64,000 nucleotides of DNA, taken from Chloroflexus sp. Y-396-1 (GTDB lineage Bacteria; Chloroflexota; Chloroflexia; Chloroflexales; Chloroflexaceae). This document shows positions 1 through 64,000 of the stretch, piece after piece (within the stretch, counting starts at the first letter, position 1; every line of letters starts with the position of its first letter). Where the stretch lies: positions 1,054,001-1,118,000 of the forward strand of contig NZ_KI911784.1 in NCBI RefSeq assembly GCF_000516515.1. Reading direction: 5' to 3'. The notes under the pieces are model-generated. The model was not told where the DNA came from. It was given only the letters and a program-made list of their open reading frames with translations, and did not search any database. Made by a program: the position numbers and the translations under genes.

Positions 1-669
1 TACGGTATTCGCACTACTCACGATAACCTGACGGCTGCGCAATGGGGCCGCGTGGTTATCTTCGCCGTGAAGCCGCAACAACTCCGGCGCGTCTTGCCTC
101 CACTGCGCGGAGCACTGCGCGACGATGACCTGGCGATTTCGGTCATTGCCGGTGCTACGATAGCCTCTTTTGCCGAAGCCCTTGATCATCAGGCTGTTGT
201 GCGCAGTATGCCAAATACTCCCGCCCAGATCGGTTGTGGCATGACCGTTTGGACGGCAGCACCGGCTGTAACTGAACGTCAGCGGAGTTGGGCGGCGACC
301 GTTTTGGGTGCACTTGGTCGCGAATTATTTGTCGATAACGAAACCTATCTTGACATGGCCACCGCAATCAACGGTACCGGGCCGGCGTATGTCTTTCTCA
401 TGATGGAAGCGATGATCGATGCTGGCGTTCATCTCGGTTTATCGCGTCGGATTGCCGAAGAACTGGTGCAGCAGACAATGTTGGGTTCAGTTCAGTACGC
501 AATCCAGAGCGGACTGCATCCGGCCCAGTTGCGGAATGCAGTCACTTCACCCGGCGGTACCAGCGCGGCGGCCCTCAGTGAGCTTGAACGCGGTGGTCTG
601 CGCACGGTATTAGCCGATGCGATTTGGGCAGCTTATCGGCGATCAGTGGAATTGGGAAGGCAAGGATAG
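1..669 (+). CDS. proC: Pyrroline-5-carboxylate reductase, 5' end outside window
   Basis: Catalyses the last step of proline synthesis, reducing 1-pyrroline-5-carboxylate with NAD(P)H. The reading frame is open from base 1, so the N-terminal Rossmann GxGxxG part lies outside the window. Visible family features are the FAVKPQQ segment, SVIAGATI, the VRSMPNTPAQIGCG motif and the C-terminal dimer domain with GTGPAYVF and TSPGGTS, which carries the substrate-binding Thr/Ser residues. The stop codon abuts the start of the next gene with no gap, so the two are co-transcribed and probably translationally coupled. The identification is firm; only the missing N-terminus is uncertain. Confidence 0.95.
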   Translation, partial: YGIRTTHDNLTAAQWGRVVIFAVKPQQLRRVLPPLRGALRDDDLAISVIAGATIASFAEALDHQAVVRSMPNTPAQIGCGMTVWTAAPAVTERQRSWAATVLGALGRELFVDNETYLDMATAINGTGPAYVFLMMEAMIDAGVHLGLSRRIAEELVQQTMLGSVQYAIQSGLHPAQLRNAVTSPGGTSAAALSELERGGLRTVLADAIWAAYRRSVELGRQG

Positions 670-1446
670 ATGGCTGTCAGCTATGCACGCGCACGGTTAA
701 CCACTGAAGACGACCGTCGCTACCGGGCTTACGTCGAAACCTTCAAGCTGCAACGCAAAAATCAGAAAGCGATCCGTCCACCTCGTCAACGTGACATCTT
801 TGGTGGACAGGCCGAGGCTGCGTTGCGCGACTGGTTGGCAGCCCGTCTGCCACTCGATGAGCGACGGATACTTGAATATGAAGAGCGTCGCAACCGTACA
901 GCACAAATTAAGTACCGCGAGCTTGACGCGCTAGCAATTGTCGATGGCGTTGCCTGGGTGTTTGAGATCAAGGCCAGCCGTACTGCCAGTGCCCTACGCC
1001 GTGCCGTCGCCCAGCTCAACGAGACACGCCAGATCCTACACTTGCTGTTCCATCGGGTCGGTGTGACCATTCTACTGGTTGATACCGGTATTCCGGCGGA
1101 TTCTGCCGCCGCCGATGCTTTGATGATGAGTGAACACCCACCACCACGCCGTCCTGAACCACTCGCTGAGGTGCTCGCCGCATTACCACAGTTGCGGCTG
1201 ATCGGTGATTTGAACGCTCGATCTGAAGCGGACGATCAGGTGAATCTCTTACTCTTTAGTGTTGACGATATTATCGCCCTGGTCGGTGCTGAACATTTGG
1301 CGCTAAACTGGGAAGAAGACGATATGTTCGACGATTCCGAACTCGAACCGCCACCACCGGCATCGCTTTTCGCCAGTAGCGGCGATGATGATGATGACGA
1401 CGATAACCCGCTGGCTGCTGCATTGCGCAAAGCGGGTCTTCGCTGA
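670..1446 (+). CDS. PD-(D/E)XK nuclease-like protein with acidic tail
   Basis: I do not recognise a named family. The N-terminal half has the layout of a PD-(D/E)XK nuclease core: a helix with a Glu near residue 49 (GGQAEAALRDWL), then RELDAL with Asp86, then the strand WVFEIKAS with Glu99 and Lys101, spaced as D-x12-E-x-K. The C-terminal part after about residue 210 is low-complexity and strongly acidic, with a run of eight Asp near residues 238-246. It starts directly after the proC stop and is followed 5 bp later by murT, so it sits in the same transcript. A nuclease or nucleic-acid-binding role is inference from the motif alone. Confidence 0.6.
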   Translation: MAVSYARARLTTEDDRRYRAYVETFKLQRKNQKAIRPPRQRDIFGGQAEAALRDWLAARLPLDERRILEYEERRNRTAQIKYRELDALAIVDGVAWVFEIKASRTASALRRAVAQLNETRQILHLLFHRVGVTILLVDTGIPADSAAADALMMSEHPPPRRPEPLAEVLAALPQLRLIGDLNARSEADDQVNLLLFSVDDIIALVGAEHLALNWEEDDMFDDSELEPPPPASLFASSGDDDDDDDNPLAAALRKAGLR

Positions 1447-1451
1447 ACCCT

Positions 1452-2852
1452 ATGAGCCGACTGCGCACAACCACAGCTCTGACCCTGGCCCGTACTGCCG
1501 GTATCCTTTCACGTCGCCTGGGATTCGGCGGTGGTACCAGCCTGCCCGGCCAGCTTGCACGGGCTATCGATCCGGCTATTCTTAGCAACTTCTGCCACGC
1601 CTTGCCGGCAGGCGTGATATTGATCGCTGGTACCAACGGCAAAACGACAACCAGCCGTATGCTGGCTGCTATCCTCGAACAGGCAGATGTGTCTCTCTTG
1701 TACAATCGTGCTGGTGCTAATCTACTCCCTGGTTTAACAACAGTGGCAATCAACAACGCAGACTGGCGTGGGCTACCGCGAGCAAGTTGTGCTTTGTTTG
1801 AGACAGATGAAGCTGCGTTACCACAGGCGATCGCCGAAACACAGCCGCGACTGGTCGTTCTACTTAACCTGTTCCGTGATCAACTCGATCGGTACGGCGA
1901 AATTGACACCATTGCCCGCCACTGGCGTCAGGCGCTTCAGCAACTTCCTGCAACCAGTACGGTTGTGTTCAATGCCGATGATCCGGCAATTGCCGATATA
2001 GTGCATCAGCTTCCTGTTCGCACTGTAGCCTTCGGCCTGGCCGATGAACGTCACGCAGTCGGTGCTGCTACCCACATCGCCGACTCACAGTTTTGCCATA
2101 CCTGCGGCCATCGCTACCAGTATCAGCGCATCTTCTATGCCCACATCGGTCACTACGTCTGCCCACAGTGTGGTCATCGGCGCCCTGATCCGGTCATTGT
2201 GTTGACCGTTCTTGAACCAGATGGGCTTGAGGGGAGTGATCTCCAGATCGACCATCCCAACGGTCAACTCCGGTTTCACCTACCATTACCAGGTCTCTAC
2301 AACGCCCAAAATGCGCTTGCGGCTACGGCAGCGGCGCTGGCTTCAGGTATCGACACACCAACAATTTGTACAGCGCTGAGTAATATTCAGGCTGCTTTTG
2401 GTCGTATTGAACGCATCACTGCCGGTAGCCATGGCCCAACAATGCTGATCGCCCTGATCAAAAATCCAGTTGGGGCTTCAGAGACGGTACGGATGTTCAC
2501 AACAGCGACTACCAGGCCACTCCATCTCCTGATCGCCATAAATGATCGCTTCGCCGATGGTACCGATGTTTCGTGGCTATGGGACGCCGATTTTGAGCCA
2601 TTAGCTCAGCGGGTAGCCCATGTGACTGTCAGCGGTACTCGTGCTGCCGATATGGCGTTACGTCTCGATTATGCTGGTGTTGCTGCCGAAGCCATTACTG
2701 TCATCGATGATCTCCCCCCTGCACTCGATACCGCACTGGCAGCTCTGCCACCTGGTGAAACGCTTGCCATTCTGCCCACCTATACTGCGATGCTCGAATT
2801 GCGCAGCGAAATTACCCGTCGCGGCTGGGCGCGTCCCTTTTGGGAAGCGTAG
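1452..2852 (+). CDS. murT: MurT-like Mur ligase (lipid II isoglutaminyl synthase subunit)
   Basis: Mur-ligase family protein of 466 residues. The ATP-binding loop GTNGKTT is at residues 60-66. A four-cysteine zinc ribbon (CHTCGH at 215-220 and CPQCGH at 237-242) is inserted in the central domain; this insertion separates MurT from MurC-F. The C-terminal domain matches the DUF1727 part of the family. In Gram-positive bacteria MurT with the glutaminase GatD amidates D-Glu of lipid II. gatD usually follows murT immediately, but here a non-coding repeat element follows, so the partner must lie elsewhere. No clear ribosome-binding site is seen before the ATG at 1452, which is 5 bp after the preceding stop. 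Confidence 0.85.
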   Translation: MSRLRTTTALTLARTAGILSRRLGFGGGTSLPGQLARAIDPAILSNFCHALPAGVILIAGTNGKTTTSRMLAAILEQADVSLLYNRAGANLLPGLTTVAINNADWRGLPRASCALFETDEAALPQAIAETQPRLVVLLNLFRDQLDRYGEIDTIARHWRQALQQLPATSTVVFNADDPAIADIVHQLPVRTVAFGLADERHAVGAATHIADSQFCHTCGHRYQYQRIFYAHIGHYVCPQCGHRRPDPVIVLTVLEPDGLEGSDLQIDHPNGQLRFHLPLPGLYNAQNALAATAAALASGIDTPTICTALSNIQAAFGRIERITAGSHGPTMLIALIKNPVGASETVRMFTTATTRPLHLLIAINDRFADGTDVSWLWDADFEPLAQRVAHVTVSGTRAADMALRLDYAGVAAEAITVIDDLPPALDTALAALPPGETLAILPTYTAMLELRSEITRRGWARPFWEA

Positions 2853-3010
2853 AGACATCTCAGAATTGTCATTCTGTAACTTATATTGTCTAAGAGCCTT
2901 ATCAAAACCCGGATTTCTCATCGGGTACATACCGTACCCGTGCAACCATTGCGTGAGGGATTTCCAACGTTCTTTCGCTCCAGCCACCCCCACGTTCCCC
3001 CTTACTCTAG

Positions 3011-3205
3011 CAAACGGGAGCCAGGGGGAAGGTGCGGGGACTCCCCTCCCCCCCTTCCTCGCCCCAAGCGGCGGAGCAGACGGGAGCCAGGGAGAAGATG
3101 CGGAGACTCCCATCCCCCCTTCCTCGCCCCCAGCGGCGGAGCAGACAGGAGCCAGGGAGAAGATGCGGGGACTCCCATCTCCCCCTTCCTCGCCCCCAGC
3201 GGGGG
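3011..3205. repeat. Three tandem units of about 65 bp
   Basis: Three successive units starting near 3011, 3076 and 3141. Each contains a GGGAGCCAGGG-type segment, a GACTCCC segment and a CCCCCTTCCTCGCCCC segment. The units differ by a few substitutions, and the third merges into the hairpin repeat that follows. They explain most of the extra length of this element copy over the one at 6393-6701. Confidence 0.8.
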
Positions 3206-3402
3206 AGAGGAAGGGGGCTGGGGGGAAGGTGAGGGCCCCCGTTCCATCGCGTCGCCGCGACGCATGCGTTACCTGCCACCGGTTCCCTGACCACTGGAGC
3301 AACCACCCTCCCCCTTCCTCGCCCCCAGCGGGGGAGAGGAAGGGGGCTGGGGGGAAGGTGAGGGCCCCCCGTTCCATCGCGTCGCCACGACGCATGCGTT
3401 AC
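3181..3402. repeat. Direct duplication of a hairpin repeat, period about 128 bp
   Basis: A segment of about 92 bp occurs at 3181-3272 and again at 3309-3402 with very few differences. Each copy has inverted CCCCCTTCC and GGAAGGGGG arms, then GGTGAGGGCCCCC and TTCCATCGCGTCGCC. The same hairpin core recurs at 6292, 6481, 17222 and 55934, and in weaker form at 19311, 30352 and 36040. Confidence 0.8.
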
Positions 3403-3729
3403 CCACCAACGGTTCCCCGAAACACTCTATTGCGTATCATTGTCGAGCCTCATCAACGGATCAGGTTTTTGATCATGCTCTAAGATTCGCTCACTCACAG
3501 CGATTTCCTGGCACGCCGACATCGTTCTGAACAGTAGCGTACCTCATTCCAGCAGGCAGCCCACTTTTTGCGCCATTCAAAGGGGCGCTGACATACTACA
3601 CATATTTTGGTCGGCAATTGACCTTTGCGCCTCGGCGTATGCTCTGTGGCATTAGTCTGGTTTGTGCGTGCCATCCTCGCATATCCTTTTGCGCTGAAAA
3701 ACGTTCTAATCTATAGAGTAGGTTTACTA

Positions 3730-3758
3730 TTGCCACAATAGTGCTCTATAGGTATTGT
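3730..3758 (+). promoter_or_regulatory. Possible sigma70-type promoter for comF
   Basis: TTGCCA at 3730-3735 and TATTGT at 3753-3758 are separated by 17 bp. Transcription would start about 30 bp before the ATG at 3794. The rest of the gap between the element end (3482) and this site shows no gene. Confidence 0.4.
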
Positions 3759-3793
3759 ACGTGCTTTATCGTGATAGCAAGACGCGGTGTGGT

Positions 3794-4429
3794 ATGCTTG
3801 ATCACATTCTGAACTGGCTATTTCCTGATCGCTGTGCTGGCTGTTATCGTCTAACCGGCAACCTCTTCTGTGCTACCTGTCGCGAGCGGCTCCAACCGTT
3901 TCCGCCCCTTCCGCCACCTCCCGGTCTCGATAGCGCATGGGTTGCCTTTCGTTACGAAGGCGAATTGATCAGAGCTATCCATCAACTCAAATACAATCGG
4001 CGGCGACGGATCGCCTACGCTTTAGGCGATCTGCTGGCGGCTGCTGTCGGCCCACTTGCTGCCGATGCTCTTATCGCAGTTCCTCTGCACCGTGACCGAC
4101 TACGCGAACGTGGTTTTAATCAGGCAGCCGAGATCGCCAGTCGTCTCTGTGGGCCTGGTAGACCGCCACTAATCGAGGGTTTGGTGCGGGTGCGCGCCAC
4201 CAATCGGCAAGCCCGACTTGCCGCTCGCAATCGTGCAGCCAATGTTGCAGGTGCTTTCGTCTGGGTCAAACGCACGCCGCCACCGCGTCGTGTAATCCTG
4301 ATCGACGATGTACTCACCACCGGCGCCACACTCGCAGCATGTGCAGCCGCTTTACGTAGCGCCGGCGCACAATCTGTCAGTGCAGTGGCATTAGCCCGTT
4401 CGTTAATTGGCGACTCCGTTGTACAATAG
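3794..4429 (+). CDS. comF: ComF family phosphoribosyltransferase-like protein
   Basis: ComF-type protein: an N-terminal four-cysteine zinc finger (Cys14, 17, 26, 29 counted from this start, within DRCAGC and CATC) followed by a type I phosphoribosyltransferase domain. The PRPP loop [14 protein letters not shown] is near the C-terminus. In naturally competent bacteria ComF helps bring single-stranded DNA into the cytoplasm; here that role is inferred from the family only. A TTG start at 3755 is possible, but the ATG at 3794 places the zinc finger at the usual distance from the N-terminus and lies downstream of the putative promoter. A TACAAT hexamer overlaps the stop codon and may serve the next gene. 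Confidence 0.85.
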
Positions 4430-4469
4430 AGATATACGTCCGAGAACCATTCATCAGTCAGGAGGGACG

Positions 4470-6164
4470 ATGATGTCTGACATTGAGCAGCTTACCGCCG
4501 CCCATGAGCAATGGGAACAGCAGTGTCTCTGGCCAGCTCTGCGCCGGACACCCGAACGCTCAGGCCCGTTCATGACTACCAGTAGCTCACCTGTTGAACG
4601 GCTCTACACGCCACTCGATCTGACCCGCGACGGTATTTCTCTGACAGAACATTTTCTGCAGAATGTTGGCTACCCTGGTCAGTACCCTTTCACACGGGGT
4701 ATTCACCCAACCGGTTACCGCGGCAAATTGTGGACAATGCGCCTGTTTGCCGGTTTTGGTAGTGCTGAAGAGACCAATGCCCGCTTTAAGTATCTGCTAG
4801 AGCAAGGTCAGACTGGCCTATCCATCGCATTCGACATGCCAACGTTGTACGGACGTGATACCGACCATCCGCTGGTCGAGGGTGAATTTGGCAAATGCGG
4901 TGTGGCAGTATCTTCGCTGGCCGACATGGAGATTCTGCTGGCCGATCTGCCGCTCGATCAAGTTAGCACCTCAATGACGATCAACTCGCCAGCAGCGATG
5001 ATCTGGGCAATGTATCTGGTGGTTGCCGAAAAGCGCGGGATTCCCTGGAGCAAATTACGTGGTACGATTCAGAACGATATTCTGAAAGAGTATATTGCCC
5101 AGAACGAGTACATCTTCCCGCCTGAACCGAGTATGCGCCTGGTTGTCGATACTATCGAATTTGCTACCCGTCATGTACCCCAGTGGAATCCCATCAGCGT
5201 GAGTGGGTACCATATCCGTGAGGCTGGCAGTACCGCCGTACAAGAACTGGCTTTCACGTTGGCCGATGGATTTGCTTATGTTGAAGCAGCGCTAGAACGC
5301 GGTCTGGATATTGACGAATTTGCACCGCGAATTAGTTTCTTCTTCAACGCCCACAACGACTTCTTTGAAGAGATTGCGAAATATCGTGCTGCGCGCCGCA
5401 TCTGGGCGCGGGCGATGCGCGAACGCTACGGAGCAAAGAACGAGCGTTCGTGGTGGTTACGCTTCCATACCCAAACTGCCGGTTGTTCATTGACTGCTCA
5501 GCAGCCTGAAATCAATATTGTGCGTACTGCCATTCAGGCCCTGGCCGCAGTACTCGGTGGTACCCAGAGCCTCCATACTAATTCGATGGATGAAGCCCTG
5601 GCCTTGCCATCGGAAAAAGCAGTGACAATAGCCCTGCGCACCCAGCAAATCATTGCCTATGAAAGTGGTGTAGCCAACACGGTTGATCCGCTCGGCGGTA
5701 GCTATTTCGTGGAAGCCCTGACCGACCGTATGGAGCGTGAAGCACAACAAATCTTCGATGCAATCAATGCCCAAGGTGGGGTTATTGCCGCGATACGCAA
5801 CGGCTACTTCCACCGCGAGATCGCCGATGCTGCGTACCGCTACCAGCAAGAGATTGATCGCGGCGAACGCATTATTGTCGGTGTAAATGCCTTCCAGGAC
5901 GATGAGCCGATAACCATCCCGATTCTACAGATGGACCCAGAGGGGGAGAAGCGCCATCTCGAACGCCTCAATCGGGTGCGCCGCGAGCGTGATCAGGAAC
6001 TGGTAAAGCGTCGGCTGGCCGAATTACGTGCTGCTGCACAGGGTACCGAGAATATGATGCCAGCGATTCTCGAATGTGTCCGCGCTTACTGCACACTTGG
6101 CGAGATGTGTGATGTGCTCCGCGAAGTGTTTGGGGTGTATCAGCAGGATTCGGTGATCGTGTAA
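4470..6164 (+). CDS. mcmA: Methylmalonyl-CoA mutase large subunit, catalytic domain only
   Basis: Catalyses the B12-dependent interconversion of methylmalonyl-CoA and succinyl-CoA. The 564 residues cover the TIM-barrel catalytic domain, with RLFAGFG, the MTINSPA motif, SGYHIREAG carrying the conserved active-site His, and [13 protein letters not shown]. The protein ends near residue 560 without the B12-binding domain (DxHxxG), so a separate small subunit must supply cobalamin. In Chloroflexus this step belongs to the 3-hydroxypropionate CO2-fixation cycle. Start: AGGAGG at 4460-4465 supports ATG 4470 or 4473 over the GTG at 4407, which lies inside comF. A TACAAT at 4422-4427 may be its -10. 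Confidence 0.93.
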
Positions 6165-6291
6165 ATTCGCTTTCGACGAGCGTTCGAGATGTAGGAATTT
6201 TCAACATTCTTCTCCACCCAGGAGCGGGAACGGAGAAGAGTAGAATGAAGGAGAGAGTAAGCGGAAGGAGCCGATTCTCAGCCTGCCTCAA

Positions 6292-6345
6292 GTGCCCCCT
6301 TCCACTCCCCTGTGGGAGCGGAAGGGGGCTTGGAGAAAGGTTAGA
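6292..6345. repeat. Dispersed GC-rich hairpin repeat
   Basis: CCCCCTTCCACTCCC and GGGAGCGGAAGGGGG form a long inverted repeat, followed by GGAGAAAGGTTAGAGAG. It belongs to the same family as the hairpins inside the 2891-3482 element. It lies 128 bp past the mutase stop and could also end transcription. Confidence 0.7.
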
Positions 6346-6392
6346 GAGCAAACATGCTGCGCAGGACGGCCCCTGAAAACGTTGAAAACCCC

Positions 6393-6701
6393 TAAGACCT
6401 CAAAGACCCGGATTTCCCATGAGGCTCGTACCGTGCCTGTGCAACCATTTGGGAGGTTGCCAATATGCTTTCGCTCTCGCACCCCACCTTCCTCCTCCCT
6501 CTCCCCATGGGGGAAAGGAAGGGTGCTAAGGGGGCAGGCGAGGACCGCCAGGCGTGCGCCGCAGCACAAGCGCTGAAACCATCGAAACCCTTTTCCATCG
6601 CGTCGCGGAGACGCATGGCGTTGCCCACCAACGTTTCCCTAACCATTGTCGATGTCATTGGTCGAGACTCATCAACAGCCCAGGTTTTTGATCATCCCCT
6701 A
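6393..6701. mobile_element. MITE-like element, copy 2 (about 309 bp)
   Basis: The left end reads CTAAGACCTCAAAGACCCGG and the right end CAGGTTTTTGATCATCCCCT followed by AAG. Interior matches to the copy at 2891-3482 include ACCGTGCCTGTGCAACCATT near the left, the TTTCCATCGCGTCGC segment, and the ACTCATCAAC segment near the right. Only one hairpin repeat unit (6481-6543) is present. The left flank GAAAACGTTGAAAACC (6375-6390) also occurs, inverted, beyond the right end of the copy at 55390-55722, so the true boundary may lie further out. From 6702 to 6985 I see no gene. Confidence 0.6.
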
Positions 6702-6985
6702 AGACCGGGTAGAGCAAAAAGTTCTAGGAGTCTGTCTGAAAACCCTTTGCGCTTCTAGTCGTTCGTGCACATTTTGGGTGCGAGGGAGCCTTACTCGCGG
6801 AATTGTAGTCCAAAATCCTTTTCCTCCCTGCTGACACTGGGGAATGGGCCTCTCGCCGATCATGCCTGTCACCTCACCGATAGGGCGAGGCCAAACCCAT
6901 CTATCATGGCCTGGTATTTGTAAACATCTTCTGTTCACCCTTGAACGTTCCTAAAAGATGGGTAACGGTCAGGAACAATTCAACC

Positions 6986-8917
6986 TCATCCGATATGACG
7001 TTTCACCATAATACACTCGTACCACCGGTCGGCTACCCGTAGTGCGAGATACACCAGCGCTAAGACTGCTGCTGTGCGTCCGATCCACTGCTGCCTCCAG
7101 AGCCATTCTAATGCCAACGCCATGCACAAGGCTGCCAGAGGTAACATGAAGAAAACCTGCTTGAGGATCATATCGGCAATGTTCCAGCTCACGAGCGAGT
7201 AGAGCACGAGCACTGCCCACCAGCCGAAGAGCAATCCATGCGCACGGCGCGCCGCTGACCACGCCAGAATTGCTCCACCGACAATCAGCACAATACCCGG
7301 CCAGGTCAAATGGTTAAGCATATACGCCCCATCAATAGCCGGTGTGGGCAGGGGTGATGCTTCGGCCCGTACAACTCGTTGGCTAAGAGCCGAGCTGATA
7401 GCCGGCAATGTCTCGGTGACAATCACCGGTACATACCACATGTGATAGACGACAAACGCCATCCCCTCGGCGATAGCCAGGCCCAACAACAACAGCTTGC
7501 CACGTTGCGTTGCCTGCGTCTCACACCGGATCAACTCAAACAGGGCATAGATACCCATCATCGTGAACGCCATAATCCCCACTACCGTATATGTGAGCAT
7601 TGCCAACACTGCGGCAGCCGCAACTCCCCACAATGCCCGTCGCTCACCAGGCTGATCGTCGTAGGCCAGGACAACTGCAATCAGTACCAGCGTGCCCCAG
7701 AGTCCCAGTTGTGTAGGCCAGTTTCCCCATGAAATCAGAAAATACGGCATCAGCAAGAGGTGATAGCAGCCGGCTGCTGCCACTGCCAGTCCTGGTCGCC
7801 CGAACAGACGGAGGGCGATATACGCAATGAACAGACTGCGTGAAGCGTCAAGCGCCGTATTTAATACATTCGATGCCAGGCCCAGATCGATACCGACTAA
7901 GCCGAATGGAGCAGTGATCAAATACCAGAGCGGTGAGTAGGGAAAATGTCCACCCTCGAAGCCAACCGTCTCGCCCAATAGAGTAACCCTACTCGGCACA
8001 ACAAGCTCGATAAAGCGTCCATCAAGGACTAACTGCGTGCGGGGCACATGCCAGCGTTCATCATAAACGATAGTCTGGGGATAAATGACACCACCGATCT
8101 TGATCAACGCTGCCAGCAATACAATACGCCAGAGCCACGTTTCATACCACTGCGGCAATGTTTCACCACCACGGGCAAATGCAAAACGGGTGAAACTCCG
8201 CAATGGACCTAAACAGACGTGGAATCCCAACAACAATCCCCACAGCATTGGCGTAAAGATAGCCCACCAGATACGGAAAGCGGCCAGTAAACCACCCAGC
8301 GTGATAAGTGCTGCTACCATAATCACGCCTGCCGATGCGCGCTCGACAGCTAGGCGTCGTAATAGCCAGTAGCCCAGGCCACCAATCAGCGCCAGATGAA
8401 TGGCTTGCCAGAATGGCCAGCCGTACTCCAACTGATACGCCGCGATCCAATCGAGTGCCACACCTAGCTGACGTGGGTCGCTAGTGGTGGTGAAAGTTGA
8501 GCTGGTAAGGTATATGTTCAGATTGTCATCACCAGGCGGTAAGAGAATATAGTAGCGGGCAAGCTCACTACGTAGACTTAATTTGATCGGCTCGATCTCC
8601 TGTGTGCCGATCAGCAATTCAGCTGGTGGGTTGCCCTCTGGTCGGTATCCGCTGGCACGTATAATCAATGTTGTCCAGCTCGATCCAATACCGGGGAACG
8701 AGACACGAGCCTCAGCTTTGGTAAACGAGTAGGAGAATTGTTGATTCCGTTCTAACCCATGAAAACCCTCGATGTACGGCAGTGCATATGTGGTACCAAT
8801 ATCGATCTGTCCAGCAGGTGATGCTAAGCCTGCCAGACCAGCACAAACCATCCCCACCAGCATCACGCCAATGATGAACCAAACATCGTGCGATAAGCGT
8901 AGAAACCGCTGTTTCAT
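6986..8917 (-). CDS. Large polytopic membrane protein, GT-C-like
   Basis: I do not recognise the exact family. About 643 residues with an N-terminal membrane segment (WFIIGVMLVGMVCAGLAGL), an extracytoplasmic region of roughly 150 residues rich in beta-prone sequence, and then ten or more hydrophobic segments. A loop after the middle membrane segments contains YDERWH. An acidic residue there would fit GT-C glycosyltransferases, which use lipid-linked sugar donors, but this is a weak resemblance. The frame is open upstream to 9013. The ATG at 8917 was chosen because GGGAG lies 6 bp before it, and it puts the first membrane segment near the N-terminus. Confidence 0.6.
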   Translation of the reverse strand: MKQRFLRLSHDVWFIIGVMLVGMVCAGLAGLASPAGQIDIGTTYALPYIEGFHGLERNQQFSYSFTKAEARVSFPGIGSSWTTLIIRASGYRPEGNPPAELLIGTQEIEPIKLSLRSELARYYILLPPGDDNLNIYLTSSTFTTTSDPRQLGVALDWIAAYQLEYGWPFWQAIHLALIGGLGYWLLRRLAVERASAGVIMVAALITLGGLLAAFRIWWAIFTPMLWGLLLGFHVCLGPLRSFTRFAFARGGETLPQWYETWLWRIVLLAALIKIGGVIYPQTIVYDERWHVPRTQLVLDGRFIELVVPSRVTLLGETVGFEGGHFPYSPLWYLITAPFGLVGIDLGLASNVLNTALDASRSLFIAYIALRLFGRPGLAVAAAGCYHLLLMPYFLISWGNWPTQLGLWGTLVLIAVVLAYDDQPGERRALWGVAAAAVLAMLTYTVVGIMAFTMMGIYALFELIRCETQATQRGKLLLLGLAIAEGMAFVVYHMWYVPVIVTETLPAISSALSQRVVRAEASPLPTPAIDGAYMLNHLTWPGIVLIVGGAILAWSAARRAHGLLFGWWAVLVLYSLVSWNIADMILKQVFFMLPLAALCMALALEWLWRQQWIGRTAAVLALVYLALRVADRWYECIMVKRHIG

Positions 8918-9117
8918 AATTGCTCCCATAGTGGTTGTCAGTTCCCGATAAGCGCCAAAGTGAATATCGATAGGTCGTGCAGAGACCGTCCACGCACACC
9001 CGAAGTTCAACACAAGGCGTAGAGACGAGCGTGGTCTCTGCTACAATGTCCACCCGTTCATACCCAGTGCCTCTTACACAAATCCTACACTCTTCCCCTG
9101 TTTTGACATCGTTCCTG

Positions 9118-9126
9118 TGCTATACT
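9118..9126 (+). promoter_or_regulatory. Extended -10 promoter of clpC
   Basis: TGC-TATACT at 9118-9126 is an extended -10 element 65 bp before the clpC start. A perfect TTGACA lies at 9103-9108, but only 12 bp upstream, too close to act as its -35. No CIRCE or CtsR-type operator was recognised. Confidence 0.5.
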
Positions 9127-9191
9127 ACCAAAGCAGGTCAATGTTGTGATCTGCACACCCGCCATCCGGCGGACAACATAGAGGGACTGCA

Positions 9192-11672
9192 ATGAGACTG
9201 GAGCGATTTACTGAAAAAGCGCAAAACGCCTTCCATATTGCGCAAGAGATTATGCAGGAGCATCAGCATTCGCAGCTCGATGTTGAGCATCTCTTTCTGG
9301 CGATGCTCCGTCAGCGCGACGGTCTGGCGGTTCGGGCTTTGACACGACTTAACGTCGATCCACAAGAGGTTGCCCGTCGTGTCGAGCGTGAGCTGGAAAA
9401 GTTGCCTAAAATTCTTAGCCCTTATGGGATGGGCACGCAGGTGTACATTACGCCGCGTACCCAACGACTAGTAAAACGGGCTGAGGAAGAGGCCAATCGC
9501 TTGGGCGATCAGTATGTTGGCCTTGACCATCTGCTGATTGCTCTGACCAATGAACGCGATGGCCCATCGGCAAGGATTTTACAGAGTTATCAGATCGATC
9601 AGGAGCGGATTTACCAAGTGTTGATGGACATTCGTGGCAATCAGCGCAGCGATGATCCGTCGGCAGAGAGCCGCTACGAGATCCTGACGAAATATAGTGT
9701 CGATTTGACCGAGCTGGCTCGTGAAGACAAGCTCGATCCAGTCATTGGCCGGGAAGCGGAGATCGCACGGGTCATCCGCATTTTGTCGCGTCGTACCAAG
9801 AACAATCCTGTACTGGTTGGTGAGACCGGTGTCGGTAAGACGGCAATTGTTGAGGGCCTAGCGCAACGCATTGCACGTGGTGATGTGCCACCAACTTTAC
9901 GCGACCGCAAGCTACTGGCTCTTGATTTGGCCGGGATGGTTGCCGGTTCTAAGTTCCGCGGTGAGTTCGAGGAGCGTCTCAAGGCTGTTATGGACGAAGT
10001 GCGTAACGCAAAGGGGCGCATCATCCTCTTCATCGATGAGCTGCACACGGTTGTCGGGGCTGGTGCAGCCACCGGCAGCATTGATGCCTCGAATATGCTA
10101 AAACCGGCTCTCTCGCGTGGTGAAATTCAGGTGATCGGGGCTACTACTATCGACGAGTATCGCAAACACGTTGAGAAGGATGCTGCGCTTGAACGGCGCT
10201 TCTCGCCAGTCTTCGTGGAGGAACCGGATCCAGAGACAACCATCGAAATGTTACGCGGTTTGCGTAAGCGGTATGAAGAGCATCACCAGTTGACCATCAG
10301 CGATGAAGCGCTGAAAGCAGCGGTGCAGCTCTCGAATCGTTATATCAATGATCGCTTCTTGCCCGATAAGGCTATCGATTTGATCGATGAAGCCAGCGCT
10401 AAGCTCCGCATCGACATCTTCTCAATGCCACCTGAACTACGAGCAAAGGAAGAAGAGCTGAAGCGCTTACAGGCTGAAGAGGAAGAGGCCGGCGCCCGAC
10501 GCGACTACGAGCGGGCCGCTATGCTACGTGCACGCTATCTCGCCCTGCAAAGCCAGTTCGAAGCCGAACGAAGTGAATGGCTGGCGCGGAACAATCTTGA
10601 TGAGGTTGTTGATGAAGAGGACGTGGCCCAAATCGTTTCGAGTTGGACAGGCGTGCCTGTCAGCCGGATGCTCGAAACCGAACGTGAAAAGTTAATTCAT
10701 ATGGAAGAGCGACTCCACGAACGGGTAATTGGGCAGCACGAGGCTATCGTTGCGCTCAGCGATGCAATCCGGCGGGCACGTTCAGGTCTGCGCGACCCGC
10801 GCCGTCCCATTGGTTCATTTCTCTTCGTTGGTCCTACCGGTGTCGGTAAGACCGAGCTGGCGCGAGCCCTCGCCGAATTTATGTTCGATAGCGAAGAGGC
10901 AATGACCCGTATCGACATGAGCGAGTACCAAGAGCGTCACACTGTGAGTCGCTTGATCGGCGCCCCACCCGGTTATGTCGGCTATGATGAAGGTGGTCAG
11001 TTGACCGAGAGCATCCGTCGTCGTCCCTATCAGGTGGTACTCTTCGACGAAATTGAAAAAGCTCATCGTGATGTGTTTAATGCACTGTTACAGGTACTCG
11101 AAGATGGTCGGCTGACCGACGGTCAGGGGCGAACGGTTGATTTCCGCAATACAATCATTATCATGACCAGCAACGCCGGTACTGAGCATTTGCAAGGTGG
11201 CGGTATCGGCTTCAGTGTCGGTAGCCGAGGCGCAAAAGTCTTCGATATGCGCGAGGCGCGGAAGAAGGTTGACGAGGCGCTCAGACAGACATTCCGGCCC
11301 GAATTTCTCAACCGCATCGATGAGATCATTCTCTTCCATCCACTCTCGATGGATGATCTGACCAAGATCGTTGAGTTGCAGGTTGCCGAACTGGTTGAGC
11401 GTTTGCGTGAACAGCAGATTAGCCTTACCCTGACACAGGCTGCTAAAGAGTATCTGGTTCAGGAAGGGTACAACCCCGTTTTCGGTGCACGACCGCTCCG
11501 CCGAACGATTCAGCGGCTGCTCGAAACCCCCATCTCACGTGAGTTGCTGAAGGGGCACTTCCGACCAGGTGATCAGATCGAGGTAGATGTCGAAAATGGC
11601 CAGCTCGTCTTCCATCGCGGTGGTATCCTGACTATCGAGGAACCCCGCCCTGCTGAACCACTTGATGCGTGA
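9192..11672 (+). CDS. clpC: ATP-dependent Clp protease ATPase subunit ClpC
   Basis: Hsp100 unfoldase that feeds proteins to ClpP. The order is a ClpN double repeat (residues 1-145), AAA+ domain 1 with Walker A GETGVGKT at 210-217 and Walker B ILFIDELH, a central segment with a UVR-type motif ([12 protein letters not shown]) typical of ClpC rather than ClpA, AAA+ domain 2 with [10 protein letters not shown] near residue 553, and the D2 small domain ([11 protein letters not shown]). The length of 826 residues is usual. It appears monocistronic: its own promoter lies upstream and a GC-rich hairpin follows 12 bp after the stop. Confidence 0.97.
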
Positions 11673-11683
11673 ACTGTAATCTA

Positions 11684-11720
11684 CGATGCCGGGTTTGTCA
11701 TCTTCATTTACCCGGCATCG
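11684..11720 (+). terminator. Hairpin after clpC
   Basis: Perfect 11-bp inverted repeat, CGATGCCGGGT and ACCCGGCATCG, with a 15-nt loop, 12 bp after the clpC stop. No T-tract follows, so termination efficiency is uncertain. A -10 element starts immediately after the hairpin. Confidence 0.5.
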
Positions 11721-11729
11721 TGGTATGAT
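11721..11729 (+). promoter_or_regulatory. Extended -10 promoter of the GAF gene
   Basis: TGG-TATGAT at 11721-11729 follows the clpC hairpin directly and lies 47 bp before the GTG start at 11776. No good -35 is seen. Confidence 0.45.
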
Positions 11730-11775
11730 TGTGATTAACACGCAGCAGGTGTTTGTTTTCAGATCTGGAGTGGCC

Positions 11776-12876
11776 GTGACAACATCTGATATTGCAACTC
11801 AACTTGTTACTGTTCAACGCCGAGCTGCTCGTTTACGTAACGCATTAATGACGGTAGGCGCTTTCTTCATGACCGCCCGACAATCCGATCCGTTACCAAT
11901 GCTTCGCGATCTATGCAGCGAGTGGCTGTCGGCCGATAAAGTCGATATTGTTGTGCCTGCTGGTACCGGCAGTTTACGTTCGCATGCGCCGACTATGTTA
12001 GTTGGCCCCATTACCATTGGGCGTCGAGTTGTCGGTCGCATCGAAGTGACACGCGCTACCCCACCATTTGACAGCGATGATCGCGAACTGCTAAACACAC
12101 TCGGTCAAATTGTCGGTGCTGTTCTTGAACAATCATCGCTGCAAGGGCAGCTCGATCAGTATCTTAATCAGGCCCGTGCTCATGCTGATACTCTCGACCA
12201 ACTGTTGCATTTTGGTCGCCTGGTCATCAGTGCTACTGCCGATCCACTCCATCTCGGTTTACAGCTTGCCACGCAGGTACCTGCGATGGTTGGTGGCGAA
12301 CGGGCATCACTGTTATTGATCCCGCTTGATAACGAAGAAGCGCCGCTGCTGCTCCTCAGTAATGGTCACATAGCGACCCCTGATCGAGCCCGCGAAGTGC
12401 GCGATCAGGGATTTGCCGGTCTGGTGTTGCGCGAAGGACAACCGCTGATCATCGATGAGACCGATGCTGATCGACGCTGGCTGTCATTGCGCACACACGA
12501 AATCGATGCGCCTACTCGTTGTGCGATGGCTGCACCGCTACGGTGGGGATCACGCTTACTCGGTGCCATCACGGTCACTACAACTCATAGCCGCCGTTTC
12601 GATAGCTCGCATCTTAATCTGCTGGAACTGGTTGCATGCCATATTTCACTTGCTATCTACGCTGCCGATCTCGAAGCGCGCCGTAAGCGTAGTGTTAAAC
12701 ACTTGAGTGAAATTCAGAATCATATGAGTGCAGCTCTCAAGGCAGCTCAAGCTGGCGATCCGAAAGCTCTGGATCAACTCGAATCACAGCTTCGCGATAT
12801 GCAGGCTGCACTTCGCACACTGTCGCTAAATGTCTCGGTTCTACCTAACGACTACGATCAAGCGGACGAAACATAA
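11776..12876 (+). CDS. GAF-domain protein
   Basis: A 366-residue soluble protein with an N-terminal GAF-like region, a short coiled coil near residues 120-150 (SLQGQLDQYLNQARAHADTLDQ is the start of it) and a second, clearer GAF domain at about 155-310 (GERASLLLIP, GFAGLVLREGQPL, APLRWGSRLLGAI). A helical tail follows. There is no kinase, phosphatase or DNA-binding output domain, so it may be a sensor partner. The longest frame begins at 11686, inside the clpC hairpin and upstream of the promoter. The GTG at 11776 has GGAG 5 bp upstream and is preferred. Confidence 0.7.
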   Translation: MTTSDIATQLVTVQRRAARLRNALMTVGAFFMTARQSDPLPMLRDLCSEWLSADKVDIVVPAGTGSLRSHAPTMLVGPITIGRRVVGRIEVTRATPPFDSDDRELLNTLGQIVGAVLEQSSLQGQLDQYLNQARAHADTLDQLLHFGRLVISATADPLHLGLQLATQVPAMVGGERASLLLIPLDNEEAPLLLLSNGHIATPDRAREVRDQGFAGLVLREGQPLIIDETDADRRWLSLRTHEIDAPTRCAMAAPLRWGSRLLGAITVTTTHSRRFDSSHLNLLELVACHISLAIYAADLEARRKRSVKHLSEIQNHMSAALKAAQAGDPKALDQLESQLRDMQAALRTLSLNVSVLPNDYDQADET

Positions 12877-13201
12877 GATACCATGTATCGCTATGCCAGA
12901 GAATAGATGAAGCACATCCGAGTGCGGAACGACCGTCTTACCTCGTTACCGTTACGATATACTACATGCCAGTCTGAAAGTCATAACAGAACCCACCGTG
13001 ACTCGTTGGAATGACGGATGAAGAAGCAGGCAGAGCTGCATACTGTGTATTGCCTAATCCCGCTCGTCTCTCGAAAACAATCTTGAATCGAGAATGGATT
13101 TGAACATTCTCATGCCAGCACTGTATCTCCAACATCTCTAGCTATTCGGCTACTTGTCAAGTTTCCTCTCTTCGTCTCCACAATGTCTGGTTGTGGTCCG
13201 C
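12877..13201. other. Intergenic region without recognised features
   Basis: About 325 bp between the GAF gene and the 3' end of the Uma2-like gene. I see no supported gene, RNA or repeat here. Confidence 0.5.
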
Positions 13202-14110
13202 TTATACCAACCCCTGCAACCGTCGTAACTCGGTCTCTAACTCGCGCAGACGGGCTTCAAGCGCCGCACGCGCCGCTGCTTCCCGTTGTGCTTGTTCTTC
13301 CGCCGCTCGTGCTTGCTCCGCTGCTGCACGCGCCAGCGCTTCCGCCTCAGCCCGTGCGGCGGCTTCCCGCTGCGCTTGTTCTTCCGCCGCTCGCGCTCGC
13401 GCCTCGGCTTCCGCCGCCTGCTGCACCACCGTCGCGTAGTCGCCAAACGCCGTGCCGTTGTCGGTGTAGCAAACCACGTGGTCGCCCTCCACCCCTAGCC
13501 ACAGCCCGGCAACCTCCAGATGCACCCATCCCCGCGCATCGGGCGGCTGGAGCCGGTAGCCATCCCCCACCAGCCGGTAATCGAGTAATCGGAGCTGCCG
13601 CTCCCCCCGCCGTCCGAGGTTGTCCACAATCACGTACTGCGCCACCCCCGCCCGTGCGTAGTGCGCCACCTTCCGCACCACGTCGTTCTCCCGCGTCTCC
13701 GGCGACGTAATTTCAATAATCAACGCTGGTCGTACCCCCTCTTCCGCCACGTCAAAGGTGCTCCAATCCCGTCGCTCACGCAGCCCCGGAATGACCATCA
13801 CGTCCGGCCCGTGTGGCCGCAGGTCGGGCACGTCCCACGCTACCCGCACATCACTCAGCACGATGGCCTGCCCGTGCGGTTCGAGCCGGGCGCGCAGCAC
13901 CGCCGTGAGGTACATGCGGTCGGTTTCGTGGCGGTCACTGTGCACGATGAAGTCTCCCACTTCGGGGTGCAACACGTTTTCAAGGGTGAGCGGGACCTGT
14001 TCGAGGTGGTCGGGGTCGTCGGGGGTGGGGCGACGGACGTAGCGCCAGCCGTAGCGGAAGGGGTCGTCTTCGGGGAGCGGTGCAGGCGCGGTGGCAATCG
14101 GATGGGTCAT
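13202..14110 (-). CDS. Uma2-like (DUF820) protein with coiled-coil tail
   Basis: Residues 1-200 match the Uma2 family, a PD-(D/E)XK nuclease fold spread in cyanobacteria and Chloroflexota: PDVMVIPG with the conserved Asp, ALIIEITSPETRENDVVRK with the Glu, then YARAGVAQYVIVDN. The last 100 residues are an Ala/Glu/Arg-rich coiled coil made of repeated AEEQAQREAAARA-type units, also visible as direct DNA repeats at 13287 and 13372. The gene is more GC-rich than its neighbours, which suggests separate acquisition. The frame is open to 14305, but the ATG at 14110 follows AGGGAGG and begins the conserved domain. The cellular role of the family is unknown. Confidence 0.8.
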   Translation of the reverse strand: MTHPIATAPAPLPEDDPFRYGWRYVRRPTPDDPDHLEQVPLTLENVLHPEVGDFIVHSDRHETDRMYLTAVLRARLEPHGQAIVLSDVRVAWDVPDLRPHGPDVMVIPGLRERRDWSTFDVAEEGVRPALIIEITSPETRENDVVRKVAHYARAGVAQYVIVDNLGRRGERQLRLLDYRLVGDGYRLQPPDARGWVHLEVAGLWLGVEGDHVVCYTDNGTAFGDYATVVQQAAEAEARARAAEEQAQREAAARAEAEALARAAAEQARAAEEQAQREAAARAALEARLRELETELRRLQGLV

Positions 14111-14456
14111 TGCAGTTCCTCCCTGGTGTGGTAGGTGGGTCTGCCGGTATTGTAGCACAGCGATGAACAGGGTGAAGGGGCGGATTTCCCCAAAAAGATT
14201 GTCTGGTTGGCTAGATGACAACGATGATCGAGCTGGCGAATCATACGGTGCTCCTGCAACAAACGAAACAGTGTGTCTCTTTAAGAAACCGTTTTCGAAG
14301 CCCAAAAGATTCGCCTAAAACAGGGGGAATTATGAGAACGACGGCTGAGATTCTGGATCGCAGGATTCTGGTACGCGGAAGTAGCTGCCCTTCCCACAAC
14401 GGCGAGCGGAAAAGGGAAGTGCTACCGACACCCCTTGAACAAGGAGCACTCAGACC
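14111..14456. other. Intergenic region without recognised features
   Basis: About 345 bp between two genes on the minus strand. It contains upstream sequence of the Uma2-like gene. No supported gene or repeat was found. Confidence 0.4.
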
Positions 14457-15098
14457 TCAATGCCATCCCTCTCGACGTAGTCGCGCTATAAATTCACTAA
14501 GTAGTAGCGCAGTGGCTCCCCATACCTTATACCCATTCAGCGCGAAGAACGGCACCCGCATCGGTATCCCATTACGCTCCCAAATCTCTTCACGCACAGT
14601 TGCCGTATCAAGCAGAGTGGGTAGCGCGACGGTAAATACGCTGTCTACCTCTTCAGGATCGTGTACTGGCTCAAATGCTGCCGGGTAGAAACCAACAATT
14701 GGGGTCAGATAGTTGTTGCTCGGTGGAATATAAAACGTCATGAGTTGCCCAAGCACGGTAACCTGTCCCGGATCGATACCGATCTCCTCCTGAGCTTCAC
14801 GCAGCGCTGCGCCAATCGCACCGCTGTCGGTGGGATCAATGCCACCGCCCGGTAGCGATACTTCACCACGATGGGCAGTGACCCGACTCGACCGTACTGT
14901 TAATGGAATATACAGGGTGTCTTCTTGTGGAAAGAGAAGCAGGAGCGCTGCCGATGCTCGTGGTGTGACACCAGGTGGTGGGTGAAACGGACGCAGTGGT
15001 GTGCCGTCGAGTCGGCGTAACACAAGTAATTCACTTGATGGTGGCGGTGGTGTTGCCAATGCCCGACGAATTGTCTCAACCTGTCTGTCCCATTTCAT
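14457..15098 (-). CDS. NUDIX hydrolase, CoA pyrophosphatase-like
   Basis: A 213-residue NUDIX protein. The Nudix box GGGIDPTDSGAIGAALREAQ followed by EEIGI is complete (G-x5-E/D-x7-REUxEExGU type). The sequence upstream of the box (HRGEVSLPGG) is the arrangement seen in the CoA diphosphatase group (NudL/YeaB), which hydrolyses CoA to 3',5'-ADP and phosphopantetheine. Substrate is inferred from this resemblance only. The ATG at 15098 has GGAG about 5 bp upstream. It is not in an operon with its plus-strand neighbour. Confidence 0.85.
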   Translation of the reverse strand: MKWDRQVETIRRALATPPPPSSELLVLRRLDGTPLRPFHPPPGVTPRASAALLLLFPQEDTLYIPLTVRSSRVTAHRGEVSLPGGGIDPTDSGAIGAALREAQEEIGIDPGQVTVLGQLMTFYIPPSNNYLTPIVGFYPAAFEPVHDPEEVDSVFTVALPTLLDTATVREEIWERNGIPMRVPFFALNGYKVWGATALLLSEFIARLRREGWH

Positions 15099-15584
15099 AC
15101 CTGCTCCATGATTTTATGTATTTGGCTGATATTGTACGCTAATTACCGAACACTACTATTTCTCTGTCCACAGATAAAGGCTTTTTTACATTTTTCGATC
15201 CGCTAACGAACGTCATGCTCTCGCTCAAGATGATCTCTAACCCGCTTTGCCTGCTGGGAGCGAAGCGCGGGTCGTCGGCCCACCTCCTACGGTACGCGAC
15301 CGGAACCCGTCGGTTGGTGTATCAGCGTATCATCACCCCAGGCACACGCTTGCGGAGAGTGTTGGCGAACCCATACCCACCGCTGTGGTAACGGGCAGGA
15401 TCGGCAAGACAACGGAGCGTGACCACTGACCATCTTCAAATGGAAAGCTGCATACCTCTGCATGCGCCGCGGATGGGTTGAGAAGCCGCTTCTTCTCTCC
15501 TCTTTCCTAATTTTCTCACTCCTCTTCTCTCACATTACCTCTGCCGGGTAAACGTTGAAACGACCTGGACGTAGAACCGACAGC
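15099..15584. other. Intergenic region with degenerate repeat sequence
   Basis: About 485 bp with no supported gene. The stretch near 15210-15300 (GAACGTCATGC, then CTCTAACCCGCT) weakly resembles 30090-30140 and is probably a decayed dispersed repeat. A TACAAT on the minus strand at 15131-15136 could be a -10 for the NUDIX gene. Confidence 0.4.
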
Positions 15585-15613
15585 TTGCCGTCGCTGCATT
15601 TCTCCGCTACAAT
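15585..15613 (+). promoter_or_regulatory. Promoter of the class III aminotransferase gene
   Basis: TTGCCG at 15585-15590 and TACAAT at 15608-15613 with a 17-bp spacer, about 39 bp before the GTG start at 15652. Confidence 0.55.
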
Positions 15614-15651
15614 CGAACTATCAGCACCAAATGTTCAGCAAGGAGGAGCGC

Positions 15652-17004
15652 GTGTACAACCTGCAAGAGCAGATTCAAGCCGATTACGACCATGTCATTC
15701 ATCCTCTGACCCATCCGACGGCGCATCAAAACCCTAAAATTTGGGTTGCTGGCCGCGGCTCCATTGTGATCGACGCCGAAGGCCGTGAATATATTGATGG
15801 CCTGAGCGGTCTATGGAACATTAATGTTGGTCACGGACGTGAAGAGTTAGCCGAAGCGGCTTGCAACCAGATGAAGCAACTCGCCTATTATTCATCTTAC
15901 GTTGGCTCAACGAATCTGCCGGCAATTGAATTAGGACGTAAGCTGAGTCAACTCTTTTATCCGAGCATCAATCACTTCTTTTTTACCTCAGGCGGCGCCG
16001 AAAGCACTGAAAGCTCATTTAAGACGGCCCGTTTCTATTGGAAAGCCGTCGGTAAGCCCGAAAAGGTGAAGTTCATTTCACGTATGAAAGGGTACCACGG
16101 TGTGACGATGGCCGCAATGAGTGCGACCGGTTTACCTGCGTACTGGCCGATGTTTGAGCCACGGGTACCTGGCTTTATTCACATCGAGTCGCCCTATCCA
16201 TACCGCTTCGTTAATCCAACCCCACATCTGAGCGATGGTGTTGCCGCTGCTAATTTGCTCGAAGAGGCAATTGTGCGCGAAGGCCCAGAAACAGTTGCAG
16301 CGTTCATCGCCGAACCGGTACAGGGTGCTGGTGGCGTTATTCCACCACAAGATGACTACTTCAAGCGCATCCGTGAGATTTGTGACTACTACGAGGTGTT
16401 GCTTATCAGCGATGAAGTAATCACCGGTTTTGGCCGCACGGGGCGTTGGTTTGGGCTTGAGCACTACGGGATTGAGCCTGATATTGTCCAGTTTGCCAAG
16501 GGCATCACTTCGGGTTATATTCCGCTTGGTGGCATCGGCGTGAGTGACCGCATCTATGAGGCTATGGTATCAGTTCCACCCGAACAACGCTGGATGCATG
16601 CCTTTACCTATTCGGGCCATCCGACGGCCTGTGCTGTGGCGTTAGCCAATATTGCCATCATTGAACGAGAAGGGCTGGTGCAGCGAGCGGCTGAAGTCGG
16701 CGACTATATGTTGCGTCGGTTGGAAGAGTTATATGCGCTGCCTCACGTTGGCAATGTACGTGGCAAGGGCATGATGGCCGGGATTGAGCTGGTAGCCGAC
16801 ACTGCGACGAAAGCGCCATTCCCGGCCAGTGCTAATGTCGGTACCCGCGTTCAGAAAGAGATGACAGCACGCGGTCTCTTTACCCGCGTCGTGGGTGATA
16901 CCATTTGTCTGGCGCCGCCGCTGGTCACAACCTACGAACAGATCGATCAGATCGTCCAAATCATTGCCGATTCGATTGAAGCAACCATCGCTACTTTGAA
17001 ATAA
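15652..17004 (+). CDS. Class III aminotransferase, omega-amino acid:pyruvate type
   Basis: PLP-dependent fold-type I transaminase of 450 residues. Visible motifs are SGGAESTE (cofactor phosphate binding), LLISDEVITGFGRTG with the Asp that pairs with the PLP nitrogen, and FAKGITSGY with the Schiff-base Lys. Closest to omega-amino acid, putrescine or beta-alanine:pyruvate aminotransferases. Start: the longest frame begins with ATG 15631, but AAGGAGGAG lies inside that extension, and GTG 15652 sits 6 bp after it. The gene converges on panC and panB. A role in supplying beta-alanine for pantothenate is a context-based guess. Confidence 0.88.
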   Translation: MYNLQEQIQADYDHVIHPLTHPTAHQNPKIWVAGRGSIVIDAEGREYIDGLSGLWNINVGHGREELAEAACNQMKQLAYYSSYVGSTNLPAIELGRKLSQLFYPSINHFFFTSGGAESTESSFKTARFYWKAVGKPEKVKFISRMKGYHGVTMAAMSATGLPAYWPMFEPRVPGFIHIESPYPYRFVNPTPHLSDGVAAANLLEEAIVREGPETVAAFIAEPVQGAGGVIPPQDDYFKRIREICDYYEVLLISDEVITGFGRTGRWFGLEHYGIEPDIVQFAKGITSGYIPLGGIGVSDRIYEAMVSVPPEQRWMHAFTYSGHPTACAVALANIAIIEREGLVQRAAEVGDYMLRRLEELYALPHVGNVRGKGMMAGIELVADTATKAPFPASANVGTRVQKEMTARGLFTRVVGDTICLAPPLVTTYEQIDQIVQIIADSIEATIATLK

Positions 17005-17221
17005 GGCTTTTCAGAGTTTTCGGCTTCAGGTTGTATGCAAAGACCGAGCTTTGCAACAACGGAACAGCACTGACGCATGGTCACGCACCCGCTGACGGCG
17101 ATCCCCGCTCTACCTGATCGCCTGAGAGCACAGGCCAGAGGCCCGTATGTGCGGTGTCCGCAGGTTACAACAACGCTCGCCCCATCATACGTCATCTGGT
17201 GCGGGTGTCACCCGGCCCAGC

Positions 17222-17273
17222 GCCCCCTTCCCCGCCTCGTAGGAGAGAGGAAGGGGGCTAGGGGAAGGTGAGG
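17222..17273. repeat. Dispersed GC-rich hairpin repeat between convergent genes
   Basis: CCCCCTTCC and GGAAGGGGG arms around a 17-nt loop, followed by CTAGGGGAAGGTGAGGGGCC. It lies between the 3' ends of the aminotransferase gene and panC, where it could act as a two-way terminator. Confidence 0.7.
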
Positions 17274-17288
17274 GGCCATGAGGTACGT

Positions 17289-18131
17289 TTATGCTTTCCC
17301 TTCCAACGGCCAGTTATCGATCAGTCGCACCTGATCAAATCGTACCGCCATCGAGAGTAAAGCCCCTTCCGGCCCAATCTGATCCAACTCTCGCAAGGTG
17401 ATCGGATGGGCAACGCTCACATACTCTGCTTTTGCCAATGGTTCAGCCGCGATAATCTGCTGCATGAGCGACCGTAACGTATCTGCATTGCGTTCACCAG
17501 CTTCATAACATTCAGCAGCCGCTCGCAAGGCTCGGTACAACACCGGCGCCGCAGCACGCTGCTCCGCCGTCAAATAGACGTTACGGCTGCTCATTGCCAG
17601 ACCATCGGCTTCGCGAATTGTCGGCACAATCACGATCTCAACCGGTATGTTGAGATCGCGTACCATCTGGCGTACCACCACGGTCTGTTGAGCATCTTTC
17701 TGGCCAAAATAGCTCTTTGTCGGTTGCACAATGTTGAACAGCTTACAAACAACCGTTGCTACGCCGCGAAAATGACCAGGTCTGGCCGCGCCTTCCAGCA
17801 CCTCATCGGCAGCAGGCTGAACAACGTAAGTGCCGAAGCCAGGCGGATACATCTCCTCCACAGAGGGTATAAAGACTAGATCGACGCCGGCTTTTTCGAG
17901 GAGGGCCAGATCGCGTGCTGTGTCACGTGGATAGCGGGCGTAATCTTCGTGAGGGCCAAACTGGGTCGGATTAACAAAGATACTCACTGCGACTGCCGGA
18001 CATTCGCGGCGAGCCTGTTCCACCAGTGCCAGATGCCCTTGGTGCAGATACCCCATGGTTGGCACGAATCCGAGAGTGCTGAATGCCGATCGTGCTCGAC
18101 GAAACTCAGCGATTGTATGTAAGACTTCCAT
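17289..18131 (-). CDS. panC: Pantothenate synthetase
   Basis: Joins pantoate and beta-alanine using ATP to make pantothenate. 280 residues, with PTMGYLHQGHLALVEQA (HIGH-type nucleotide motif), FVNPTQFGPHEDYARYPRD, the FGQKDAQQ segment and MSSRNVYL (KMSKS-like region). The frame is open to 18161. ATG 18131 is chosen because GAGG lies about 8 bp upstream and the family starts here. It lies 162 bp downstream of panB on the same strand, so the two are likely one operon. Confidence 0.96.
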   Translation of the reverse strand: MEVLHTIAEFRRARSAFSTLGFVPTMGYLHQGHLALVEQARRECPAVAVSIFVNPTQFGPHEDYARYPRDTARDLALLEKAGVDLVFIPSVEEMYPPGFGTYVVQPAADEVLEGAARPGHFRGVATVVCKLFNIVQPTKSYFGQKDAQQTVVVRQMVRDLNIPVEIVIVPTIREADGLAMSSRNVYLTAEQRAAAPVLYRALRAAAECYEAGERNADTLRSLMQQIIAAEPLAKAEYVSVAHPITLRELDQIGPEGALLSMAVRFDQVRLIDNWPLEGKA

Positions 18132-18293
18132 ACCGGTGTTCCTCGTTGATATGATCAACATTGATCAAAGTGTTTTACATGCTTCTGCGCGAGATTCTTT
18201 TGGTCGATCCCGCCCGCTCCTAATCAATGTTCCCTTTTTCATCTCTGTTATGAGGAAAGGGCAGAGGAGTGCAAAGAACCGACTAAGACTGCT

Positions 18294-19136
18294 TCACGTC
18301 GTCTGATCAATATTGGATAGCGCTGCTGCCAGTTCTGCCGGGTCCATCCGACTACTATGTTCAGGGCCCGGAAATGTTCCATTTCGTACATCATGCGCAT
18401 ATTGGTTCAGAGCTTCTGAGATCGTTTTGGCCAGTTCGGCATAGCGACGTGCGTGGCGCGGAAGAAAATCGCTGTACAGACCGAGTAAATCATGCCAGAC
18501 CTGCACCTGTCCACTACAGCCAGCCCCGGCGCCAATGCCAATGGTTGGGATCCGTAACCGTTCGGTGATCGCCTGAGCCAACTCTGCCGGTACCAATTCG
18601 AGCACGAGCGCAAACGCACCAGCTTCCTGAACTGCCAGCGCATCGGCAATCAATTGCTGGGCCTCGTTCGCCTGCTTTCCCTGTACCCGTAGCCCGATCT
18701 GATTGACCGATTGCGGTGTGAAGCCGATATGCCCCATCACCGGAATGCCTAACGCGACCAGTCGGGCAATAATCGGTGCGACATGCACACCGCCTTCCAA
18801 CTTCACCGCCTGAGCACCAGCCTCCTGAAGCATCCGCCCTGCACTCTGGATTGCCTGCTCTGGTGAAGTGTAAGTAAGAAATGGTAAATCACCGATGACT
18901 AAAGCCTTCTGGGTACCACGTACCACGGCCCGCGTATGATGAATCATCTCGTCAAGCGTCACCGGCACTGTAGATTGGTGACCCAATACCACCATTCCGA
19001 GTGAGTCGCCAACCAGGATCATCGGTATACCGGCGCGATCGGCGATCTGAGCCGACGTATAATCATATGCAGTGATCATCGGAATCCGCTCGCCGCGATC
19101 GCGCATAAGCTGAATGTCACGAATAGTTGTGCGCAT
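18294..19136 (-). CDS. panB: 3-methyl-2-oxobutanoate hydroxymethyltransferase
   Basis: First committed step of pantothenate synthesis: transfers a hydroxymethyl group from methylene-tetrahydrofolate to 2-oxoisovalerate, giving ketopantoate. 280 residues with the Mg-binding [12 protein letters not shown] segment, [25 protein letters not shown] and the catalytic-Glu region [27 protein letters not shown] is also intact. The ATG at 19136 has GGAGAGGAG about 8 bp upstream. An extended -10 lies 50 bp further up. Confidence 0.97.
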
Positions 19137-19186
19137 TGTCGGCTCCTCTCCCCTGTTGCGTTTTGCCGGTCATTCCGGCCTGCTCG

Positions 19187-19195
19187 ATTGTAGCA
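19187..19195 (-). promoter_or_regulatory. Extended -10 promoter of panB
   Basis: On the minus strand TGC-TACAAT at 19195-19187, about 50 bp before the panB start. No convincing -35 was found, as expected for an extended -10 promoter. Confidence 0.5.
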
Positions 19196-19310
19196 CGGAA
19201 TGGTTAAGTGCGCAGAGTGGTGAGGGGAAGAATTAGGTCATGGGCACTGGGGAATGAGCAAGGCTCACCAATGATGATCATCACCGAATCGGTCGATCGA
19301 GTGCCGAACC

Positions 19311-19373
19311 TACCCTCCTAGCCCCCTACACTCACCGGGTAAGAGTGAAAGAGGGTCGGGGGGAGTGCAGGGT
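19311..19373. repeat. Degenerate GC-rich hairpin repeat
   Basis: CCTCCTAGCCCCCTACACTC pairs loosely with GAGGGTCGGGGGGAG. It appears to be a decayed member of the hairpin family. The rest of 19196-19504 shows no gene. Confidence 0.4.
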
Positions 19374-19504
19374 GAAGATGCACTTCGCAGCATAGGCACT
19401 GACAGATTTATCGTTAAATAACAGAGTCATTTCATCACAGGAATGTTTGACAAAACAATTTGCTTATCTTAATATCGAATGCGTTCGTTACTCATAGGTG
19501 CGCC

Positions 19505-20440
19505 ATGAAGCGAAAACCCACCATGGACATTCCTACTGCCCTGGTTCCGTATGCTCGTAGGGTTGCGCTGCGCAATGCAGAAATCTTCTACTACGATGCT
19601 GGGCCGGTTGATCACCCAACACTTCTCCTTTTGCATGGGCTGGGAGATGAAGCTGATACCTGGCGCTCAATTATCTTGCCATTATCGCGTGAATACCGGA
19701 TCATTGCTCCTGATTTACCTGGCTTTGGTCGTAGTCTTGGCCCTCGTGGCGCCTACAGTCTAACCTTCTTCGCCCGCACGATTGCCGAATTTATAGCAAC
19801 CCTGCAACTGCGGTACATCACACTGGTTGGTCATTCATTAGGGGCTATGATCGCTCAGCGTCTGAGCATCGGCCTGCCGGACCTTATCGAACAGCAGATC
19901 CTGATTAGTGGTTGTCTACCGGTAAAGCGCCGTCTGCCGGAATTAAAGCAATGGCTGCTGTTAATCCCAGGTCTTGGCGAATTGATGCTGGCGATCATGC
20001 GCCGTTCACAAGAGCTGGCCTTTTTTAGTTTACAACCGTTCTATTACAGCCTGTACGATCTGCCTGCCCGTGAGCGGCGGTTTCTCAGGAAGCGGGTTAT
20101 GGCTCGTCTCCACCATCCACAACAACGACGGTCAACACTTTCTGCGCTCCGTTGGTTGGCGATTGACACCTTCTTCCGTGCCAATCAATATCTTGATTTG
20201 GTCAGTAAATGTCGAATACCGACAGTACTGATCATTGGCGATCACGATGTCATTGTTGATGGTGAACTTATAGAAGCCACGCACGTCTTGCTTAACGAAC
20301 AAGCTCAGTGTATTCACCTAGAACGGTGTGGTCATATGCCGCAGCAGGAATGGCCCGACATGATTTGTGAGCTACTGAGCGGCCTGCATCCTGCTGCGCA
20401 GACGGTTGATTGTCAGGGTGAACCTTCGGGAGGGTTATGA
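19505..20440 (+). CDS. Alpha/beta hydrolase
   Basis: A 311-residue alpha/beta-hydrolase fold protein. The oxyanion segment LLHGLGDEADTW, the nucleophile elbow GHSLGAM (Ser), the acid IGDHDVIVD (Asp) and the catalytic His in RCGHMPQQE are all present and in order. Substrate cannot be told. A longer frame begins at 19460. ATG 19505 has only a weak AGGTG upstream and is chosen because the added residues look unlike the family; ATG 19526 is also possible. Its 3' end overlaps the 3' end of the convergent terC gene by 6 bp. Confidence 0.8.
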   Translation: MKRKPTMDIPTALVPYARRVALRNAEIFYYDAGPVDHPTLLLLHGLGDEADTWRSIILPLSREYRIIAPDLPGFGRSLGPRGAYSLTFFARTIAEFIATLQLRYITLVGHSLGAMIAQRLSIGLPDLIEQQILISGCLPVKRRLPELKQWLLLIPGLGELMLAIMRRSQELAFFSLQPFYYSLYDLPARERRFLRKRVMARLHHPQQRRSTLSALRWLAIDTFFRANQYLDLVSKCRIPTVLIIGDHDVIVDGELIEATHVLLNEQAQCIHLERCGHMPQQEWPDMICELLSGLHPAAQTVDCQGEPSGGL

Positions 20441-21430
20441 GGAGGCGGCCTGTTCGCTGTGTTTGACAATCCGTGCTCGTATCAAAGAAGCGACAATTGA
20501 TACGCCAATAATGGTTGCTACCACACCTAGCGAGACAGCCGTCGGTATCTTCCAGCTTACGCCAATCAGTGCTGCGCTGAGATCGGGTAAGAGCATCTTG
20601 ATGCCAACAAAGCTCAGCACCACTGACAAGCCAAGCTTGAGATAGTGGAAGAGATGAACCACGCCAGCCAGTACGAAGTAGAGTGCTCGTAGACCCAGAA
20701 TGGCGAAGACATTGGATGTGTAGACGATGAACGGATCTTGCGTTACGGCAAAGATGGCTGGTATCGAGTCGACGGCAAAAATGAGATCGGTCGTCTCTAC
20801 CATGACCAGCACCAGCAAGAGGGGGGTTGCCATAAGCATACCGTTTTGGCGGGTGAGAAATTTCTGACCGTCGTAGCGATCACTGATCGGCATAAAACGG
20901 CGGAACATGCGTACCACCGGATTCTTATCAGGCTCGACTTGCTCGTCTTGTGACATTGCCATCCGAATGCCGGTAAAGATCAGGAATGCACCGAACACCC
21001 AGATGATCCAGTGAAACTGCTTGATCAGCGCTGCTCCAGCGGCAATCATTGTACCGCGCATGATAAGGGCGCCGAGAATCCCCCAAAAGAGTACCCGATG
21101 CTGGTATTTCGCCGGAACTGCAAAATATGAGAAGATCAATACGAAGACGAAAATATTATCAACACTTAGTGCCTTTTCTATGAGATAACCGGTCAAAAAC
21201 GCTAGACCAGCGTCACTCGCATTGAGATCGCTATTAGGCATGATCTGATCCCAAAATAGATACAGCCCTACATTGAAGACTAGCGCAAGGGAAATCCAGA
21301 CTATACTCCAAATGACGGCTTCACGTAACGACACTTCATGGGCTTCACGGTGAAATACCCCTAGGTCAAGCGCGAGAAGTGTCAATACCAGTAGATTAAA
21401 CCCAACCCAGACCCATATCGTATCTACCAT
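20435..21430 (-). CDS. terC: TerC/Alx family membrane protein
   Basis: 331 residues with about nine membrane segments. TerC-family signatures are EKALSVDNIFVFVLIF and VETTDLIFAVDSIPAI, each with membrane-embedded acidic residues. Alx and MeeY/MeeF-type members export Mn2+, partly to load extracytoplasmic enzymes. Control by a yybP-ykoY (Mn2+) riboswitch upstream fits a manganese role. The longest frame starts at 21490, which lies inside the riboswitch-terminator. ATG 21430 with AGGGAG upstream is therefore the start. Confidence 0.93.
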   Translation of the reverse strand: MVDTIWVWVGFNLLVLTLLALDLGVFHREAHEVSLREAVIWSIVWISLALVFNVGLYLFWDQIMPNSDLNASDAGLAFLTGYLIEKALSVDNIFVFVLIFSYFAVPAKYQHRVLFWGILGALIMRGTMIAAGAALIKQFHWIIWVFGAFLIFTGIRMAMSQDEQVEPDKNPVVRMFRRFMPISDRYDGQKFLTRQNGMLMATPLLLVLVMVETTDLIFAVDSIPAIFAVTQDPFIVYTSNVFAILGLRALYFVLAGVVHLFHYLKLGLSVVLSFVGIKMLLPDLSAALIGVSWKIPTAVSLGVVATIIGVSIVASLIRARIVKHSEQAASS

Positions 21431-21469
21431 ACAATCTTTTCTCCCTGCTTTGCAACGACTTGTCCGGCA

Positions 21470-21515
21470 ATAAAAAGGCGAGCCGATCACAGCGCACCGC
21501 TGTGTCGGTCTCGCC
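21470..21515 (-). terminator. Intrinsic terminator of the terC leader
   Basis: On the minus strand GGCGAGACCGACACAGC pairs with GCTGTGATCGGCTCGCC (one mismatch) around a GGTGC loop, followed by TTTTTATT. The 5' arm contains the GGCGAGACC box that also belongs to the riboswitch aptamer, so aptamer folding and terminator folding exclude each other. It ends about 40 bp before the terC start. Confidence 0.85.
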
Positions 21516-21612
21516 AGTATGGTAAACCAATACGCGATGCCACCGGGAAGATAATCTTCCGTCTTGACGGCAACATCGACCCGCTACGAGCGGGCGGCTA
21601 CTCCCCAACGCA
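21507..21612 (-). ncRNA. yybP-ykoY (Mn2+) riboswitch
   Basis: Read on the minus strand from 21610, the leader has TTGGGGAGTAGCC, a short hairpin (GCCCGCTCGTAGCGGGT), GATGTTGCCGTC, a second hairpin (GGAAGATTATCTTCC), CCGGTGGCATCG and TACTGGCGAGACC. The GGGGAGTAG start and the GGCGAGACC end are hallmarks of the yybP-ykoY family, which senses Mn2+ and often precedes TerC/Alx genes. The 3' box overlaps a terminator, so Mn2+ binding should allow read-through into terC. A TATATT at 21622-21617 is the likely -10. Confidence 0.87.
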
Positions 21613-21640
21613 TTGCAATATACCGCATTTTCCTTATAAT
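21613..21640 (+). promoter_or_regulatory. Promoter of the cation antiporter gene
   Basis: TTGCAA at 21613-21618 and a perfect TATAAT at 21635-21640, spacer 16 bp. The start of transcription would fall near 21647, inside the palindrome at 21642-21662. It overlaps the putative divergent terC promoter. Confidence 0.6.
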
Positions 21641-21641
21641 C

Positions 21642-21662
21642 GATAGGGAAAAATTCCCTATC
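21642..21662. promoter_or_regulatory. 21-bp perfect palindrome, candidate repressor site
   Basis: Arms GATAGGGAA and TTCCCTATC around AAA. It covers the expected start point of the antiporter promoter and lies just upstream of the terC promoter on the other strand. This is a position where a dimeric repressor could control both. The sequence does not match a regulator site I know. Confidence 0.55.
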
Positions 21663-21774
21663 ACTTCTACGTCTGAATGGGTATCTAATGGCGAAGATTT
21701 GCCCTCACCAGCAATCGTTGAGTTGGCTATACTACTTAAATGTGTGATGCGAACGACAGGAGTAGACATAAACT

Positions 21775-22878
21775 ATGAGTCTCTTGGTATTCGGTTTCAT
21801 GCTCGGTGGTCTTATCTTCCTTGCCACTGGTGGTGAGCTTCTAGTACGTGGCGCCAGCCGCCTGGCAGCGCTGGCTGGCATCTCTCCGCTTGTGATTGGT
21901 CTGACGGTTGTATCGTTTGGTACCAGTTCACCAGAGTTGGCGGTGAGTATTCAGGCCGGCTTAGCCGGTAAAAGTGACATTGCAGTCGGCAATGTGGTGG
22001 GGAGTAATATCTTCAACATTCTCTTCATTCTGGGTGTGTGTGCGCTGGTCAGCCCACTGGTTGTAGCCGTACAGCTTATCCGCCGTGAAGTACCGTTTAT
22101 GATCGCTGTTTCGCTATTACTTATCGGTCAGGCATTTGATAGAGCCATAAGCTGGTTTGATGGCTTCATCCTGTTTAGCCTACTGATCGGATATATCATC
22201 TGGTCAATATACGCCAGTCGGCAGGAACGAGAAGAAGTGATAGCAGAGTATGCGCAGGAATTTGGTTCCGCAAAACTGCCCGCTCAGCGGAAAGGAATGG
22301 TCTTGCTGCTGAATATCGGCTTTATCGTAGTTGGGCTGGTATTACTGGCGATTGGATCAAACTGGCTGGTTGAAGGGGCAACTTCACTGGCGCGTGCGTT
22401 TGGAGTCAGCGATGTAGTCATGGGTCTCACAATTGTGGCTGCCGGTACATCACTCCCGGAAGTGGTTGCTTCAATTGTTGCCACGCTCAAGCGCGAGCGG
22501 GACATTGCTATTGGAAATGTTATTGGCAGCAACATCTTCAACATCCTCGGTATCCTTGGATTATCTGCACTCGTAACACCGGGTGGTCTTACCGTTGCCC
22601 CATCGATTGTGGCATTCGATCTGCCAGTGATGATTGCAGTAGCTTTTGCAGCTCTACCAATCTTTATCTCCGGTCTCAGCATCAATCGCTGGGAAGGCTT
22701 ACTCTTTCTTGCTTATTACGTTGCGTACACGGCGTATCTGATACTGGCTGCAACCCAACATGATGCTCTGCCGTTCTTCAGTAGCGTGATGATACTCTTT
22801 GTACTACCGATAACAGCAGTGACCCTCTCTATTCTTCTGATCCACGCGCTGCGCCGAAGAGATTGGGTTAAAGCATAG
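21775..22878 (+). CDS. Calcium/sodium antiporter, CaCA family
   Basis: A 367-residue membrane protein with two inverted homologous halves. Each half carries an alpha repeat: GTSSPELAVSIQAG with GNVVGSNIFNILFILG in the first half, and GTSLPEVVASIVAT with GNVIGSNIFNILGILG in the second. The conserved acidic residues (E in SPE/LPE) and the N in GSN bind the cation. Similar to YrbG/MaX-type Na+(K+)/Ca2+ exchangers. About ten hydrophobic segments are visible. AGGAG lies 12 bp before the ATG, rather far. Divergent from riboswitch-controlled terC, which suggests shared cation homeostasis. Confidence 0.92.
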   Translation: MSLLVFGFMLGGLIFLATGGELLVRGASRLAALAGISPLVIGLTVVSFGTSSPELAVSIQAGLAGKSDIAVGNVVGSNIFNILFILGVCALVSPLVVAVQLIRREVPFMIAVSLLLIGQAFDRAISWFDGFILFSLLIGYIIWSIYASRQEREEVIAEYAQEFGSAKLPAQRKGMVLLLNIGFIVVGLVLLAIGSNWLVEGATSLARAFGVSDVVMGLTIVAAGTSLPEVVASIVATLKRERDIAIGNVIGSNIFNILGILGLSALVTPGGLTVAPSIVAFDLPVMIAVAFAALPIFISGLSINRWEGLLFLAYYVAYTAYLILAATQHDALPFFSSVMILFVLPITAVTLSILLIHALRRRDWVKA

Positions 22879-22909
22879 TCATGACCAGACCAACTATACA
22901 AGATTTCTG

Positions 22910-23317
22910 TCAGGGAAGAACAACCAACACTCCCTGTTGGGCTTCATGACCGGGAATACGGCAGTAGAAACGGTATTCACCGGGTGCTGGCGCCCGGAAT
23001 GTTAGTATCGCATCGACCCCTGGATCGGCTGAAACAGTGCGGTCACCGGTAGGTAGCTCGATAGTCAGACTATGTGCGATCTGGCCGCGGTTGCGAAGGC
23101 GGAGAAAAACTTGTTCTCCGGTGCGCACTTCGATCCGATCTGGATCAAATCGCATTTCGATGGCAGTTACTTCAATCGTGCGTTCACGCAGCGGTGCGCC
23201 ACAGGCGTTTAGCAGAATGACGGCAAGAATACACATAGCATAACAATAACGACGAAACCAGAGACGATTCATAGCACGCATCACTGTAGTCGTAGCATAC
23301 ACTTGTTTCTGCATCAT
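22910..23317 (-). CDS. Cupredoxin-like lipoprotein
   Basis: 135 residues. A hydrophobic segment ending in LLNAC is a lipobox, so the mature protein begins at Cys about residue 40 and is tethered outside the cytoplasmic membrane. The rest is a cupredoxin domain with copper ligands His (IAHSLT), Cys (RFYCRIPGHEAQ) and His in the same motif. The usual axial Met is replaced by Gln or absent, as in some blue copper proteins. A role in electron transfer or copper handling is inferred. The start is uncertain: ATG codons at 23317, 23281 and 23272 all lack a good ribosome-binding site. Confidence 0.75.
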   Translation of the reverse strand: MMQKQVYATTTVMRAMNRLWFRRYCYAMCILAVILLNACGAPLRERTIEVTAIEMRFDPDRIEVRTGEQVFLRLRNRGQIAHSLTIELPTGDRTVSADPGVDAILTFRAPAPGEYRFYCRIPGHEAQQGVLVVLP

Positions 23318-23366
23318 ATCTGTACTGTACCAGAAAATGCCTACTGTGCTAGCAGGAAGTCACGTT

Positions 23367-23395
23367 GTGACAAGGCGCCAATTTTACGGTACAAT
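23367..23395 (+). promoter_or_regulatory. Promoter of the mrp operon
   Basis: GTGACA at 23367-23372 (5 of 6 to TTGACA) and TACAAT at 23390-23395 with a 17-bp spacer. This leaves a leader of about 200 nt before mrpA in which I recognise no known element. Confidence 0.6.
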
Positions 23396-23605
23396 AGCAG
23401 CAAAGCCGTGATCGTTTGATCGTATTCCGAATAAGAAGTATAACTGCATTTCAGCACGCACTGTCGGCGTCAACATTCCAGGCAACGTTTGAGTCGTTGC
23501 TTGACCAACATTTTGATATTTGAAAGCCAGACAACGATCAAGTTGGCTAAGGTTTTTCGCGAATTGCGTGTCAGTAGACACAACTAGTCACCAATCGAGG
23601 TGAGC

Positions 23606-25984
23606 ATGCTCTATCCGATTGTGTTCATTGCATTGGTTGCATCACCACTAGCACTCATTGCCCGCCTTCCGGCGCGCAGTCTCATTGCGTGGGGTCTGGC
23701 GCTTATCCCGCTAGCACTCTTTGGACTAACGCTGACTCAAGCCGGTCCTGTGTTTGCGGGTGAGCAAGTGGTGGAGGAGATCTCCTGGGTACCAGCGCTG
23801 GGTCTCAATCTTACCTTTACGCTTGACGGTTTAAGTCTGTTGTTTGCCTTGATTATTACCGGCATTGGGACGTTGATTGTCGGCTACGCGGGCCATTATC
23901 TCGGTGCTGACAGTGGTCTTGGTCGTTTCTTGGCTTACCTAATGCTTTTCATGGGGGCAATGTTGGGGGTCGTGCTGGCCGGTAATATATTGACCATGTT
24001 CGTGTTTTGGGAACTAACATCGGTTACGTCGTATTTGCTTATTGGCTACAAGCACGATTACCCTGATGCACGGCGTGGTGCATTACATTCCCTGCTCGTA
24101 ACTGGTGCAGGTGGATTGGCCTTGCTGGTTGGCCTGCTGTTGCTCGGTCAGATGGTTGGCAGCTACGAATTCCGGGATATTTTGGCCGCCGGTGATCAAT
24201 TGCGCGCTCATTCACTCTACCCAGCAGCCGTCATTCTCATCTTGCTTGGCTGCTTTACGAAATCAGCTCAGATACCCTTTCATTTCTGGCTACCAGGGGC
24301 TATGCAGGCTCCAACCCCGGCAAGTGCCTTTCTCCATTCGGCCACAATGGTCAAGGCTGGTGTCTATCTGATGGCACGGCTCAGTCCGGCCCTGGGTGGT
24401 ACTGCTCTATGGGATGTAACCCTGGCCGTCGTTGGCGGTGCAACGATGACCTTTGCCGCAATTGTGGCAATGCGCCAGTTTGATCTGAAGGCGATGCTGG
24501 CATATACGACCATTAGTATGCTGGGTGCGCTGACGATGCAGATTGGGTTGGGTGGCAAGTATGGTGCTGAGGGGGTGGCAACTAATATTTTAGCCCATGC
24601 GCTGTATAAGTCGGCACTGTTTATGCTAGCCGGTGTGATCGATCACGAGTGCGGTACGCGCGATTTGCGCCGATTGGGTGGGTTGCGAAGATACATGCCG
24701 CAGACGATGGTCATTACCGCTCTGGCATTACTATCGTTCGGCGGTATTCCAATCCTGTTTGGCTTCGTTGCCAAAGAATTAATGCTGGAAGCAGCGCTTG
24801 AGACTGATCTTGGTGCAACGCTGAGCATCCTTGCGGTTGCTGCAATTGCTGTCACGGCCATTGCTTACCTGATAACTGGCTGGCGACTGTTTAGCAATAC
24901 GTTCCTCGGTCAGCGTAGTACGGCGGCGATGCAGCAGCATGTTGCTGATCCTACACCTGGAATGCTGATTGGGCCTGGAGTGCCAGCCATTTTGTCACTC
25001 TTCATACCGCTGGTCCTGTTAGCCCCAGTCAGTACGCTCATCGCAGCCGCAAGTGCAGCGATCTACGGTAAGCCGCTGGAGGTTAAACTGGCACTCTGGC
25101 ATGGCGTGAATCCAGCATTACTGGTAAGCCTGAGCGCCATTGTGATTGGCGTAGCAATGTTCCGTTTTGCCGAGCAGTTGGCAAATATGCGTGGTTGGCC
25201 AACCTGGTTGCGCGGTGATATGATCTTCGACCGGCTGATTGAGCGGACACTCACCGGAGCGACGGCATTAACCCGTACCCTTCAGGAGGGAAGGCTACGC
25301 CGCTATATCCTGATAACAGCGTTGACCATGCTAATCTTCGTAGGGGTACCGTTTATCAGCTTCGGGCTAGGTACAATTCGGTTTGATCTTGATCCGCAGT
25401 TGCAGTTTTACGAAATACTGGCCGCGGCGTTGATCCCGATTGGTGTTATCGCGACCATCAAAGCGCGAACCAGACTTGGCGCGATTATTGCAGTTGGTGT
25501 CGTTGGCGCAATGGTCGCGCTTCTCTTCGTGCTCTTCTCGGCGCCCGATCTGGCACTCACCCAATTACTGATTGAAGTCCTCTCAACCGTCTTTTTACTC
25601 CTCGTCTTTTCGGTGTTGCCAGTGCGCTTCGAGAGCTTCTCATCAGCATGGGTACGGCAACGTGATGCAATTGTCGCCATTGCTATGGGAATTTTGATGG
25701 GCGGACTAGTACTGGCAACCGCTACGAATGATAGCTTTGCACCGTTGGCCCCCTTCTTCCTTGAAAACAGTCTGGACAAAGGCAAAGGTGCTAATGTCGT
25801 TAATGTCATTCTGGTCGACTTCCGCGGGTTCGATACCTTGGGCGAGATTACAGTGTTGTTTATCGCTCTGCTCGGTATTTACGGATTGTTACGGTTACGA
25901 CAGGGGAAAGATGATGTTACACCGGAACGAGTCCCGACAACTGCAACCGAACCGCTCAGCGAGCCAGTCGATACCCAGAGATAG
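23606..25984 (+). CDS. mrpA: Na+/H+ antiporter subunit MrpA
   Basis: Largest subunit of the Mrp multisubunit Na+/H+ antiporter, related to complex I subunit NuoL. 792 residues with about 20 membrane segments. The proton-translocating core contains HSATMVKAGVYL and the conserved Lys and Glu residues of the family (MFVFWELTSVTSYLL). The C-terminal 200 residues carry the MbhD/MbhE-like domain (APDLALTQLLIEVLS and NVILVDFRGFDTLGE) that marks full-length MrpA. First gene of a seven-gene operon. GTG 23600 is possible; ATG 23606 follows GAGGTG. Confidence 0.96.
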   Translation: MLYPIVFIALVASPLALIARLPARSLIAWGLALIPLALFGLTLTQAGPVFAGEQVVEEISWVPALGLNLTFTLDGLSLLFALIITGIGTLIVGYAGHYLGADSGLGRFLAYLMLFMGAMLGVVLAGNILTMFVFWELTSVTSYLLIGYKHDYPDARRGALHSLLVTGAGGLALLVGLLLLGQMVGSYEFRDILAAGDQLRAHSLYPAAVILILLGCFTKSAQIPFHFWLPGAMQAPTPASAFLHSATMVKAGVYLMARLSPALGGTALWDVTLAVVGGATMTFAAIVAMRQFDLKAMLAYTTISMLGALTMQIGLGGKYGAEGVATNILAHALYKSALFMLAGVIDHECGTRDLRRLGGLRRYMPQTMVITALALLSFGGIPILFGFVAKELMLEAALETDLGATLSILAVAAIAVTAIAYLITGWRLFSNTFLGQRSTAAMQQHVADPTPGMLIGPGVPAILSLFIPLVLLAPVSTLIAAASAAIYGKPLEVKLALWHGVNPALLVSLSAIVIGVAMFRFAEQLANMRGWPTWLRGDMIFDRLIERTLTGATALTRTLQEGRLRRYILITALTMLIFVGVPFISFGLGTIRFDLDPQLQFYEILAAALIPIGVIATIKARTRLGAIIAVGVVGAMVALLFVLFSAPDLALTQLLIEVLSTVFLLLVFSVLPVRFESFSSAWVRQRDAIVAIAMGILMGGLVLATATNDSFAPLAPFFLENSLDKGKGANVVNVILVDFRGFDTLGEITVLFIALLGIYGLLRLRQGKDDVTPERVPTTATEPLSEPVDTQR

Positions 25985-26462
25985 TGCCCTATACGATTCG
26001 CTCATCTTACGCACGATCAGTCGGCTGATGATGCCGCTGTTGTTGATGCTGTCGATTTTTATGTTATTTCGCGGGCACAATTTGCCGGGCGGCGGTTTTA
26101 TTGGTGGTTTATTGGCCTCTAGTGCAATTATTCTGCAAATGGTAGCTTTTGGCCCGAAGGTGGCACGGCGGATTTTGCCGGTTAGTTATTTGATGCTAGC
26201 GGCTTTTGGCATCTTCTTTGGCGCCCTTTGGGGGTTGCCAGCCCTCTTTGTCGGTTTACCGTATATGCAGGCGTTCTGGTTGCCCGAACCGATCCCCGGT
26301 ATAGGCAAGATCGGCACACCAGTACTCTTTGATGTTGGTGTCTACTTTACAGTTATCGGGGTAACGACCAAAATCGCACTGCTGCTGGTCGAAGAGCCGA
26401 TTCTCTTCCCCTTGCCGGAAATGAAATCGGTCCCTGTTGATCAACAAGAGGAGGTAGCATGA
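25911..26462 (+). CDS. mrpB: Na+/H+ antiporter subunit MrpB
   Basis: Small membrane subunit of the Mrp complex. The family sequence begins at SLILRTISRLMMPLLL and includes RGHNLPGGGFIGGLL and GTPVLFDVGVYFTVIG. AGGGG lies 4-7 bp before the ATG pair at 25911 and 25914. This start overlaps mrpA by 74 bp and gives about 30 extra polar N-terminal residues compared with typical MrpB. No good in-frame start closer to the conserved part was found. It overlaps mrpC by 4 bp (ATGA). Confidence 0.9.
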   Translation: MMLHRNESRQLQPNRSASQSIPRDSALYDSLILRTISRLMMPLLLMLSIFMLFRGHNLPGGGFIGGLLASSAIILQMVAFGPKVARRILPVSYLMLAAFGIFFGALWGLPALFVGLPYMQAFWLPEPIPGIGKIGTPVLFDVGVYFTVIGVTTKIALLLVEEPILFPLPEMKSVPVDQQEEVA

Positions 26463-26809
26463 TCATTCTTCTGGCAATCGCGATTGGCTCGCTCTTCGGC
26501 GGTGCAACGTATCTCATTCTGCGGCGCTCAGTCGTGAAATTGATCTTAGGACTGATCATGCTCAGTCATGGGGTTAACTTGCTCATCTTCACGATGGGTG
26601 ATGGGGTGAGGCGTGGAGCTCCACCCTTAGTTGATGCTACTGGCCAGCCTCCAGCAGGCTCGGCTGATCCTCTGGTTCAGGCCCTGATTCTGACGGCCAT
26701 TGTGATCAGCTTCGGATTCACGGCATTTGTTCTGGCGCTGGCGTATCGTTCCAATCAGGCAGCAGGAAGTGACGATCTTGATGATCTTTCAACCACCGAC
26801 CGCCTGTAG
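26459..26809 (+). CDS. mrpC: Na+/H+ antiporter subunit MrpC
   Basis: Homologue of complex I subunit NuoK, 116 residues with three membrane segments. The signature LGLIMLSHGVNLLIF contains the family's membrane-region polar residues, and DPLVQALILTAIVISFG is also typical. It overlaps mrpB by 4 bp, with GAGGAGG upstream of the ATG. The tail is short and acidic. Confidence 0.95.
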   Translation: MIILLAIAIGSLFGGATYLILRRSVVKLILGLIMLSHGVNLLIFTMGDGVRRGAPPLVDATGQPPAGSADPLVQALILTAIVISFGFTAFVLALAYRSNQAAGSDDLDDLSTTDRL

Positions 26810-26836
26810 CATGATGGTTTGGATTGGGAAGTTCCT

Positions 26837-28354
26837 ATGACGTTTCACTTGTTTGTTCCAATCGTTTCACCGTTGATTGGTGCGGCATTGGCCGTTTTAC
26901 TTCATCACCAATGGGTGGTGGTACGAGCGATCACGCTCATCAGTGTGCTGATCAACCTGGGGTATGGCCTCTGGCTAATGAGTGTAGTGCCGCAAAGTGG
27001 GCCACTGGTGGCGCAGGCTTCAGGCTGGTTAGCTCCGTTTGGTATTTCGCTGGTCGCCGATAGTATGAGTGCGCTGATGGTGATGCTGGCAGCGCTGCTC
27101 ATGCTGACGACGGTTGTGTACAGCTTTTACTCTATTGATCGCGAACGTGAAACACATTTCTACTACCCGTTGCTCTTGCTCTTGCTGCTAGGGGTTAGTG
27201 GTGCGTTTCTCACCGGTGATCTCTTCAATTTGTACGTCTGGTTTGAAGTGTTGCTGGTAGCATCCTTTGGCCTGATTACGCTTGGTGGAAGCCGTGATCA
27301 GCTTGAGGGTGGTTTGAAATATGTTGTGCTTAATCTGTTGGGTAGTACCGCCTTCTTGTTTGGTTGTGGATTGATGTACGGATTTGCAGGTACACTCAAT
27401 ATGGCGCATATTGCCGAGCGGATGGCAACGCTAGCGAACCCCGGTTTGCAAACGGTGTTAGCCGGGGTATTTTTGTTTGCCTTTGGCAGCAAGGCGGCGA
27501 TTGTGCCACTCTTTTTCTGGTTGCCTTCCAGTTATCATACGCCACCGGTAGCAGTAACGGCCATCTTCAGTGGCTTGATGACGAAAGTTGGGGTCTATTC
27601 GCTCTATCGAGTCTTTGGTTTGTTGTTACAAAACGAACTAGCAATCTATGCACCGTGGATTACCCTGATCGCCGGTCTAACGATGGTTATTGGGGTGTTA
27701 GGTGCAGTAGCCCAGATGAATGTGCGTCGCATCCTGAGTTTTCATATTATCAGTCAGATCGGGTACAGCGTGATGGGGCTTGGTCTGGCTAGCGCCGCCG
27801 GACTGGCTGCTGGCCTGGTCTTTACCGCCCATGTCATGATTGTCAAGATGGCGCTCTTTTTCATTGGTGGAGCAGCCGAACAGATCAACGGTACCGGCGA
27901 TTTGAAGAAGATGGGTGGGTTGGCCCGTCGCGAGCCGTTGCTAGCCCTGTTCTGGTTTTTAGGTATTCTGTCGCTGGCCGGTATTCCTCCGTTAAGCGGT
28001 TTTATCGGAAAATTGATCTTATTGCAAGTAGGGGTGAGCCAACAGGCTTACCTCATTACCGCCGTGGCTGCCGGTACCAGTATCCTGACCTTCTTCTCGA
28101 TGTTAAAGATTTGGAATGAAGTGTTCTGGAAGAAGTCGTATGAGGATGTGAACCGCTTGCCACGGGTCCGTTTTGGTTTACTGGCGCCGGGTGCAGCGCT
28201 GGTTATCCTCAGTGTGGCCCTAGGATTGGTAGCCGGGCCCTTTGTAGAATACAACACCATTGCTGGGCAGCAGCTTTTTGATCGGGCTGCATATATTGCT
28301 ACTGTCTGTGGAGCTGATGGTTGTGAGGCAGTCTATCGTGCATCGGTGAAGTAG
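26837..28354 (+). CDS. mrpD: Na+/H+ antiporter subunit MrpD
   Basis: Second large antiporter-like subunit, related to NuoM/NuoN. 505 residues and about 14 membrane segments. LFNLYVWFEVLLVASFGL and FGSKAAIVPLFFWLPSSY carry the conserved membrane Glu and Lys of the proton path. ATG 26837 is used rather than the in-frame TTG at 26819 because GGGAAG lies 7 bp before it. It follows mrpC by 27 bp. Confidence 0.95.
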   Translation: MTFHLFVPIVSPLIGAALAVLLHHQWVVVRAITLISVLINLGYGLWLMSVVPQSGPLVAQASGWLAPFGISLVADSMSALMVMLAALLMLTTVVYSFYSIDRERETHFYYPLLLLLLLGVSGAFLTGDLFNLYVWFEVLLVASFGLITLGGSRDQLEGGLKYVVLNLLGSTAFLFGCGLMYGFAGTLNMAHIAERMATLANPGLQTVLAGVFLFAFGSKAAIVPLFFWLPSSYHTPPVAVTAIFSGLMTKVGVYSLYRVFGLLLQNELAIYAPWITLIAGLTMVIGVLGAVAQMNVRRILSFHIISQIGYSVMGLGLASAAGLAAGLVFTAHVMIVKMALFFIGGAAEQINGTGDLKKMGGLARREPLLALFWFLGILSLAGIPPLSGFIGKLILLQVGVSQQAYLITAVAAGTSILTFFSMLKIWNEVFWKKSYEDVNRLPRVRFGLLAPGAALVILSVALGLVAGPFVEYNTIAGQQLFDRAAYIATVCGADGCEAVYRASVK

Positions 28355-28362
28355 AGGCTGGT

Positions 28363-28872
28363 ATGATTGCACTGATTCTCATTTTGACCGTGACCTGGAT
28401 GGCGCTGCAAAGTAGCTTTACGTTAGCCGACCTGATTGTTGGGTTACTTGTGAGTTTAGCCATTGTGGCAATGGCTAGAAACTTTCTCAGCATACCATTT
28501 GTGAATACGGATTTATACCCTCAGCAGCGTGATCGCACCTTCGTCAGGCTGGCCCTAAAGTGGGTCGCATTTATCGGCTTTGCACTGTGGAGTATTCTCA
28601 AGGCTAATATCGATATGGCCCGGATCGTGCTCTTTCGGCGGGTTGCCGACATTCGTCCGGGCATTATCGCCATTCCACTCGATGTGAAAAGTGATGCCGG
28701 AATTACTGTACTGGCGAATCTGATCACCCTAACGCCGGGAACCGTCTCGCTCGATGTTGCTACTGATCGTCGAACCATTTACATTCACTGCATTGATGTA
28801 CGCGACGCCGATGCAATCCGTAATGATATTAAGCAACAGTTCGAGCGGCGGGTCATGGAATTGTTACCGTAG
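28363..28872 (+). CDS. mrpE: Na+/H+ antiporter subunit MrpE
   Basis: 169 residues with two or three N-terminal membrane segments and a cytoplasmic C-terminal domain. NLITLTPGTVSLDV is the family signature. MrpE has no complex I counterpart and is needed for full Mrp assembly in other bacteria. It starts 8 bp after mrpD. Confidence 0.94.
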   Translation: MIALILILTVTWMALQSSFTLADLIVGLLVSLAIVAMARNFLSIPFVNTDLYPQQRDRTFVRLALKWVAFIGFALWSILKANIDMARIVLFRRVADIRPGIIAIPLDVKSDAGITVLANLITLTPGTVSLDVATDRRTIYIHCIDVRDADAIRNDIKQQFERRVMELLP

Positions 28873-28883
28873 AGGTAGGTCTG

Positions 28884-29153
28884 ATGACATTGTTTAGTAT
28901 TCTGATCGCCACGTTGATGGGTGTGGTTGCCATTTCGATGACGCTCTGCACGGCTCGTTTGTTGATGGGGCCGAGTATTCCTGATCGAGCAATGGCGTTT
29001 GATACGCTGATGCTCCACGTTGTAGCATTGGTTGCCCTCTATGTGGTGATTACTGACCAACTGAGTTTGATCGATGCAATCCTGGTTGTAGCCGTCCTGG
29101 GCTTTTTGGGCACTGTCGCCATTTCGCGCTACATCGAGGAGGGACGTCAATAA
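28884..29153 (+). CDS. mrpF: Na+/H+ antiporter subunit MrpF
   Basis: 89-residue protein with three membrane segments. RLLMGPSIPDRAMAFDTL is the family signature, with a conserved Asp. AGAGGTAGG precedes the ATG. The stop overlaps the mrpG start as TAATG. Confidence 0.94.
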   Translation: MTLFSILIATLMGVVAISMTLCTARLLMGPSIPDRAMAFDTLMLHVVALVALYVVITDQLSLIDAILVVAVLGFLGTVAISRYIEEGRQ

Positions 29154-29506
29154 TGAGTCTGAGCGAGATTGTCACTCTGGTGCTGGCAACGATTGGAGTA
29201 GTATTCATGCTCCTGGCCGCAATCGGCATGCTCAAGTTGCCTGATCTCTACACGCGGGTTCATGCCACCGGCAAAGCTGGCACGCTAGGGATTGCAGGAG
29301 TATTACTGGCAGTGGCCGTTCATCACGGTGATCTGGTTGTGGCAGCAAAGATGATCGCCCTGATCGCCTTCTTCTTTCTGACAGCGCCGGTAGCCGCTCA
29401 TATGCTTGATCGAGCAGCCTATTTAACCGGTGTCAAACGTGCACCGCAAACCGTTCAAGACGATCTGGCCGGTAAGTATGACATAGAGCAGGGTCGATTA
29501 CGGTAA
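29153..29506 (+). CDS. mrpG: Na+/H+ antiporter subunit MrpG
   Basis: 117 residues with three membrane segments. GMLKLPDLYTRVHATGKAGT is the MrpG signature. Last gene of the complete mrpABCDEFG operon; the next gene lies on the opposite strand 20 bp away. The full set argues for a working Na+(K+)/H+ antiporter used in pH and sodium homeostasis. Confidence 0.94.
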   Translation: MSLSEIVTLVLATIGVVFMLLAAIGMLKLPDLYTRVHATGKAGTLGIAGVLLAVAVHHGDLVVAAKMIALIAFFFLTAPVAAHMLDRAAYLTGVKRAPQTVQDDLAGKYDIEQGRLR

Positions 29507-29525
29507 CACATAGATGCCTTCTTTG

Positions 29526-29846
29526 TCATTTGCGCTCCATTGTCATGTTCGTATCGGCGCCGGGAGGTTGGTTCGCACGACTTGCCGCAGCGACGATCTG
29601 TTGTAGGTAGTGTTGCCAGTGTTGCTGATTGGCACGTGTTAAACGGCGCACCATGTCAATATCACCCGCTTCACCAGCTTCGACGGCTGCGGCCAGCGAC
29701 TCCTGAAAGGCGCGGGCCAGGTCGGCTACGGCGCGGCGTAATTCGGCGTTCAGTGCTCGCTGACGTTCAAGCTGTTCGTATAACCACTCGTTCAGGCGCA
29801 ATTGTTCTTCCAATTGCTCACGCAATCGCTGCTCAACTGCGGACAT
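29526..29846 (-). CDS. Small coiled-coil protein of unknown function
   Basis: 106 residues. The first 65 residues form a heptad-rich helix (EQRLREQLEEQLRLNEWLYE and onward). A second helix follows, and the tail is short and polar. There is no signal peptide or membrane segment. GAGGTGATCT immediately before the ATG is a good ribosome-binding site, which supports a real gene. It lies downstream of the tRNA-Ser terminator on the same strand, with no clear promoter of its own. I do not recognise a family. Confidence 0.6.
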   Translation of the reverse strand: MSAVEQRLREQLEEQLRLNEWLYEQLERQRALNAELRRAVADLARAFQESLAAAVEAGEAGDIDMVRRLTRANQQHWQHYLQQIVAAASRANQPPGADTNMTMERK

Positions 29847-29856
29847 AGATCACCTC

Positions 29857-29894
29857 AAAAATTGCTGCGCCCAACCTGGTTACAGGTCGGGCGC
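29857..29894 (-). terminator. Intrinsic terminator after tRNA-Ser
   Basis: On the minus strand GCGCCCGACCTG and CAGGTTGGGCGC form a 12-bp stem with one wobble around a TAAC loop. CAGCAATTTTT follows. It begins 9 bp after the encoded CCA of the tRNA. Confidence 0.85.
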
Positions 29895-29902
29895 TTCCGT
29901 GT

Positions 29903-29993
29903 TGGCGGGGAGAGTGAGATTCGAACTCACGAGGGCTTGTTAGGCCCTACCCGTTTTCGAGACGGGCACGTTCAACCACTCCGTCATCTCCCC
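29903..29993 (-). tRNA. tRNA-Ser (anticodon CGA)
   Basis: Type II tRNA on the minus strand. The acceptor stem is GGGGAGA with TCTCCCC, discriminator G, and CCA is encoded. Anticodon stem CCCGT/ACGGG holds loop CTCGAAA with anticodon CGA, reading UCG. A long variable arm (AGGGCCTAACAAGCCCT) and T arm GTGAGTTCGAATCTCAC complete the cloverleaf. A consensus promoter and a terminator flank it. Confidence 0.96.
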
Positions 29994-30010
29994 GTCTTGT
30001 ACCATTGCTC

Positions 30011-30039
30011 ATTATAACGAGGTAGTCGGTTCTGTGCAA
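30011..30039 (-). promoter_or_regulatory. Promoter of tRNA-Ser
   Basis: On the minus strand TTGCAC (30039-30034) and a perfect TATAAT (30016-30011) with a 17-bp spacer, about 18 bp before the tRNA 5' end. Confidence 0.85.
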
Positions 30040-30556
30040 GTGCTATGATGGGGATACGTTTTTAAAGATTTTGGTCGTGTTTGATGCACTTATGAACGCC
30101 ATGCATCTGCTCACGACAATCTCCAACCTACACCGCTTGCCTGGAAATGTTTACCTCCGACCCATGCTCAGAGATGGCAGGGAACACCATCACTCGCTGT
30201 ATCAGCACACCATCTAGGGTAGGTTTGAAAGCCGCCCCTACCGATGCGGCGACGGGTATAATTAGCGTGCTATGTTCATTTCTCTTACCTTTATGGACTA
30301 CAGAAGCGATGATTCGACAGTGCTGAGTTCGTGCTACGGAGCGCACTCCTGCCTCCCATTCCCCCTCCCGTCGTGGGAACGGCGGGGCGATTGAGGTGGG
30401 GCGGAAGGTCAACCATACGTCCCATCGCAGCGAACAGGTTGGGAATCTGCCTCGATCACTTGATCATCGCCCCGTTGCCAGCTAGGGCAAAACGTTGCAA
30501 ACCCCTATGGATAAGAGTTCAGTTACAGCACAAGGCAGCATAATAGGTCGCATTCG
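30040..30556. other. Intergenic region with decayed repeats
   Basis: About 515 bp without a supported gene. The part at 30352-30412 is a weak member of the hairpin family (CATTCCCCCTCCC and GGGGCGGAAGG). AAAACGTTGCAAACCCCTA near 30490 resembles the flank of the element copies at 6375 and 55723. The segment near 30215 (GCCCCTACCGATGCGGCGACG) resembles 47615. Confidence 0.5.
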
Positions 30557-32329
30557 TTATGTGCGCTTAATCACCACAATCGTCATATCATCTGATTGGG
30601 CGGTATCACCGGCAAATTCACCGACCGCAGCGAGCACTGCGGTCACGATTTCATTTGGTGCACGGTGACTATTAGCCCGCAGCACTGTCGCCAATCGTTC
30701 ATCACCGAACAGTTTACGTTGTGCGTTCATCGCTTCGGTAATGCCATCGGTATAAAAGAGCAGAATGTCACCAGGGGCAAGCCTAATCTCACCCGGTACA
30801 AAGTGTGGATCAGGGATGATTCCCAACACTATTCCCTGTGCCACCAGCGGCGTCACTTCATCAGCGGCCCGACGGTACAGGAGAGGGTAATTATGACCAC
30901 CGTTGGCATACGTCACAAGCCCACTCACCGGATCAATCAAAGCGTAAAAACAGGTCACGAAGAGACCGGCGCGTGAGTCGGCGAGGATCAGATGATTGGC
31001 CCGTTCTAATACAGCGACCGGCGAGCGCCCATCAATGGCACTGGCACGTAAGAGGGTGCGCGAGAGGGCCATAAACAGAGCTGCTGGAACACCCTTGTCG
31101 GTAACGTCGGCAATGACAACCCCAAGCCGTTTCGGGCCGTTGGTCGCGGTCGCCGGTATATCAATAAAGTCGTAGAAATCACCGCCTACTTGCCGTGCGG
31201 CACGGTAGAAGGCGTGAATCTGTAGGCCAGGAACGAGCGGGCAGCAATCGGGCAAGAAACTGGCTTGAATCTCACTAGCCAGATCAAGTTCGCGTTCAAG
31301 GCGCTGACGGGCCAGCGCCTCTTGATACAATCGTTCACGGTCAATCATCTGCGCCAACTGACTGGCGAGCAGTCCGAGTAATTCCGCTTCACTATCGAGA
31401 AAGTGACGTGGATGAATGGTATTGACCAGCAGCAAGCCGATCTGTGCGCCGCCGAGCGTCACCAGTGTAGCGAGATGACCTTGAAAACTCTGCTGGCGGA
31501 GTAACGGCGGCAGCGGGATCAGTGAGTCGTCCGGTAATTGGGCACTTCGTTCTGGTAGATACCACAAATGAGGATGAACATCATCAAGTACCAGCGGCCA
31601 GGCGCTAGCTGCGGGCAACGCCCAGCCGTAACAAGCCCGCAGCAATGCACGCCCTCTGTCTTCATCAGCCTCAATAAAGGCACAAGCATCAGCTTCAAGG
31701 AGACGGGCGCCGACACGAACCAACCGCTGCAACGTCGGTTCGAGATCGTCATTTACCAACAGTTCTTGTGAGAGCGATAGGAGCGCACGCCGTTCCTGGA
31801 CGCGCCGCACACTAAACTCTTCGTAGAGATAGGCACGGGCTATTGCTGTTCCTAACAGGTCGCCGATTGCAGCTATGAGATGCTGCTCAGTCGCCGACAA
31901 TCGTGCCCATCGTGTAGTTGCCAGATTGAGGATGCCGATCGTGCGGTTTCCATCGCGTAGAGCCATCGAGATGTGGTGTGACAAACCGCGCTTATCGCCA
32001 ACGGCGCCGTGCAAACGTGAACAGGGCATCAGCGACGGCTCACGATGGATCTGACCGCTGCGACAGGCTTCCTGGCAGGCGCATTCACCTTGCCAGATCG
32101 TGCCGGGGTAATTGAGTACCGGGGGCAGATGTTGGCGGGCAGCGAGAATAAATTGATCGTTCTCGTTACGAAGATAAATCCAACCGGCTTCCTGACCGGT
32201 CAGTTCAAGAATATGACCAAGTGCCGTATCGAGGACTACACGTAGATCAAACGATTGATTGAGCGTTTGGGCTAACGACCGAAGTGCAGACCATTCAGCG
32301 ATTCGGTGTTGCCGTTCCGAAGACGGCAT
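30557..32329 (-). CDS. GAF-GAF-PP2C (SpoIIE/RsbU-type) serine phosphatase
   Basis: 590 residues in three parts: a GAF domain (about 20-170), a second GAF domain (about 185-330) and a C-terminal PP2C-like SpoIIE phosphatase domain (about 370-590). Metal-binding motifs are intact: VGGDFYDF, VVIADVTDKGVPAALFM, YANGGHNYPLLY and LLFYTDGITEAMN. Such proteins dephosphorylate anti-sigma antagonists or similar partners in response to signals sensed by GAF. No anti-sigma factor, antagonist or sigma gene is adjacent. The ATG at 32329 is preferred over GTG 32335 because GGAGTGA lies at a suitable distance. Confidence 0.9.
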   Translation of the reverse strand: MPSSERQHRIAEWSALRSLAQTLNQSFDLRVVLDTALGHILELTGQEAGWIYLRNENDQFILAARQHLPPVLNYPGTIWQGECACQEACRSGQIHREPSLMPCSRLHGAVGDKRGLSHHISMALRDGNRTIGILNLATTRWARLSATEQHLIAAIGDLLGTAIARAYLYEEFSVRRVQERRALLSLSQELLVNDDLEPTLQRLVRVGARLLEADACAFIEADEDRGRALLRACYGWALPAASAWPLVLDDVHPHLWYLPERSAQLPDDSLIPLPPLLRQQSFQGHLATLVTLGGAQIGLLLVNTIHPRHFLDSEAELLGLLASQLAQMIDRERLYQEALARQRLERELDLASEIQASFLPDCCPLVPGLQIHAFYRAARQVGGDFYDFIDIPATATNGPKRLGVVIADVTDKGVPAALFMALSRTLLRASAIDGRSPVAVLERANHLILADSRAGLFVTCFYALIDPVSGLVTYANGGHNYPLLYRRAADEVTPLVAQGIVLGIIPDPHFVPGEIRLAPGDILLFYTDGITEAMNAQRKLFGDERLATVLRANSHRAPNEIVTAVLAAVGEFAGDTAQSDDMTIVVIKRT

Positions 32330-32597
32330 AATCACTCACTCCAGAAGTAGACATGATGGTGTTGCGCCAACATTATCCTGTTTTGCACGTGCGCCGTGCG
32401 GTTAGGCCGTTAAGACAAGGAACATGCCGACCGCTGTTTCTGCATAGCACGAAGGAACGGAAAAACCGATGAGCGCTGATACAACGATCGGCATCGTCTT
32501 CGATGAGATAATAGTTCTGTCTTAATCAGAACCGTTTACTCCCACATTCGACGTTTCCACATTGTGGATTGCTTCCTACATCTCCCGCACCTGAGCA

Positions 32598-33251
32598 CTA
32601 GCGTTTCTTGCGGCTGATCGATACACCATCACGCAGCGGAATAATAACCGACTCGAGTTGGGGATGGCTCATAATTGCCCGGTTAAAGCGTTGAATCCCT
32701 CGCACGAGTGGCGAAGCATCCTCTTCAAGAACCTGTGCGCTACAAAGCACATTATCTGCTATCAAGACACCACCGGGACTGAGGAGCGACACACACAACT
32801 CAAGAGCTTGCAGCGCCTGTTCATCGTTTGACGAACTGCGTAGAACATCCAGGAAGATCAAGTCGAATTCTTGCCTGAGTGATGGTAACAGCTCGCGCCA
32901 TTCTCCTAGGTGGATAGTGATCAAATCACGCATGCCGGCCGCCTCGATCACTTCGCTAGCCAGCTTAACGCGCTCAGGATTACGTTCGATAGCCGTCATC
33001 CTACCGCCGGTCTGGCGAAGTGCTTTCATAATGTAAATAGCGGCATATCCGGTCGTAATACCAACTTCCAGTGCATGACGAGCATTCATCATCAGTGCCT
33101 GTAAGTAGAGAAACTGCCCCTGCACCGGACCAACGAGCGACAACCCCTGCTGCCTGGCACGTGCTTCAAGGTTCGCCAGCACTTCATCGCGTGGTGGCAT
33201 GAGATCGTGCAGATAGTCTTCAATTGCAATATTCGTGATGTCGTAGCGCAT
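32598..33251 (-). CDS. SAM-dependent O-methyltransferase
   Basis: 217-residue class I methyltransferase of the catechol/caffeoyl-CoA O-methyltransferase group (Methyltransf_24/3). EVGITTGYAAIYIMKAL is the SAM-binding glycine motif (slightly altered from G-x-G-x-S), AIERNPERV binds the ribose, and LIFLDVLRSSSN and LIADNVLCSAQV supply the metal-site Asp and Asn. Substrate is unknown. The frame opens at 33302, but ATG 33251 follows GAGGAGGGC. It is divergent from the ANTAR regulator. Confidence 0.85.
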   Translation of the reverse strand: MRYDITNIAIEDYLHDLMPPRDEVLANLEARARQQGLSLVGPVQGQFLYLQALMMNARHALEVGITTGYAAIYIMKALRQTGGRMTAIERNPERVKLASEVIEAAGMRDLITIHLGEWRELLPSLRQEFDLIFLDVLRSSSNDEQALQALELCVSLLSPGGVLIADNVLCSAQVLEEDASPLVRGIQRFNRAIMSHPQLESVIIPLRDGVSISRKKR

Positions 33252-33369
33252 CACGCCCTCCTCGCTCCGCCTGTAAAGGCGGTGTGTATAGCTGGCGCAC
33301 AAATGGCGTCAGTTGCATACGCAAATACTCGTTATTCATCTAAATTGTATCACACTATGGAGTATCTTG

Positions 33370-33378
33370 TGGTATGAT
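33370..33378 (+). promoter_or_regulatory. Extended -10 promoter of the ANTAR regulator
   Basis: TGG-TATGAT at 33370-33378, about 42 bp before the GTG start at 33421. Confidence 0.45.
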
Positions 33379-33420
33379 CTTAGGCATCGCTTTACGAGTA
33401 GCATTCAGCGGGAGGCAGCC

Positions 33421-34005
33421 GTGGCCGCGATTCGTATCCTGATAGCCGAGGATAATGATCTGGTGTCGCTCACTTTAGAGGAGCAATTGAAGGGACTAGG
33501 TTACGAGGTGGTGGGTATTGCACGTACTGGCGCCGAAGCGGTAATGCTGGCCGCTCGTTTAAAGCCAGACCTGGTGATTATGGATATTCGGATGCCTGAG
33601 ATGGACGGCACTGAAGCGACGGCGAAGATTCGCGATCAAACAGGGATTCCGGTTGTGATGCTGACCGCTTTCGCCGATAAAGAAACGATCCGCCGCGCTG
33701 AAACGGCGGGAGCATTAGCCTACTTGGTAAAGCCGGTGAATGAACAGGAGCTGCCACCGGCGATTTCGATTGCCCTGGCTCGTCATCGCGAGATGCAGGC
33801 GTTGCGGAATGAAAACATCGAGCTGCAAGAGGCACTCGAAGCCCGCAAACTGATCGAGCGAGCGAAAGGTATTTTAATGCAACGGCTCGGCCTGAGTGAA
33901 CGCGATGCCTATGAACGGCTACGTCAACGTGCGCGTGATAAACGGACGAAGATGAAAGATATTGCGCAGGCCATCATTGAAGCAGAAGAGCTATTGGGTT
34001 CGTAA
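33421..34005 (+). CDS. Response regulator with REC and ANTAR domains
   Basis: 194 residues: a receiver domain (1-125) with the acidic pocket AEDND, phosphoacceptor Asp in LVIMDIRMPEMDG, Thr in MLTAF and Lys in LVKPVN. A coiled-coil linker and an ANTAR domain (about 135-190, KLIERAKGILMQRLGLSERDAY) follow. ANTAR regulators bind paired RNA hairpins and prevent transcription termination. Start: GTG 33421 with GGGAGG upstream, not the longer frame from 33313, which includes its own promoter. No histidine kinase is adjacent. It lies directly upstream of the aroH attenuator, and a functional link is possible but not shown. Confidence 0.93.
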   Translation: MAAIRILIAEDNDLVSLTLEEQLKGLGYEVVGIARTGAEAVMLAARLKPDLVIMDIRMPEMDGTEATAKIRDQTGIPVVMLTAFADKETIRRAETAGALAYLVKPVNEQELPPAISIALARHREMQALRNENIELQEALEARKLIERAKGILMQRLGLSERDAYERLRQRARDKRTKMKDIAQAIIEAEELLGS

Positions 34006-34010
34006 GTTAC

Positions 34011-34039
34011 TTGACGGATCATGGCTGCTATGGTATAGT
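34011..34039 (+). promoter_or_regulatory. Promoter of the aroH-aroF leader
   Basis: TTGACG at 34011-34016, 17-bp spacer, TATAGT at 34034-34039, with TGG just before the -10 (extended -10). It begins 6 bp after the stop of the ANTAR gene. Expected transcription start is near 34046, about 200 nt before aroH, leaving room for a regulatory leader. Confidence 0.75.
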
Positions 34040-34080
34040 TGCGTCGTCGAAGCGAGTAGTGCAGTCAGGTAAGCGATCGT

Positions 34081-34158
34081 ATGGCCGGTTCGCGCTTTTA
34101 CACCTACTTTTACTACTTTACCAGCCGAAAACCGGACTGGTCGCTTCGCATTTCCTGA
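34081..34158 (+). CDS. Phe/Tyr-rich leader peptide of the aroH-aroF attenuator
   Basis: A 25-codon ORF in the leader. Codons 6-13 read TTT TAC ACC TAC TTT TAC TAC TTT, that is FYTYFYYF: three Phe and four Tyr in eight codons. One Trp codon (TGG) follows at codon 20, and the stop TGA lies 28 nt before a strong terminator hairpin. This is the layout of leader peptides such as PheL and TrpL. There, slow translation at scarce-amino-acid codons changes RNA folding and prevents termination. The genes downstream make chorismate-derived Phe and Tyr precursors. The upstream AGGTAAG is about 9 bp from the ATG, a weak but usable site. CCGGTT (34085-34090) can pair with AACCGG (34130-34135), bracketing the Phe/Tyr codons. 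Confidence 0.75.
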   Translation: MAGSRFYTYFYYFTSRKPDWSLRIS

Positions 34159-34186
34159 ACGAGACACGATAGCACAGAGCAATCAC

Positions 34187-34230
34187 GAAGGGGCGCGAGG
34201 CGAACAAACCTCGCGCCCCTTCTGTTGTTG
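34187..34230 (+). terminator. Attenuator terminator before aroH
   Basis: GAAGGGGCGCGAGG (34187-34200) and CCTCGCGCCCCTTC (34209-34222) form a perfect 14-bp stem around CGAACAAA, followed by TGTTGTTG. It lies between the leader ORF and aroH, 16 bp before the aroH start. Partial competitor pairings are CTTCG (34144-34148) with CGAAG (34186-34190), and TTCGCGC (34089-34095) with GCGCGAG (34193-34199). Confidence 0.85.
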
Positions 34231-34246
34231 CCGGGGAGGAGAGTCA

Positions 34247-34666
34247 ATGGAAGTCCGGTGCCGTGGAGTACGAGGAGCAACGACCTGTGATGAAAACACA
34301 CGCGAAGCCATTCTGGCTGCCACCCACGAGTTGCTTACGTTGTTGATCGAAGCAAATGACATCAAACCGGAGGACATCGCCAGTGCCATTTTTACCACCA
34401 CTCCCGATCTGAATGCCGAATTCCCCGCAGTGGCGGCACGGGCAATTGGCTGGATAGACACCGCCCTTCTCTGCGGTCATGAAATGGCTGTTCCCGGTAG
34501 TTTGCCACGTTGTATTCGTGTCTTGATCCACTGGAATACCACCAAGCGAGCCGATGAAATTGTTCACGTCTATATTCGGGGGGCGCGTGGCCTTCGACCG
34601 GAACGGGCTGCCTTGATGAATGCGTTCCGCGTAGCAACTCCGCTGCCGCCCGAGGAATTGCTGTGA
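34247..34666 (+). CDS. aroH: Chorismate mutase, AroH type
   Basis: Converts chorismate to prephenate, the branch to Phe and Tyr. 139 residues of the Bacillus AroH (pseudo-alpha/beta-barrel trimer) class: [15 protein letters not shown] carries the active-site Arg7-equivalent and Asp/Glu, [12 protein letters not shown], the [18 protein letters not shown] segment with the second active-site Arg, and [13 protein letters not shown] at the end. GGGGAGGAG precedes the ATG. It is the first gene after the attenuator, and aroF follows 89 bp downstream. Confidence 0.96.
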
Positions 34667-34755
34667 GGTGCTGCCACGCTGCCGATCGGCACGAAGTATT
34701 GTACACCGCTGCTGTTGTATCTTTGGATATTTGTCCTACTGAGGAGGATTGTTCC

Positions 34756-35769
34756 ATGATTGTCGTGATGCAAACCGACTCCACCCCAAGCCAGATTGAA
34801 GCAGTACTGACCCGGCTGCGCGAGCACAATCTGCGTGGTCATTTGACTGTTGGTGAAGAGCGCACAGTCATTGCAGTGGTCGGTGCAGCAATTCCACCGA
34901 CCTTACGAGAAGAATTAGAGCATTTTGCTGGCGTGAAAGAGACGTTACGGATTACCCAACCGTACAAATTGGTGTCGCGCGAGGTAAAGCCGACTGATAC
35001 CGTAGTGACGGTTGGTGACGTGAAGGTGGGAGGTGGTGATCTGGCGATTATTGCCGGACCCTGTTCGGTGGAAAGCGAAGAGCAGATTATGGCAACAGCA
35101 CGAGCTGTGCGCGAAGCTGGAGCGAATATGTTGCGCGGTGGGGCCTTCAAGCCTCGTACATCGCCGTACAGTTTTCGCGGCTTAGGTGAAGTTGGTTTGC
35201 AGTTGCTGGCGCAGGCCCGGGCCGAAACCGGTCTGCCGATTGTTACTGAGGTTATGACACCGGCTGATGTTGAGCTGGTCGCCCGTTATGCCGATGTCTT
35301 GCAGATCGGCGCACGCAACATGCAAAATTATCAATTGCTAGAAGAAGCAGGGCGCAGCGGTATGCCCGTGTTGCTGAAGCGTGGCTTATCAGCCACGATT
35401 GAAGAGTGGCTACTTTCGGCTGAATATATCATCGCGCAGGGCAACCCAAATGTCATCCTGTGTGAACGAGGTATTCGAACGTTTGAAACGGCAACGCGCA
35501 ATACACTCGACCTCAATGCAGTGGCAGTGGCCAAGAAACGTTCCCATCTGCCGGTCATTGTTGATCCCAGCCACGGTACTGGCAAGTGGTATCTGGTGCC
35601 ACCACTAACGCTGGCAGCCATTGCAGTCGGCGCCGATGGGGTTATTATTGAGGTCCATCCCGATCCTGATCGGGCGAAGTCAGACGGTGGACAGTCGCTC
35701 AGTCCTGACAATTTTATGGCGCTGATGCCAAAATTACGTGCGGTCGCAAAGGCGGTGGGACGGCAGTAA
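34756..35769 (+). CDS. aroF: 3-deoxy-7-phosphoheptulonate (DAHP) synthase, type I beta
   Basis: Condenses phosphoenolpyruvate and erythrose-4-phosphate, the first step of the shikimate pathway. 337 residues. The N-terminal 85 form a ferredoxin-like regulatory domain like that of Thermotoga DAHP synthase, which mediates feedback inhibition by Tyr/Phe. The barrel has [51 protein letters not shown] and DPSHGTGK with the metal-binding His. ATG 34756 has GAGGAGG 9 bp upstream; the longer frame from 34663 overlaps aroH and looks non-coding. Joint control by attenuation and feedback is inferred. Confidence 0.95.
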
Positions 35770-36626
35770 ATGATAGTAGGTCGAAGATTGCCTCTACACA
35801 TGTTGTAGCAATCACCTAAAATATGTTTCAGGCGTGGGCTAGCAGCCCGCGGTGTACAGTACAAGGTTGGTAAACATCGTTTGAACCATGGTCATGCCAT
35901 CGGGGGCGGGTTGGGATCCGCCCCCACCTCTCACTCTTCACTGCTCACTCCTATGCACTGCCAGACAGGGAATATTCAAACACCCTTTAGGAGTATTTGA
36001 AAGAACCTTGCCGACGGATGTTTGCTTTTCCTACCTATCCCCTTCTACCTTCCTAATGGGAGGGGGTTAGGGTAAAGTGAGGCGGCCAGGCAGCTACCCT
36101 GTACGGAGCACGCTCTGCATACAGCACTGACAGCGGATTTCCCTCTCGTCTCAATGTGAACTAGTGGTCTATACTTCTGGATAACGGGAATATATTTCAA
36201 GCACACTCTCATACCCATCACTGTCTGTTCATCCCAGCTCCAATTCCACCATACGCATGCGTCAACACACGGAAGGTGGCGAACGAGTGGGATCATTGCG
36301 AGCCAAGTTTTACAAGCTGATCCCCGGCTCTGCTTGCCAGAATTGGTATAAAAGAGAAGATGTAAATGATGACAAAATTTTTATGATTAACCGGAGTTAA
36401 TAAACTAATAAATTCTTTTTTACATTTCATCTCATTATTTTTAAGCTACACTGACTATATTTCTCGTGCTACTGAGTAGCAAGTGTACACGTGAGCACGC
36501 CGAGTGATTGTAGAGCTCGAGCTGTTCATGGGTAAGCTGGAAGTGTAGATAACACTCACATCGTTGCCAGCCTCTCAACGCATCCTAATCCAACCTGCGC
36601 TACATTCTGCTCACCATTTCCCAGTT
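35770..36626. other. Long intergenic region with decayed repeats
   Basis: About 850 bp without a supported gene. 36040-36085 resembles the hairpin family (CCCCTTCTACC and GGGAGGGGGTTAGGG). 36340-36480 is notably AT-rich and holds a small palindrome (ATTAAC-CGGA-GTTAAT at 36386-36401). The segment near 35825-35930 is GC-rich and looks like another repeat relic. Confidence 0.5.
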
Positions 36627-36654
36627 TTGATCCTGATGAAGCCCGGTCTACAAT
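36627..36654 (+). promoter_or_regulatory. Possible promoter of the alkaline phosphatase gene
   Basis: TTGATC at 36627-36632 and TACAAT at 36649-36654, spacer 16 bp, about 70 bp before the start codon. No PhoB-type box was recognised. Confidence 0.5.
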
Positions 36655-36723
36655 TACTGGCTGCTTCAATATGTACGCTTGTCCCTGCCTTTAGAACCGA
36701 AAACCATTAAGTGAGGAGGAGTC

Positions 36724-38298
36724 ATGTTCGGAGGAAAGCACGCACTTGGTCTGGTGGGTGTGGTTATCTTGCTGATTGCAACGGTCTCGGCGGCAGCAGC
36801 AGGTACAGGCATACCGGAATTGCGGGGTTCATCACGCACCGGCAATGTCATCTTCATTCATCCTGACGGTGCCGGGTTGAATCACTGGAGTGCTGCACGC
36901 ATTTACTGGTATGGTCCTGATGCGCTGAGCCCCTGGGATACCCTTCCGGAGATGGCGGTCTACCGGGGGCACATGGCGGACATTCTCACGGGAACGTCGA
37001 ATGGCGGTGCTACCACCCATGCCTTTGGCTACAAAGTTGAAGGTTTGGGTTCATTTGGTAAGGATGGTGATGGCGATGCCGCTCGGAGTATTCTGGCCCT
37101 CTCCGGTTATCCTGGTAGCATTATGCGTGAAGCAATCAACAATGGTCATCCGGTGGCCCTGGTGAACGACGGAGATATTGCCGAGCCTGGCACAGCCGCT
37201 TTTGTTTCTGAAGTCGGTAATCGCAATCTTGATAACGAGATTGTCCGTCAGATCATCGACGGCCGGCCAGGCTTTGAGGGTGAGCAACCACCACACATCA
37301 TTCTTGCTGGCGGCGAGAGCTTCTTCCTGCCGGTTGGGACGCCGCAATGTACGCCGGATTCCATAACGCTCGATTGTCACGTGCATGTTGATCCGATCAC
37401 TGGCGCCGGTCCTAGCCGTACCGATGGCCGTAACTTGCTCAGAGAGTTCGAGGCGAAGGGGTATGTCATCGTGCGCACTCGTGCTGAGTTCGAGGCGTTA
37501 CGAGATCGGGTGAACAGTGATCGGCGGTATGCACCGTATGTGCTTGGTCTATTTGCCGCTGATGATATTTTCAACGATGTACCAGAGGAACGTCTGATCA
37601 GTACAGGTCTGGTTGATCCCTCTATTGATGTCAACGACAAGCGCACCAATCTGATCCTCTTCGGTAGCCGCCCCGGTACACTCGGTTATAACCCGCCAAC
37701 CGCGGCTGAGATGACCGAGCTTGCGTTGACGATCCTTCAACGCTGCTCGCGACAGGCAGGGAAGCCGTTTATGATGGTCGTTGAAACAGAGAGCGTAGAT
37801 AACTTCGGTAATAATGACAACGCTATCGGTACACTCACCGGTTTGAAGCACGCGAATGATGTCATTGCAGTTGCTCAGCGATTCCAGCAGCGCCATCGCA
37901 ACACCCTGATACTAACCGCAGCGGATAGCGACGCGGGTGGTTTGCAGATTGGTACGTGGGATCCAACCAGAAATGTGACAGACTACAATAACAACCCGAC
38001 CGGCGTCAGTACGCAAAACGTTCGCTCGCCACTTGATGGACGCTACGGCCGCAATTCACCACCATTCCTAAGCGAGCCTGATGCGTATGGTAGACCAATG
38101 GCATTTGCAGTAAGCTGGGTAGGTACTCCCGATGTATCAGGTGGAATTGTCTCTCGCGCTCAGGGTTTAAATGCGGTAGAACTGCGCCGTACATTTCGCG
38201 GACGATTTGATAACACCGACGTGTATCGTCTCATGTACCTGACCCTCTTCGGTGATGCACTGCCGTCATCGGTTGGTCAGACCGCTCCAAGTCGCTAG
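36724..38298 (+). CDS. Divergent secreted alkaline phosphatase-like protein
   Basis: 524 residues with a signal peptide (hydrophobic stretch 9-25, cleavage near AAAAG). It belongs to the alkaline phosphatase superfamily: HPDGAG (Asp48, equivalent to Asp51 of the E. coli enzyme), LTGTSNGGATTHA (Thr91/Ser92 at the nucleophile position) and VVETESVDNFGN (Glu354, Asp359). The three zinc-ligand His of the E. coli enzyme appear replaced: Asn363 for His331, Ser402 for His370 and Asp470 for His412. Metal preference or activity may therefore differ. GAGGAGG precedes the ATG. It appears monocistronic. Confidence 0.8.
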   Translation: MFGGKHALGLVGVVILLIATVSAAAAGTGIPELRGSSRTGNVIFIHPDGAGLNHWSAARIYWYGPDALSPWDTLPEMAVYRGHMADILTGTSNGGATTHAFGYKVEGLGSFGKDGDGDAARSILALSGYPGSIMREAINNGHPVALVNDGDIAEPGTAAFVSEVGNRNLDNEIVRQIIDGRPGFEGEQPPHIILAGGESFFLPVGTPQCTPDSITLDCHVHVDPITGAGPSRTDGRNLLREFEAKGYVIVRTRAEFEALRDRVNSDRRYAPYVLGLFAADDIFNDVPEERLISTGLVDPSIDVNDKRTNLILFGSRPGTLGYNPPTAAEMTELALTILQRCSRQAGKPFMMVVETESVDNFGNNDNAIGTLTGLKHANDVIAVAQRFQQRHRNTLILTAADSDAGGLQIGTWDPTRNVTDYNNNPTGVSTQNVRSPLDGRYGRNSPPFLSEPDAYGRPMAFAVSWVGTPDVSGGIVSRAQGLNAVELRRTFRGRFDNTDVYRLMYLTLFGDALPSSVGQTAPSR

Positions 38299-38801
38299 AA
38301 GGCTATCATCCGATGGAGGTAGCGAGCAATATGCTGCCTCCATCAATATTATCTGCTCAACTAGATTTGTCACAGAGGTGTTGCACCGCAGAACGTATGA
38401 AAAAGCGAACGGTTTTCAAACCTGTCTCGTATTTGTATTGCTACTGTTTTGTGTCCAACTATCTCAAGCGTAATAAAAGCCTAATCCGAGTAACCCATCC
38501 TCACTTCACGACGGATGAGTCGTACAAGTGCTCATGACGCGCCCCGATCTTCACCGTCGCTCGCCCCCCGGCTGAGAGCGCGAGCTTCCGACTCGCATCC
38601 TAGCATCCTGCGGTGAGCTAGGAGAAGGCAGCGCATACCGGGTAGAGGCGTGGCGACACCTGCCCGTTCACCGTCGTAGGGATCATCACCGCACAACTTA
38701 ACGAGCGGGTTTGGAACCGTCTTGCCGATCATCTCCTCTCTCATCATCACCGACGGGCAAGGAAAGAACTTCGAAGAGCCTTGGCTCAGTCTTTCGGTGC
38801 A
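38299..38801. other. Intergenic region with repeat-like GC-rich part
   Basis: About 500 bp. 38540-38700 is GC-rich with segments such as GGTAGAGGCGTGGCGACACC that resemble 47660. No supported gene. Confidence 0.45.
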
Positions 38802-38830
38802 TTGCCCACCATGAAACAGCGTGGTACAAT
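38802..38830 (+). promoter_or_regulatory. Promoter of the pdxST operon
   Basis: TTGCCC at 38802-38807 and TACAAT at 38825-38830, spacer 17 bp, with TGG before the -10 (extended). The pdxS start is 50 bp downstream. Confidence 0.65.
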
Positions 38831-38879
38831 AAAATGACGAGATAAATCAATGTCACCGGCTTGCATAGAGTGAGGCTGT

Positions 38880-39761
38880 ATGGAAAAAGCAACGTGGACG
38901 ACAAAGGTTGGGTTGGCGCAAATGCTCAAAGGCGGTGTCATTATGGATGTTGTCACCCCTGAGCAAGCGCGGATCGCCGAGGAAGCTGGTGCAGTAGCGG
39001 TGATGGCACTTGAGCGCGTGCCAGCCGATATTCGCGCTCAGGGTGGTGTGGCCCGCATGAGCGATCCAGAACTGATTCTGGCGATCAAGGAGGCCGTCAC
39101 TATTCCTGTCATGGCGAAAGCACGCATTGGTCACTTCGTTGAGGCTCAGGTCCTGGAAGCAATTGGTGTTGACTATATTGATGAAAGCGAAGTCCTGACT
39201 CCAGCCGACGAAGAGCATCATATTAATAAACACAAATTCCGTGTTCCATTTGTGTGCGGTTGTCGCGATCTCGGCGAGGCACTACGGCGAATTGCTGAAG
39301 GGGCTGCTATGCTGCGCACCAAAGGCGAAGCAGGTACCGGAAATGTGGTTGAGGCTGTACGTCATGCACGCGCTGTTTACAGTGAGATTCGGCGTTTGCA
39401 GTCGATGAACGAGGATGAGCTGTTTACCTACGCCAAGAAGATTCAGGCGCCGTATGAGTTGGTGAAGCAGGTAGCGGCTGAAGGCAAACTGCCGGTCGTG
39501 AATTTCGCTGCTGGTGGCATTGCGACACCGGCTGATGCAGCCTTGTTGATGCAACTGGGAGTCGATGGCATCTTCGTAGGCTCGGGTATCTTCAAGAGTG
39601 GTGATCCGGTGAAGCGTGCCCGTGCGATCGTTGAGGCGACTACCCATTATAATGATCCGAAAATCATTGCCGAGGTAAGCAAGGGTCTTGGTGAAGCAAT
39701 GGTAGGAATTAATATTGATCAGATTCCGACCGAACAATTGATGGCGCGCCGTGGTTGGTAA
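38880..39761 (+). CDS. pdxS: Pyridoxal 5'-phosphate synthase, synthase subunit
   Basis: Lyase subunit of the DXP-independent vitamin B6 pathway: makes PLP from ribose 5-phosphate, glyceraldehyde 3-phosphate and ammonia. 293 residues, a TIM barrel with [22 protein letters not shown] (catalytic Lys), [16 protein letters not shown] (second Lys) and [12 protein letters not shown]. pdxT, the glutaminase that supplies ammonia, follows 43 bp downstream. Confidence 0.98.
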
Positions 39762-39804
39762 GAACGTGTGGATGGAACAATATTCTGTCCACGTTGAGTA
39801 ACCT

Positions 39805-40377
39805 ATGACAGTTGGTGTATTGGCACTTCAGGGCGATTTTCGCGAGCATTGTACCGTTCTACGCCGGCTCGGTGTTGAACCTGTGGAGGTGCGCTTACCG
39901 CATCAGCTTGCACAGGTCGAACGATTGATCATTCCTGGTGGAGAGAGTACCACCATTGGTCGATTGCTGACAATTTATCAGATGTTGGAGCCGATCCGTA
40001 CTCGTGCAGGACGCGATCTGGCGATTTGGGGGACGTGTGCTGGCGCGATATTGCTTGCCAGTGCTGTGACCGATCAAAAACAGGGCGGTCAACCTACGTT
40101 GAGCTTGATGAATCTGACAATTCAGCGAAATGCTTATGGTAGCCAACTCGATAGCTTCGAAGCGCCAGTCGTGATGCCGATCATTGGTGAGATGCCGCTG
40201 CGCGGTGTCTTCATCCGGGCACCACGCATCACGGCGTTGGGTGAAGGATGTGAAGCTGTTGGCTGGCTGGAAGACGGCAGCGTTGTGGCTGCACGTCAAG
40301 GTCGCTTACTGGCGACAACGTTCCATCCTGAGCTGACCGATGATGATCGGGTTCATCGGCTCTTTCTGGAACTATGA
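39805..40377 (+). CDS. pdxT: Pyridoxal 5'-phosphate synthase, glutaminase subunit
   Basis: Class I glutamine amidotransferase partner of PdxS. 190 residues with [19 protein letters not shown] (oxyanion loop), the nucleophile Cys in [11 protein letters not shown] and the His-x-Glu pair in [10 protein letters not shown]. The last 4 bp overlap the next gene (ATGA), indicating translational coupling. Confidence 0.98.
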
Positions 40378-41366
40378 TTCGAACGATCACGCCGAGCGAC
40401 CTCTGGTCGTTGCGGCGCAAACCTCGCTACCAACAGGTGCTCTACACCGAACGACTGCTGGCGTATAGCCATCGGCCACTTTGGTTTGCTGTGCAGAGTA
40501 TGCTGGCCGGAAACCACCGCGAACGGACAACCCTAGTGTTGGCCGAACGTGGTGGGTTTGCGTTAGTGCAGGCAATGGGCCGTCGCGGGCGACCAGAGCA
40601 AGATGTAATTTATCTGGCGACCAACGGCACCCGCAGCGAGCATACTCCTAGCGATTACGAACTCTGGTTTCATCTGTTGCACCGACTGTGTGCTGATGCG
40701 GCACATCATTCGGTGCAACGTCTCTACGCAGCCTTACCCAGTCAACATAACGAGCTGCGTGAGATTTTCCGTCAGGTTGGCTTTCAGGTGTATACCCATC
40801 GCCATCTGTTTCACCTCTCTGGGCCGGATTGGGATCAGGGAACGCGCTTAGCCCCCATGCGGTTACAGGCACACCGCGATCACTGGGCGATCCATAAGCT
40901 CTATGGGATATCAACCCCGCATCTGGTCCAACAGGCTGAAGTACGCAATGCGCGTCACTGGACGCTTCATCAACCCTATTCATTCCTGCGTCGACAATCG
41001 TGGGTGCTGGGGCCTGATGATAATCTGTTTGCCAATTTGCGTTTACTCAGCGGGCCAAGTGGGCATGTCTTCTCGATCTTGATCCGACCAGATGTGCGTG
41101 AACAGGCGGTTGATGTTCTGCGCTTTGGACTGGCCCAACTCAGTGATAGTCGTCCGGTGTATCTCTTGTTGCGCGAGTATCAACAAGAATTGTTTGAACC
41201 AGCGATGCGTCTGGGTTTCCAACCGGTTGGTGAGCAGACCTTGCTGGTCAAACATACGGTTGTCCCGATTCGGCGGATGGTGTTGACACCATCTTTAGAA
41301 GTGGGATTAGAGCCACGGGTGTCAGTACGTCGGTATGTACTACCACCAACTGTGCGTGAGGAGTAG
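40374..41366 (+). CDS. GNAT-like protein of unknown function
   Basis: 330 residues that look like two tandem GNAT-like halves. The segments [19 protein letters not shown] and [21 protein letters not shown] each resemble the last strands of an N-acetyltransferase domain. The clear acetyl-CoA loop (Q/RxxGxG/A) is not obvious, so activity is uncertain. It overlaps pdxT by 4 bp and ends 9 bp before the R3H ATPase gene, so it is translated within the same operon. Confidence 0.6.
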
Positions 41367-41375
41367 TAAGCAGCT

Positions 41376-42995
41376 ATGGCTGTTACGGATGCAAGCAACG
41401 ATATTCAACTATTATTAGCAACGTTACCACCGGCAATTAGCGAGGCGATCCGTCAGGCGAATGATCAGGATAATCTCCTAGAGATTGTCATGGATCTCGG
41501 TCGACTGCCGGAGGCGCGTTATCGAGGTCACGAACTGTTCCTTAGCGATCGTGAGGTAACAGCCGAGGATATTCAGTATGTCATAGAGCGAATCGGTGAG
41601 TTTGGGGAAGATAACCGGGCTGGTATTCCGCGTACCCTGCACCGAATCTCTGGTATTCGCAACCGTCGGGGGGTTGTTATCGGTCTGACCTGTCGTGTTG
41701 GCCGGGCAGTCTATGGTACCGTTGACATTATCCGCGATCTGGTTGAGACCGGCCAGAGTATTCTCCTGCTCGGAAAGCCGGGTACAGGCAAAACAACACT
41801 TCTACGCGAGACGGCCCGTGTGTTGGGTGATGAATTGCGCAAGCGGGTAGTGATTGTTGATACCTCGAACGAGATTGCCGGTGATGGTGACATTCCCCAT
41901 CCAGGGATCGGGCGTGCACGTCGGATGCAGGTACCACGTCCAGCCGAACAACATAATGTGATGATCGAGGCGGTCGAGAATCACATGCCTGAAGTCATCG
42001 TGATCGATGAGATTGGTACTGAGCTGGAGGCAGCGGCTGCACGCACAATTGCCGAGCGTGGAGTGCAACTAGTTGGTACTGCCCACGGGAATACGCTTGA
42101 TAACCTGATGATTAACCCGACGCTTTCTGATCTGGTGGGTGGTATTCAGGCGGTTACTCTGGGGGATGAAGAGGCACGGCGACGCGGTACGCAGAAGACC
42201 GTCCTGGAGCGCAAGGCGCCACCGACCTTTAACATTCTGGTCGAGATTCAATCATGGGATCGGGTGATCGTCTATCCTGATGTTGCCGCAGCAGTTGATG
42301 CGATTTTGCGCGGTGAAGCTCCCCCCTGTGAACAGCGTTTTCGTGATGCCAATGGGGTTGTACACCGTGAGCCGGTCCATCGCTCTTCAATCGACGCGCC
42401 AGCCTTCGGTATGCGCCGGAGTCGCGTAGGCCGTGAACAGGGTCAGATAGGCGGGAGTGGTCCTCGTTTGCGCGATCGCAATGGAAGTAGCGGTTCAGCA
42501 GCAGTTCTCCCTCCCCAGCGCATCTTTCCCTTTGGTGTCAGTCGCAATCGTCTACAAAGTGCTATCGACCGGTTGCGTGTACCGGCAGTGATTGTGCGTG
42601 ATTTGAAGGAAGCTACGCTGGTCATGACGTTGAAAAGCTACTATCGTCAAAGCTCGCAACAGTTGCGTCAGGCTGAAGAGCAGGGTGTACCGGTCTACGT
42701 GTTGCGGAATAACACGATTACGCAAATGGAACGCCAACTTGCACAGGTCTTTCAATTGCGTGAGCTGATGGATGACGAAACACCGGTGTTTACGAGTGAT
42801 TCGGTCGTTGAAGAGGCGTTGTTAGAAACAGAACAGGCTATCACTCAGGTGATCAATGGTGAACGTCATGCGGTAGAATTGACCCCGCGTAGCAGTTATA
42901 TTCGCCGCTTACAGCATCAGATGGCCGATCGTTATAATCTGCGCTCGGAAAGTCGAGGAGAAGACCCCAATCGTCGGGTGAAGATCTTTCGATAA
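41376..42995 (+). CDS. AAA ATPase with C-terminal R3H domain (Ycf45-like)
   Basis: 539 residues. A SpoIIIAA-like ATPase domain occupies about 30-310, with Walker A GKPGTGKTTLLRE and Walker B VIVIDEIGTE. A variable linker follows, then FPFGVSRNRL and a C-terminal R3H domain (LTPRSSYIRRLQHQMADRY) that binds single-stranded nucleic acid. This arrangement matches the Ycf45 family of cyanobacteria and plastids, whose function is poorly known. It sits between pdx genes and tmk. Confidence 0.88.
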   Translation: MAVTDASNDIQLLLATLPPAISEAIRQANDQDNLLEIVMDLGRLPEARYRGHELFLSDREVTAEDIQYVIERIGEFGEDNRAGIPRTLHRISGIRNRRGVVIGLTCRVGRAVYGTVDIIRDLVETGQSILLLGKPGTGKTTLLRETARVLGDELRKRVVIVDTSNEIAGDGDIPHPGIGRARRMQVPRPAEQHNVMIEAVENHMPEVIVIDEIGTELEAAAARTIAERGVQLVGTAHGNTLDNLMINPTLSDLVGGIQAVTLGDEEARRRGTQKTVLERKAPPTFNILVEIQSWDRVIVYPDVAAAVDAILRGEAPPCEQRFRDANGVVHREPVHRSSIDAPAFGMRRSRVGREQGQIGGSGPRLRDRNGSSGSAAVLPPQRIFPFGVSRNRLQSAIDRLRVPAVIVRDLKEATLVMTLKSYYRQSSQQLRQAEEQGVPVYVLRNNTITQMERQLAQVFQLRELMDDETPVFTSDSVVEEALLETEQAITQVINGERHAVELTPRSSYIRRLQHQMADRYNLRSESRGEDPNRRVKIFR

Positions 42996-43063
42996 TCGAC
43001 AGATTGGCAAAGATCGGCTATCCTTATGCAGCAGGATAAATCGTACTGGTTGGCAGTAACTCC

Positions 43064-43744
43064 ATGAAGCGAGGGTTCTTTATCACATTTGAGGGTCCTG
43101 AAGGAGCCGGGAAAAGTACGCAAGCGCGCCGGTTGTATGAGCGCTTGCAAGTCACCGGCTACCCCGTGATTCTTACTCGCGAGCCGGGAGGTACCCGGAT
43201 TGGCGAGTTGATTCGTCGTATCTTGATAGATTTGCGCCATACGGAAATGGCGCCAACAACTGAAATTTTGCTCTTTTCTGCTGCACGGGCACAATTGGTC
43301 AACGAACTGATCCGTCCATACCTGGCGACGGGAGGGATCGTGGTGTGCGACCGCTACGCCGACTCGACGTTTGCGTATCAGGGGTACGGTCTAGGTCGTG
43401 ATTTAGAAGAATTACGTGCAATTACCAACATTGCCACCAGCGGCCTTAAACCCGATCTTACCATCTATTTGCGTATTGATGTCGAGATTGGGTTGCAACG
43501 GAAACGGGTCGGTCGTGAGCGGGTCGAAGGTGGCAGTGGGAATCCACCGGAGTGGAATCGTCTCGATGCCCGTGATTTGGCATACCACCGACGGGTTGCC
43601 GAGGGCTTCAACGAATTGGTGAGACAAGAACCGGAACGATGGTGTGTATTGGAAGCCGAACAATCGGTAGAAGAGCTGGCCGAACAGATCTGGAAAATAG
43701 TGATGTCGCGGTTAGCGCAGCATGCGCCAATTGCCGCTCAGTGA
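43064..43744 (+). CDS. tmk: Thymidylate kinase
   Basis: Phosphorylates dTMP to dTDP. 226 residues with P-loop FEGPEGAGKSTQ, TREPGGTRIGE, the DRYADSTFAYQGYG motif and the lid region RKRVGRERVEGG. It follows the R3H ATPase gene by 68 bp and precedes the DarA gene by 30 bp, an order also found in Firmicutes (tmk next to yaaQ/darA). Confidence 0.97.
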   Translation: MKRGFFITFEGPEGAGKSTQARRLYERLQVTGYPVILTREPGGTRIGELIRRILIDLRHTEMAPTTEILLFSAARAQLVNELIRPYLATGGIVVCDRYADSTFAYQGYGLGRDLEELRAITNIATSGLKPDLTIYLRIDVEIGLQRKRVGRERVEGGSGNPPEWNRLDARDLAYHRRVAEGFNELVRQEPERWCVLEAEQSVEELAEQIWKIVMSRLAQHAPIAAQ

Positions 43745-43774
43745 TATACCTTCTGATCCGTTAAGGTAACGAAT

Positions 43775-44101
43775 ATGCGCCTTATCCTTGCTGTTGTCCA
43801 ATCTCAAGACTCAACCAATCTGGTGGAAGCACTCACCGAACACGGCTATCGGGTAACCCGTCTGAGCAGTCAGGGTGGTTTCTTGCGCGAAGGAAACGTT
43901 ACCCTGCTACTTAGTGTGGAAGACCAGCAAGTGAATCCGGTGATCCATATCATTCGTGAGCATTGCTCGACGCGCACACGCTATGTTTCACCGATGCCGC
44001 CAATTGCCGAGTCAGGTGAGTTTTATCCACCGGCGCCGCTCGAAGTACAAGTGGGCGGGGCAACCGTCTTTGTGCTTCGCGCCGAAACGCGCAAATTGTA
44101 A
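43775..44101 (+). CDS. darA: DarA/PstA-type PII-like protein (DUF970), c-di-AMP receptor family
   Basis: 108 residues. The family pattern is complete: RLILAVVQSQDS, GYRVTRLSSQGGFLREGN, VTLLLSVEDQQV and the last strand GGATVFVLRAE. In Bacillus and Staphylococcus the trimeric homologue binds cyclic di-AMP through the GGFL/GN loop region. Position next to tmk is conserved. A second, shorter family member lies at 48946-49188. Confidence 0.92.
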   Translation: MRLILAVVQSQDSTNLVEALTEHGYRVTRLSSQGGFLREGNVTLLLSVEDQQVNPVIHIIREHCSTRTRYVSPMPPIAESGEFYPPAPLEVQVGGATVFVLRAETRKL

Positions 44102-44105
44102 CGAT

Positions 44106-44615
44106 ATGGAAGCAATACAAGAATTTCTGAACAATATCTTACCGCTGGTTCGCCTCGCTGCAATCTTTCTTGGCGCCTACGCAGTATTGTTGTGGGCGGC
44201 ATCAGTCTTGTGGGCGTATCGTGATATTCGTCGGCGCACCGAAGATGTGTCGGTCCAGGTACTGGCAGTGGGAATTGTGTCGTTACTACCGTTTCTTGGG
44301 ATACCTCTGCACCTGATTTTGCGTCCACCGGAGACGCTGGCCGAGAAGTATGAGCGTACCTTGGAAGAAGAGTTTCTACGACGCGATCTGGAAGAACAGT
44401 TTGTATGTCCTGAATGCCAGCGTCCTATCGAACCCGATTTTATTCTCTGTCCACATTGTCATACGCAGTTGCGCCGACACTGTGAAGCGTGTCGTAGGGT
44501 GATTGATCTGACCTGGCGCATCTGTCCGTATTGCGGTCATCGGCAAGCTGGCAATGCCCCAACGGTACGTGCCGATGGTTATCCGGTTGCACCGCCAGTT
44601 GAGGTACGTCAATGA
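44106..44615 (+). CDS. Membrane-anchored zinc ribbon protein
   Basis: 169 residues. Two N-terminal hydrophobic segments (about 11-35 and 48-67) lead into a charged linker. Two zinc-ribbon units follow: CPECQRPIEPDFILCPHC and CEACRRVIDLTWRICPYC. Function unknown; such modules often bind proteins or nucleic acids at the membrane. The longest frame begins at 43956 inside darA. ATG 44106, 4 bp after the darA stop, is the likely start, although its ribosome-binding site is poor. Its stop overlaps the next gene by 4 bp. Confidence 0.75.
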   Translation: MEAIQEFLNNILPLVRLAAIFLGAYAVLLWAASVLWAYRDIRRRTEDVSVQVLAVGIVSLLPFLGIPLHLILRPPETLAEKYERTLEEEFLRRDLEEQFVCPECQRPIEPDFILCPHCHTQLRRHCEACRRVIDLTWRICPYCGHRQAGNAPTVRADGYPVAPPVEVRQ

Positions 44616-45586
44616 CGAATATGCCATCAATTACTCAGGTTCAGGGTGTGCTGGTTGGTCATGCGACTCACGAAGAGGCGCTGACCGGGGTGACCGTAAT
44701 TTTGACGCCAGAAGGTGCAGTGGCCGGTGTTGATGTGCGCGGTGGTGCGCCCGGTACACGAGAGACTGATCTGCTTGATCCGGTAAATCTGGTGGAACAG
44801 GTGCATGCAGTGGTTTTGACCGGTGGTAGTGCATTTGGACTGGCCGCTGCAACTGGGGTCGTGTCGTGGCTTTATGAACGCGGTTACGGTTTTGATGTCG
44901 GGTTAACGAAGGTGCCAATCGTACCAGCAGCCGTGATCTTCGATTTGGGCATTGGTCGGGCAGATATTTGGCCTGATGCCACCATGGGTTATGCCGCCTG
45001 TGTTGCCGCAGAAACTGCGGTTGCTGAAGGAAGCGTTGGTGCTGGTATTGGGGCGACCGTCGGGAAGGTTGGCGGCATGGCAACCGCTATGCGCGGTGGT
45101 GTTGGAACCTGGAGTGAGACACTGGTGAACGGGGTAACCGTAGGGGCTCTGGTGGTTGTGAATGCGTTTGGTGACGTAGTTGACACCCAAGGTCGCATTG
45201 TAGCAGGTGCGCGTGCTCCTGATCAGACATTGATCGGTACCGGTACACTCCTTCGGGGTGGCTTGAGCCGACAGTCGTTTGCCGATCCAGTTGGGCAGAA
45301 TACAACTATTGCAGTGGTAGCAACTGACGCACGACTCGATAAAGCGGCCGCTACCAGACTGGCAATAATGGCACAAGACGGGCTGGCCCGTGCCATTCGC
45401 CCTGCCCATTCGCCATTTGATGGTGACACTGTCTTTGCATTAGCTACTGGGGTTCGTGAGGCGCCGCCGCTAGTCACTTTGGGCGCTGTGGCCGCTGATG
45501 TGTTGGCAACGGCTATTGTACGTGCAGTCCAGGCGGCGACGATGGCAGCGGGTATTCCGGCGGCTCGTGATCTGGCAAGAAGTTAA
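44612..45586 (+). CDS. P1 family (S58/DmpA-like) peptidase
   Basis: 324 residues of the DmpA/BapA N-terminal nucleophile family. Members process themselves before a Ser/Thr and act as aminopeptidases or related amidases. The GVTVILTPEGA start, AVVLTGGSAFGLAAATGV and VGKVGGMATAMRGGVGT match the family. The predicted self-cleavage point is Asn230/Thr231 in GQNTTIAVVATDA. It overlaps the zinc-ribbon gene by 4 bp and is probably the last gene of the pdx-tmk operon. Confidence 0.9.
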   Translation: MTNMPSITQVQGVLVGHATHEEALTGVTVILTPEGAVAGVDVRGGAPGTRETDLLDPVNLVEQVHAVVLTGGSAFGLAAATGVVSWLYERGYGFDVGLTKVPIVPAAVIFDLGIGRADIWPDATMGYAACVAAETAVAEGSVGAGIGATVGKVGGMATAMRGGVGTWSETLVNGVTVGALVVVNAFGDVVDTQGRIVAGARAPDQTLIGTGTLLRGGLSRQSFADPVGQNTTIAVVATDARLDKAAATRLAIMAQDGLARAIRPAHSPFDGDTVFALATGVREAPPLVTLGAVAADVLATAIVRAVQAATMAAGIPAARDLARS

Positions 45587-45793
45587 CAGATTCTGCCTGA
45601 TGAAGCATAACATAAATTTACTACGAAAAATTTATTTCATCACGGAGAGTTGCCGAGAATCATTTCGTTCGGCGTTCTCCAGGATGAGAGTTTACAATAG
45701 AATGTATATATTGAACACGATCTACGGTATAATTCCCCAGTAGCTTACCGTTTATTCCATTGAAATCATCAAATCATACCCTAAAGTAACGCC

Positions 45794-47569
45794 ATGAAGC
45801 GTTTGATCACATTCCTAATCGCCTTGCTTGCGCTGCCCCTCCTAATTGGCTGTGAGCTTGTTACTGATGTGCCAACAGCCAGTCCATCCGTGCTTACACC
45901 AACACCCGAGCCAACGCCAACAGTGGTAGAAAAACGGGTGTTGCGCATTGGATTAGTGGCTGAACCACCTGATTTGTTGCCGTATCACAGCAATCCAACC
46001 GATGAGCGATTAACGGCGGCGTTAACCGAGTTGCTCTTTCCTTCACCCATATTGGCGGTTGATTTCAAGCTCCAAACGACCGGTGTGTTGACGCGCTTAC
46101 CCGACTTTGTCAATGGTGATGTTGTGACAACGACGGTTACCGTCTTTCGCGATGAGCTGGGTCGGATTACGGAAACGCCAACTACTACAACTGATGAAGT
46201 GACGCAGGTAAGTGTGACGTTTCGTTGGAATCCCGGTCTGCGATGGTCGGATGGAACGCCGGTAACAGCAGCCGACTCGGTATTTGCTTACGAACTGGCG
46301 CAACGCATTGATCTCGGTCAAGCGGCGAACAGCCGTCTGGCAATGATCGAGCGCTACGAGCAGGTCGATGAACATACAACCCGAGCCGTTTTACGTCCTG
46401 ATGTTACCGATCCGGCGTACATCACTAGTTACTGGGTGCCATTGCCACGACATCTGCTAGCAACTCTTGATCCGCAACAGATGATGCAAAGTGAGTTTAT
46501 ACGCCGGCCATTAAGCTATGGGCCATACATGGTAAGTAGTTTTGAAGGTGGAACGCTCGAACTAGTGCGTAATCCATACTATCGGGGCGAGTTGGCGCCG
46601 TTTGATACCATTGTCATTGCTTTTCGCAGTGATCCGGTGCAGTTGCTCGAACTGGTGAATGGCGGAGGGCTTGATCTGGCATTTATCGAGCAGCCAACAC
46701 CAGCACTGCTGAGCGAACTCTTGAAAGTGGCAGATCGGCAAGAATTAGCGATCAGTACCTCTCCCAATGCAATCTGGGAACATCTTGACTTTAACCTGGA
46801 TGTTCCGTTATTGCAAGATATTCGTGTGCGACGGGCCATTGCATACGCCATCAATCGCGCCGGTATTGTGAACGAATTGCTCGGCGGACGGAGTAACGTA
46901 TTAGAGAGCTGGATCCTGCCTGGTCAGCTCGGAGAACCACCACTTGATCAAATCACTCGCTATCCGTATAACCCCGATGAAGCTCGTCGTTTACTTGATG
47001 AAGCTAACCTGCTCGATACCGATGGTGATGGCTGGCGCGAGTATGAAGGTCTGCCCCTGCTCCTGTCGTTAGTGACAACAGCTAATTCACCGTTACGTGA
47101 AGCTGTTGCCGAACGGATCGTCGCCGATCTGGCTCAGGTTGGTGTACAGATTGAAGTAGCGCCGTTACCGCCGACCGAATTGTACAGTGTTGATGGGCCA
47201 CTCTATCAGCGAACCTTCCAGTTAGCCCTTTTTGGATGGATTGCCGGATTTCATCCACGAGGCTGGGAATTGTGGAGTTGTGCTGGTGTACCGGACGAAG
47301 CAAACAACTGGACGGGGAATAACTTTGCCGGTTGGTGTTTTTTCGAGGCCAATGAGGCAATTAATACAGCGACCACCTCGCTTGATCCGTCCGAGCAAGT
47401 TACTGCCTATATCCGTCAGCAACAACTCTTTACACAGGAATTGCCGGTATTACCCCTCTTCCAGCGCATTGATGTGCTGATTGCGCGTCCTGGTCTTACA
47501 GGATGGCAACTCGATCCGACTGCACCATTTACGTGGAATATCAGTTCCTGGCGGTTGGGAGAGGAGTGA
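45794..47569 (+). CDS. Peptide/solute-binding lipoprotein of an ABC transporter (SBP_bac_5)
   Basis: 591 residues. Lipobox LPLLIGC with Cys near residue 20, then a Thr/Pro-rich spacer (TPTPEPTPTVVE). The family-5 solute-binding domain contains VSVTFRWNPGLRWSDGTPVT, RRPLSYGPYMV, DIRVRRAIAYAINR and PYNPDEARRLLDEANL. It resembles OppA/DppA and may feed the oppD/oppF ATPases 5.5 kb downstream, but no permease genes are present. The 207 bp upstream hold an inverted repeat (GGAGA/TCTCC arms near 45644 and 45680) and a TATAAT at 45728 without a good -35. Confidence 0.92.
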   Translation: MKRLITFLIALLALPLLIGCELVTDVPTASPSVLTPTPEPTPTVVEKRVLRIGLVAEPPDLLPYHSNPTDERLTAALTELLFPSPILAVDFKLQTTGVLTRLPDFVNGDVVTTTVTVFRDELGRITETPTTTTDEVTQVSVTFRWNPGLRWSDGTPVTAADSVFAYELAQRIDLGQAANSRLAMIERYEQVDEHTTRAVLRPDVTDPAYITSYWVPLPRHLLATLDPQQMMQSEFIRRPLSYGPYMVSSFEGGTLELVRNPYYRGELAPFDTIVIAFRSDPVQLLELVNGGGLDLAFIEQPTPALLSELLKVADRQELAISTSPNAIWEHLDFNLDVPLLQDIRVRRAIAYAINRAGIVNELLGGRSNVLESWILPGQLGEPPLDQITRYPYNPDEARRLLDEANLLDTDGDGWREYEGLPLLLSLVTTANSPLREAVAERIVADLAQVGVQIEVAPLPPTELYSVDGPLYQRTFQLALFGWIAGFHPRGWELWSCAGVPDEANNWTGNNFAGWCFFEANEAINTATTSLDPSEQVTAYIRQQQLFTQELPVLPLFQRIDVLIARPGLTGWQLDPTAPFTWNISSWRLGEE

Positions 47570-47757
47570 GGATAGTTGTAGCCCAACTAGGCCATGGGGG
47601 TGGGTTCCGAACCGCTACCTACCGATGCGGTGACGATCATGATCGGCGGGGCAATAGAGGCGTGGCGCCACCGACGGAACGAGACGATGACAGCTTCTTC
47701 ACGTACTGCGGCCGGATTGGGAACCCGCGTCTGCCTCAGAAACCGACCATCAACAAC

Positions 47758-48939
47758 CTAACACCGTCTATGATTGCTGGCTATCAATTCGCTGGCAATG
47801 CGCTCTAGTTCGCGGCAATGCCGTTGCCATGAAAATTCGGCCACTACTCGTTCGCGGGCGCGCTGCCCCATCGCGAAAGCGGCTGCTGGATCACACAGGA
47901 CTCGTTCAATGGCTGCTGCCAGCGCAGCGACATTGCCTTCAGGAAAGACGGCTCCTTCCTGTCCTTCGCGAATGACGGTCGTAAGTGGTGGGATGGCTGC
48001 TGTTACAACCGGTAAACCGGCAGCCATATACTCATAGATTTTCAACGGTGACCAGAAGAATCCAGCAGCTCGCAGAGCTGGATGAGGGGCAGTGTTAAAA
48101 GGAGCAACGCCAAGATGAGCCCGTCTCAGCAATACCGGAATGTCTTCGTAGGGCACTGCACCCGTAAAGGTAAAGTGCTGGCGATACGGCGCCGCCAGCG
48201 TTTCGGCTATCGCTCGTTCAGGGCCATCGCCGATCAGGGTAAAGTGGTAAGGATGACCCCGTTCAAGTAAAATGCGTGCTGCTCGCACAAAGTCGGTAAC
48301 CCCGTGCCACGGTCGAAATGAACCAATAAAGACAATGTTCGGTGGGCCGGGTGGTGGATTTGTACGAGGAGTAAAGGCCTCGACATTGGCCCCCCACGGT
48401 AGTTCGATAATCTTACTTCTTGGAATGCTGGCCGGTACAGTGGTATGCAACGGGGTAATAATCCGGTCGGCCCAATGGCACTGCTGCTCAGCCCAGCGTC
48501 GAAATGGGCCGCCCAACGCATCATCGAGCTGGCGTTTACGGACGCCTGGAGGATCAATGATCAGGGCATTTACTTCCAGGATTGTTGGAATTCCTAGCCG
48601 TTGAGCGGCGATCATCCCTGCGCCGGCGAAGTTGTAATACCGTTCCATAATCAGATCGGGTCGAAGCCGGCGTGCCAATCGAATCACAGCAGAAACTCCT
48701 GCCAGGCTTAACACCTTGGGTAGGTCTTGGTGGTAAAGGGTAAACCCGGCATACGATTGACCGTGCAACCGTATCAGCGACCGCAGATGGAGATGATACG
48801 GCGGCAGCTCGCGACTGGCAGCAATTACGTGAACTTCATGCCCCAAATGGGCCAAGCCACGGGCTACTTCCAGAGTATGCACGCTACCGCCTAGTGTGCC
48901 GGGCGTTGGAATACCAGAAGCAAGATAGAGGATACGCAC
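47758..48939 (-). CDS. Glycosyltransferase family 4
   Basis: 393-residue GT-B glycosyltransferase. The N-terminal domain begins with GGSVHTLEVARGLAHLGHEVHV, and the C-terminal domain holds NIVFIGSFRPWHGV and the sugar-nucleotide segment KIYEYMAAGLPVV with EGAVFPEGNVAALAAAIE. Sugar and acceptor are unknown. GTG start at 48939. The DarA-like gene lies 6 bp upstream on the same strand, so both are on one transcript. Confidence 0.9.
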   Translation of the reverse strand: MRILYLASGIPTPGTLGGSVHTLEVARGLAHLGHEVHVIAASRELPPYHLHLRSLIRLHGQSYAGFTLYHQDLPKVLSLAGVSAVIRLARRLRPDLIMERYYNFAGAGMIAAQRLGIPTILEVNALIIDPPGVRKRQLDDALGGPFRRWAEQQCHWADRIITPLHTTVPASIPRSKIIELPWGANVEAFTPRTNPPPGPPNIVFIGSFRPWHGVTDFVRAARILLERGHPYHFTLIGDGPERAIAETLAAPYRQHFTFTGAVPYEDIPVLLRRAHLGVAPFNTAPHPALRAAGFFWSPLKIYEYMAAGLPVVTAAIPPLTTVIREGQEGAVFPEGNVAALAAAIERVLCDPAAAFAMGQRARERVVAEFSWQRHCRELERIASELIASNHRRC

Positions 48940-48945
48940 AATAGC

Positions 48946-49188
48946 CTACAACCGCTCGTAACGTTCGAGATCCATCGTGATTGCCAGAGTGCCCGGTGCT
49001 GCTCGTTGCATGATCTCGTGTGCCCGTTCAACCTGAGAATCTTCTACCCCGACCAGAAGTGTCGTATTGCCCCGGCGTAAAAAACCACCAGTGGTTGCCA
49101 GACGTGTCACTCGAAAGCCAGCGGTAACCAGGGCATCAACCCCAGCATCCGCGTGAACATCCTCGGTTACGAAGATAATCAGTTTCAT
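48946..49188 (-). CDS. Short DarA-like (DUF970) protein
   Basis: 80 residues, a compact paralogue of the protein at 43775-44101: KLIIFVTEDV, GFRVTRLATTGGFLRRGN, TTLLVGVEDSQV. It lacks the large loop and last strand of the longer protein, so it may not bind the same ligand. ATG 49188 with AAAGGG upstream is used rather than the longer frame from 49254. Confidence 0.8.
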   Translation of the reverse strand: MKLIIFVTEDVHADAGVDALVTAGFRVTRLATTGGFLRRGNTTLLVGVEDSQVERAHEIMQRAAPGTLAITMDLERYERL

Positions 49189-49283
49189 ACTTACCCTTTC
49201 GCCTTTGTAAGCAGTTGCTGCCGAGATTATACGGAGAGCTGGCGTTATCGTCAATGTTTTGTATTGTTGGGCAATGACGGGCG

Positions 49284-49292
49284 TGCTATCAT
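49284..49292 (+). promoter_or_regulatory. Extended -10 promoter
   Basis: TGC-TATCAT at 49284-49292, about 78 bp before the phosphoribosyltransferase start. TTGGGC lies 14 bp upstream, too close for a normal -35. Confidence 0.4.
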
Positions 49293-49369
49293 TGTCGTAG
49301 GTAATGAGCGAGTGTGTCGTGGTGGGGATAAAGAGATGTTGTATCTGGAAGTTACAGCAGGAGGCGGCT

Positions 49370-50059
49370 ATGCCAATACCGGTAGGTTCACGTCGCTTTG
49401 CCGACCGTCGTGCAGCCGGAAAGTCGCTGGCCTGGAGTCTGAGCCATTATGCCGAACGTCCTAGATTGCAGATTTTGGCTCTGCCCCGAGGTGGTGTACC
49501 GGTTGCTTATGAAGTAGCGCAGGCGTTGTCGGCACCACTCGATGTTTTGCTCGTGCGCAAACTCGGTGTGCCTGGTCAGGTTGAGCTAGCGATGGGAGCG
49601 ATTGCCGAAGGTGGGGTACGGGTGCTCAACCACGAGATTATCGCCGATTTACGCATCCCGCCCCACGTGATTGAAGAAGTGACTGCCCTCGAACAGCTTG
49701 AAATTACCCGCCGTGCTCAGACCTACCGTGGTCAGCGCCCACCACTTGAACTGCGCGATAAGACGGTTATTATCATCGACGATGGTTTGGCAACCGGTGC
49801 TACCATGCACGCAGCAGTTGATTGTGTGCGGTTGCACCAACCACGGTGGATTACGGTTGCAGTGCCTGTCGCTAGCAAAGAAGGGGTACGGATGTTACGT
49901 TCAGTTGCTGATGATGTGGTAGCAGTGTTGACGGTCGAACCATTTTACGCGCTTAGCTACTGGTATGATGATTTTAGTCAGACCGGTGACGATGAGGTGC
50001 GAGAGTTATTGCACGCTGCTCAATCGACGAGTACTGTATCTAACCACGAGGGTGCATGA
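49370..50059 (+). CDS. Phosphoribosyltransferase family protein
   Basis: 229 residues. Type I phosphoribosyltransferase domain with ILALPRGGVPVAYEVA and PRPP loop VIIIDDGLATGATM. It resembles the stand-alone PRTase proteins often found next to dienelactone-hydrolase-like genes; substrate unknown. ATG 49370 follows GGAGGCGG. The stop overlaps the BTAD regulator gene by 4 bp (ATGA), so the two are coupled. Confidence 0.85.
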   Translation: MPIPVGSRRFADRRAAGKSLAWSLSHYAERPRLQILALPRGGVPVAYEVAQALSAPLDVLLVRKLGVPGQVELAMGAIAEGGVRVLNHEIIADLRIPPHVIEEVTALEQLEITRRAQTYRGQRPPLELRDKTVIIIDDGLATGATMHAAVDCVRLHQPRWITVAVPVASKEGVRMLRSVADDVVAVLTVEPFYALSYWYDDFSQTGDDEVRELLHAAQSTSTVSNHEGA

Positions 50060-53000
50060 TCGTTGTTCAACTGTTTGGTTCGCCACGGATTGTCATAGAC
50101 GATCAACCTGTCTCGCTTCCACGGCGGCGGAGTAGGGCATTGCTTTACTACCTGGCTGCTCACACCCGTCCGGTATCCCGCGAACAGGTTTTGTCACTTC
50201 TCTGGCCTGATCACGAACGGAGTGCAGCGCAACAGATGTTGCGTTCAACACTTTATGCCATCCGGCGGGTGTTGAGAGAAGGGTTAGTTACCGACGAAGA
50301 GTGGCTAGCACTTGAAGCAATCGTAGATGTGCGTCGTTTGCAAACACTTATTGCCGATCCGCAGGTCGATGCGCCGACGCTCCTGGCTGCATTGCCTGCC
50401 AGAGATATTGACTTCCTGGCAGGTTTTATGCTCACCGATTGCGAGCCGTTTCAGGTATGGCTGGAGGCTGAGCGCGAACGGGTAAGGGCGTTGCTTGCAC
50501 GTGGTTGGTTGCGGCTGGCTCGCCTGTATGAACAGCAGGGTGATACGATGGCAGCGCTTGCCGCATTTGATCACGTGCTCAGGATTGATCCACTTCTGGA
50601 AGATGTACAGCGCGATGCGATTCGTCTGGCATACCTGAGTGGTGATCGGGTAGGGGCTATCCGTCGTTTCGAGCGCTTGCGCGATCTGCTCGATCAAGAG
50701 TTAGGTGTTCCACCCATGCGCGAAACCCAGGCTCTGTACGACGCAATCATTACCGATTCGCTCGCTACGTCTCCAACTGTGCCCATACGGCTGCGTCCGT
50801 CGTTGATCAATAGCTCATTACCGTTCGTCAGCCGGGAGCTTGAAATGGCAACGTTGCAGTCAGAAGCACGCCCTGGCCGGTTGGTGCTCATCGAAGGTGT
50901 GCCTGGTATTGGCAAGACGCGGCTGGCAGAGGAGTTTTTAGTGCGACGGGGTGGGCTGGTCATAATCGGTGCTGCCCGTGAGTTGGAACAACATCTGCCC
51001 TATTTTCCGATCAGGACAGCATTACACACACTAATTAGCCGTCCCGAATGGTCTATCTTACGACCGCAATTGCAGCTCTCTCCGATCTGGTGGCACGAAT
51101 TAGGACGCTTGTTGCCCGATCTGGCCCCACCACCGACTGATCTCCCCGACGAGGCCCGTCTCTGGGAAGCAGTTACTCGTCTATTGCTCGAATTGGCCCG
51201 CCATACTCCGGTAAGTTTCTTGTTCGACGATGTGCAATGGGCTGATGCCAGTACGCTTGGGTTCCTGGGGTATCTCTTACGACGGAGTACCGATACTGAT
51301 CTCTTACTCGTAGCTACCAGTCGTCCACCTGAACCACGGAGCGCTCTTGCCGGTTTGCTTCGCTCGCTTGTGCGGGAAGAACGAGTATTTCGCTTACCAA
51401 TTGATCGACTCGATCCAGCGGCAATGTTCGTGATTGCTCGCCATCTGAGCGAACCGTTCGCCCATCCGCTGGCCAATTGGTTAGAGCAGAGCGCTGAGGG
51501 AAATCCTTACATTATTGTCGAATTAATTCGTCACGCTCGAACCGCCGGTTGGCTTACCGATAATGGTATGGTGAATATCAGCGCATTATCGGCACAACCA
51601 GTCGTACCACAGACTGTCTCCAACCTGATCGAAACCCGTCTGAGCCGGCTTTCGGAAGCAGCCCGGCGTGTTCTCGATGCAGCCGTCCTGGTTGGGCGTG
51701 ATTTTGAGTTTAGCGTTGTTGCCAGGGCAGCCGCTCTGTCTGATGACGCCGCGCTCGATGCCTTCGATGAATTGCTAGCGGCCCGACTAATAGTTCCACT
51801 TGAACATGGTCGTTTCCGTTTCGATCATAGCCTGACAATGGAGATCGTGCGCCGTGATGGCAGAGAACTGCGTCAGCAGATGTTACATCGGCGTATTGGG
51901 GAAGCGCTTGAAGTGCTCTACCGTGAGCAGATTGATGATGTCGCCGGTCAAATTGCGCTTCATTTCACCAAAGGCGACTGGAAGGAACGTGCAGCCGGTT
52001 ATGCACTCCGCGCAGCAGAACGTGCAGCGTCAGTAGCTGCATGGCCGGAGGCGGCAGAATTCTACCAGCAGGCCTTGATAGGCTTACCGGTGAATCAACG
52101 TTCAGCCGTTTTGATTAAGCTGGGTGATGTGCGGCTACAAGCAGGTGCTGCTGCCGCAGCAGCAGAGGCCTTCCGTGATGCAATTGCAGTAGCGCAGACA
52201 CCGCACGATGCGCTCGTTGCTCGACTAGCGTTAGCACGAGCGCTGATTCCCCAGGGTCGTTATGCTGAAGTGATCGCACTGGTTAGCCAGCTTGAACCCA
52301 ATACTAGTCCGCATGAACAGGCAACTGCACTCTTTCTCTGGGGAACGGCACTCTCACTGGAAGGCGCCGATCTGGCTGCGGCTGCTGTGCGATTGTTTCA
52401 GGCCGAACAGATACTCCGCACTTATGCAGTTACCGATGGGGCAGCGCTTGCCCAGGTCAATTTCGAGTTGGGAAACATTGCGGCGCAGCAGGGTGATCTC
52501 GACACGGCGATTGCCCGCTACGAGCATGCCCGCCACATTGCCGATGAAGCCGGTACTCAGGCAATGACCTGGCGTATCTTATCGCGCAATAATCAGGCGT
52601 ATCACCGATTATTACGCGGTGAAGTTGAAGTAGCTGCGGCAATCATCACAGAGGCGTTAGCGCTGGCTGAGGAATGGGGAGCACTCTCGTTGCAGCCCTA
52701 TCTCCTTTCGACTGCCGGTGAAGTCGCGCTGGCGCAGGATGACGTGACAACTGCGATCACACGATTTCAACAGGGATTAACGCTTGCCACTCAGTTGGGT
52801 ATTCCCGAACGGATCGCCGGTATTACCGCGAATCTGGGGCTGGCAGCGCTGCGCTGTGGCGAAACGACCTGTGCCGTTCACTATCTCTCTTCGGCACTGG
52901 CCCAAGCCGATACGCTGGGGGCACGCCATCTGGCGGCTCAGATTCGCATCTGGCTTGCGCCTCTCTTACCAGCAGGGGAAGCGCGTGCCCTGCTCGCCGA

Positions 53001-53100
53001 GGCGCAAGAGATTGCCGAAATCGGTGGTCGTCGTCGGTTGTTGGCCGCAATTGAGCAGTTACGGACAGCGTTCACCGATCATGAAATAGCGGTACGTTGA
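50056..53100 (+). CDS. BTAD/SARP-type transcriptional regulator with AAA and TPR domains
   Basis: 1014 residues. An OmpR-like winged helix (1-90, with RRRSRALLYYLAAH), a bacterial transcriptional activator domain (about 95-245), an AAA/STAND ATPase (from 270, Walker A LIEGVPGIGKTRL, Walker B VSFLFDDVQWAD) and a long C-terminal TPR array (about 640-1000). AfsR-like STAND regulators switch on target genes after ligand or partner binding. There is no LuxR domain at the end. Translational coupling to the phosphoribosyltransferase suggests a joint pathway; the target is unknown. Confidence 0.9.
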   Translation: MIVVQLFGSPRIVIDDQPVSLPRRRSRALLYYLAAHTRPVSREQVLSLLWPDHERSAAQQMLRSTLYAIRRVLREGLVTDEEWLALEAIVDVRRLQTLIADPQVDAPTLLAALPARDIDFLAGFMLTDCEPFQVWLEAERERVRALLARGWLRLARLYEQQGDTMAALAAFDHVLRIDPLLEDVQRDAIRLAYLSGDRVGAIRRFERLRDLLDQELGVPPMRETQALYDAIITDSLATSPTVPIRLRPSLINSSLPFVSRELEMATLQSEARPGRLVLIEGVPGIGKTRLAEEFLVRRGGLVIIGAARELEQHLPYFPIRTALHTLISRPEWSILRPQLQLSPIWWHELGRLLPDLAPPPTDLPDEARLWEAVTRLLLELARHTPVSFLFDDVQWADASTLGFLGYLLRRSTDTDLLLVATSRPPEPRSALAGLLRSLVREERVFRLPIDRLDPAAMFVIARHLSEPFAHPLANWLEQSAEGNPYIIVELIRHARTAGWLTDNGMVNISALSAQPVVPQTVSNLIETRLSRLSEAARRVLDAAVLVGRDFEFSVVARAAALSDDAALDAFDELLAARLIVPLEHGRFRFDHSLTMEIVRRDGRELRQQMLHRRIGEALEVLYREQIDDVAGQIALHFTKGDWKERAAGYALRAAERAASVAAWPEAAEFYQQALIGLPVNQRSAVLIKLGDVRLQAGAAAAAAEAFRDAIAVAQTPHDALVARLALARALIPQGRYAEVIALVSQLEPNTSPHEQATALFLWGTALSLEGADLAAAAVRLFQAEQILRTYAVTDGAALAQVNFELGNIAAQQGDLDTAIARYEHARHIADEAGTQAMTWRILSRNNQAYHRLLRGEVEVAAAIITEALALAEEWGALSLQPYLLSTAGEVALAQDDVTTAITRFQQGLTLATQLGIPERIAGITANLGLAALRCGETTCAVHYLSSALAQADTLGARHLAAQIRIWLAPLLPAGEARALLAEAQEIAEIGGRRRLLAAIEQLRTAFTDHEIAVR

Positions 53101-53116
53101 TAGATACTCATGTTGC

Positions 53117-54220
53117 TCAGTTCTGATGCGAAACGCTCTTCACCCGTTCTGCTTCGGCAGCAATCCGCGCTGCCACTGCCTCGGCCTGCTTACGGGCGAC
53201 TTCTGGCATCAGCGTGATGCTCTCGCGGGCACGCCAGCAAGCGGCAAAATGCCCATCACCGTAATCAACAAATGGTGGCTCTTCTTCCTTACACTTCTGA
53301 ATAGCGATCGGGCATCGAGTGTGGAAATGGCAACCTGATGGTGGATTGAGCGGACTGGGCACATCACCCTCAAGAATGATCCGTCGACGCTGCTTTTCTA
53401 CTTTAGGATCAGGTATCGGGACTGCCGAGAGTAAAGCCTGCGTGTAAGGGTGCAGCGGCATTGAATAGAGCTTTGGCCCTTCGGCTAACTCGACAATCTT
53501 ACCGAGATACATTACTGCGACCCGATCGGAGATATGGTTAACAACACTCAGATCGTGGGCAATAAAGAGGTACGTTAGGCCAAGTTTATCCTGCAATTCT
53601 TCAAGCAAGTTAACTACCTGCGCCTGAATTGATACATCGAGTGCCGATACCGGCTCATCGCACACGACAAAGTCTGGTTCAACGGCCAGAGCGCGGGCGA
53701 TACCAATGCGTTGCCGCTGACCACCCGAAAACTCGTGTGGGTAACGGTTGGCAAAAGCCGGATTAAGACCAACCAGGTGTAGCAGCTCTTCGACTCGTTC
53801 ACGGACTGCCCGCCCCTCACGCAGTTTGTGGACGCGAATTGGCTCGGCGATAATATCACCCACTGTCATTCGCGGGTTGAGTGAGGCATACGGGTCTTGA
53901 AAGATCATCTGCACCCGCCGCCGCATCTGGCGCAGCGCATTCCCCTTCAGCTTCGTCAGATCAATCCCCTCAAAAAGTACCTGACCATCGGTCGGTCGGT
54001 AGAGTTGCAGAATTGCTCGTCCGGTCGTACTCTTCCCACAACCCGACTCGCCAACCAGACCGAGTGTTTCACCGCGTTTAATACTAAAACTGACTCCATC
54101 AACTGCTTTGACCGTACCAACCCGTCGTTGAAAAACGATTCCGCGGGTGACCGGAAAATACATCCGTAAATTTTTGACTTCGATGAGATGTTCGCCTGAT
54201 GGTGATGTCCCTGTTGTCAT
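53117..54220 (-). CDS. oppF: Oligopeptide ABC transporter ATP-binding protein OppF-like
   Basis: 367 residues. ABC ATPase with Walker [13 protein letters not shown], signature [15 protein letters not shown], Walker [13 protein letters not shown] and the C-terminal oligopeptide domain with four Cys/His ([14 protein letters not shown]), which holds an iron-sulfur cluster in some family members. ATG 54220 follows GAGGCAAAG; ATG 54232 lies upstream. It follows oppD by 16 bp. Confidence 0.94.
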
Positions 54221-54236
54221 GCTTTGCCTCATCTAC

Positions 54237-55253
54237 TCAAGCTGCAACATCAGTGGTCGCTTGTCTTGGAACAGGTGTATTCATCGTAATCTCGAAATGA
54301 CACGCTGCCCGATGATCGTTGCCAACGCTCCGCAGTTCGGGCACAATGTTCAGACATTCTTCGCGGGCGTAATCACAACGTGGACTGAAAGGACAGATCG
54401 GCGGCAGATCGATCAAATTCGGTGGCAGGCCACGAATCGGGGTCAGACGTCGACCACGTTCTTCATCGAGCCGTGGGATTGAACGAAGCAATCCGATGGT
54501 ATACGGCATGCGTGGATTGGCAAAAATCTCACTTGTTGGCCCTTCTTCAACGACTTTCCCGGCATACATAACCGTCACCCGGTCGGTCATGCCGGCCACA
54601 ACGCCGAGGTCGTGCGTAATCAAAATTACCGCAGTTTCAAGCTCTTCACGCAAGCGGTTGATCAGCTCAAGAATCTGCGCTTGAATGGTAACGTCGAGAG
54701 CCGTGGTTGGCTCATCGGCAATCAACAATTCTGGATTACACGACAGGGCCATTGCGATCATCACTCGTTGTCGCATACCTCCCGAAAACTGGTGAGGATA
54801 GTTATCAAGTCGTTTACTGGGGGATGGGATTCCAACCATGTCAAGCAGCTCGATAGCGCGATCCCGTGCCTCTTTTTTACTCAGCTTCAGGTGTAATTCA
54901 AGCGACTCGGTAATCTGACGGCCAATCGTCAACACCGGATTGAGCGATGTCATAGGGTCTTGAAAAATCATCGCAATCCGATTCCCGCGAATATGCCGCA
55001 TCTCTTCTTCACTGGCCTGGAGCAGGTCTTCACCATCAAACAAAATTTGCCCGCCGACGATCTTACCCGGTGGATTCGGGATCAACCGCATGATCGAGAG
55101 TGAAGTCACCGATTTGCCACATCCAGACTCGCCGACAATACCAAGCGTTTCACCACGATTCACATAAAAAGAAACACCGTCAACCGCTTTGACGATGCCA
55201 TCCTGGGTATAAAAGTAGGTGCGCAGATCACGCACTTCAAGCAACGGGGCCAT
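54237..55253 (-). CDS. oppD: Oligopeptide ABC transporter ATP-binding protein OppD-like
   Basis: 338 residues. Walker [12 protein letters not shown], signature [15 protein letters not shown], Walker [13 protein letters not shown] and the C-terminal [14 protein letters not shown] oligopeptide domain. It pairs with OppF; the permeases OppB/OppC are absent from the window, so the transporter must be assembled from another locus. GATCGGTC precedes the ATG, a weak ribosome-binding site. Confidence 0.94.
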
Positions 55254-55389
55254 AAGACCGATCCTTTACTGTACCACTCTGTACATTACGCTGATGTCAG
55301 CAAGAAAATATGATTTACCTTGCTATGACGCGGATACTGAGGATAGTACCACAGAAAATCAGTTAGTGTCAAGATAAGGGGCAACGTTC

Positions 55390-55722
55390 TAAGAGCGTGA
55401 TCAGAAACCTATCTTCAGTTCAATGTGACGGAACAACATCCTGCGCATTCGACCGAACGTGGTGCCCCGCCATCGTCCGCCCCGACACCATCGCCACCGT
55501 ACAATTAAAGGCGCGACGCTGCGTGGTCGGCGTGATAACCATAACCATCGGCGCCTAAACGGAGCCGCGAATGAGAAATGACCATCTGCGGTACGACAAC
55601 GAGACGAAACTCTTACACAACAATACAATAACGTAGATGCGGTTCGTGCACTGTACCCAAACAATAGAAACATACGCACAATATGAGCCGAACCAGAAAC
55701 CTAGTTTTTTGATCATGCTCTA
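55390..55722. mobile_element. MITE-like element, copy 3 (about 333 bp)
   Basis: The left end reads CTAAGAGCGTGATCAGAAAC; the reverse complement of the right end reads CTAGAGCATGATCAAAAAAC. The ends match those of the elements at 2891 and 6393, but the interior is different (CGTGGTGCCCCGCCATCG and CGACGCTGCGTGGTCGGC). Beyond the right end, 55723-55740 is the inverse of the sequence flanking copy 2 on its left. No coding capacity. Confidence 0.6.
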
Positions 55723-55933
55723 GGGGGTTTCAACGTTTTCACCTACCCGGCGGTGCGATGGTGGTGAGAGGGGAGCGGAGTGAGGAGAGAGGAACGGAGA
55801 GATTCATAACCCGTTTGCCGTGCATGCGAAGATAGGTTCCCGTCCCAAGATGGTTTGTAGCCCAAACCCTGTTGCCTCACCGATTCTGCGCATTACGATA
55901 GCGGCAAAGGGCAGGTTCCTCCCGTTTCAAGCG

Positions 55934-55983
55934 CCCCTTCCTCGCCTCTGGTGGGCAAGGAAGGGGCTGGGGGAAGGTGAGGG
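55934..55983. repeat. Dispersed GC-rich hairpin repeat
   Basis: CGCCCCTTCCTCGCC and GGCAAGGAAGGGGC form the arms, followed by TGGGGGAAGGTGAGGGGC. It lies just past the 3' end of coxA on its transcript and may help end it. 55741-55933 shows no gene. Confidence 0.7.
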
Positions 55984-55988
55984 GCTGA

Positions 55989-57668
55989 TTACCAGACTCG
56001 TCGACCCGGAATATCAAAGGTCGCCGTACTAATGATGTCAATGATTGTTGGTAAATAGTTGATCAAGATCAAGACAGCGGCGACTGCCACCCACACCAGT
56101 AGGCGATCAAGAACCTTCGGTGCGTCTTCGGGACCAGAAAGAGCACGGGCGAAGGTAATATCGGTCACTTCGGCTAGCTTCTTGCCTCTTGTCAGGGTCA
56201 TGATCATGTTGAGGTAGTAGAAGATGGCGCTTACGAACATGATCAGCCCCCCGATCATAGCGAAGAAGAGGAAGAAGCGCCATTCATCTTGCACGTAAGG
56301 CGCACCACCAATATCCGTGCGACGCGGCATCCCACGTAATCCTAGCTCGTGCATAAAGTGTGAGAAGAGACCCATGCCAACGAACCAGAGCCAGGCTTGC
56401 GCAACGCCAAGACTTCGGCTCCAGAGCGCACGTCCGGTCAGGTGGGGTACCAACCAGTACGTAATGCCCATAAAGCTTAGTGCCACTGCCGTTCCGACCG
56501 TTAGATGAAAGTGACCTGAGATCCAGGCAGTGTTGTGGACGACCAGATTAATGTTGTACGAAGCGTTGACTAAGCCGCTAACTCCACCAAATGCAAAGAG
56601 CATCATTGCTACAATTTGGGCTGAGATTTCCGGTTTTCCCCATGGCAGGTTAAAAATCCAGGCCAGCCAGCCTTCACCGCCATTCCGACGCCCAGCATAT
56701 TCGAGTGAGGCCACCACATTGAAGAAGGTAAGCAGGCTCGGGAAGAAGACGCCAAAAGTGAAGATAGCATGTACCAGCTTCCACATCTCGGAAATGCCGG
56801 GATCGGTCACCTGATGGTGCATCCCAATCGGGATTGACAAGATCAGGAAGAGGATGAATGAAACCCGCGCCATCGGGTCGCTAAACAGCTTGCCGCCGGC
56901 CTGGGCCGGTACCAGCGTGTACCACGAGATGTAGGCGGGCAGCAACCAGAAGTAGACAATTGGGTGACCGGTAAACCAGAACAGGGTACGGGCTAATACC
57001 GGATCGGTGCCACCCACCAGCCCCAATGACCACGGAATGACTAGGAAAATCATTTCACCAGCTATACCGATCGTTGCAATGGTCCACATCAACATCGTGA
57101 CAATCGCCATAAACGCCGGCAGTGGCGTGCGCTGACCAGGGTTGTCGGCCAGCCAGGCATTACGGGTTAGGATCATATTCACCAACAAGAGCCACGTCCC
57201 GGCGACCACGAGTGTCAACCCAATGTAGAAGAGCGAGTCAGCTTTGAGGGGTGGATAAAAGGTGAACATCACAGTGGCATTGTTGGTGAGCAATGGGATC
57301 GCGGCTAGTAACAAACCAGCAGTCATTACCCAGAGCGTCGCCCAAGCTAGCCGACTATTTGCCAGTGGCCGATTGAGGCTCTTGGCAAAGATATAGGTCA
57401 AAAAGCCAATAATGTAAAAGGTGGTAAAGACGAGAACATTTAACACCCCGTGCACGGTGAGACCCTGATAATAGCCGCCGGGCAAGAGTGGTTTTGCCGG
57501 TGTATAGAGATCAAGCCCGTTGTAGCGCAAGATTTGCAATACACCCATCAATCCACCTACCGCCAGTGCGGCAAAGGCGATAAAGATGTTGATCCCGGCA
57601 AGTTTGCGCTCGACGCTCAAATCAGCGCTGATTGCTAACGGACGGGCATGTGCTGCAATACTGGCCAT
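55989..57668 (-). CDS. Cytochrome c oxidase subunit I, B-type (ba3-like)
   Basis: Catalytic subunit of a haem-copper oxidase: reduces O2 and pumps protons. 559 residues and about 13 membrane segments. Ligands are visible: His in GLTVHGVLN for low-spin haem, the His-Tyr crosslink pair in FTGHPIVYFWLLPAY, the CuB His pair in GMHHQ, and WISGHFHLTVG for the haem irons. The overall sequence pattern and the absence of the A-family Glu motif place it in the B family, known for high oxygen affinity. ATG 57668 follows GGAGAGAG. It is the last gene of a four-gene operon. Confidence 0.93.
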   Translation of the reverse strand: MASIAAHARPLAISADLSVERKLAGINIFIAFAALAVGGLMGVLQILRYNGLDLYTPAKPLLPGGYYQGLTVHGVLNVLVFTTFYIIGFLTYIFAKSLNRPLANSRLAWATLWVMTAGLLLAAIPLLTNNATVMFTFYPPLKADSLFYIGLTLVVAGTWLLLVNMILTRNAWLADNPGQRTPLPAFMAIVTMLMWTIATIGIAGEMIFLVIPWSLGLVGGTDPVLARTLFWFTGHPIVYFWLLPAYISWYTLVPAQAGGKLFSDPMARVSFILFLILSIPIGMHHQVTDPGISEMWKLVHAIFTFGVFFPSLLTFFNVVASLEYAGRRNGGEGWLAWIFNLPWGKPEISAQIVAMMLFAFGGVSGLVNASYNINLVVHNTAWISGHFHLTVGTAVALSFMGITYWLVPHLTGRALWSRSLGVAQAWLWFVGMGLFSHFMHELGLRGMPRRTDIGGAPYVQDEWRFFLFFAMIGGLIMFVSAIFYYLNMIMTLTRGKKLAEVTDITFARALSGPEDAPKVLDRLLVWVAVAAVLILINYLPTIIDIISTATFDIPGRRVW

Positions 57669-57706
57669 GCAACTCTCTCCTTCATTCCAGCCGAGCAATC
57701 GTATGC

Positions 57707-58195
57707 TCAGTTCACAATAACCTTGCCGAACATCACATGATGACCGGCGCCGCAGTATTCATGGCAGACAATCAGATATTCACCGGGTTTGTCAAAGGTG
57801 GCTGTTACACGCGAAACCTGGCCTGGAATGACCATTACGTTGACCGGAACACCTTCGATTTTAAAGCCATGGATCACATCTTTGCTCGTCAAGACAAACG
57901 TGACCTTTGATCCGGCCGGGATTTCTATCGTATTGGGAGTGTACATAAACGTTTGCGCCAGCATGATGGCCTCATAACGCCCAGGCGCAATCTCGCGTAA
58001 ACCGGTCTGACTGAAGGTGGAATCAGTACCTGCTACTACCGCACTGATACTCACCCGTCCGGCTGACGTCGGTACTCGAACGCCAACAGCAAAGGCGGTA
58101 ACCAAGATGGCTACCATCATCGAGACAGGGATGGCAACGCTGGGCAGAATCCATGCCACCTCGAAGAGATAGCTGATAAACTTTTTGTCTTTCAT
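57707..58195 (-). CDS. Cytochrome c oxidase subunit II, B-type
   Basis: 162 residues: one N-terminal membrane segment (about 10-40) and an extracytoplasmic cupredoxin domain with the CuA centre, His in SKDVIHGF and CHEYCGAGHHVM (C-x3-C-x3-H-x2-M). It takes electrons from a c-type cytochrome or blue copper protein and passes them to subunit I. ATG 58195 overlaps the subunit IIa stop (ATGA); the longer frame from 58246 lies inside subunit IIa. Confidence 0.94.
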   Translation of the reverse strand: MKDKKFISYLFEVAWILPSVAIPVSMMVAILVTAFAVGVRVPTSAGRVSISAVVAGTDSTFSQTGLREIAPGRYEAIMLAQTFMYTPNTIEIPAGSKVTFVLTSKDVIHGFKIEGVPVNVMVIPGQVSRVTATFDKPGEYLIVCHEYCGAGHHVMFGKVIVN

Positions 58196-58353
58196 GACGC
58201 CGGTATCCCTCCGTTGTTCAACAAGGTCAGATAGACCTGCATCCACAAGATACTCAGGGCGAGCAAGAAACCGAGCGTGATCATCAGTGCGCCACGTGGT
58301 GGCTCATGATCGTCATCATGCTCGTCTTCCGATGGTCGGCGATAGCTTGACAT
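58192..58353 (-). CDS. Cytochrome c oxidase subunit IIa, ba3-type (53 residues)
   Basis: A small gene with a polar, acidic N-terminus (EDEHDDDHEPPRG) and one membrane helix (ALMITLGFLLALSILWMQVY). This matches the single-helix subunit IIa of ba3 oxidases such as that of Thermus, which fills the place of the missing first helix of subunit II. GAGGAGG 6 bp before the ATG is a strong ribosome-binding site. The stop overlaps the subunit II start by 4 bp. Position, size and helix all support the call. Confidence 0.85.
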   Translation of the reverse strand: MSSYRRPSEDEHDDDHEPPRGALMITLGFLLALSILWMQVYLTLLNNGGIPAS

Positions 58354-58368
58354 CCTGTCCTCCTCGTT

Positions 58369-59043
58369 CTATTCCGGATAACACACAAATAGATGAGACG
58401 CTTCGTACACAAACCGCATTGCTCCCTGGCTGCTCATCTCACGTGCAATCAGGTCGATGTCACGGAGTGCGGTCTCCAGGGGTGGACCTTCGGCTGGATA
58501 CGAGGTGCGGATCATCCCGCTGGGATCGATCAGAAATGTGCGCCGTTCGGCGTAAAGTTTGCCGTTCTCGTCAGGTTCGGTATAGTACACCCCCAGCCCA
58601 CCACCGACGATCATTTTGATTTCGTGCGGATCACCAGTAACAAATCGCCAGCTCTGCGGGTCAACACCTAGTTCACCGGCTAGTGCTGACAGGTCGGCAG
58701 GTGTGTCATGAACAGGGTCGAGCGTGATAGTCAGGAAAATGACCTCACTCCCCAACCGACCACTGCTTTGAAGTACCTTACGTAACTCAAGCAGACGTCG
58801 GGTCTGCTCTGCACAATCCTCTCCGCATCGCCGGTGCATCAGGCTTACGAATACCATACGTCCGCGTAGATCACTGTCGAGCAAACGGTTGCCCCGCTGG
58901 TCGGTAAGCGCAAATGGTGGAAACTGTTCACCACGCGGCAATACCTTGACCGGTCGTGCGATGACAAACCAGAGCATCGTTGTTAGCAGGCCGACCAGTA
59001 CTGTTGAAATCAGTGCTATTCCCAGGCGCATGCGGCGATCCAT
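58369..59043 (-). CDS. SCO1/SenC-like copper chaperone, third ligand missing
   Basis: 224 residues with an N-terminal membrane anchor (about 7-29) and a thioredoxin-like domain. The copper-binding CxxxC is present (HRRCGEDCAE). The His that completes the copper site of SCO proteins (in the DH-x5-YLIxPxG region) is not there; the aligned stretch reads YAERRTFLIDPSG. First gene of the oxidase operon, 15 bp before subunit IIa, consistent with CuA assembly of subunit II. A purely thiol-redox role is also possible. Confidence 0.85.
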   Translation of the reverse strand: MDRRMRLGIALISTVLVGLLTTMLWFVIARPVKVLPRGEQFPPFALTDQRGNRLLDSDLRGRMVFVSLMHRRCGEDCAEQTRRLLELRKVLQSSGRLGSEVIFLTITLDPVHDTPADLSALAGELGVDPQSWRFVTGDPHEIKMIVGGGLGVYYTEPDENGKLYAERRTFLIDPSGMIRTSYPAEGPPLETALRDIDLIAREMSSQGAMRFVYEASHLFVCYPE

Positions 59044-59663
59044 CTAGTTCTATCGCTTGCAAACCGAGTATAACCGCCTCTTTTCCCCTGTGGAGTAAAG
59101 CGGTTATAACAAACGGTTGTAGTCTTGCAACAATTAGCGCCTGTATTCACAGTGAATGCACATACGAAATACCAGTAATTCCGTTTCTCGAAAGCTCGGC
59201 TGGCTACACCAATATGTGAGGAATGAAATGTGACGCGATCACAGGTCTGCAAACATGTATGCCGTAGCGGGCGTATCTGAGAGTTCCCTGTCTGGCTATT
59301 GCCAGTGTCTCTCGCGTGTTAGCATACCTTGGGACACAGGTTTGAAACCCGCTCCTTCCGGAACGGTCGTCGGGACAACCTAGGGCAGAATACCTATTGC
59401 AATACTGGAAAAGTCATCGTCGTGCAAACGTTCTGTGTTGGTGTGCGGCAAGCTGCATTTTTCAGACCCGTTACCGTCTGTCTCCTTCTGCCACCATTGG
59501 CGAAGCCTGTTGGAACGCGCTACAAGTCGCTCCTCAGTTGTTGTCTCTCTACTCAAAACGAATAAGCTCTCTCTGTACATACCATTCTGCGTCGTTACAA
59601 TCGGTATGGCCGGTCTTTGTACGGCGTTCCGGCACGCAAGAAGTTGGCAAGAGGGATAACGGT
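59044..59663. other. Intergenic region between divergent sco and crtI genes
   Basis: About 620 bp. An open frame runs through its right half into crtI, but it is not supported as coding. GAAACCCGCTCCTTCC near 59345 resembles repeat relics at 30210 and 47600. No RNA gene was seen. Confidence 0.5.
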
Positions 59664-61148
59664 ATGGCACAAAAAAAGATTGTTGTGATTGGGAGTGGCT
59701 TTGGAGGCTTAAGTGCTGCGATCCGCCTAGCAGCTCAGGGACATGAAGTAACTATTCTTGAGCAGCGTGATCGCCCTGGTGGTCGGGCCTACGTGTATCA
59801 GACCAAAGGCTACACGTTTGATAGCGGACCGACTGTGATTACAGCTCCGTTTATGTTTGATGAACTCTGGCAGTTGGCCGGTAAACGTCGTGAGGATTAC
59901 TTCACCCTCGAGCCATGTCGGCCATTCTATCGCCTGTTTAATCACGAGGGGCGCTATCTCGAATATGGTGAAGATGAGCAGGCTTTGCTTGAGCAGATTC
60001 GTCAGTGGAATCCAGCCGATGTTGAAGGGTATCGCCGCTTTATCGCCAGTACACGCCCTATCTTTGAAAAGGGTTTTAGTCTAATTGATAAGCCCTTTCT
60101 CCACTTTGGCGACATGCTGCGGGTTACCCCCGATTTGATCCGGCTCAAATCGCATCAGAGTGTATACCGCTTCGTCTCCCAGTTTTTCCAAGATGATTTT
60201 CTCCGCCGTTGTTTCTCATTCCATCCGTTGTTTATCGGCGGGAATCCCTTCGATGCCACATCGATCTATGCTATGGTGCATTATCTCGAACGACGTTGGG
60301 GGGTTTATCACGCACGTGGTGGCACTGGCTCTATCGTAAAGGCAATGGTGCAGCTCTTCACCGAATTGGGTGGTCGCCTTGAGTTGAATACCAAGGCAGT
60401 TGAAATTGTGATTGATGGACGGCAGGCACGGGCTGTACGTACCCAAGACGGGCGGATGTTCCCTGCCGATGTAGTGGTATCGAACGCCGATGTGCCACAA
60501 ACCTACATGGCGCTGATCCCACCACGGTACCGTAAAGTGCAAACTGACCGTCGACTACGCCGGATGCGCTACAGTATGTCGCTGGCGGTAATTTACCTGG
60601 GAATTAATCGCCGCTACGACGATGGTCGTTTGGTACAGCACAACATTATCTTTAGCGAACGCTATAAAGGCTTGCTTGACGATATTTTCAACCGCAAGCG
60701 ATTAGCCGACGATTTTTCACTCTACCTGCACCGTCCATCGCACAATGATCCGACTCTGGCGCCACCTGGGCACGAGGCCCTTTACGTCCTGACGCCGGTT
60801 CCTAATCTAGCTGCACCAATCGATTGGTCGGTAGCCGGGCCTCGCCTGCGTGAAGCGATTTTGACCTTCCTTGAAGAGCACTATATGCCTGGTCTCCGGC
60901 GCCATATCGTGGTTGAACATATGGTCGATCCGAGGTATTACCGTGATGCACTAAATAGTTATCTGGGGGCAGGGTTCTCTATTCAGCCGATCTTAACTCA
61001 ATCGGCATGGTTCCGTCCGCACAACCGCTCGGAGGATATTGATAATCTCTACCTAGTTGGCGCCGGTACCCATCCTGGTGCTGGCTTACCCGGTGTCATT
61101 GCTTCAGGTGCGATCGTTGCCAACCTTGTACGTCAGGAACAATCGTAA
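59664..61148 (+). CDS. crtI: Phytoene desaturase, CrtI type
   Basis: FAD-dependent carotenoid desaturase converting phytoene towards lycopene (or neurosporene). 494 residues. The dinucleotide fold [34 protein letters not shown] and the C-terminal [22 protein letters not shown] signature are all present. Chloroflexus makes gamma-carotene derivatives, so the gene fits the inferred host. The frame runs open from 59397, but ATG 59664 follows GAGGG and begins the FAD fold as in the family. No other carotenoid gene is adjacent. Confidence 0.94.
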
Positions 61149-61160
61149 GTTTATCATAGT

Positions 61161-61187
61161 GGGGCAGTAATTTTACTGCTGCCTCAC
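61161..61187. terminator. Hairpin between convergent crtI and murJ
   Basis: GCAGTAA-TT-TTACTGC with extra pairing of GGG and CTC outside. It lies between two converging genes but no T-tract is seen on either side. Confidence 0.35.
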
Positions 61188-61233
61188 TCACCTGCGCCTG
61201 TTCTATACCCTCTGTATAGTGAGTAAACGTCGC

Positions 61234-62808
61234 TTACTTATCTTGTCTCTTCCCCACCTCATAGCATAACACGTAGAACGCGATACCAATACCTCCCAAT
61301 CCCACCAAACCAACGAGTAAACTGATCAGATCATCTGGCCAGTGGTACACAGCCGAAGGTGTAGCACCAGGAATAAACTCGCGCCCATACCACCAGCCCA
61401 GACCGATGATGATACTAGCTACGAGTGCACGGAGTACACGCTGCCACAACTCTGCTTTTTGCCAGATACCGGGCAGCATCCGACCAAGCACTATCGCCAG
61501 CAAGAACGCCTCTGCTGAATTCGCAATGCTGAAGGCAATCGCCAGACCGCCGATGTCACCGCCACCGGCAAGCAATACGACACCTAACCCGATGTTCATT
61601 GCTACTTGTGCCAATCCAATTAATACTGGAGGCCAGGTGCGCTGCATCGCATAAAAGGTACGGATCAGAATCTCGGAAGCGGCAAAGGCCGGTAAGGCAA
61701 ACGCATAGCCGGTGAGCGCAGCCGCCGTATAACCTAGGGAAATCGTGTCAAATGCCCCACGTTCAAAGAGTACCCGTGCAAGTGCCGGGCCAAGGGTAAG
61801 CAGACCAGCAGTTGCCGGCAGGGTGAGCCAGAGAATACGTTCCAGTGTTGATCGTACATCATCGACCAGGGCACTGAACCGTCGGTCAGCTACCAGCCGG
61901 GCCAAACGCGGGAAGGCCACAGTGCTCAGGCTCAGCGCAAAAACACCGTATGGTAACAACATCAACTGATACGCCCAGCGTAACCCGGCTAATTTGGCAT
62001 CGCCATCAGGTAAACGACTTGCCAGGGCTAACGTTGCCACGATACTCAAATGAGCGGCAGCCTGTCCGATTACCCGTGGCCCCATCGCCTGTGCCACCTT
62101 CGTAAGTTCAGGCAGATTGCGCCCTAAATGTGGCCGCAGATGCATCCCCAACTGCATAAGGGCCGGAAGCTGGATCAGTACATACCCTAGTGCACCGATA
62201 ACGACACCCCAGGCCATACCCCAAATGCCCAACCAGGGAGCCAGCAGGGCGCCGCTGGTAATCCCAAGATTGTAAATGCTAGGCGCCATGGCTGGCATCG
62301 TAAAGCGATCGCGGGCGTTGAGGATCGCCATTGCTAGGCCACCTAATCCCAACAGTAATGGTGAGAGTAGGAACAGTCGGGTGAGGGCAATTATCAGATC
62401 AAGCGTTGCCGCCGAGAAACCTTCACCACCGTACAGCAGTGGTACCAGCCAAGGGGCAACGGTAAAGAGCACCAGACTGGCAATACCTAAAGCTATCAGC
62501 GCCCACGTGACCACAGCGCCGGCCAGATCCCACGCCCGTGTCGGATGTTCTCTTTCCCAAAGCTCAATAAAGACTGGAATAAAGCTACTGCCGAGCGCCC
62601 CGCCAATAATGACCAGATACAACAAATCAACGGTGCTGATAGCAGCTCCGTAAGCGGCCATCTCGGCTGAGGTACCAAAATAGTAAGAAGCAACAATGTC
62701 ACGGATCAGCCCGGTCAACCGACTCAAGATGAATCCGCCCATGACGATCAGGCTACTGCGTTGAGTGCTCAAACGGCGTAGGATAGAGCTTAGTTGCACG
62801 GTTGGCAT
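61234..62808 (-). CDS. murJ: Lipid II flippase MurJ
   Basis: 524 residues and about 14 membrane segments (MOP superfamily). [22 protein letters not shown] near the N-terminus is the MurJ start signature; [10 protein letters not shown] and [15 protein letters not shown] are also typical. It moves lipid II across the membrane for peptidoglycan synthesis. The start region overlaps the -35 of the divergent rpsT promoter. Confidence 0.94.
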
Positions 62809-62822
62809 TCCTATGCTATACT
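62794..62822 (+). promoter_or_regulatory. Promoter of rpsT
   Basis: TTGCAC at 62794-62799 and TATACT at 62817-62822, spacer 17 bp, with TGC before the -10 (extended). The -10 sequence TGCTATACT is identical to that of clpC. Expected start near 62829. The -35 lies inside the 5' end of murJ. Confidence 0.75.
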
Positions 62823-62833
62823 TCAGAGCTAGC

Positions 62834-62855
62834 GCGGCGAGCGCGTGCTCGCCGC
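62834..62855 (+). promoter_or_regulatory. 5'-terminal hairpin of the rpsT mRNA
   Basis: Perfect 9-bp stem GCGGCGAGC/GCTCGCCGC with a GCGT loop, only a few bases after the expected transcription start and 45 bp before the start codon. It could stabilise the mRNA or be part of S20 autoregulation. Confidence 0.6.
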
Positions 62856-62900
62856 TTCACGTGTCATATAACGCGCCAATTATATCCGAGGAGTTTAGCC

Positions 62901-63194
62901 TTGGCGAACACAAAGTCTGCAAAAAAGCGTATTCGGAGCGATGCGCGCAAGCATCTGCGAAACAAGTCGTACCGCTCGCGGGTTAAGACGATGATTAAGA
63001 AGGCCGAGCAGGCTCTGGAAAACGGTGTCGTTGATCAAGCTGCTCTGCGTATGGCTTTCAGCACACTCGATAAGGCAGCAGTAAAAGGGATTATTCACAA
63101 AAACAACGCTGCTCGTCGCAAATCACGGCTCGCCCAAAAGGCAAAGCGAGTGGCACTAGCTGCGCAGGCTGCGCAGGCCGGCTCTGCCGCTTGA
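62901..63194 (+). CDS. rpsT: 30S ribosomal protein S20
   Basis: 97-residue basic helical protein: [29 protein letters not shown] and [16 protein letters not shown] match S20. The start is TTG at 62901: the family begins [10 protein letters not shown], and CCGAGGAG lies 8 bp upstream. The longer ATG frame from 62802 adds residues foreign to S20 and starts upstream of the promoter -10. A TTG start also occurs in E. coli rpsT, where S20 represses its own translation (UUG). The Ala-rich tail is a little longer than usual. Confidence 0.96.
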
Positions 63195-63214
63195 CATTGT
63201 TTCGATTGTAGCAG

Positions 63215-63249
63215 AGGCAACGCACTGCGAACTGTGCGTTGCCTTTTTT
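63215..63249 (+). terminator. Intrinsic terminator of rpsT
   Basis: AGGCAACGCA and TGCGTTGCCT form a 10-bp stem followed by TTTTTT, 20 bp past the stop. Confidence 0.9.
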
Positions 63250-63350
63250 CCGCCAGCGAAGTTCCTTTCATACTGCCATGCTTTGCTACCGAACCGTACC
63301 GCTTTCAGGCGAGGAAAGCGCGATCTTCATGCCTTGTCCGTTTGCCCCCG

Positions 63351-64000
63351 TTACCGCTTCCCCTTCGGCTGCTGAGCCTGACACAGTTCCACCACGAACA
63401 GTTCTAGCGCTGTTTCGGCCTGCATTCGTCCGGTTTTGATCGCGTGATCGAGTTCAAGTAAACGGTCGTGGGTATTGATCAGCTCGTCAATACTAAAATG
63501 ACGGGCCTGTTCGGTTGCCTTTCGTGCCACAAATGGTTTCAGATTGAGTTCGCTGGCAATCTCTTCAGGCTTACGGCGTTGCCCGATCAGGTGCCTGACG
63601 TGTAAGAGAATACGAAGCTGGCGGGCCAGCATGAACAGTACATACTGAGGTGCTTCACCATCTTCAATCAGTGCCCGTGCACCACGGAGCGCGGAGGCCA
63701 GCCGTCGCGCACTCAATTCATCAATAAAGGCAAAGAGGTTTTGCTCTTGTTGATCGGCAACCAGTCGTTCGACAGCACTTTGATCGATCGTTCCATTGCG
63801 GCCAACGTAGTTGGCCAGCTTGGTCAGCTCATTGACCAACAGGCGACTATCATTTCCTGCCAAATCGACGAGCCGTTGTGCAGCTACAGAGGTAATGCCT
63901 ACGTTCAGCAGCCGTGCCCGCTGCTCAATCCAGTGCAGAAGTTCTTGACCACTGAGCAGTGGGAATTCGCGAACAACGCCGTGTTTGCTGAGATAGGTAA
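63351..64000 (-). CDS. holA: DNA polymerase III delta subunit, N-terminal part outside window
   Basis: C-terminal part of HolA, the clamp-loader subunit that opens the sliding clamp. The frame stays open on the minus strand to base 64000, so the N-terminal ATP-fold domain is missing. GNDSRLLVNELTKLANYVG, QNLFAFIDELSARR and YVLFMLARQLRILLHVR are family signatures. It converges on rpsT; rpsT and holA neighbour each other in many bacteria. Confidence 0.93.
   Translation of the reverse strand, partial: TYLSKHGVVREFPLLSGQELLHWIEQRARLLNVGITSVAAQRLVDLAGNDSRLLVNELTKLANYVGRNGTIDQSAVERLVADQQEQNLFAFIDELSARRLASALRGARALIEDGEAPQYVLFMLARQLRILLHVRHLIGQRRKPEEIASELNLKPFVARKATEQARHFSIDELINTHDRLLELDHAIKTGRMQAETALELFVVELCQAQQPKGKR

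What the first reader, a model, noticed from the sequence alone, without database searches (positions are those of the whole stretch)
2891..3482. Non-autonomous element family with CTAAG-ended inverted repeats
Three loci (2891-3482, 6393-6701, 55390-55722) share ends of the form CTAAGAGC-TGATCAAAAAC in inverted orientation but differ in their interiors and length (about 590, 309 and 333 bp). This is typical of MITEs moved by a transposase encoded elsewhere. The TA at each end is compatible with a TA-targeting IS630/Tc1-like enzyme, but since CTAAG recurs at all copies it may be part of the element rather than a duplication.
Basis: partly seen in the sequence, partly recalled or inferred. Interest (0 to 1): 0.6.

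Follow-up and report, generated by a model that had tools for sequence, protein, structure and literature searches.

The report
IS5-type miniature transposons crowding one genome
The three repeats are short parasitic DNA elements that cannot move by themselves; they belong to a large family in this genome, and their ends match a full jumping gene found in more distant relatives, so this is a well-resolved but fairly ordinary kind of mobile DNA.

Summary
The three loci are MITEs (non-autonomous transposons) with 17-bp ends GAGCNTGATCAAAAACC and a 3-bp TNA target duplication inside a CTNAG target. The "CTAAG" at the junctions is target C + duplicated TAA + element G on the left, and element C + TAA + target G on the right. 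The genome holds 153 such ends at up to 3 mismatches, against 1 in the control. Elements 1 and 2 are one subfamily; element 1 is longer through internal tandem duplications of a GC-rich palindrome. Element 3 shares only the ends. Six of seven congeners keep the neighbouring genes together without element 3; in the seventh those genes lie apart.

The same ends bound a 900-917-bp IS5-family insertion sequence (transposase in two frames, TNA at both ends) in two genomes of another family of the order. No match to that transposase, or to the resident one, lies between MITE ends in the stretches examined here. The IS630/Tc1 idea is rejected; the IS1031 group of IS5 fits. Verdict: new member of a known kind. 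Extra interest: a composite interior built from a palindrome that also occurs elsewhere, elements abutting on one shared TNA, and restricted distribution (3 of 400 phylum genomes after dropping 4 coding matches).

The parts
2894..3480 (+). Element 1, MITE subfamily A, 587 bp, enlarged by internal tandem duplications
   Evidence: Ends; match to element 2 over 108 bp at each side (74%, 80%); tandem array
2891..2893 (.). Left target duplication of element 1 (TAA)
   Evidence: pair row 1056894-1057480 TAA/TAA
3481..3483 (.). Right target duplication of element 1 (TAA)
3009..3207 (+). 65-bp tandem array (3.0 copies) of the GC-rich palindromic unit inside element 1
   Evidence: score 328; families D1, D2
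3179..3369 (+). Two identical 62-nt copies (3179-3240, 3308-3369) of the GC-rich palindrome unit, within an internal duplication of about 130 bp
   Evidence: families D1 and D3, inverted repeats I1-I5
6396..6699 (+). Element 2, MITE subfamily A, 304 bp, left end degenerate
   Evidence: 48 further own-genome matches (many partial; 40 of 145 candidates were scored); alignment A1, which began one base late, at 6397
6393..6395 (.). Left target duplication of element 2 (TAA)
6700..6702 (.). Right target duplication of element 2 (TAA)
6664..6699 (+). Right end with a subterminal inverted copy of the end, 36 bp, hairpin-like
   Evidence: recurrent left/right matches 19 bp apart
55393..55720 (+). Element 3, MITE subfamily C, 328 bp, shares only the end with elements 1 and 2
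   Evidence: relatives matched at 4678000, 3160730, 253249 and 1875945
55390..55392 (.). Left target duplication of element 3 (TAA)
55721..55723 (.). Right target duplication of element 3 (TAG; one substitution from TAA)
   Evidence: row 1109393-1109720
55934..55984 (.). Copy of the GC-rich palindrome lying outside element 3, about 210 bp to its right
   Evidence: query 1635-1685: 36 other own-genome places listed, 28 of them more than 1 kb from any scored MITE end; sequence printed

Best explanation
The three loci are copies of a MITE superfamily that is, or was, mobilised in trans by a transposase of the IS1031 group of the IS5 family. The enzyme recognises the 17-bp ends GAGCNTGATCAAAAACC, inserts into a CTNAG (weakly TCTNAGA) target and duplicates the central TNA. 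The element begins with G and ends with C, so each junction recreates CTNAG; this can explain elements lying end to end on one shared TNA. The source was probably an insertion sequence like the 900-917-bp one found in two genomes of another family of the order; it entered this lineage, gave rise to MITEs by internal loss, and its own transposase is now lost or very diverged. Subfamily A contains a GC-rich palindrome that also exists away from MITE ends and in congeners, and tandem copying of that palindrome changes element length. Shown: ends, copy number, TNA duplication, target preference, congener neighbourhoods without element 3, the matching insertion sequence and an internal-deletion derivative of it. 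Inferred: mobilisation in trans, transfer from the other family, loss of the partner, re-use of junctions as targets.
For: 153 ends at up to 3 mismatches against 1 control. TNA duplication: of 42 pairs, 35 have TNA at both ends and 22 of these agree at N; permuted mean 9.25, 0 of 20,000 permutations reach 22. Flank logo of 127 ends chosen for TN[AG]: next bases G 81%, A 61%. Element 3 absent between its two neighbour genes in 6 of 7 congeners. Same ends at 15 loci of G042 and G054; of the 12 with both ends found, 11 are 900-917 bp and one is a 511-bp internal-deletion copy, TNA on both sides in 12 of 12, identical in 7 of 12. Its transposase ORFs match PF13340, PF01609 and NF033580 IS5 family. 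A published IS1031-group element has 17-bp ends, two ORFs joined by frameshift, 857 bp and TNA duplication (PMC12016507, one passage read). Four same-family junctions share one TNA.
Against: No transposase gene with these ends was found in this genome, so the mobiliser is not shown. 13 of the 35 TNA pairs disagree at N; two of these are 36-bp hairpins wrongly paired, the others may be mutation, mispairing or recombination. In G042/G054, 5 of 12 copies have unequal triplets, and 3 of 15 loci showed no second end. The insertion sequence's right end matches the MITE ends at only 12 of 17 positions, about as well as the resident insertion sequence does (11-12 of 17); its left end matches at 15 of 17. 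tblastn with the two transposases found no remnant inside MITEs. The closest pair of 20 aligned copies is 85% identical, so present activity is not supported.
Confidence: 0.88

Rival explanations
1. The resident IS5-family insertion sequence of this genome (ends GAGCCTATCCGAAAAACTGG, about 910 bp, TNA duplication) moves these MITEs, so no partner has been lost.
For: It matches at 8 of the loci fetched, has identical TNA triplets at 4 of the 10 PF13340 loci examined, and its end shares 11-12 of 17 positions with the MITE ends. Two MITE ends abut ends of the resident type.
Against: The MITE ends have TGATC at positions 6-10 where the resident end has TATCC. The resident type has its own surplus of ends (20+32 at up to one mismatch, control 1+0, against about 16 expected from 8 copies), which look like its own MITEs. 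The left end of the G042/G054 insertion sequence is closer (15 of 17), though its right end is not.
Confidence: 0.2
2. IS630/Tc1-type MITEs with a TA duplication.
For: TA is contained in the triplet whenever N is A or T (73% of 127 ends).
Against: The middle base is free (35% A, 38% T, 15% C, 12% G) and its two copies agree far above chance; the only insertion sequence found with these ends is IS5-family.
Confidence: 0.02
3. The repeats are not mobile elements but structured RNA or regulatory repeats spread by recombination.
For: Ends and centre can fold; elements 2 and 3 fold somewhat better than shuffles as RNA (z -2.28 and -3.27; element 1 was not folded).
Against: Consensus fold of 20 copies has a covariation term of only -0.4 kcal/mol and 5 of 33 pairs with a double change; no Rfam match at gathering score in the window except a tRNA; target duplications and the congener neighbourhoods without element 3 point to insertion.
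Confidence: 0.04
4. The ends are shared because one genomic segment was duplicated, not because a transposase moved it.
For: Elements 1 and 2 sit where gene order differs from the two single-contig congeners.
Against: Flanking sequences differ between copies, with the break at the ends, and TNA triplets agree above chance.
Confidence: 0.02

Closest known systems
IS1031 group of the IS5 family (example ISLrh, PMC12016507, one passage read)
   Same: 17-bp ends beginning GA, element of about 0.9 kb, transposase in two frames in the G042/G054 relative, 3-bp TNA duplication
BrickBuilt MITE of Porphyromonas gingivalis (PMC4596501; abstract and passages read)
   Same: MITE with a leader and a tail, a tandem array inside, and ends like those of IS5-family insertion sequences (copies such as GAGCCCTTTGCA)
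   Different: Here the inner unit is a GC-rich palindrome also found away from MITE ends; duplications here are TNA, in BrickBuilt three of four copies had duplications of unequal length and sequence; the matching insertion sequence was found here only in other genomes, there in the same species
REP / REPIN palindromes (PMC3733652, seen as a search listing only)
   Same: High-copy GC-rich palindromes occur in the same genome and inside subfamily A
   Different: The window elements have transposon ends and target duplications; no tag sequence or RAYT gene was looked for

Membership tests
MITE | Terminal inverted repeats at both ends | tested here: met
   left ends of elements 1 and 2 are degenerate
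MITE | Target-site duplication | tested here: met
   22 of 35 TNA pairs identical, 0 of 20,000 permutations reach it
MITE | No transposase gene inside, short (under about 1 kb) | tested here: met
   tblastn of the G042 and resident transposases over 94 intervals finds none inside paired ends; ORFs of 10 copies printed and judged repetitive by eye, not searched against families
MITE | Multiple copies at unrelated sites | tested here: met
   112 ends with score >=20 and TNA at 76 loci of the stretches examined; 153 ends at up to 3 mismatches genome-wide
MITE | Sites lacking the element in relatives | tested here: met
   Element 3: 6 of 7 congeners keep the two genes adjacent without it, exact joint not resolved. 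Elements 1 and 2: not resolved, flanking genes map to separate places or contigs
MITE | Mobilised in trans by a related autonomous element | not testable with these tools
   Candidate insertion sequence found in G042/G054; mobilisation needs an experiment
IS5 family, IS1031 group (for the matching insertion sequence in G042/G054) | IS5-type DDE transposase | tested here: met
   First ORF (copy L099): PF13340 E 3.1e-21, PF01609 E 1.7e-10, NF033580 122 bits over cut-off 110; second ORF (consensus letters): PF01609 E 1.1e-10, NF033580 72 bits, below cut-off
IS5 family, IS1031 group (for the matching insertion sequence in G042/G054) | TNA 3-bp duplication | tested here: met
   TNA on both sides in 12 of 12 copies with both ends, identical in 7 of 12
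IS5 family, IS1031 group (for the matching insertion sequence in G042/G054) | orfA/orfB with programmed frameshift | tested here: inconclusive
   Two ORFs in different frames in a consensus of 12 rows; frameshifting not tested, decay possible
IS630/Tc1-mariner | TA dinucleotide duplication | tested here: not met
   TCA and TGA duplications occur and the middle base agrees above chance
Rfam RNA families | Match at gathering score | tested here: not met
   Only a tRNA in the window
REP/REPIN | Tagged palindrome with RAYT partner | not tested
   Palindrome copy at 55934-55984 noted; no RAYT search made

The most novel reading that the evidence does not exclude
A lineage-specific MITE burst that outlived its transposase and works as a carrier: ends acquired from an insertion sequence of another family of the order spread a REP-like GC palindrome, itself older and shared with congeners, to new sites; and because each junction recreates the CTNAG target, insertions seed further insertions side by side and help break gene order (elements 1 and 2 both sit at gene-order breaks against the two single-contig congeners).
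Probability: 0.2. Interest if true: 0.5.

Novelty: new member of a known kind. Interest (0 to 1): 0.3.

Why it matters
It accounts for many of this genome's repeats with one mechanism, gives the boundary and target rule for annotating them, and offers a test case for how MITEs persist, change length and accumulate side by side after their transposase is gone. It also warns that long ORFs read across such repeats (for example 2641-3483 and 2658-3395 in the window) are probably artefacts.

Tried and rejected
First genome pattern had a wrong spacer and gave chance-level hits (41 against 24 control); discarded. IS630/Tc1: rejected by the duplication. RNA family: weak covariation and no Rfam match at the elements. 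A site-without-element test at 2017553 was inconclusive: G005 matches the left flank only, G007 gives two partial matches to the left flank, five congeners give nothing. Joined-flank ORF test: of 24 sites, 16 give no ORF spanning the join by 90 nt on each side and 8 do, the longest 561 nt; this suggests mostly intergenic insertion, and no interrupted gene was followed up. The genome-contig scan (exact pattern) gave one locus, a Lysobacteraceae MAG in which I found one end only, taken as chance; the tool warns that records of or near the own genome may be left out. In the 400-genome scan, 4 of 7 positive genomes (G047, G050, G053, G055) have the motif inside one conserved sequence that reads as recF by eye and were dropped.

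Papers. Eight searches listed no report of this family; two searches listed 20 of 31 and 20 of 62 papers, and only the open-access library was searched. Opened: PMC4596501 (abstract and passages), PMC12016507 (one passage), PMC6749651, PMC10927633, PMC12670165 and PMC10969869 (passages only; nothing used from these four).

Full report
Observation. The window (G000:C1:1054001-1118000 of a 4,890,986-base single-contig genome) holds three elements with inverted ends. They span 2894-3480, 6396-6699 and 55393-55720 without the target duplication. The 21-base end pattern matches 4 of the 6 ends in the window with up to 3 mismatches and 0 times in 100 shuffles. In the whole genome the 19-base pattern occurs 75+78 times at up to 3 mismatches against 1+0 for the reversed pattern (100 places are listed, best first, so those with up to 2 mismatches are all listed). 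I judge the host to be Chloroflexus-like from recalled knowledge; no call named it (only looked up the genus).

Boundaries and target. I put the window, loci and 40 fetched stretches together as 94 intervals of 338,028 bases and scored ends with a weight matrix trained on them: 221 matches, against 5 in the reversed sequence. Just outside the last C of the end comes TNA. Left and right ends were paired when both were followed by TN[AG] and lay within 1200 bp: 42 pairs, of which 22 have identical triplets. Of the 35 pairs with TNA at both ends, 22 agree at N; permutation gives a mean of 9.25 and 0 of 20,000 permutations reach 22. Three of the 42 pairs are 36-bp hairpins rather than elements and were left in; two of them are among the 35 and count as disagreements. 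Over 127 ends chosen for TN[AG], the next bases are G in 81% and A in 61%. The target is thus CTNAG.

Anatomy. Elements 1 and 2 belong to one subfamily, A: they match over 108 bp at the left (74%) and 108 bp at the right (80%), while element 3 shares with them only 17-18 bp at the right end. Twenty copies of subfamily A of about 300 bp align over 340 columns with 77% mean column identity. They were chosen by me for having both sides, not all copies; element 2 entered one base short, and at least four (L047, L049, L057, L059) stop at an inner copy of the end. Pairwise identity is 70-85%, mean 77%; end columns average 92% and 88%, interior columns 85%. The right end contains an inverted subterminal copy of the end, seen as left/right matches 19 bp apart; in element 2 it spans 6664-6699. 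The centre is a GC-rich palindrome. Element 1 is longer because this part is repeated: a 65-bp unit 3.0 times at 3009-3207 and two identical 62-nt copies at 3179-3240 and 3308-3369. Other copies go further, for example seven units in 2289895-2290768 (counted by eye). Element 3 is subfamily C, with relatives at four or more other loci.

The palindrome is not confined to MITEs. A copy lies at 55934-55984, outside element 3. As part of a query it matched 36 other own-genome places (candidates capped); 8 of these lie within 1 kb of a scored MITE end, among them places between MITE ends (2194499, 1997040), and 28 do not (ends were scored only in the 94 intervals). It also matched one place in congener G003. 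Palindrome parts of element 1 match congeners G003, G006 and G007, which have no MITE ends at the tested stringency. So subfamily A looks like a composite of transposon ends and a palindrome shared with congeners.

Sites without the element. For element 3, the two neighbouring ORFs (by eye a peptide-transporter ATPase, 54237-55253, and a heme-copper oxidase subunit, 55989-57698) are adjacent in G001, G002, G004, G005, G006 and G007, with about 180-410 bp between their matched parts against 734 bp here, and far apart in G003. A conserved upstream block ends at about 55358-55377, 13-32 bp before the target duplication, and element 3 itself has only chance-level matches there (E 0.42 or worse). 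The exact join is not resolved, because this genome has a further 265 bp to the right, partly repeats, without a congener match. For elements 1 and 2, flanking genes map to separate places in the two single-contig congeners (for example G003:3044270 and G003:2534447; G005:3608843 and G005:3101107) and to different contigs in the five drafts, which alone proves little. This suggests gene-order breaks at both elements, but no control count was made.

Distribution. With the 21-base pattern at up to 1 mismatch, 3 of 61 genomes match: the own genome (41+47), G042 (3+10) and G054 (0+2); all 7 congeners and the 29 other same-family genomes have none. With a 20-base pattern at up to 1 mismatch, 7 of 400 phylum genomes match; in four of these the motif lies in one conserved sequence, recF by eye, leaving three.

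The matching insertion sequence. Of the 15 loci of G042 and G054 fetched (same order, other family), 12 show both ends within the locus and three (L098, L104, L106) do not. Of the 12, 11 are 900-917 bp and one (L122) is a 511-bp internal-deletion derivative, showing how a shorter form arises. All 12 have TNA on both sides, identical in 7. A consensus of 12 rows has two ORFs in different frames. The first ORF (copy L099) matches PF13340 and PF01609 and exceeds the cut-off of the NCBI IS5-family model NF033580 (122 against 110 bits); the second matches PF01609 and reaches only 72 bits. ISLrh of the IS1031 group has 17-bp ends, two ORFs and a TNA duplication (PMC12016507, one passage read). The left end of copy L099 matches the MITE ends at 15 of 17 positions, its right end at 12 of 17; further in, positions 17-24 of the right end (CCGGATTT) agree in register with the left end of subfamily A.

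The partner in this genome. A DNA search with the insertion sequence found in this genome 8 matches to its end and one 36-bp inner match. PF13340 gave 10 places: eight belong to a resident IS5-family element with different ends (GAGCCTATCCGAAAAACTGG), one (892246) is a decayed relative, 46% identical to the first ORF over 125 residues, without recognisable MITE ends, and one (2655069) is broken by stops. No match to either transposase lies between MITE ends in the 94 intervals. A copy with both ends diverged by 3 or more mismatches, or with an unrelated transposase, could have been missed. The resident type has 52 ends at up to one mismatch (control 1), more than 8 copies can supply, so it probably has MITEs of its own.

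Mechanism. Ends, TNA duplication and the family of the matching transposase point to insertion of GAGC...GCTC elements into CTNAG by an IS1031-type enzyme acting in trans (inferred). Four same-family junctions share one TNA between two elements; two further ends abut resident-type ends. Because the element supplies G and C at its tips, each junction is again CTNAG, which is a simple explanation, though recombination could also give such pairs.

Literature. Eight paper searches listed no report of this family. The closest precedent is BrickBuilt of Porphyromonas gingivalis, a MITE with a tandem array inside and IS5-like ends (PMC4596501, abstract and passages). The finding is a new member of a known kind, with a composite interior as its least ordinary feature.

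Noticed in passing
window 55934-55984 and 36 other own-genome places: GC-rich palindrome of about 50 bp, high copy, also in congener G003; 28 of the 36 places lie more than 1 kb from any scored MITE end. REP-like, partner unknown.
   Followed up: partly
G000:C1, e.g. within 4072986-4076210 and 1263961-1267185, and ends listed: Resident IS5-family insertion sequence (about 910 bp, ends GAGCCTATCCGAAAAACTGG, TNA duplication) with a surplus of ends suggesting its own MITE family.
   Followed up: partly
window about 2853-3510 and 6165-6985: Gene order differs from the two single-contig congeners G003 and G005 at elements 1 and 2; flanking genes are on different contigs in the five drafts.
   Followed up: partly
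L247 (G054:C40), 1505-1553: Two MITE-type ends facing each other with only 49 bp in all and TGA/TCA outside, a very short element or hairpin remnant.
   Followed up: no
window 55724-55745 and L022 right flank: A short repeat of the type GGTTTCAACGTTTTCACC beside MITE ends, seen by eye.
   Followed up: no
window 29903-29993: tRNA-Ser (cga), the only tRNA and only Rfam match of the window.
   Followed up: no
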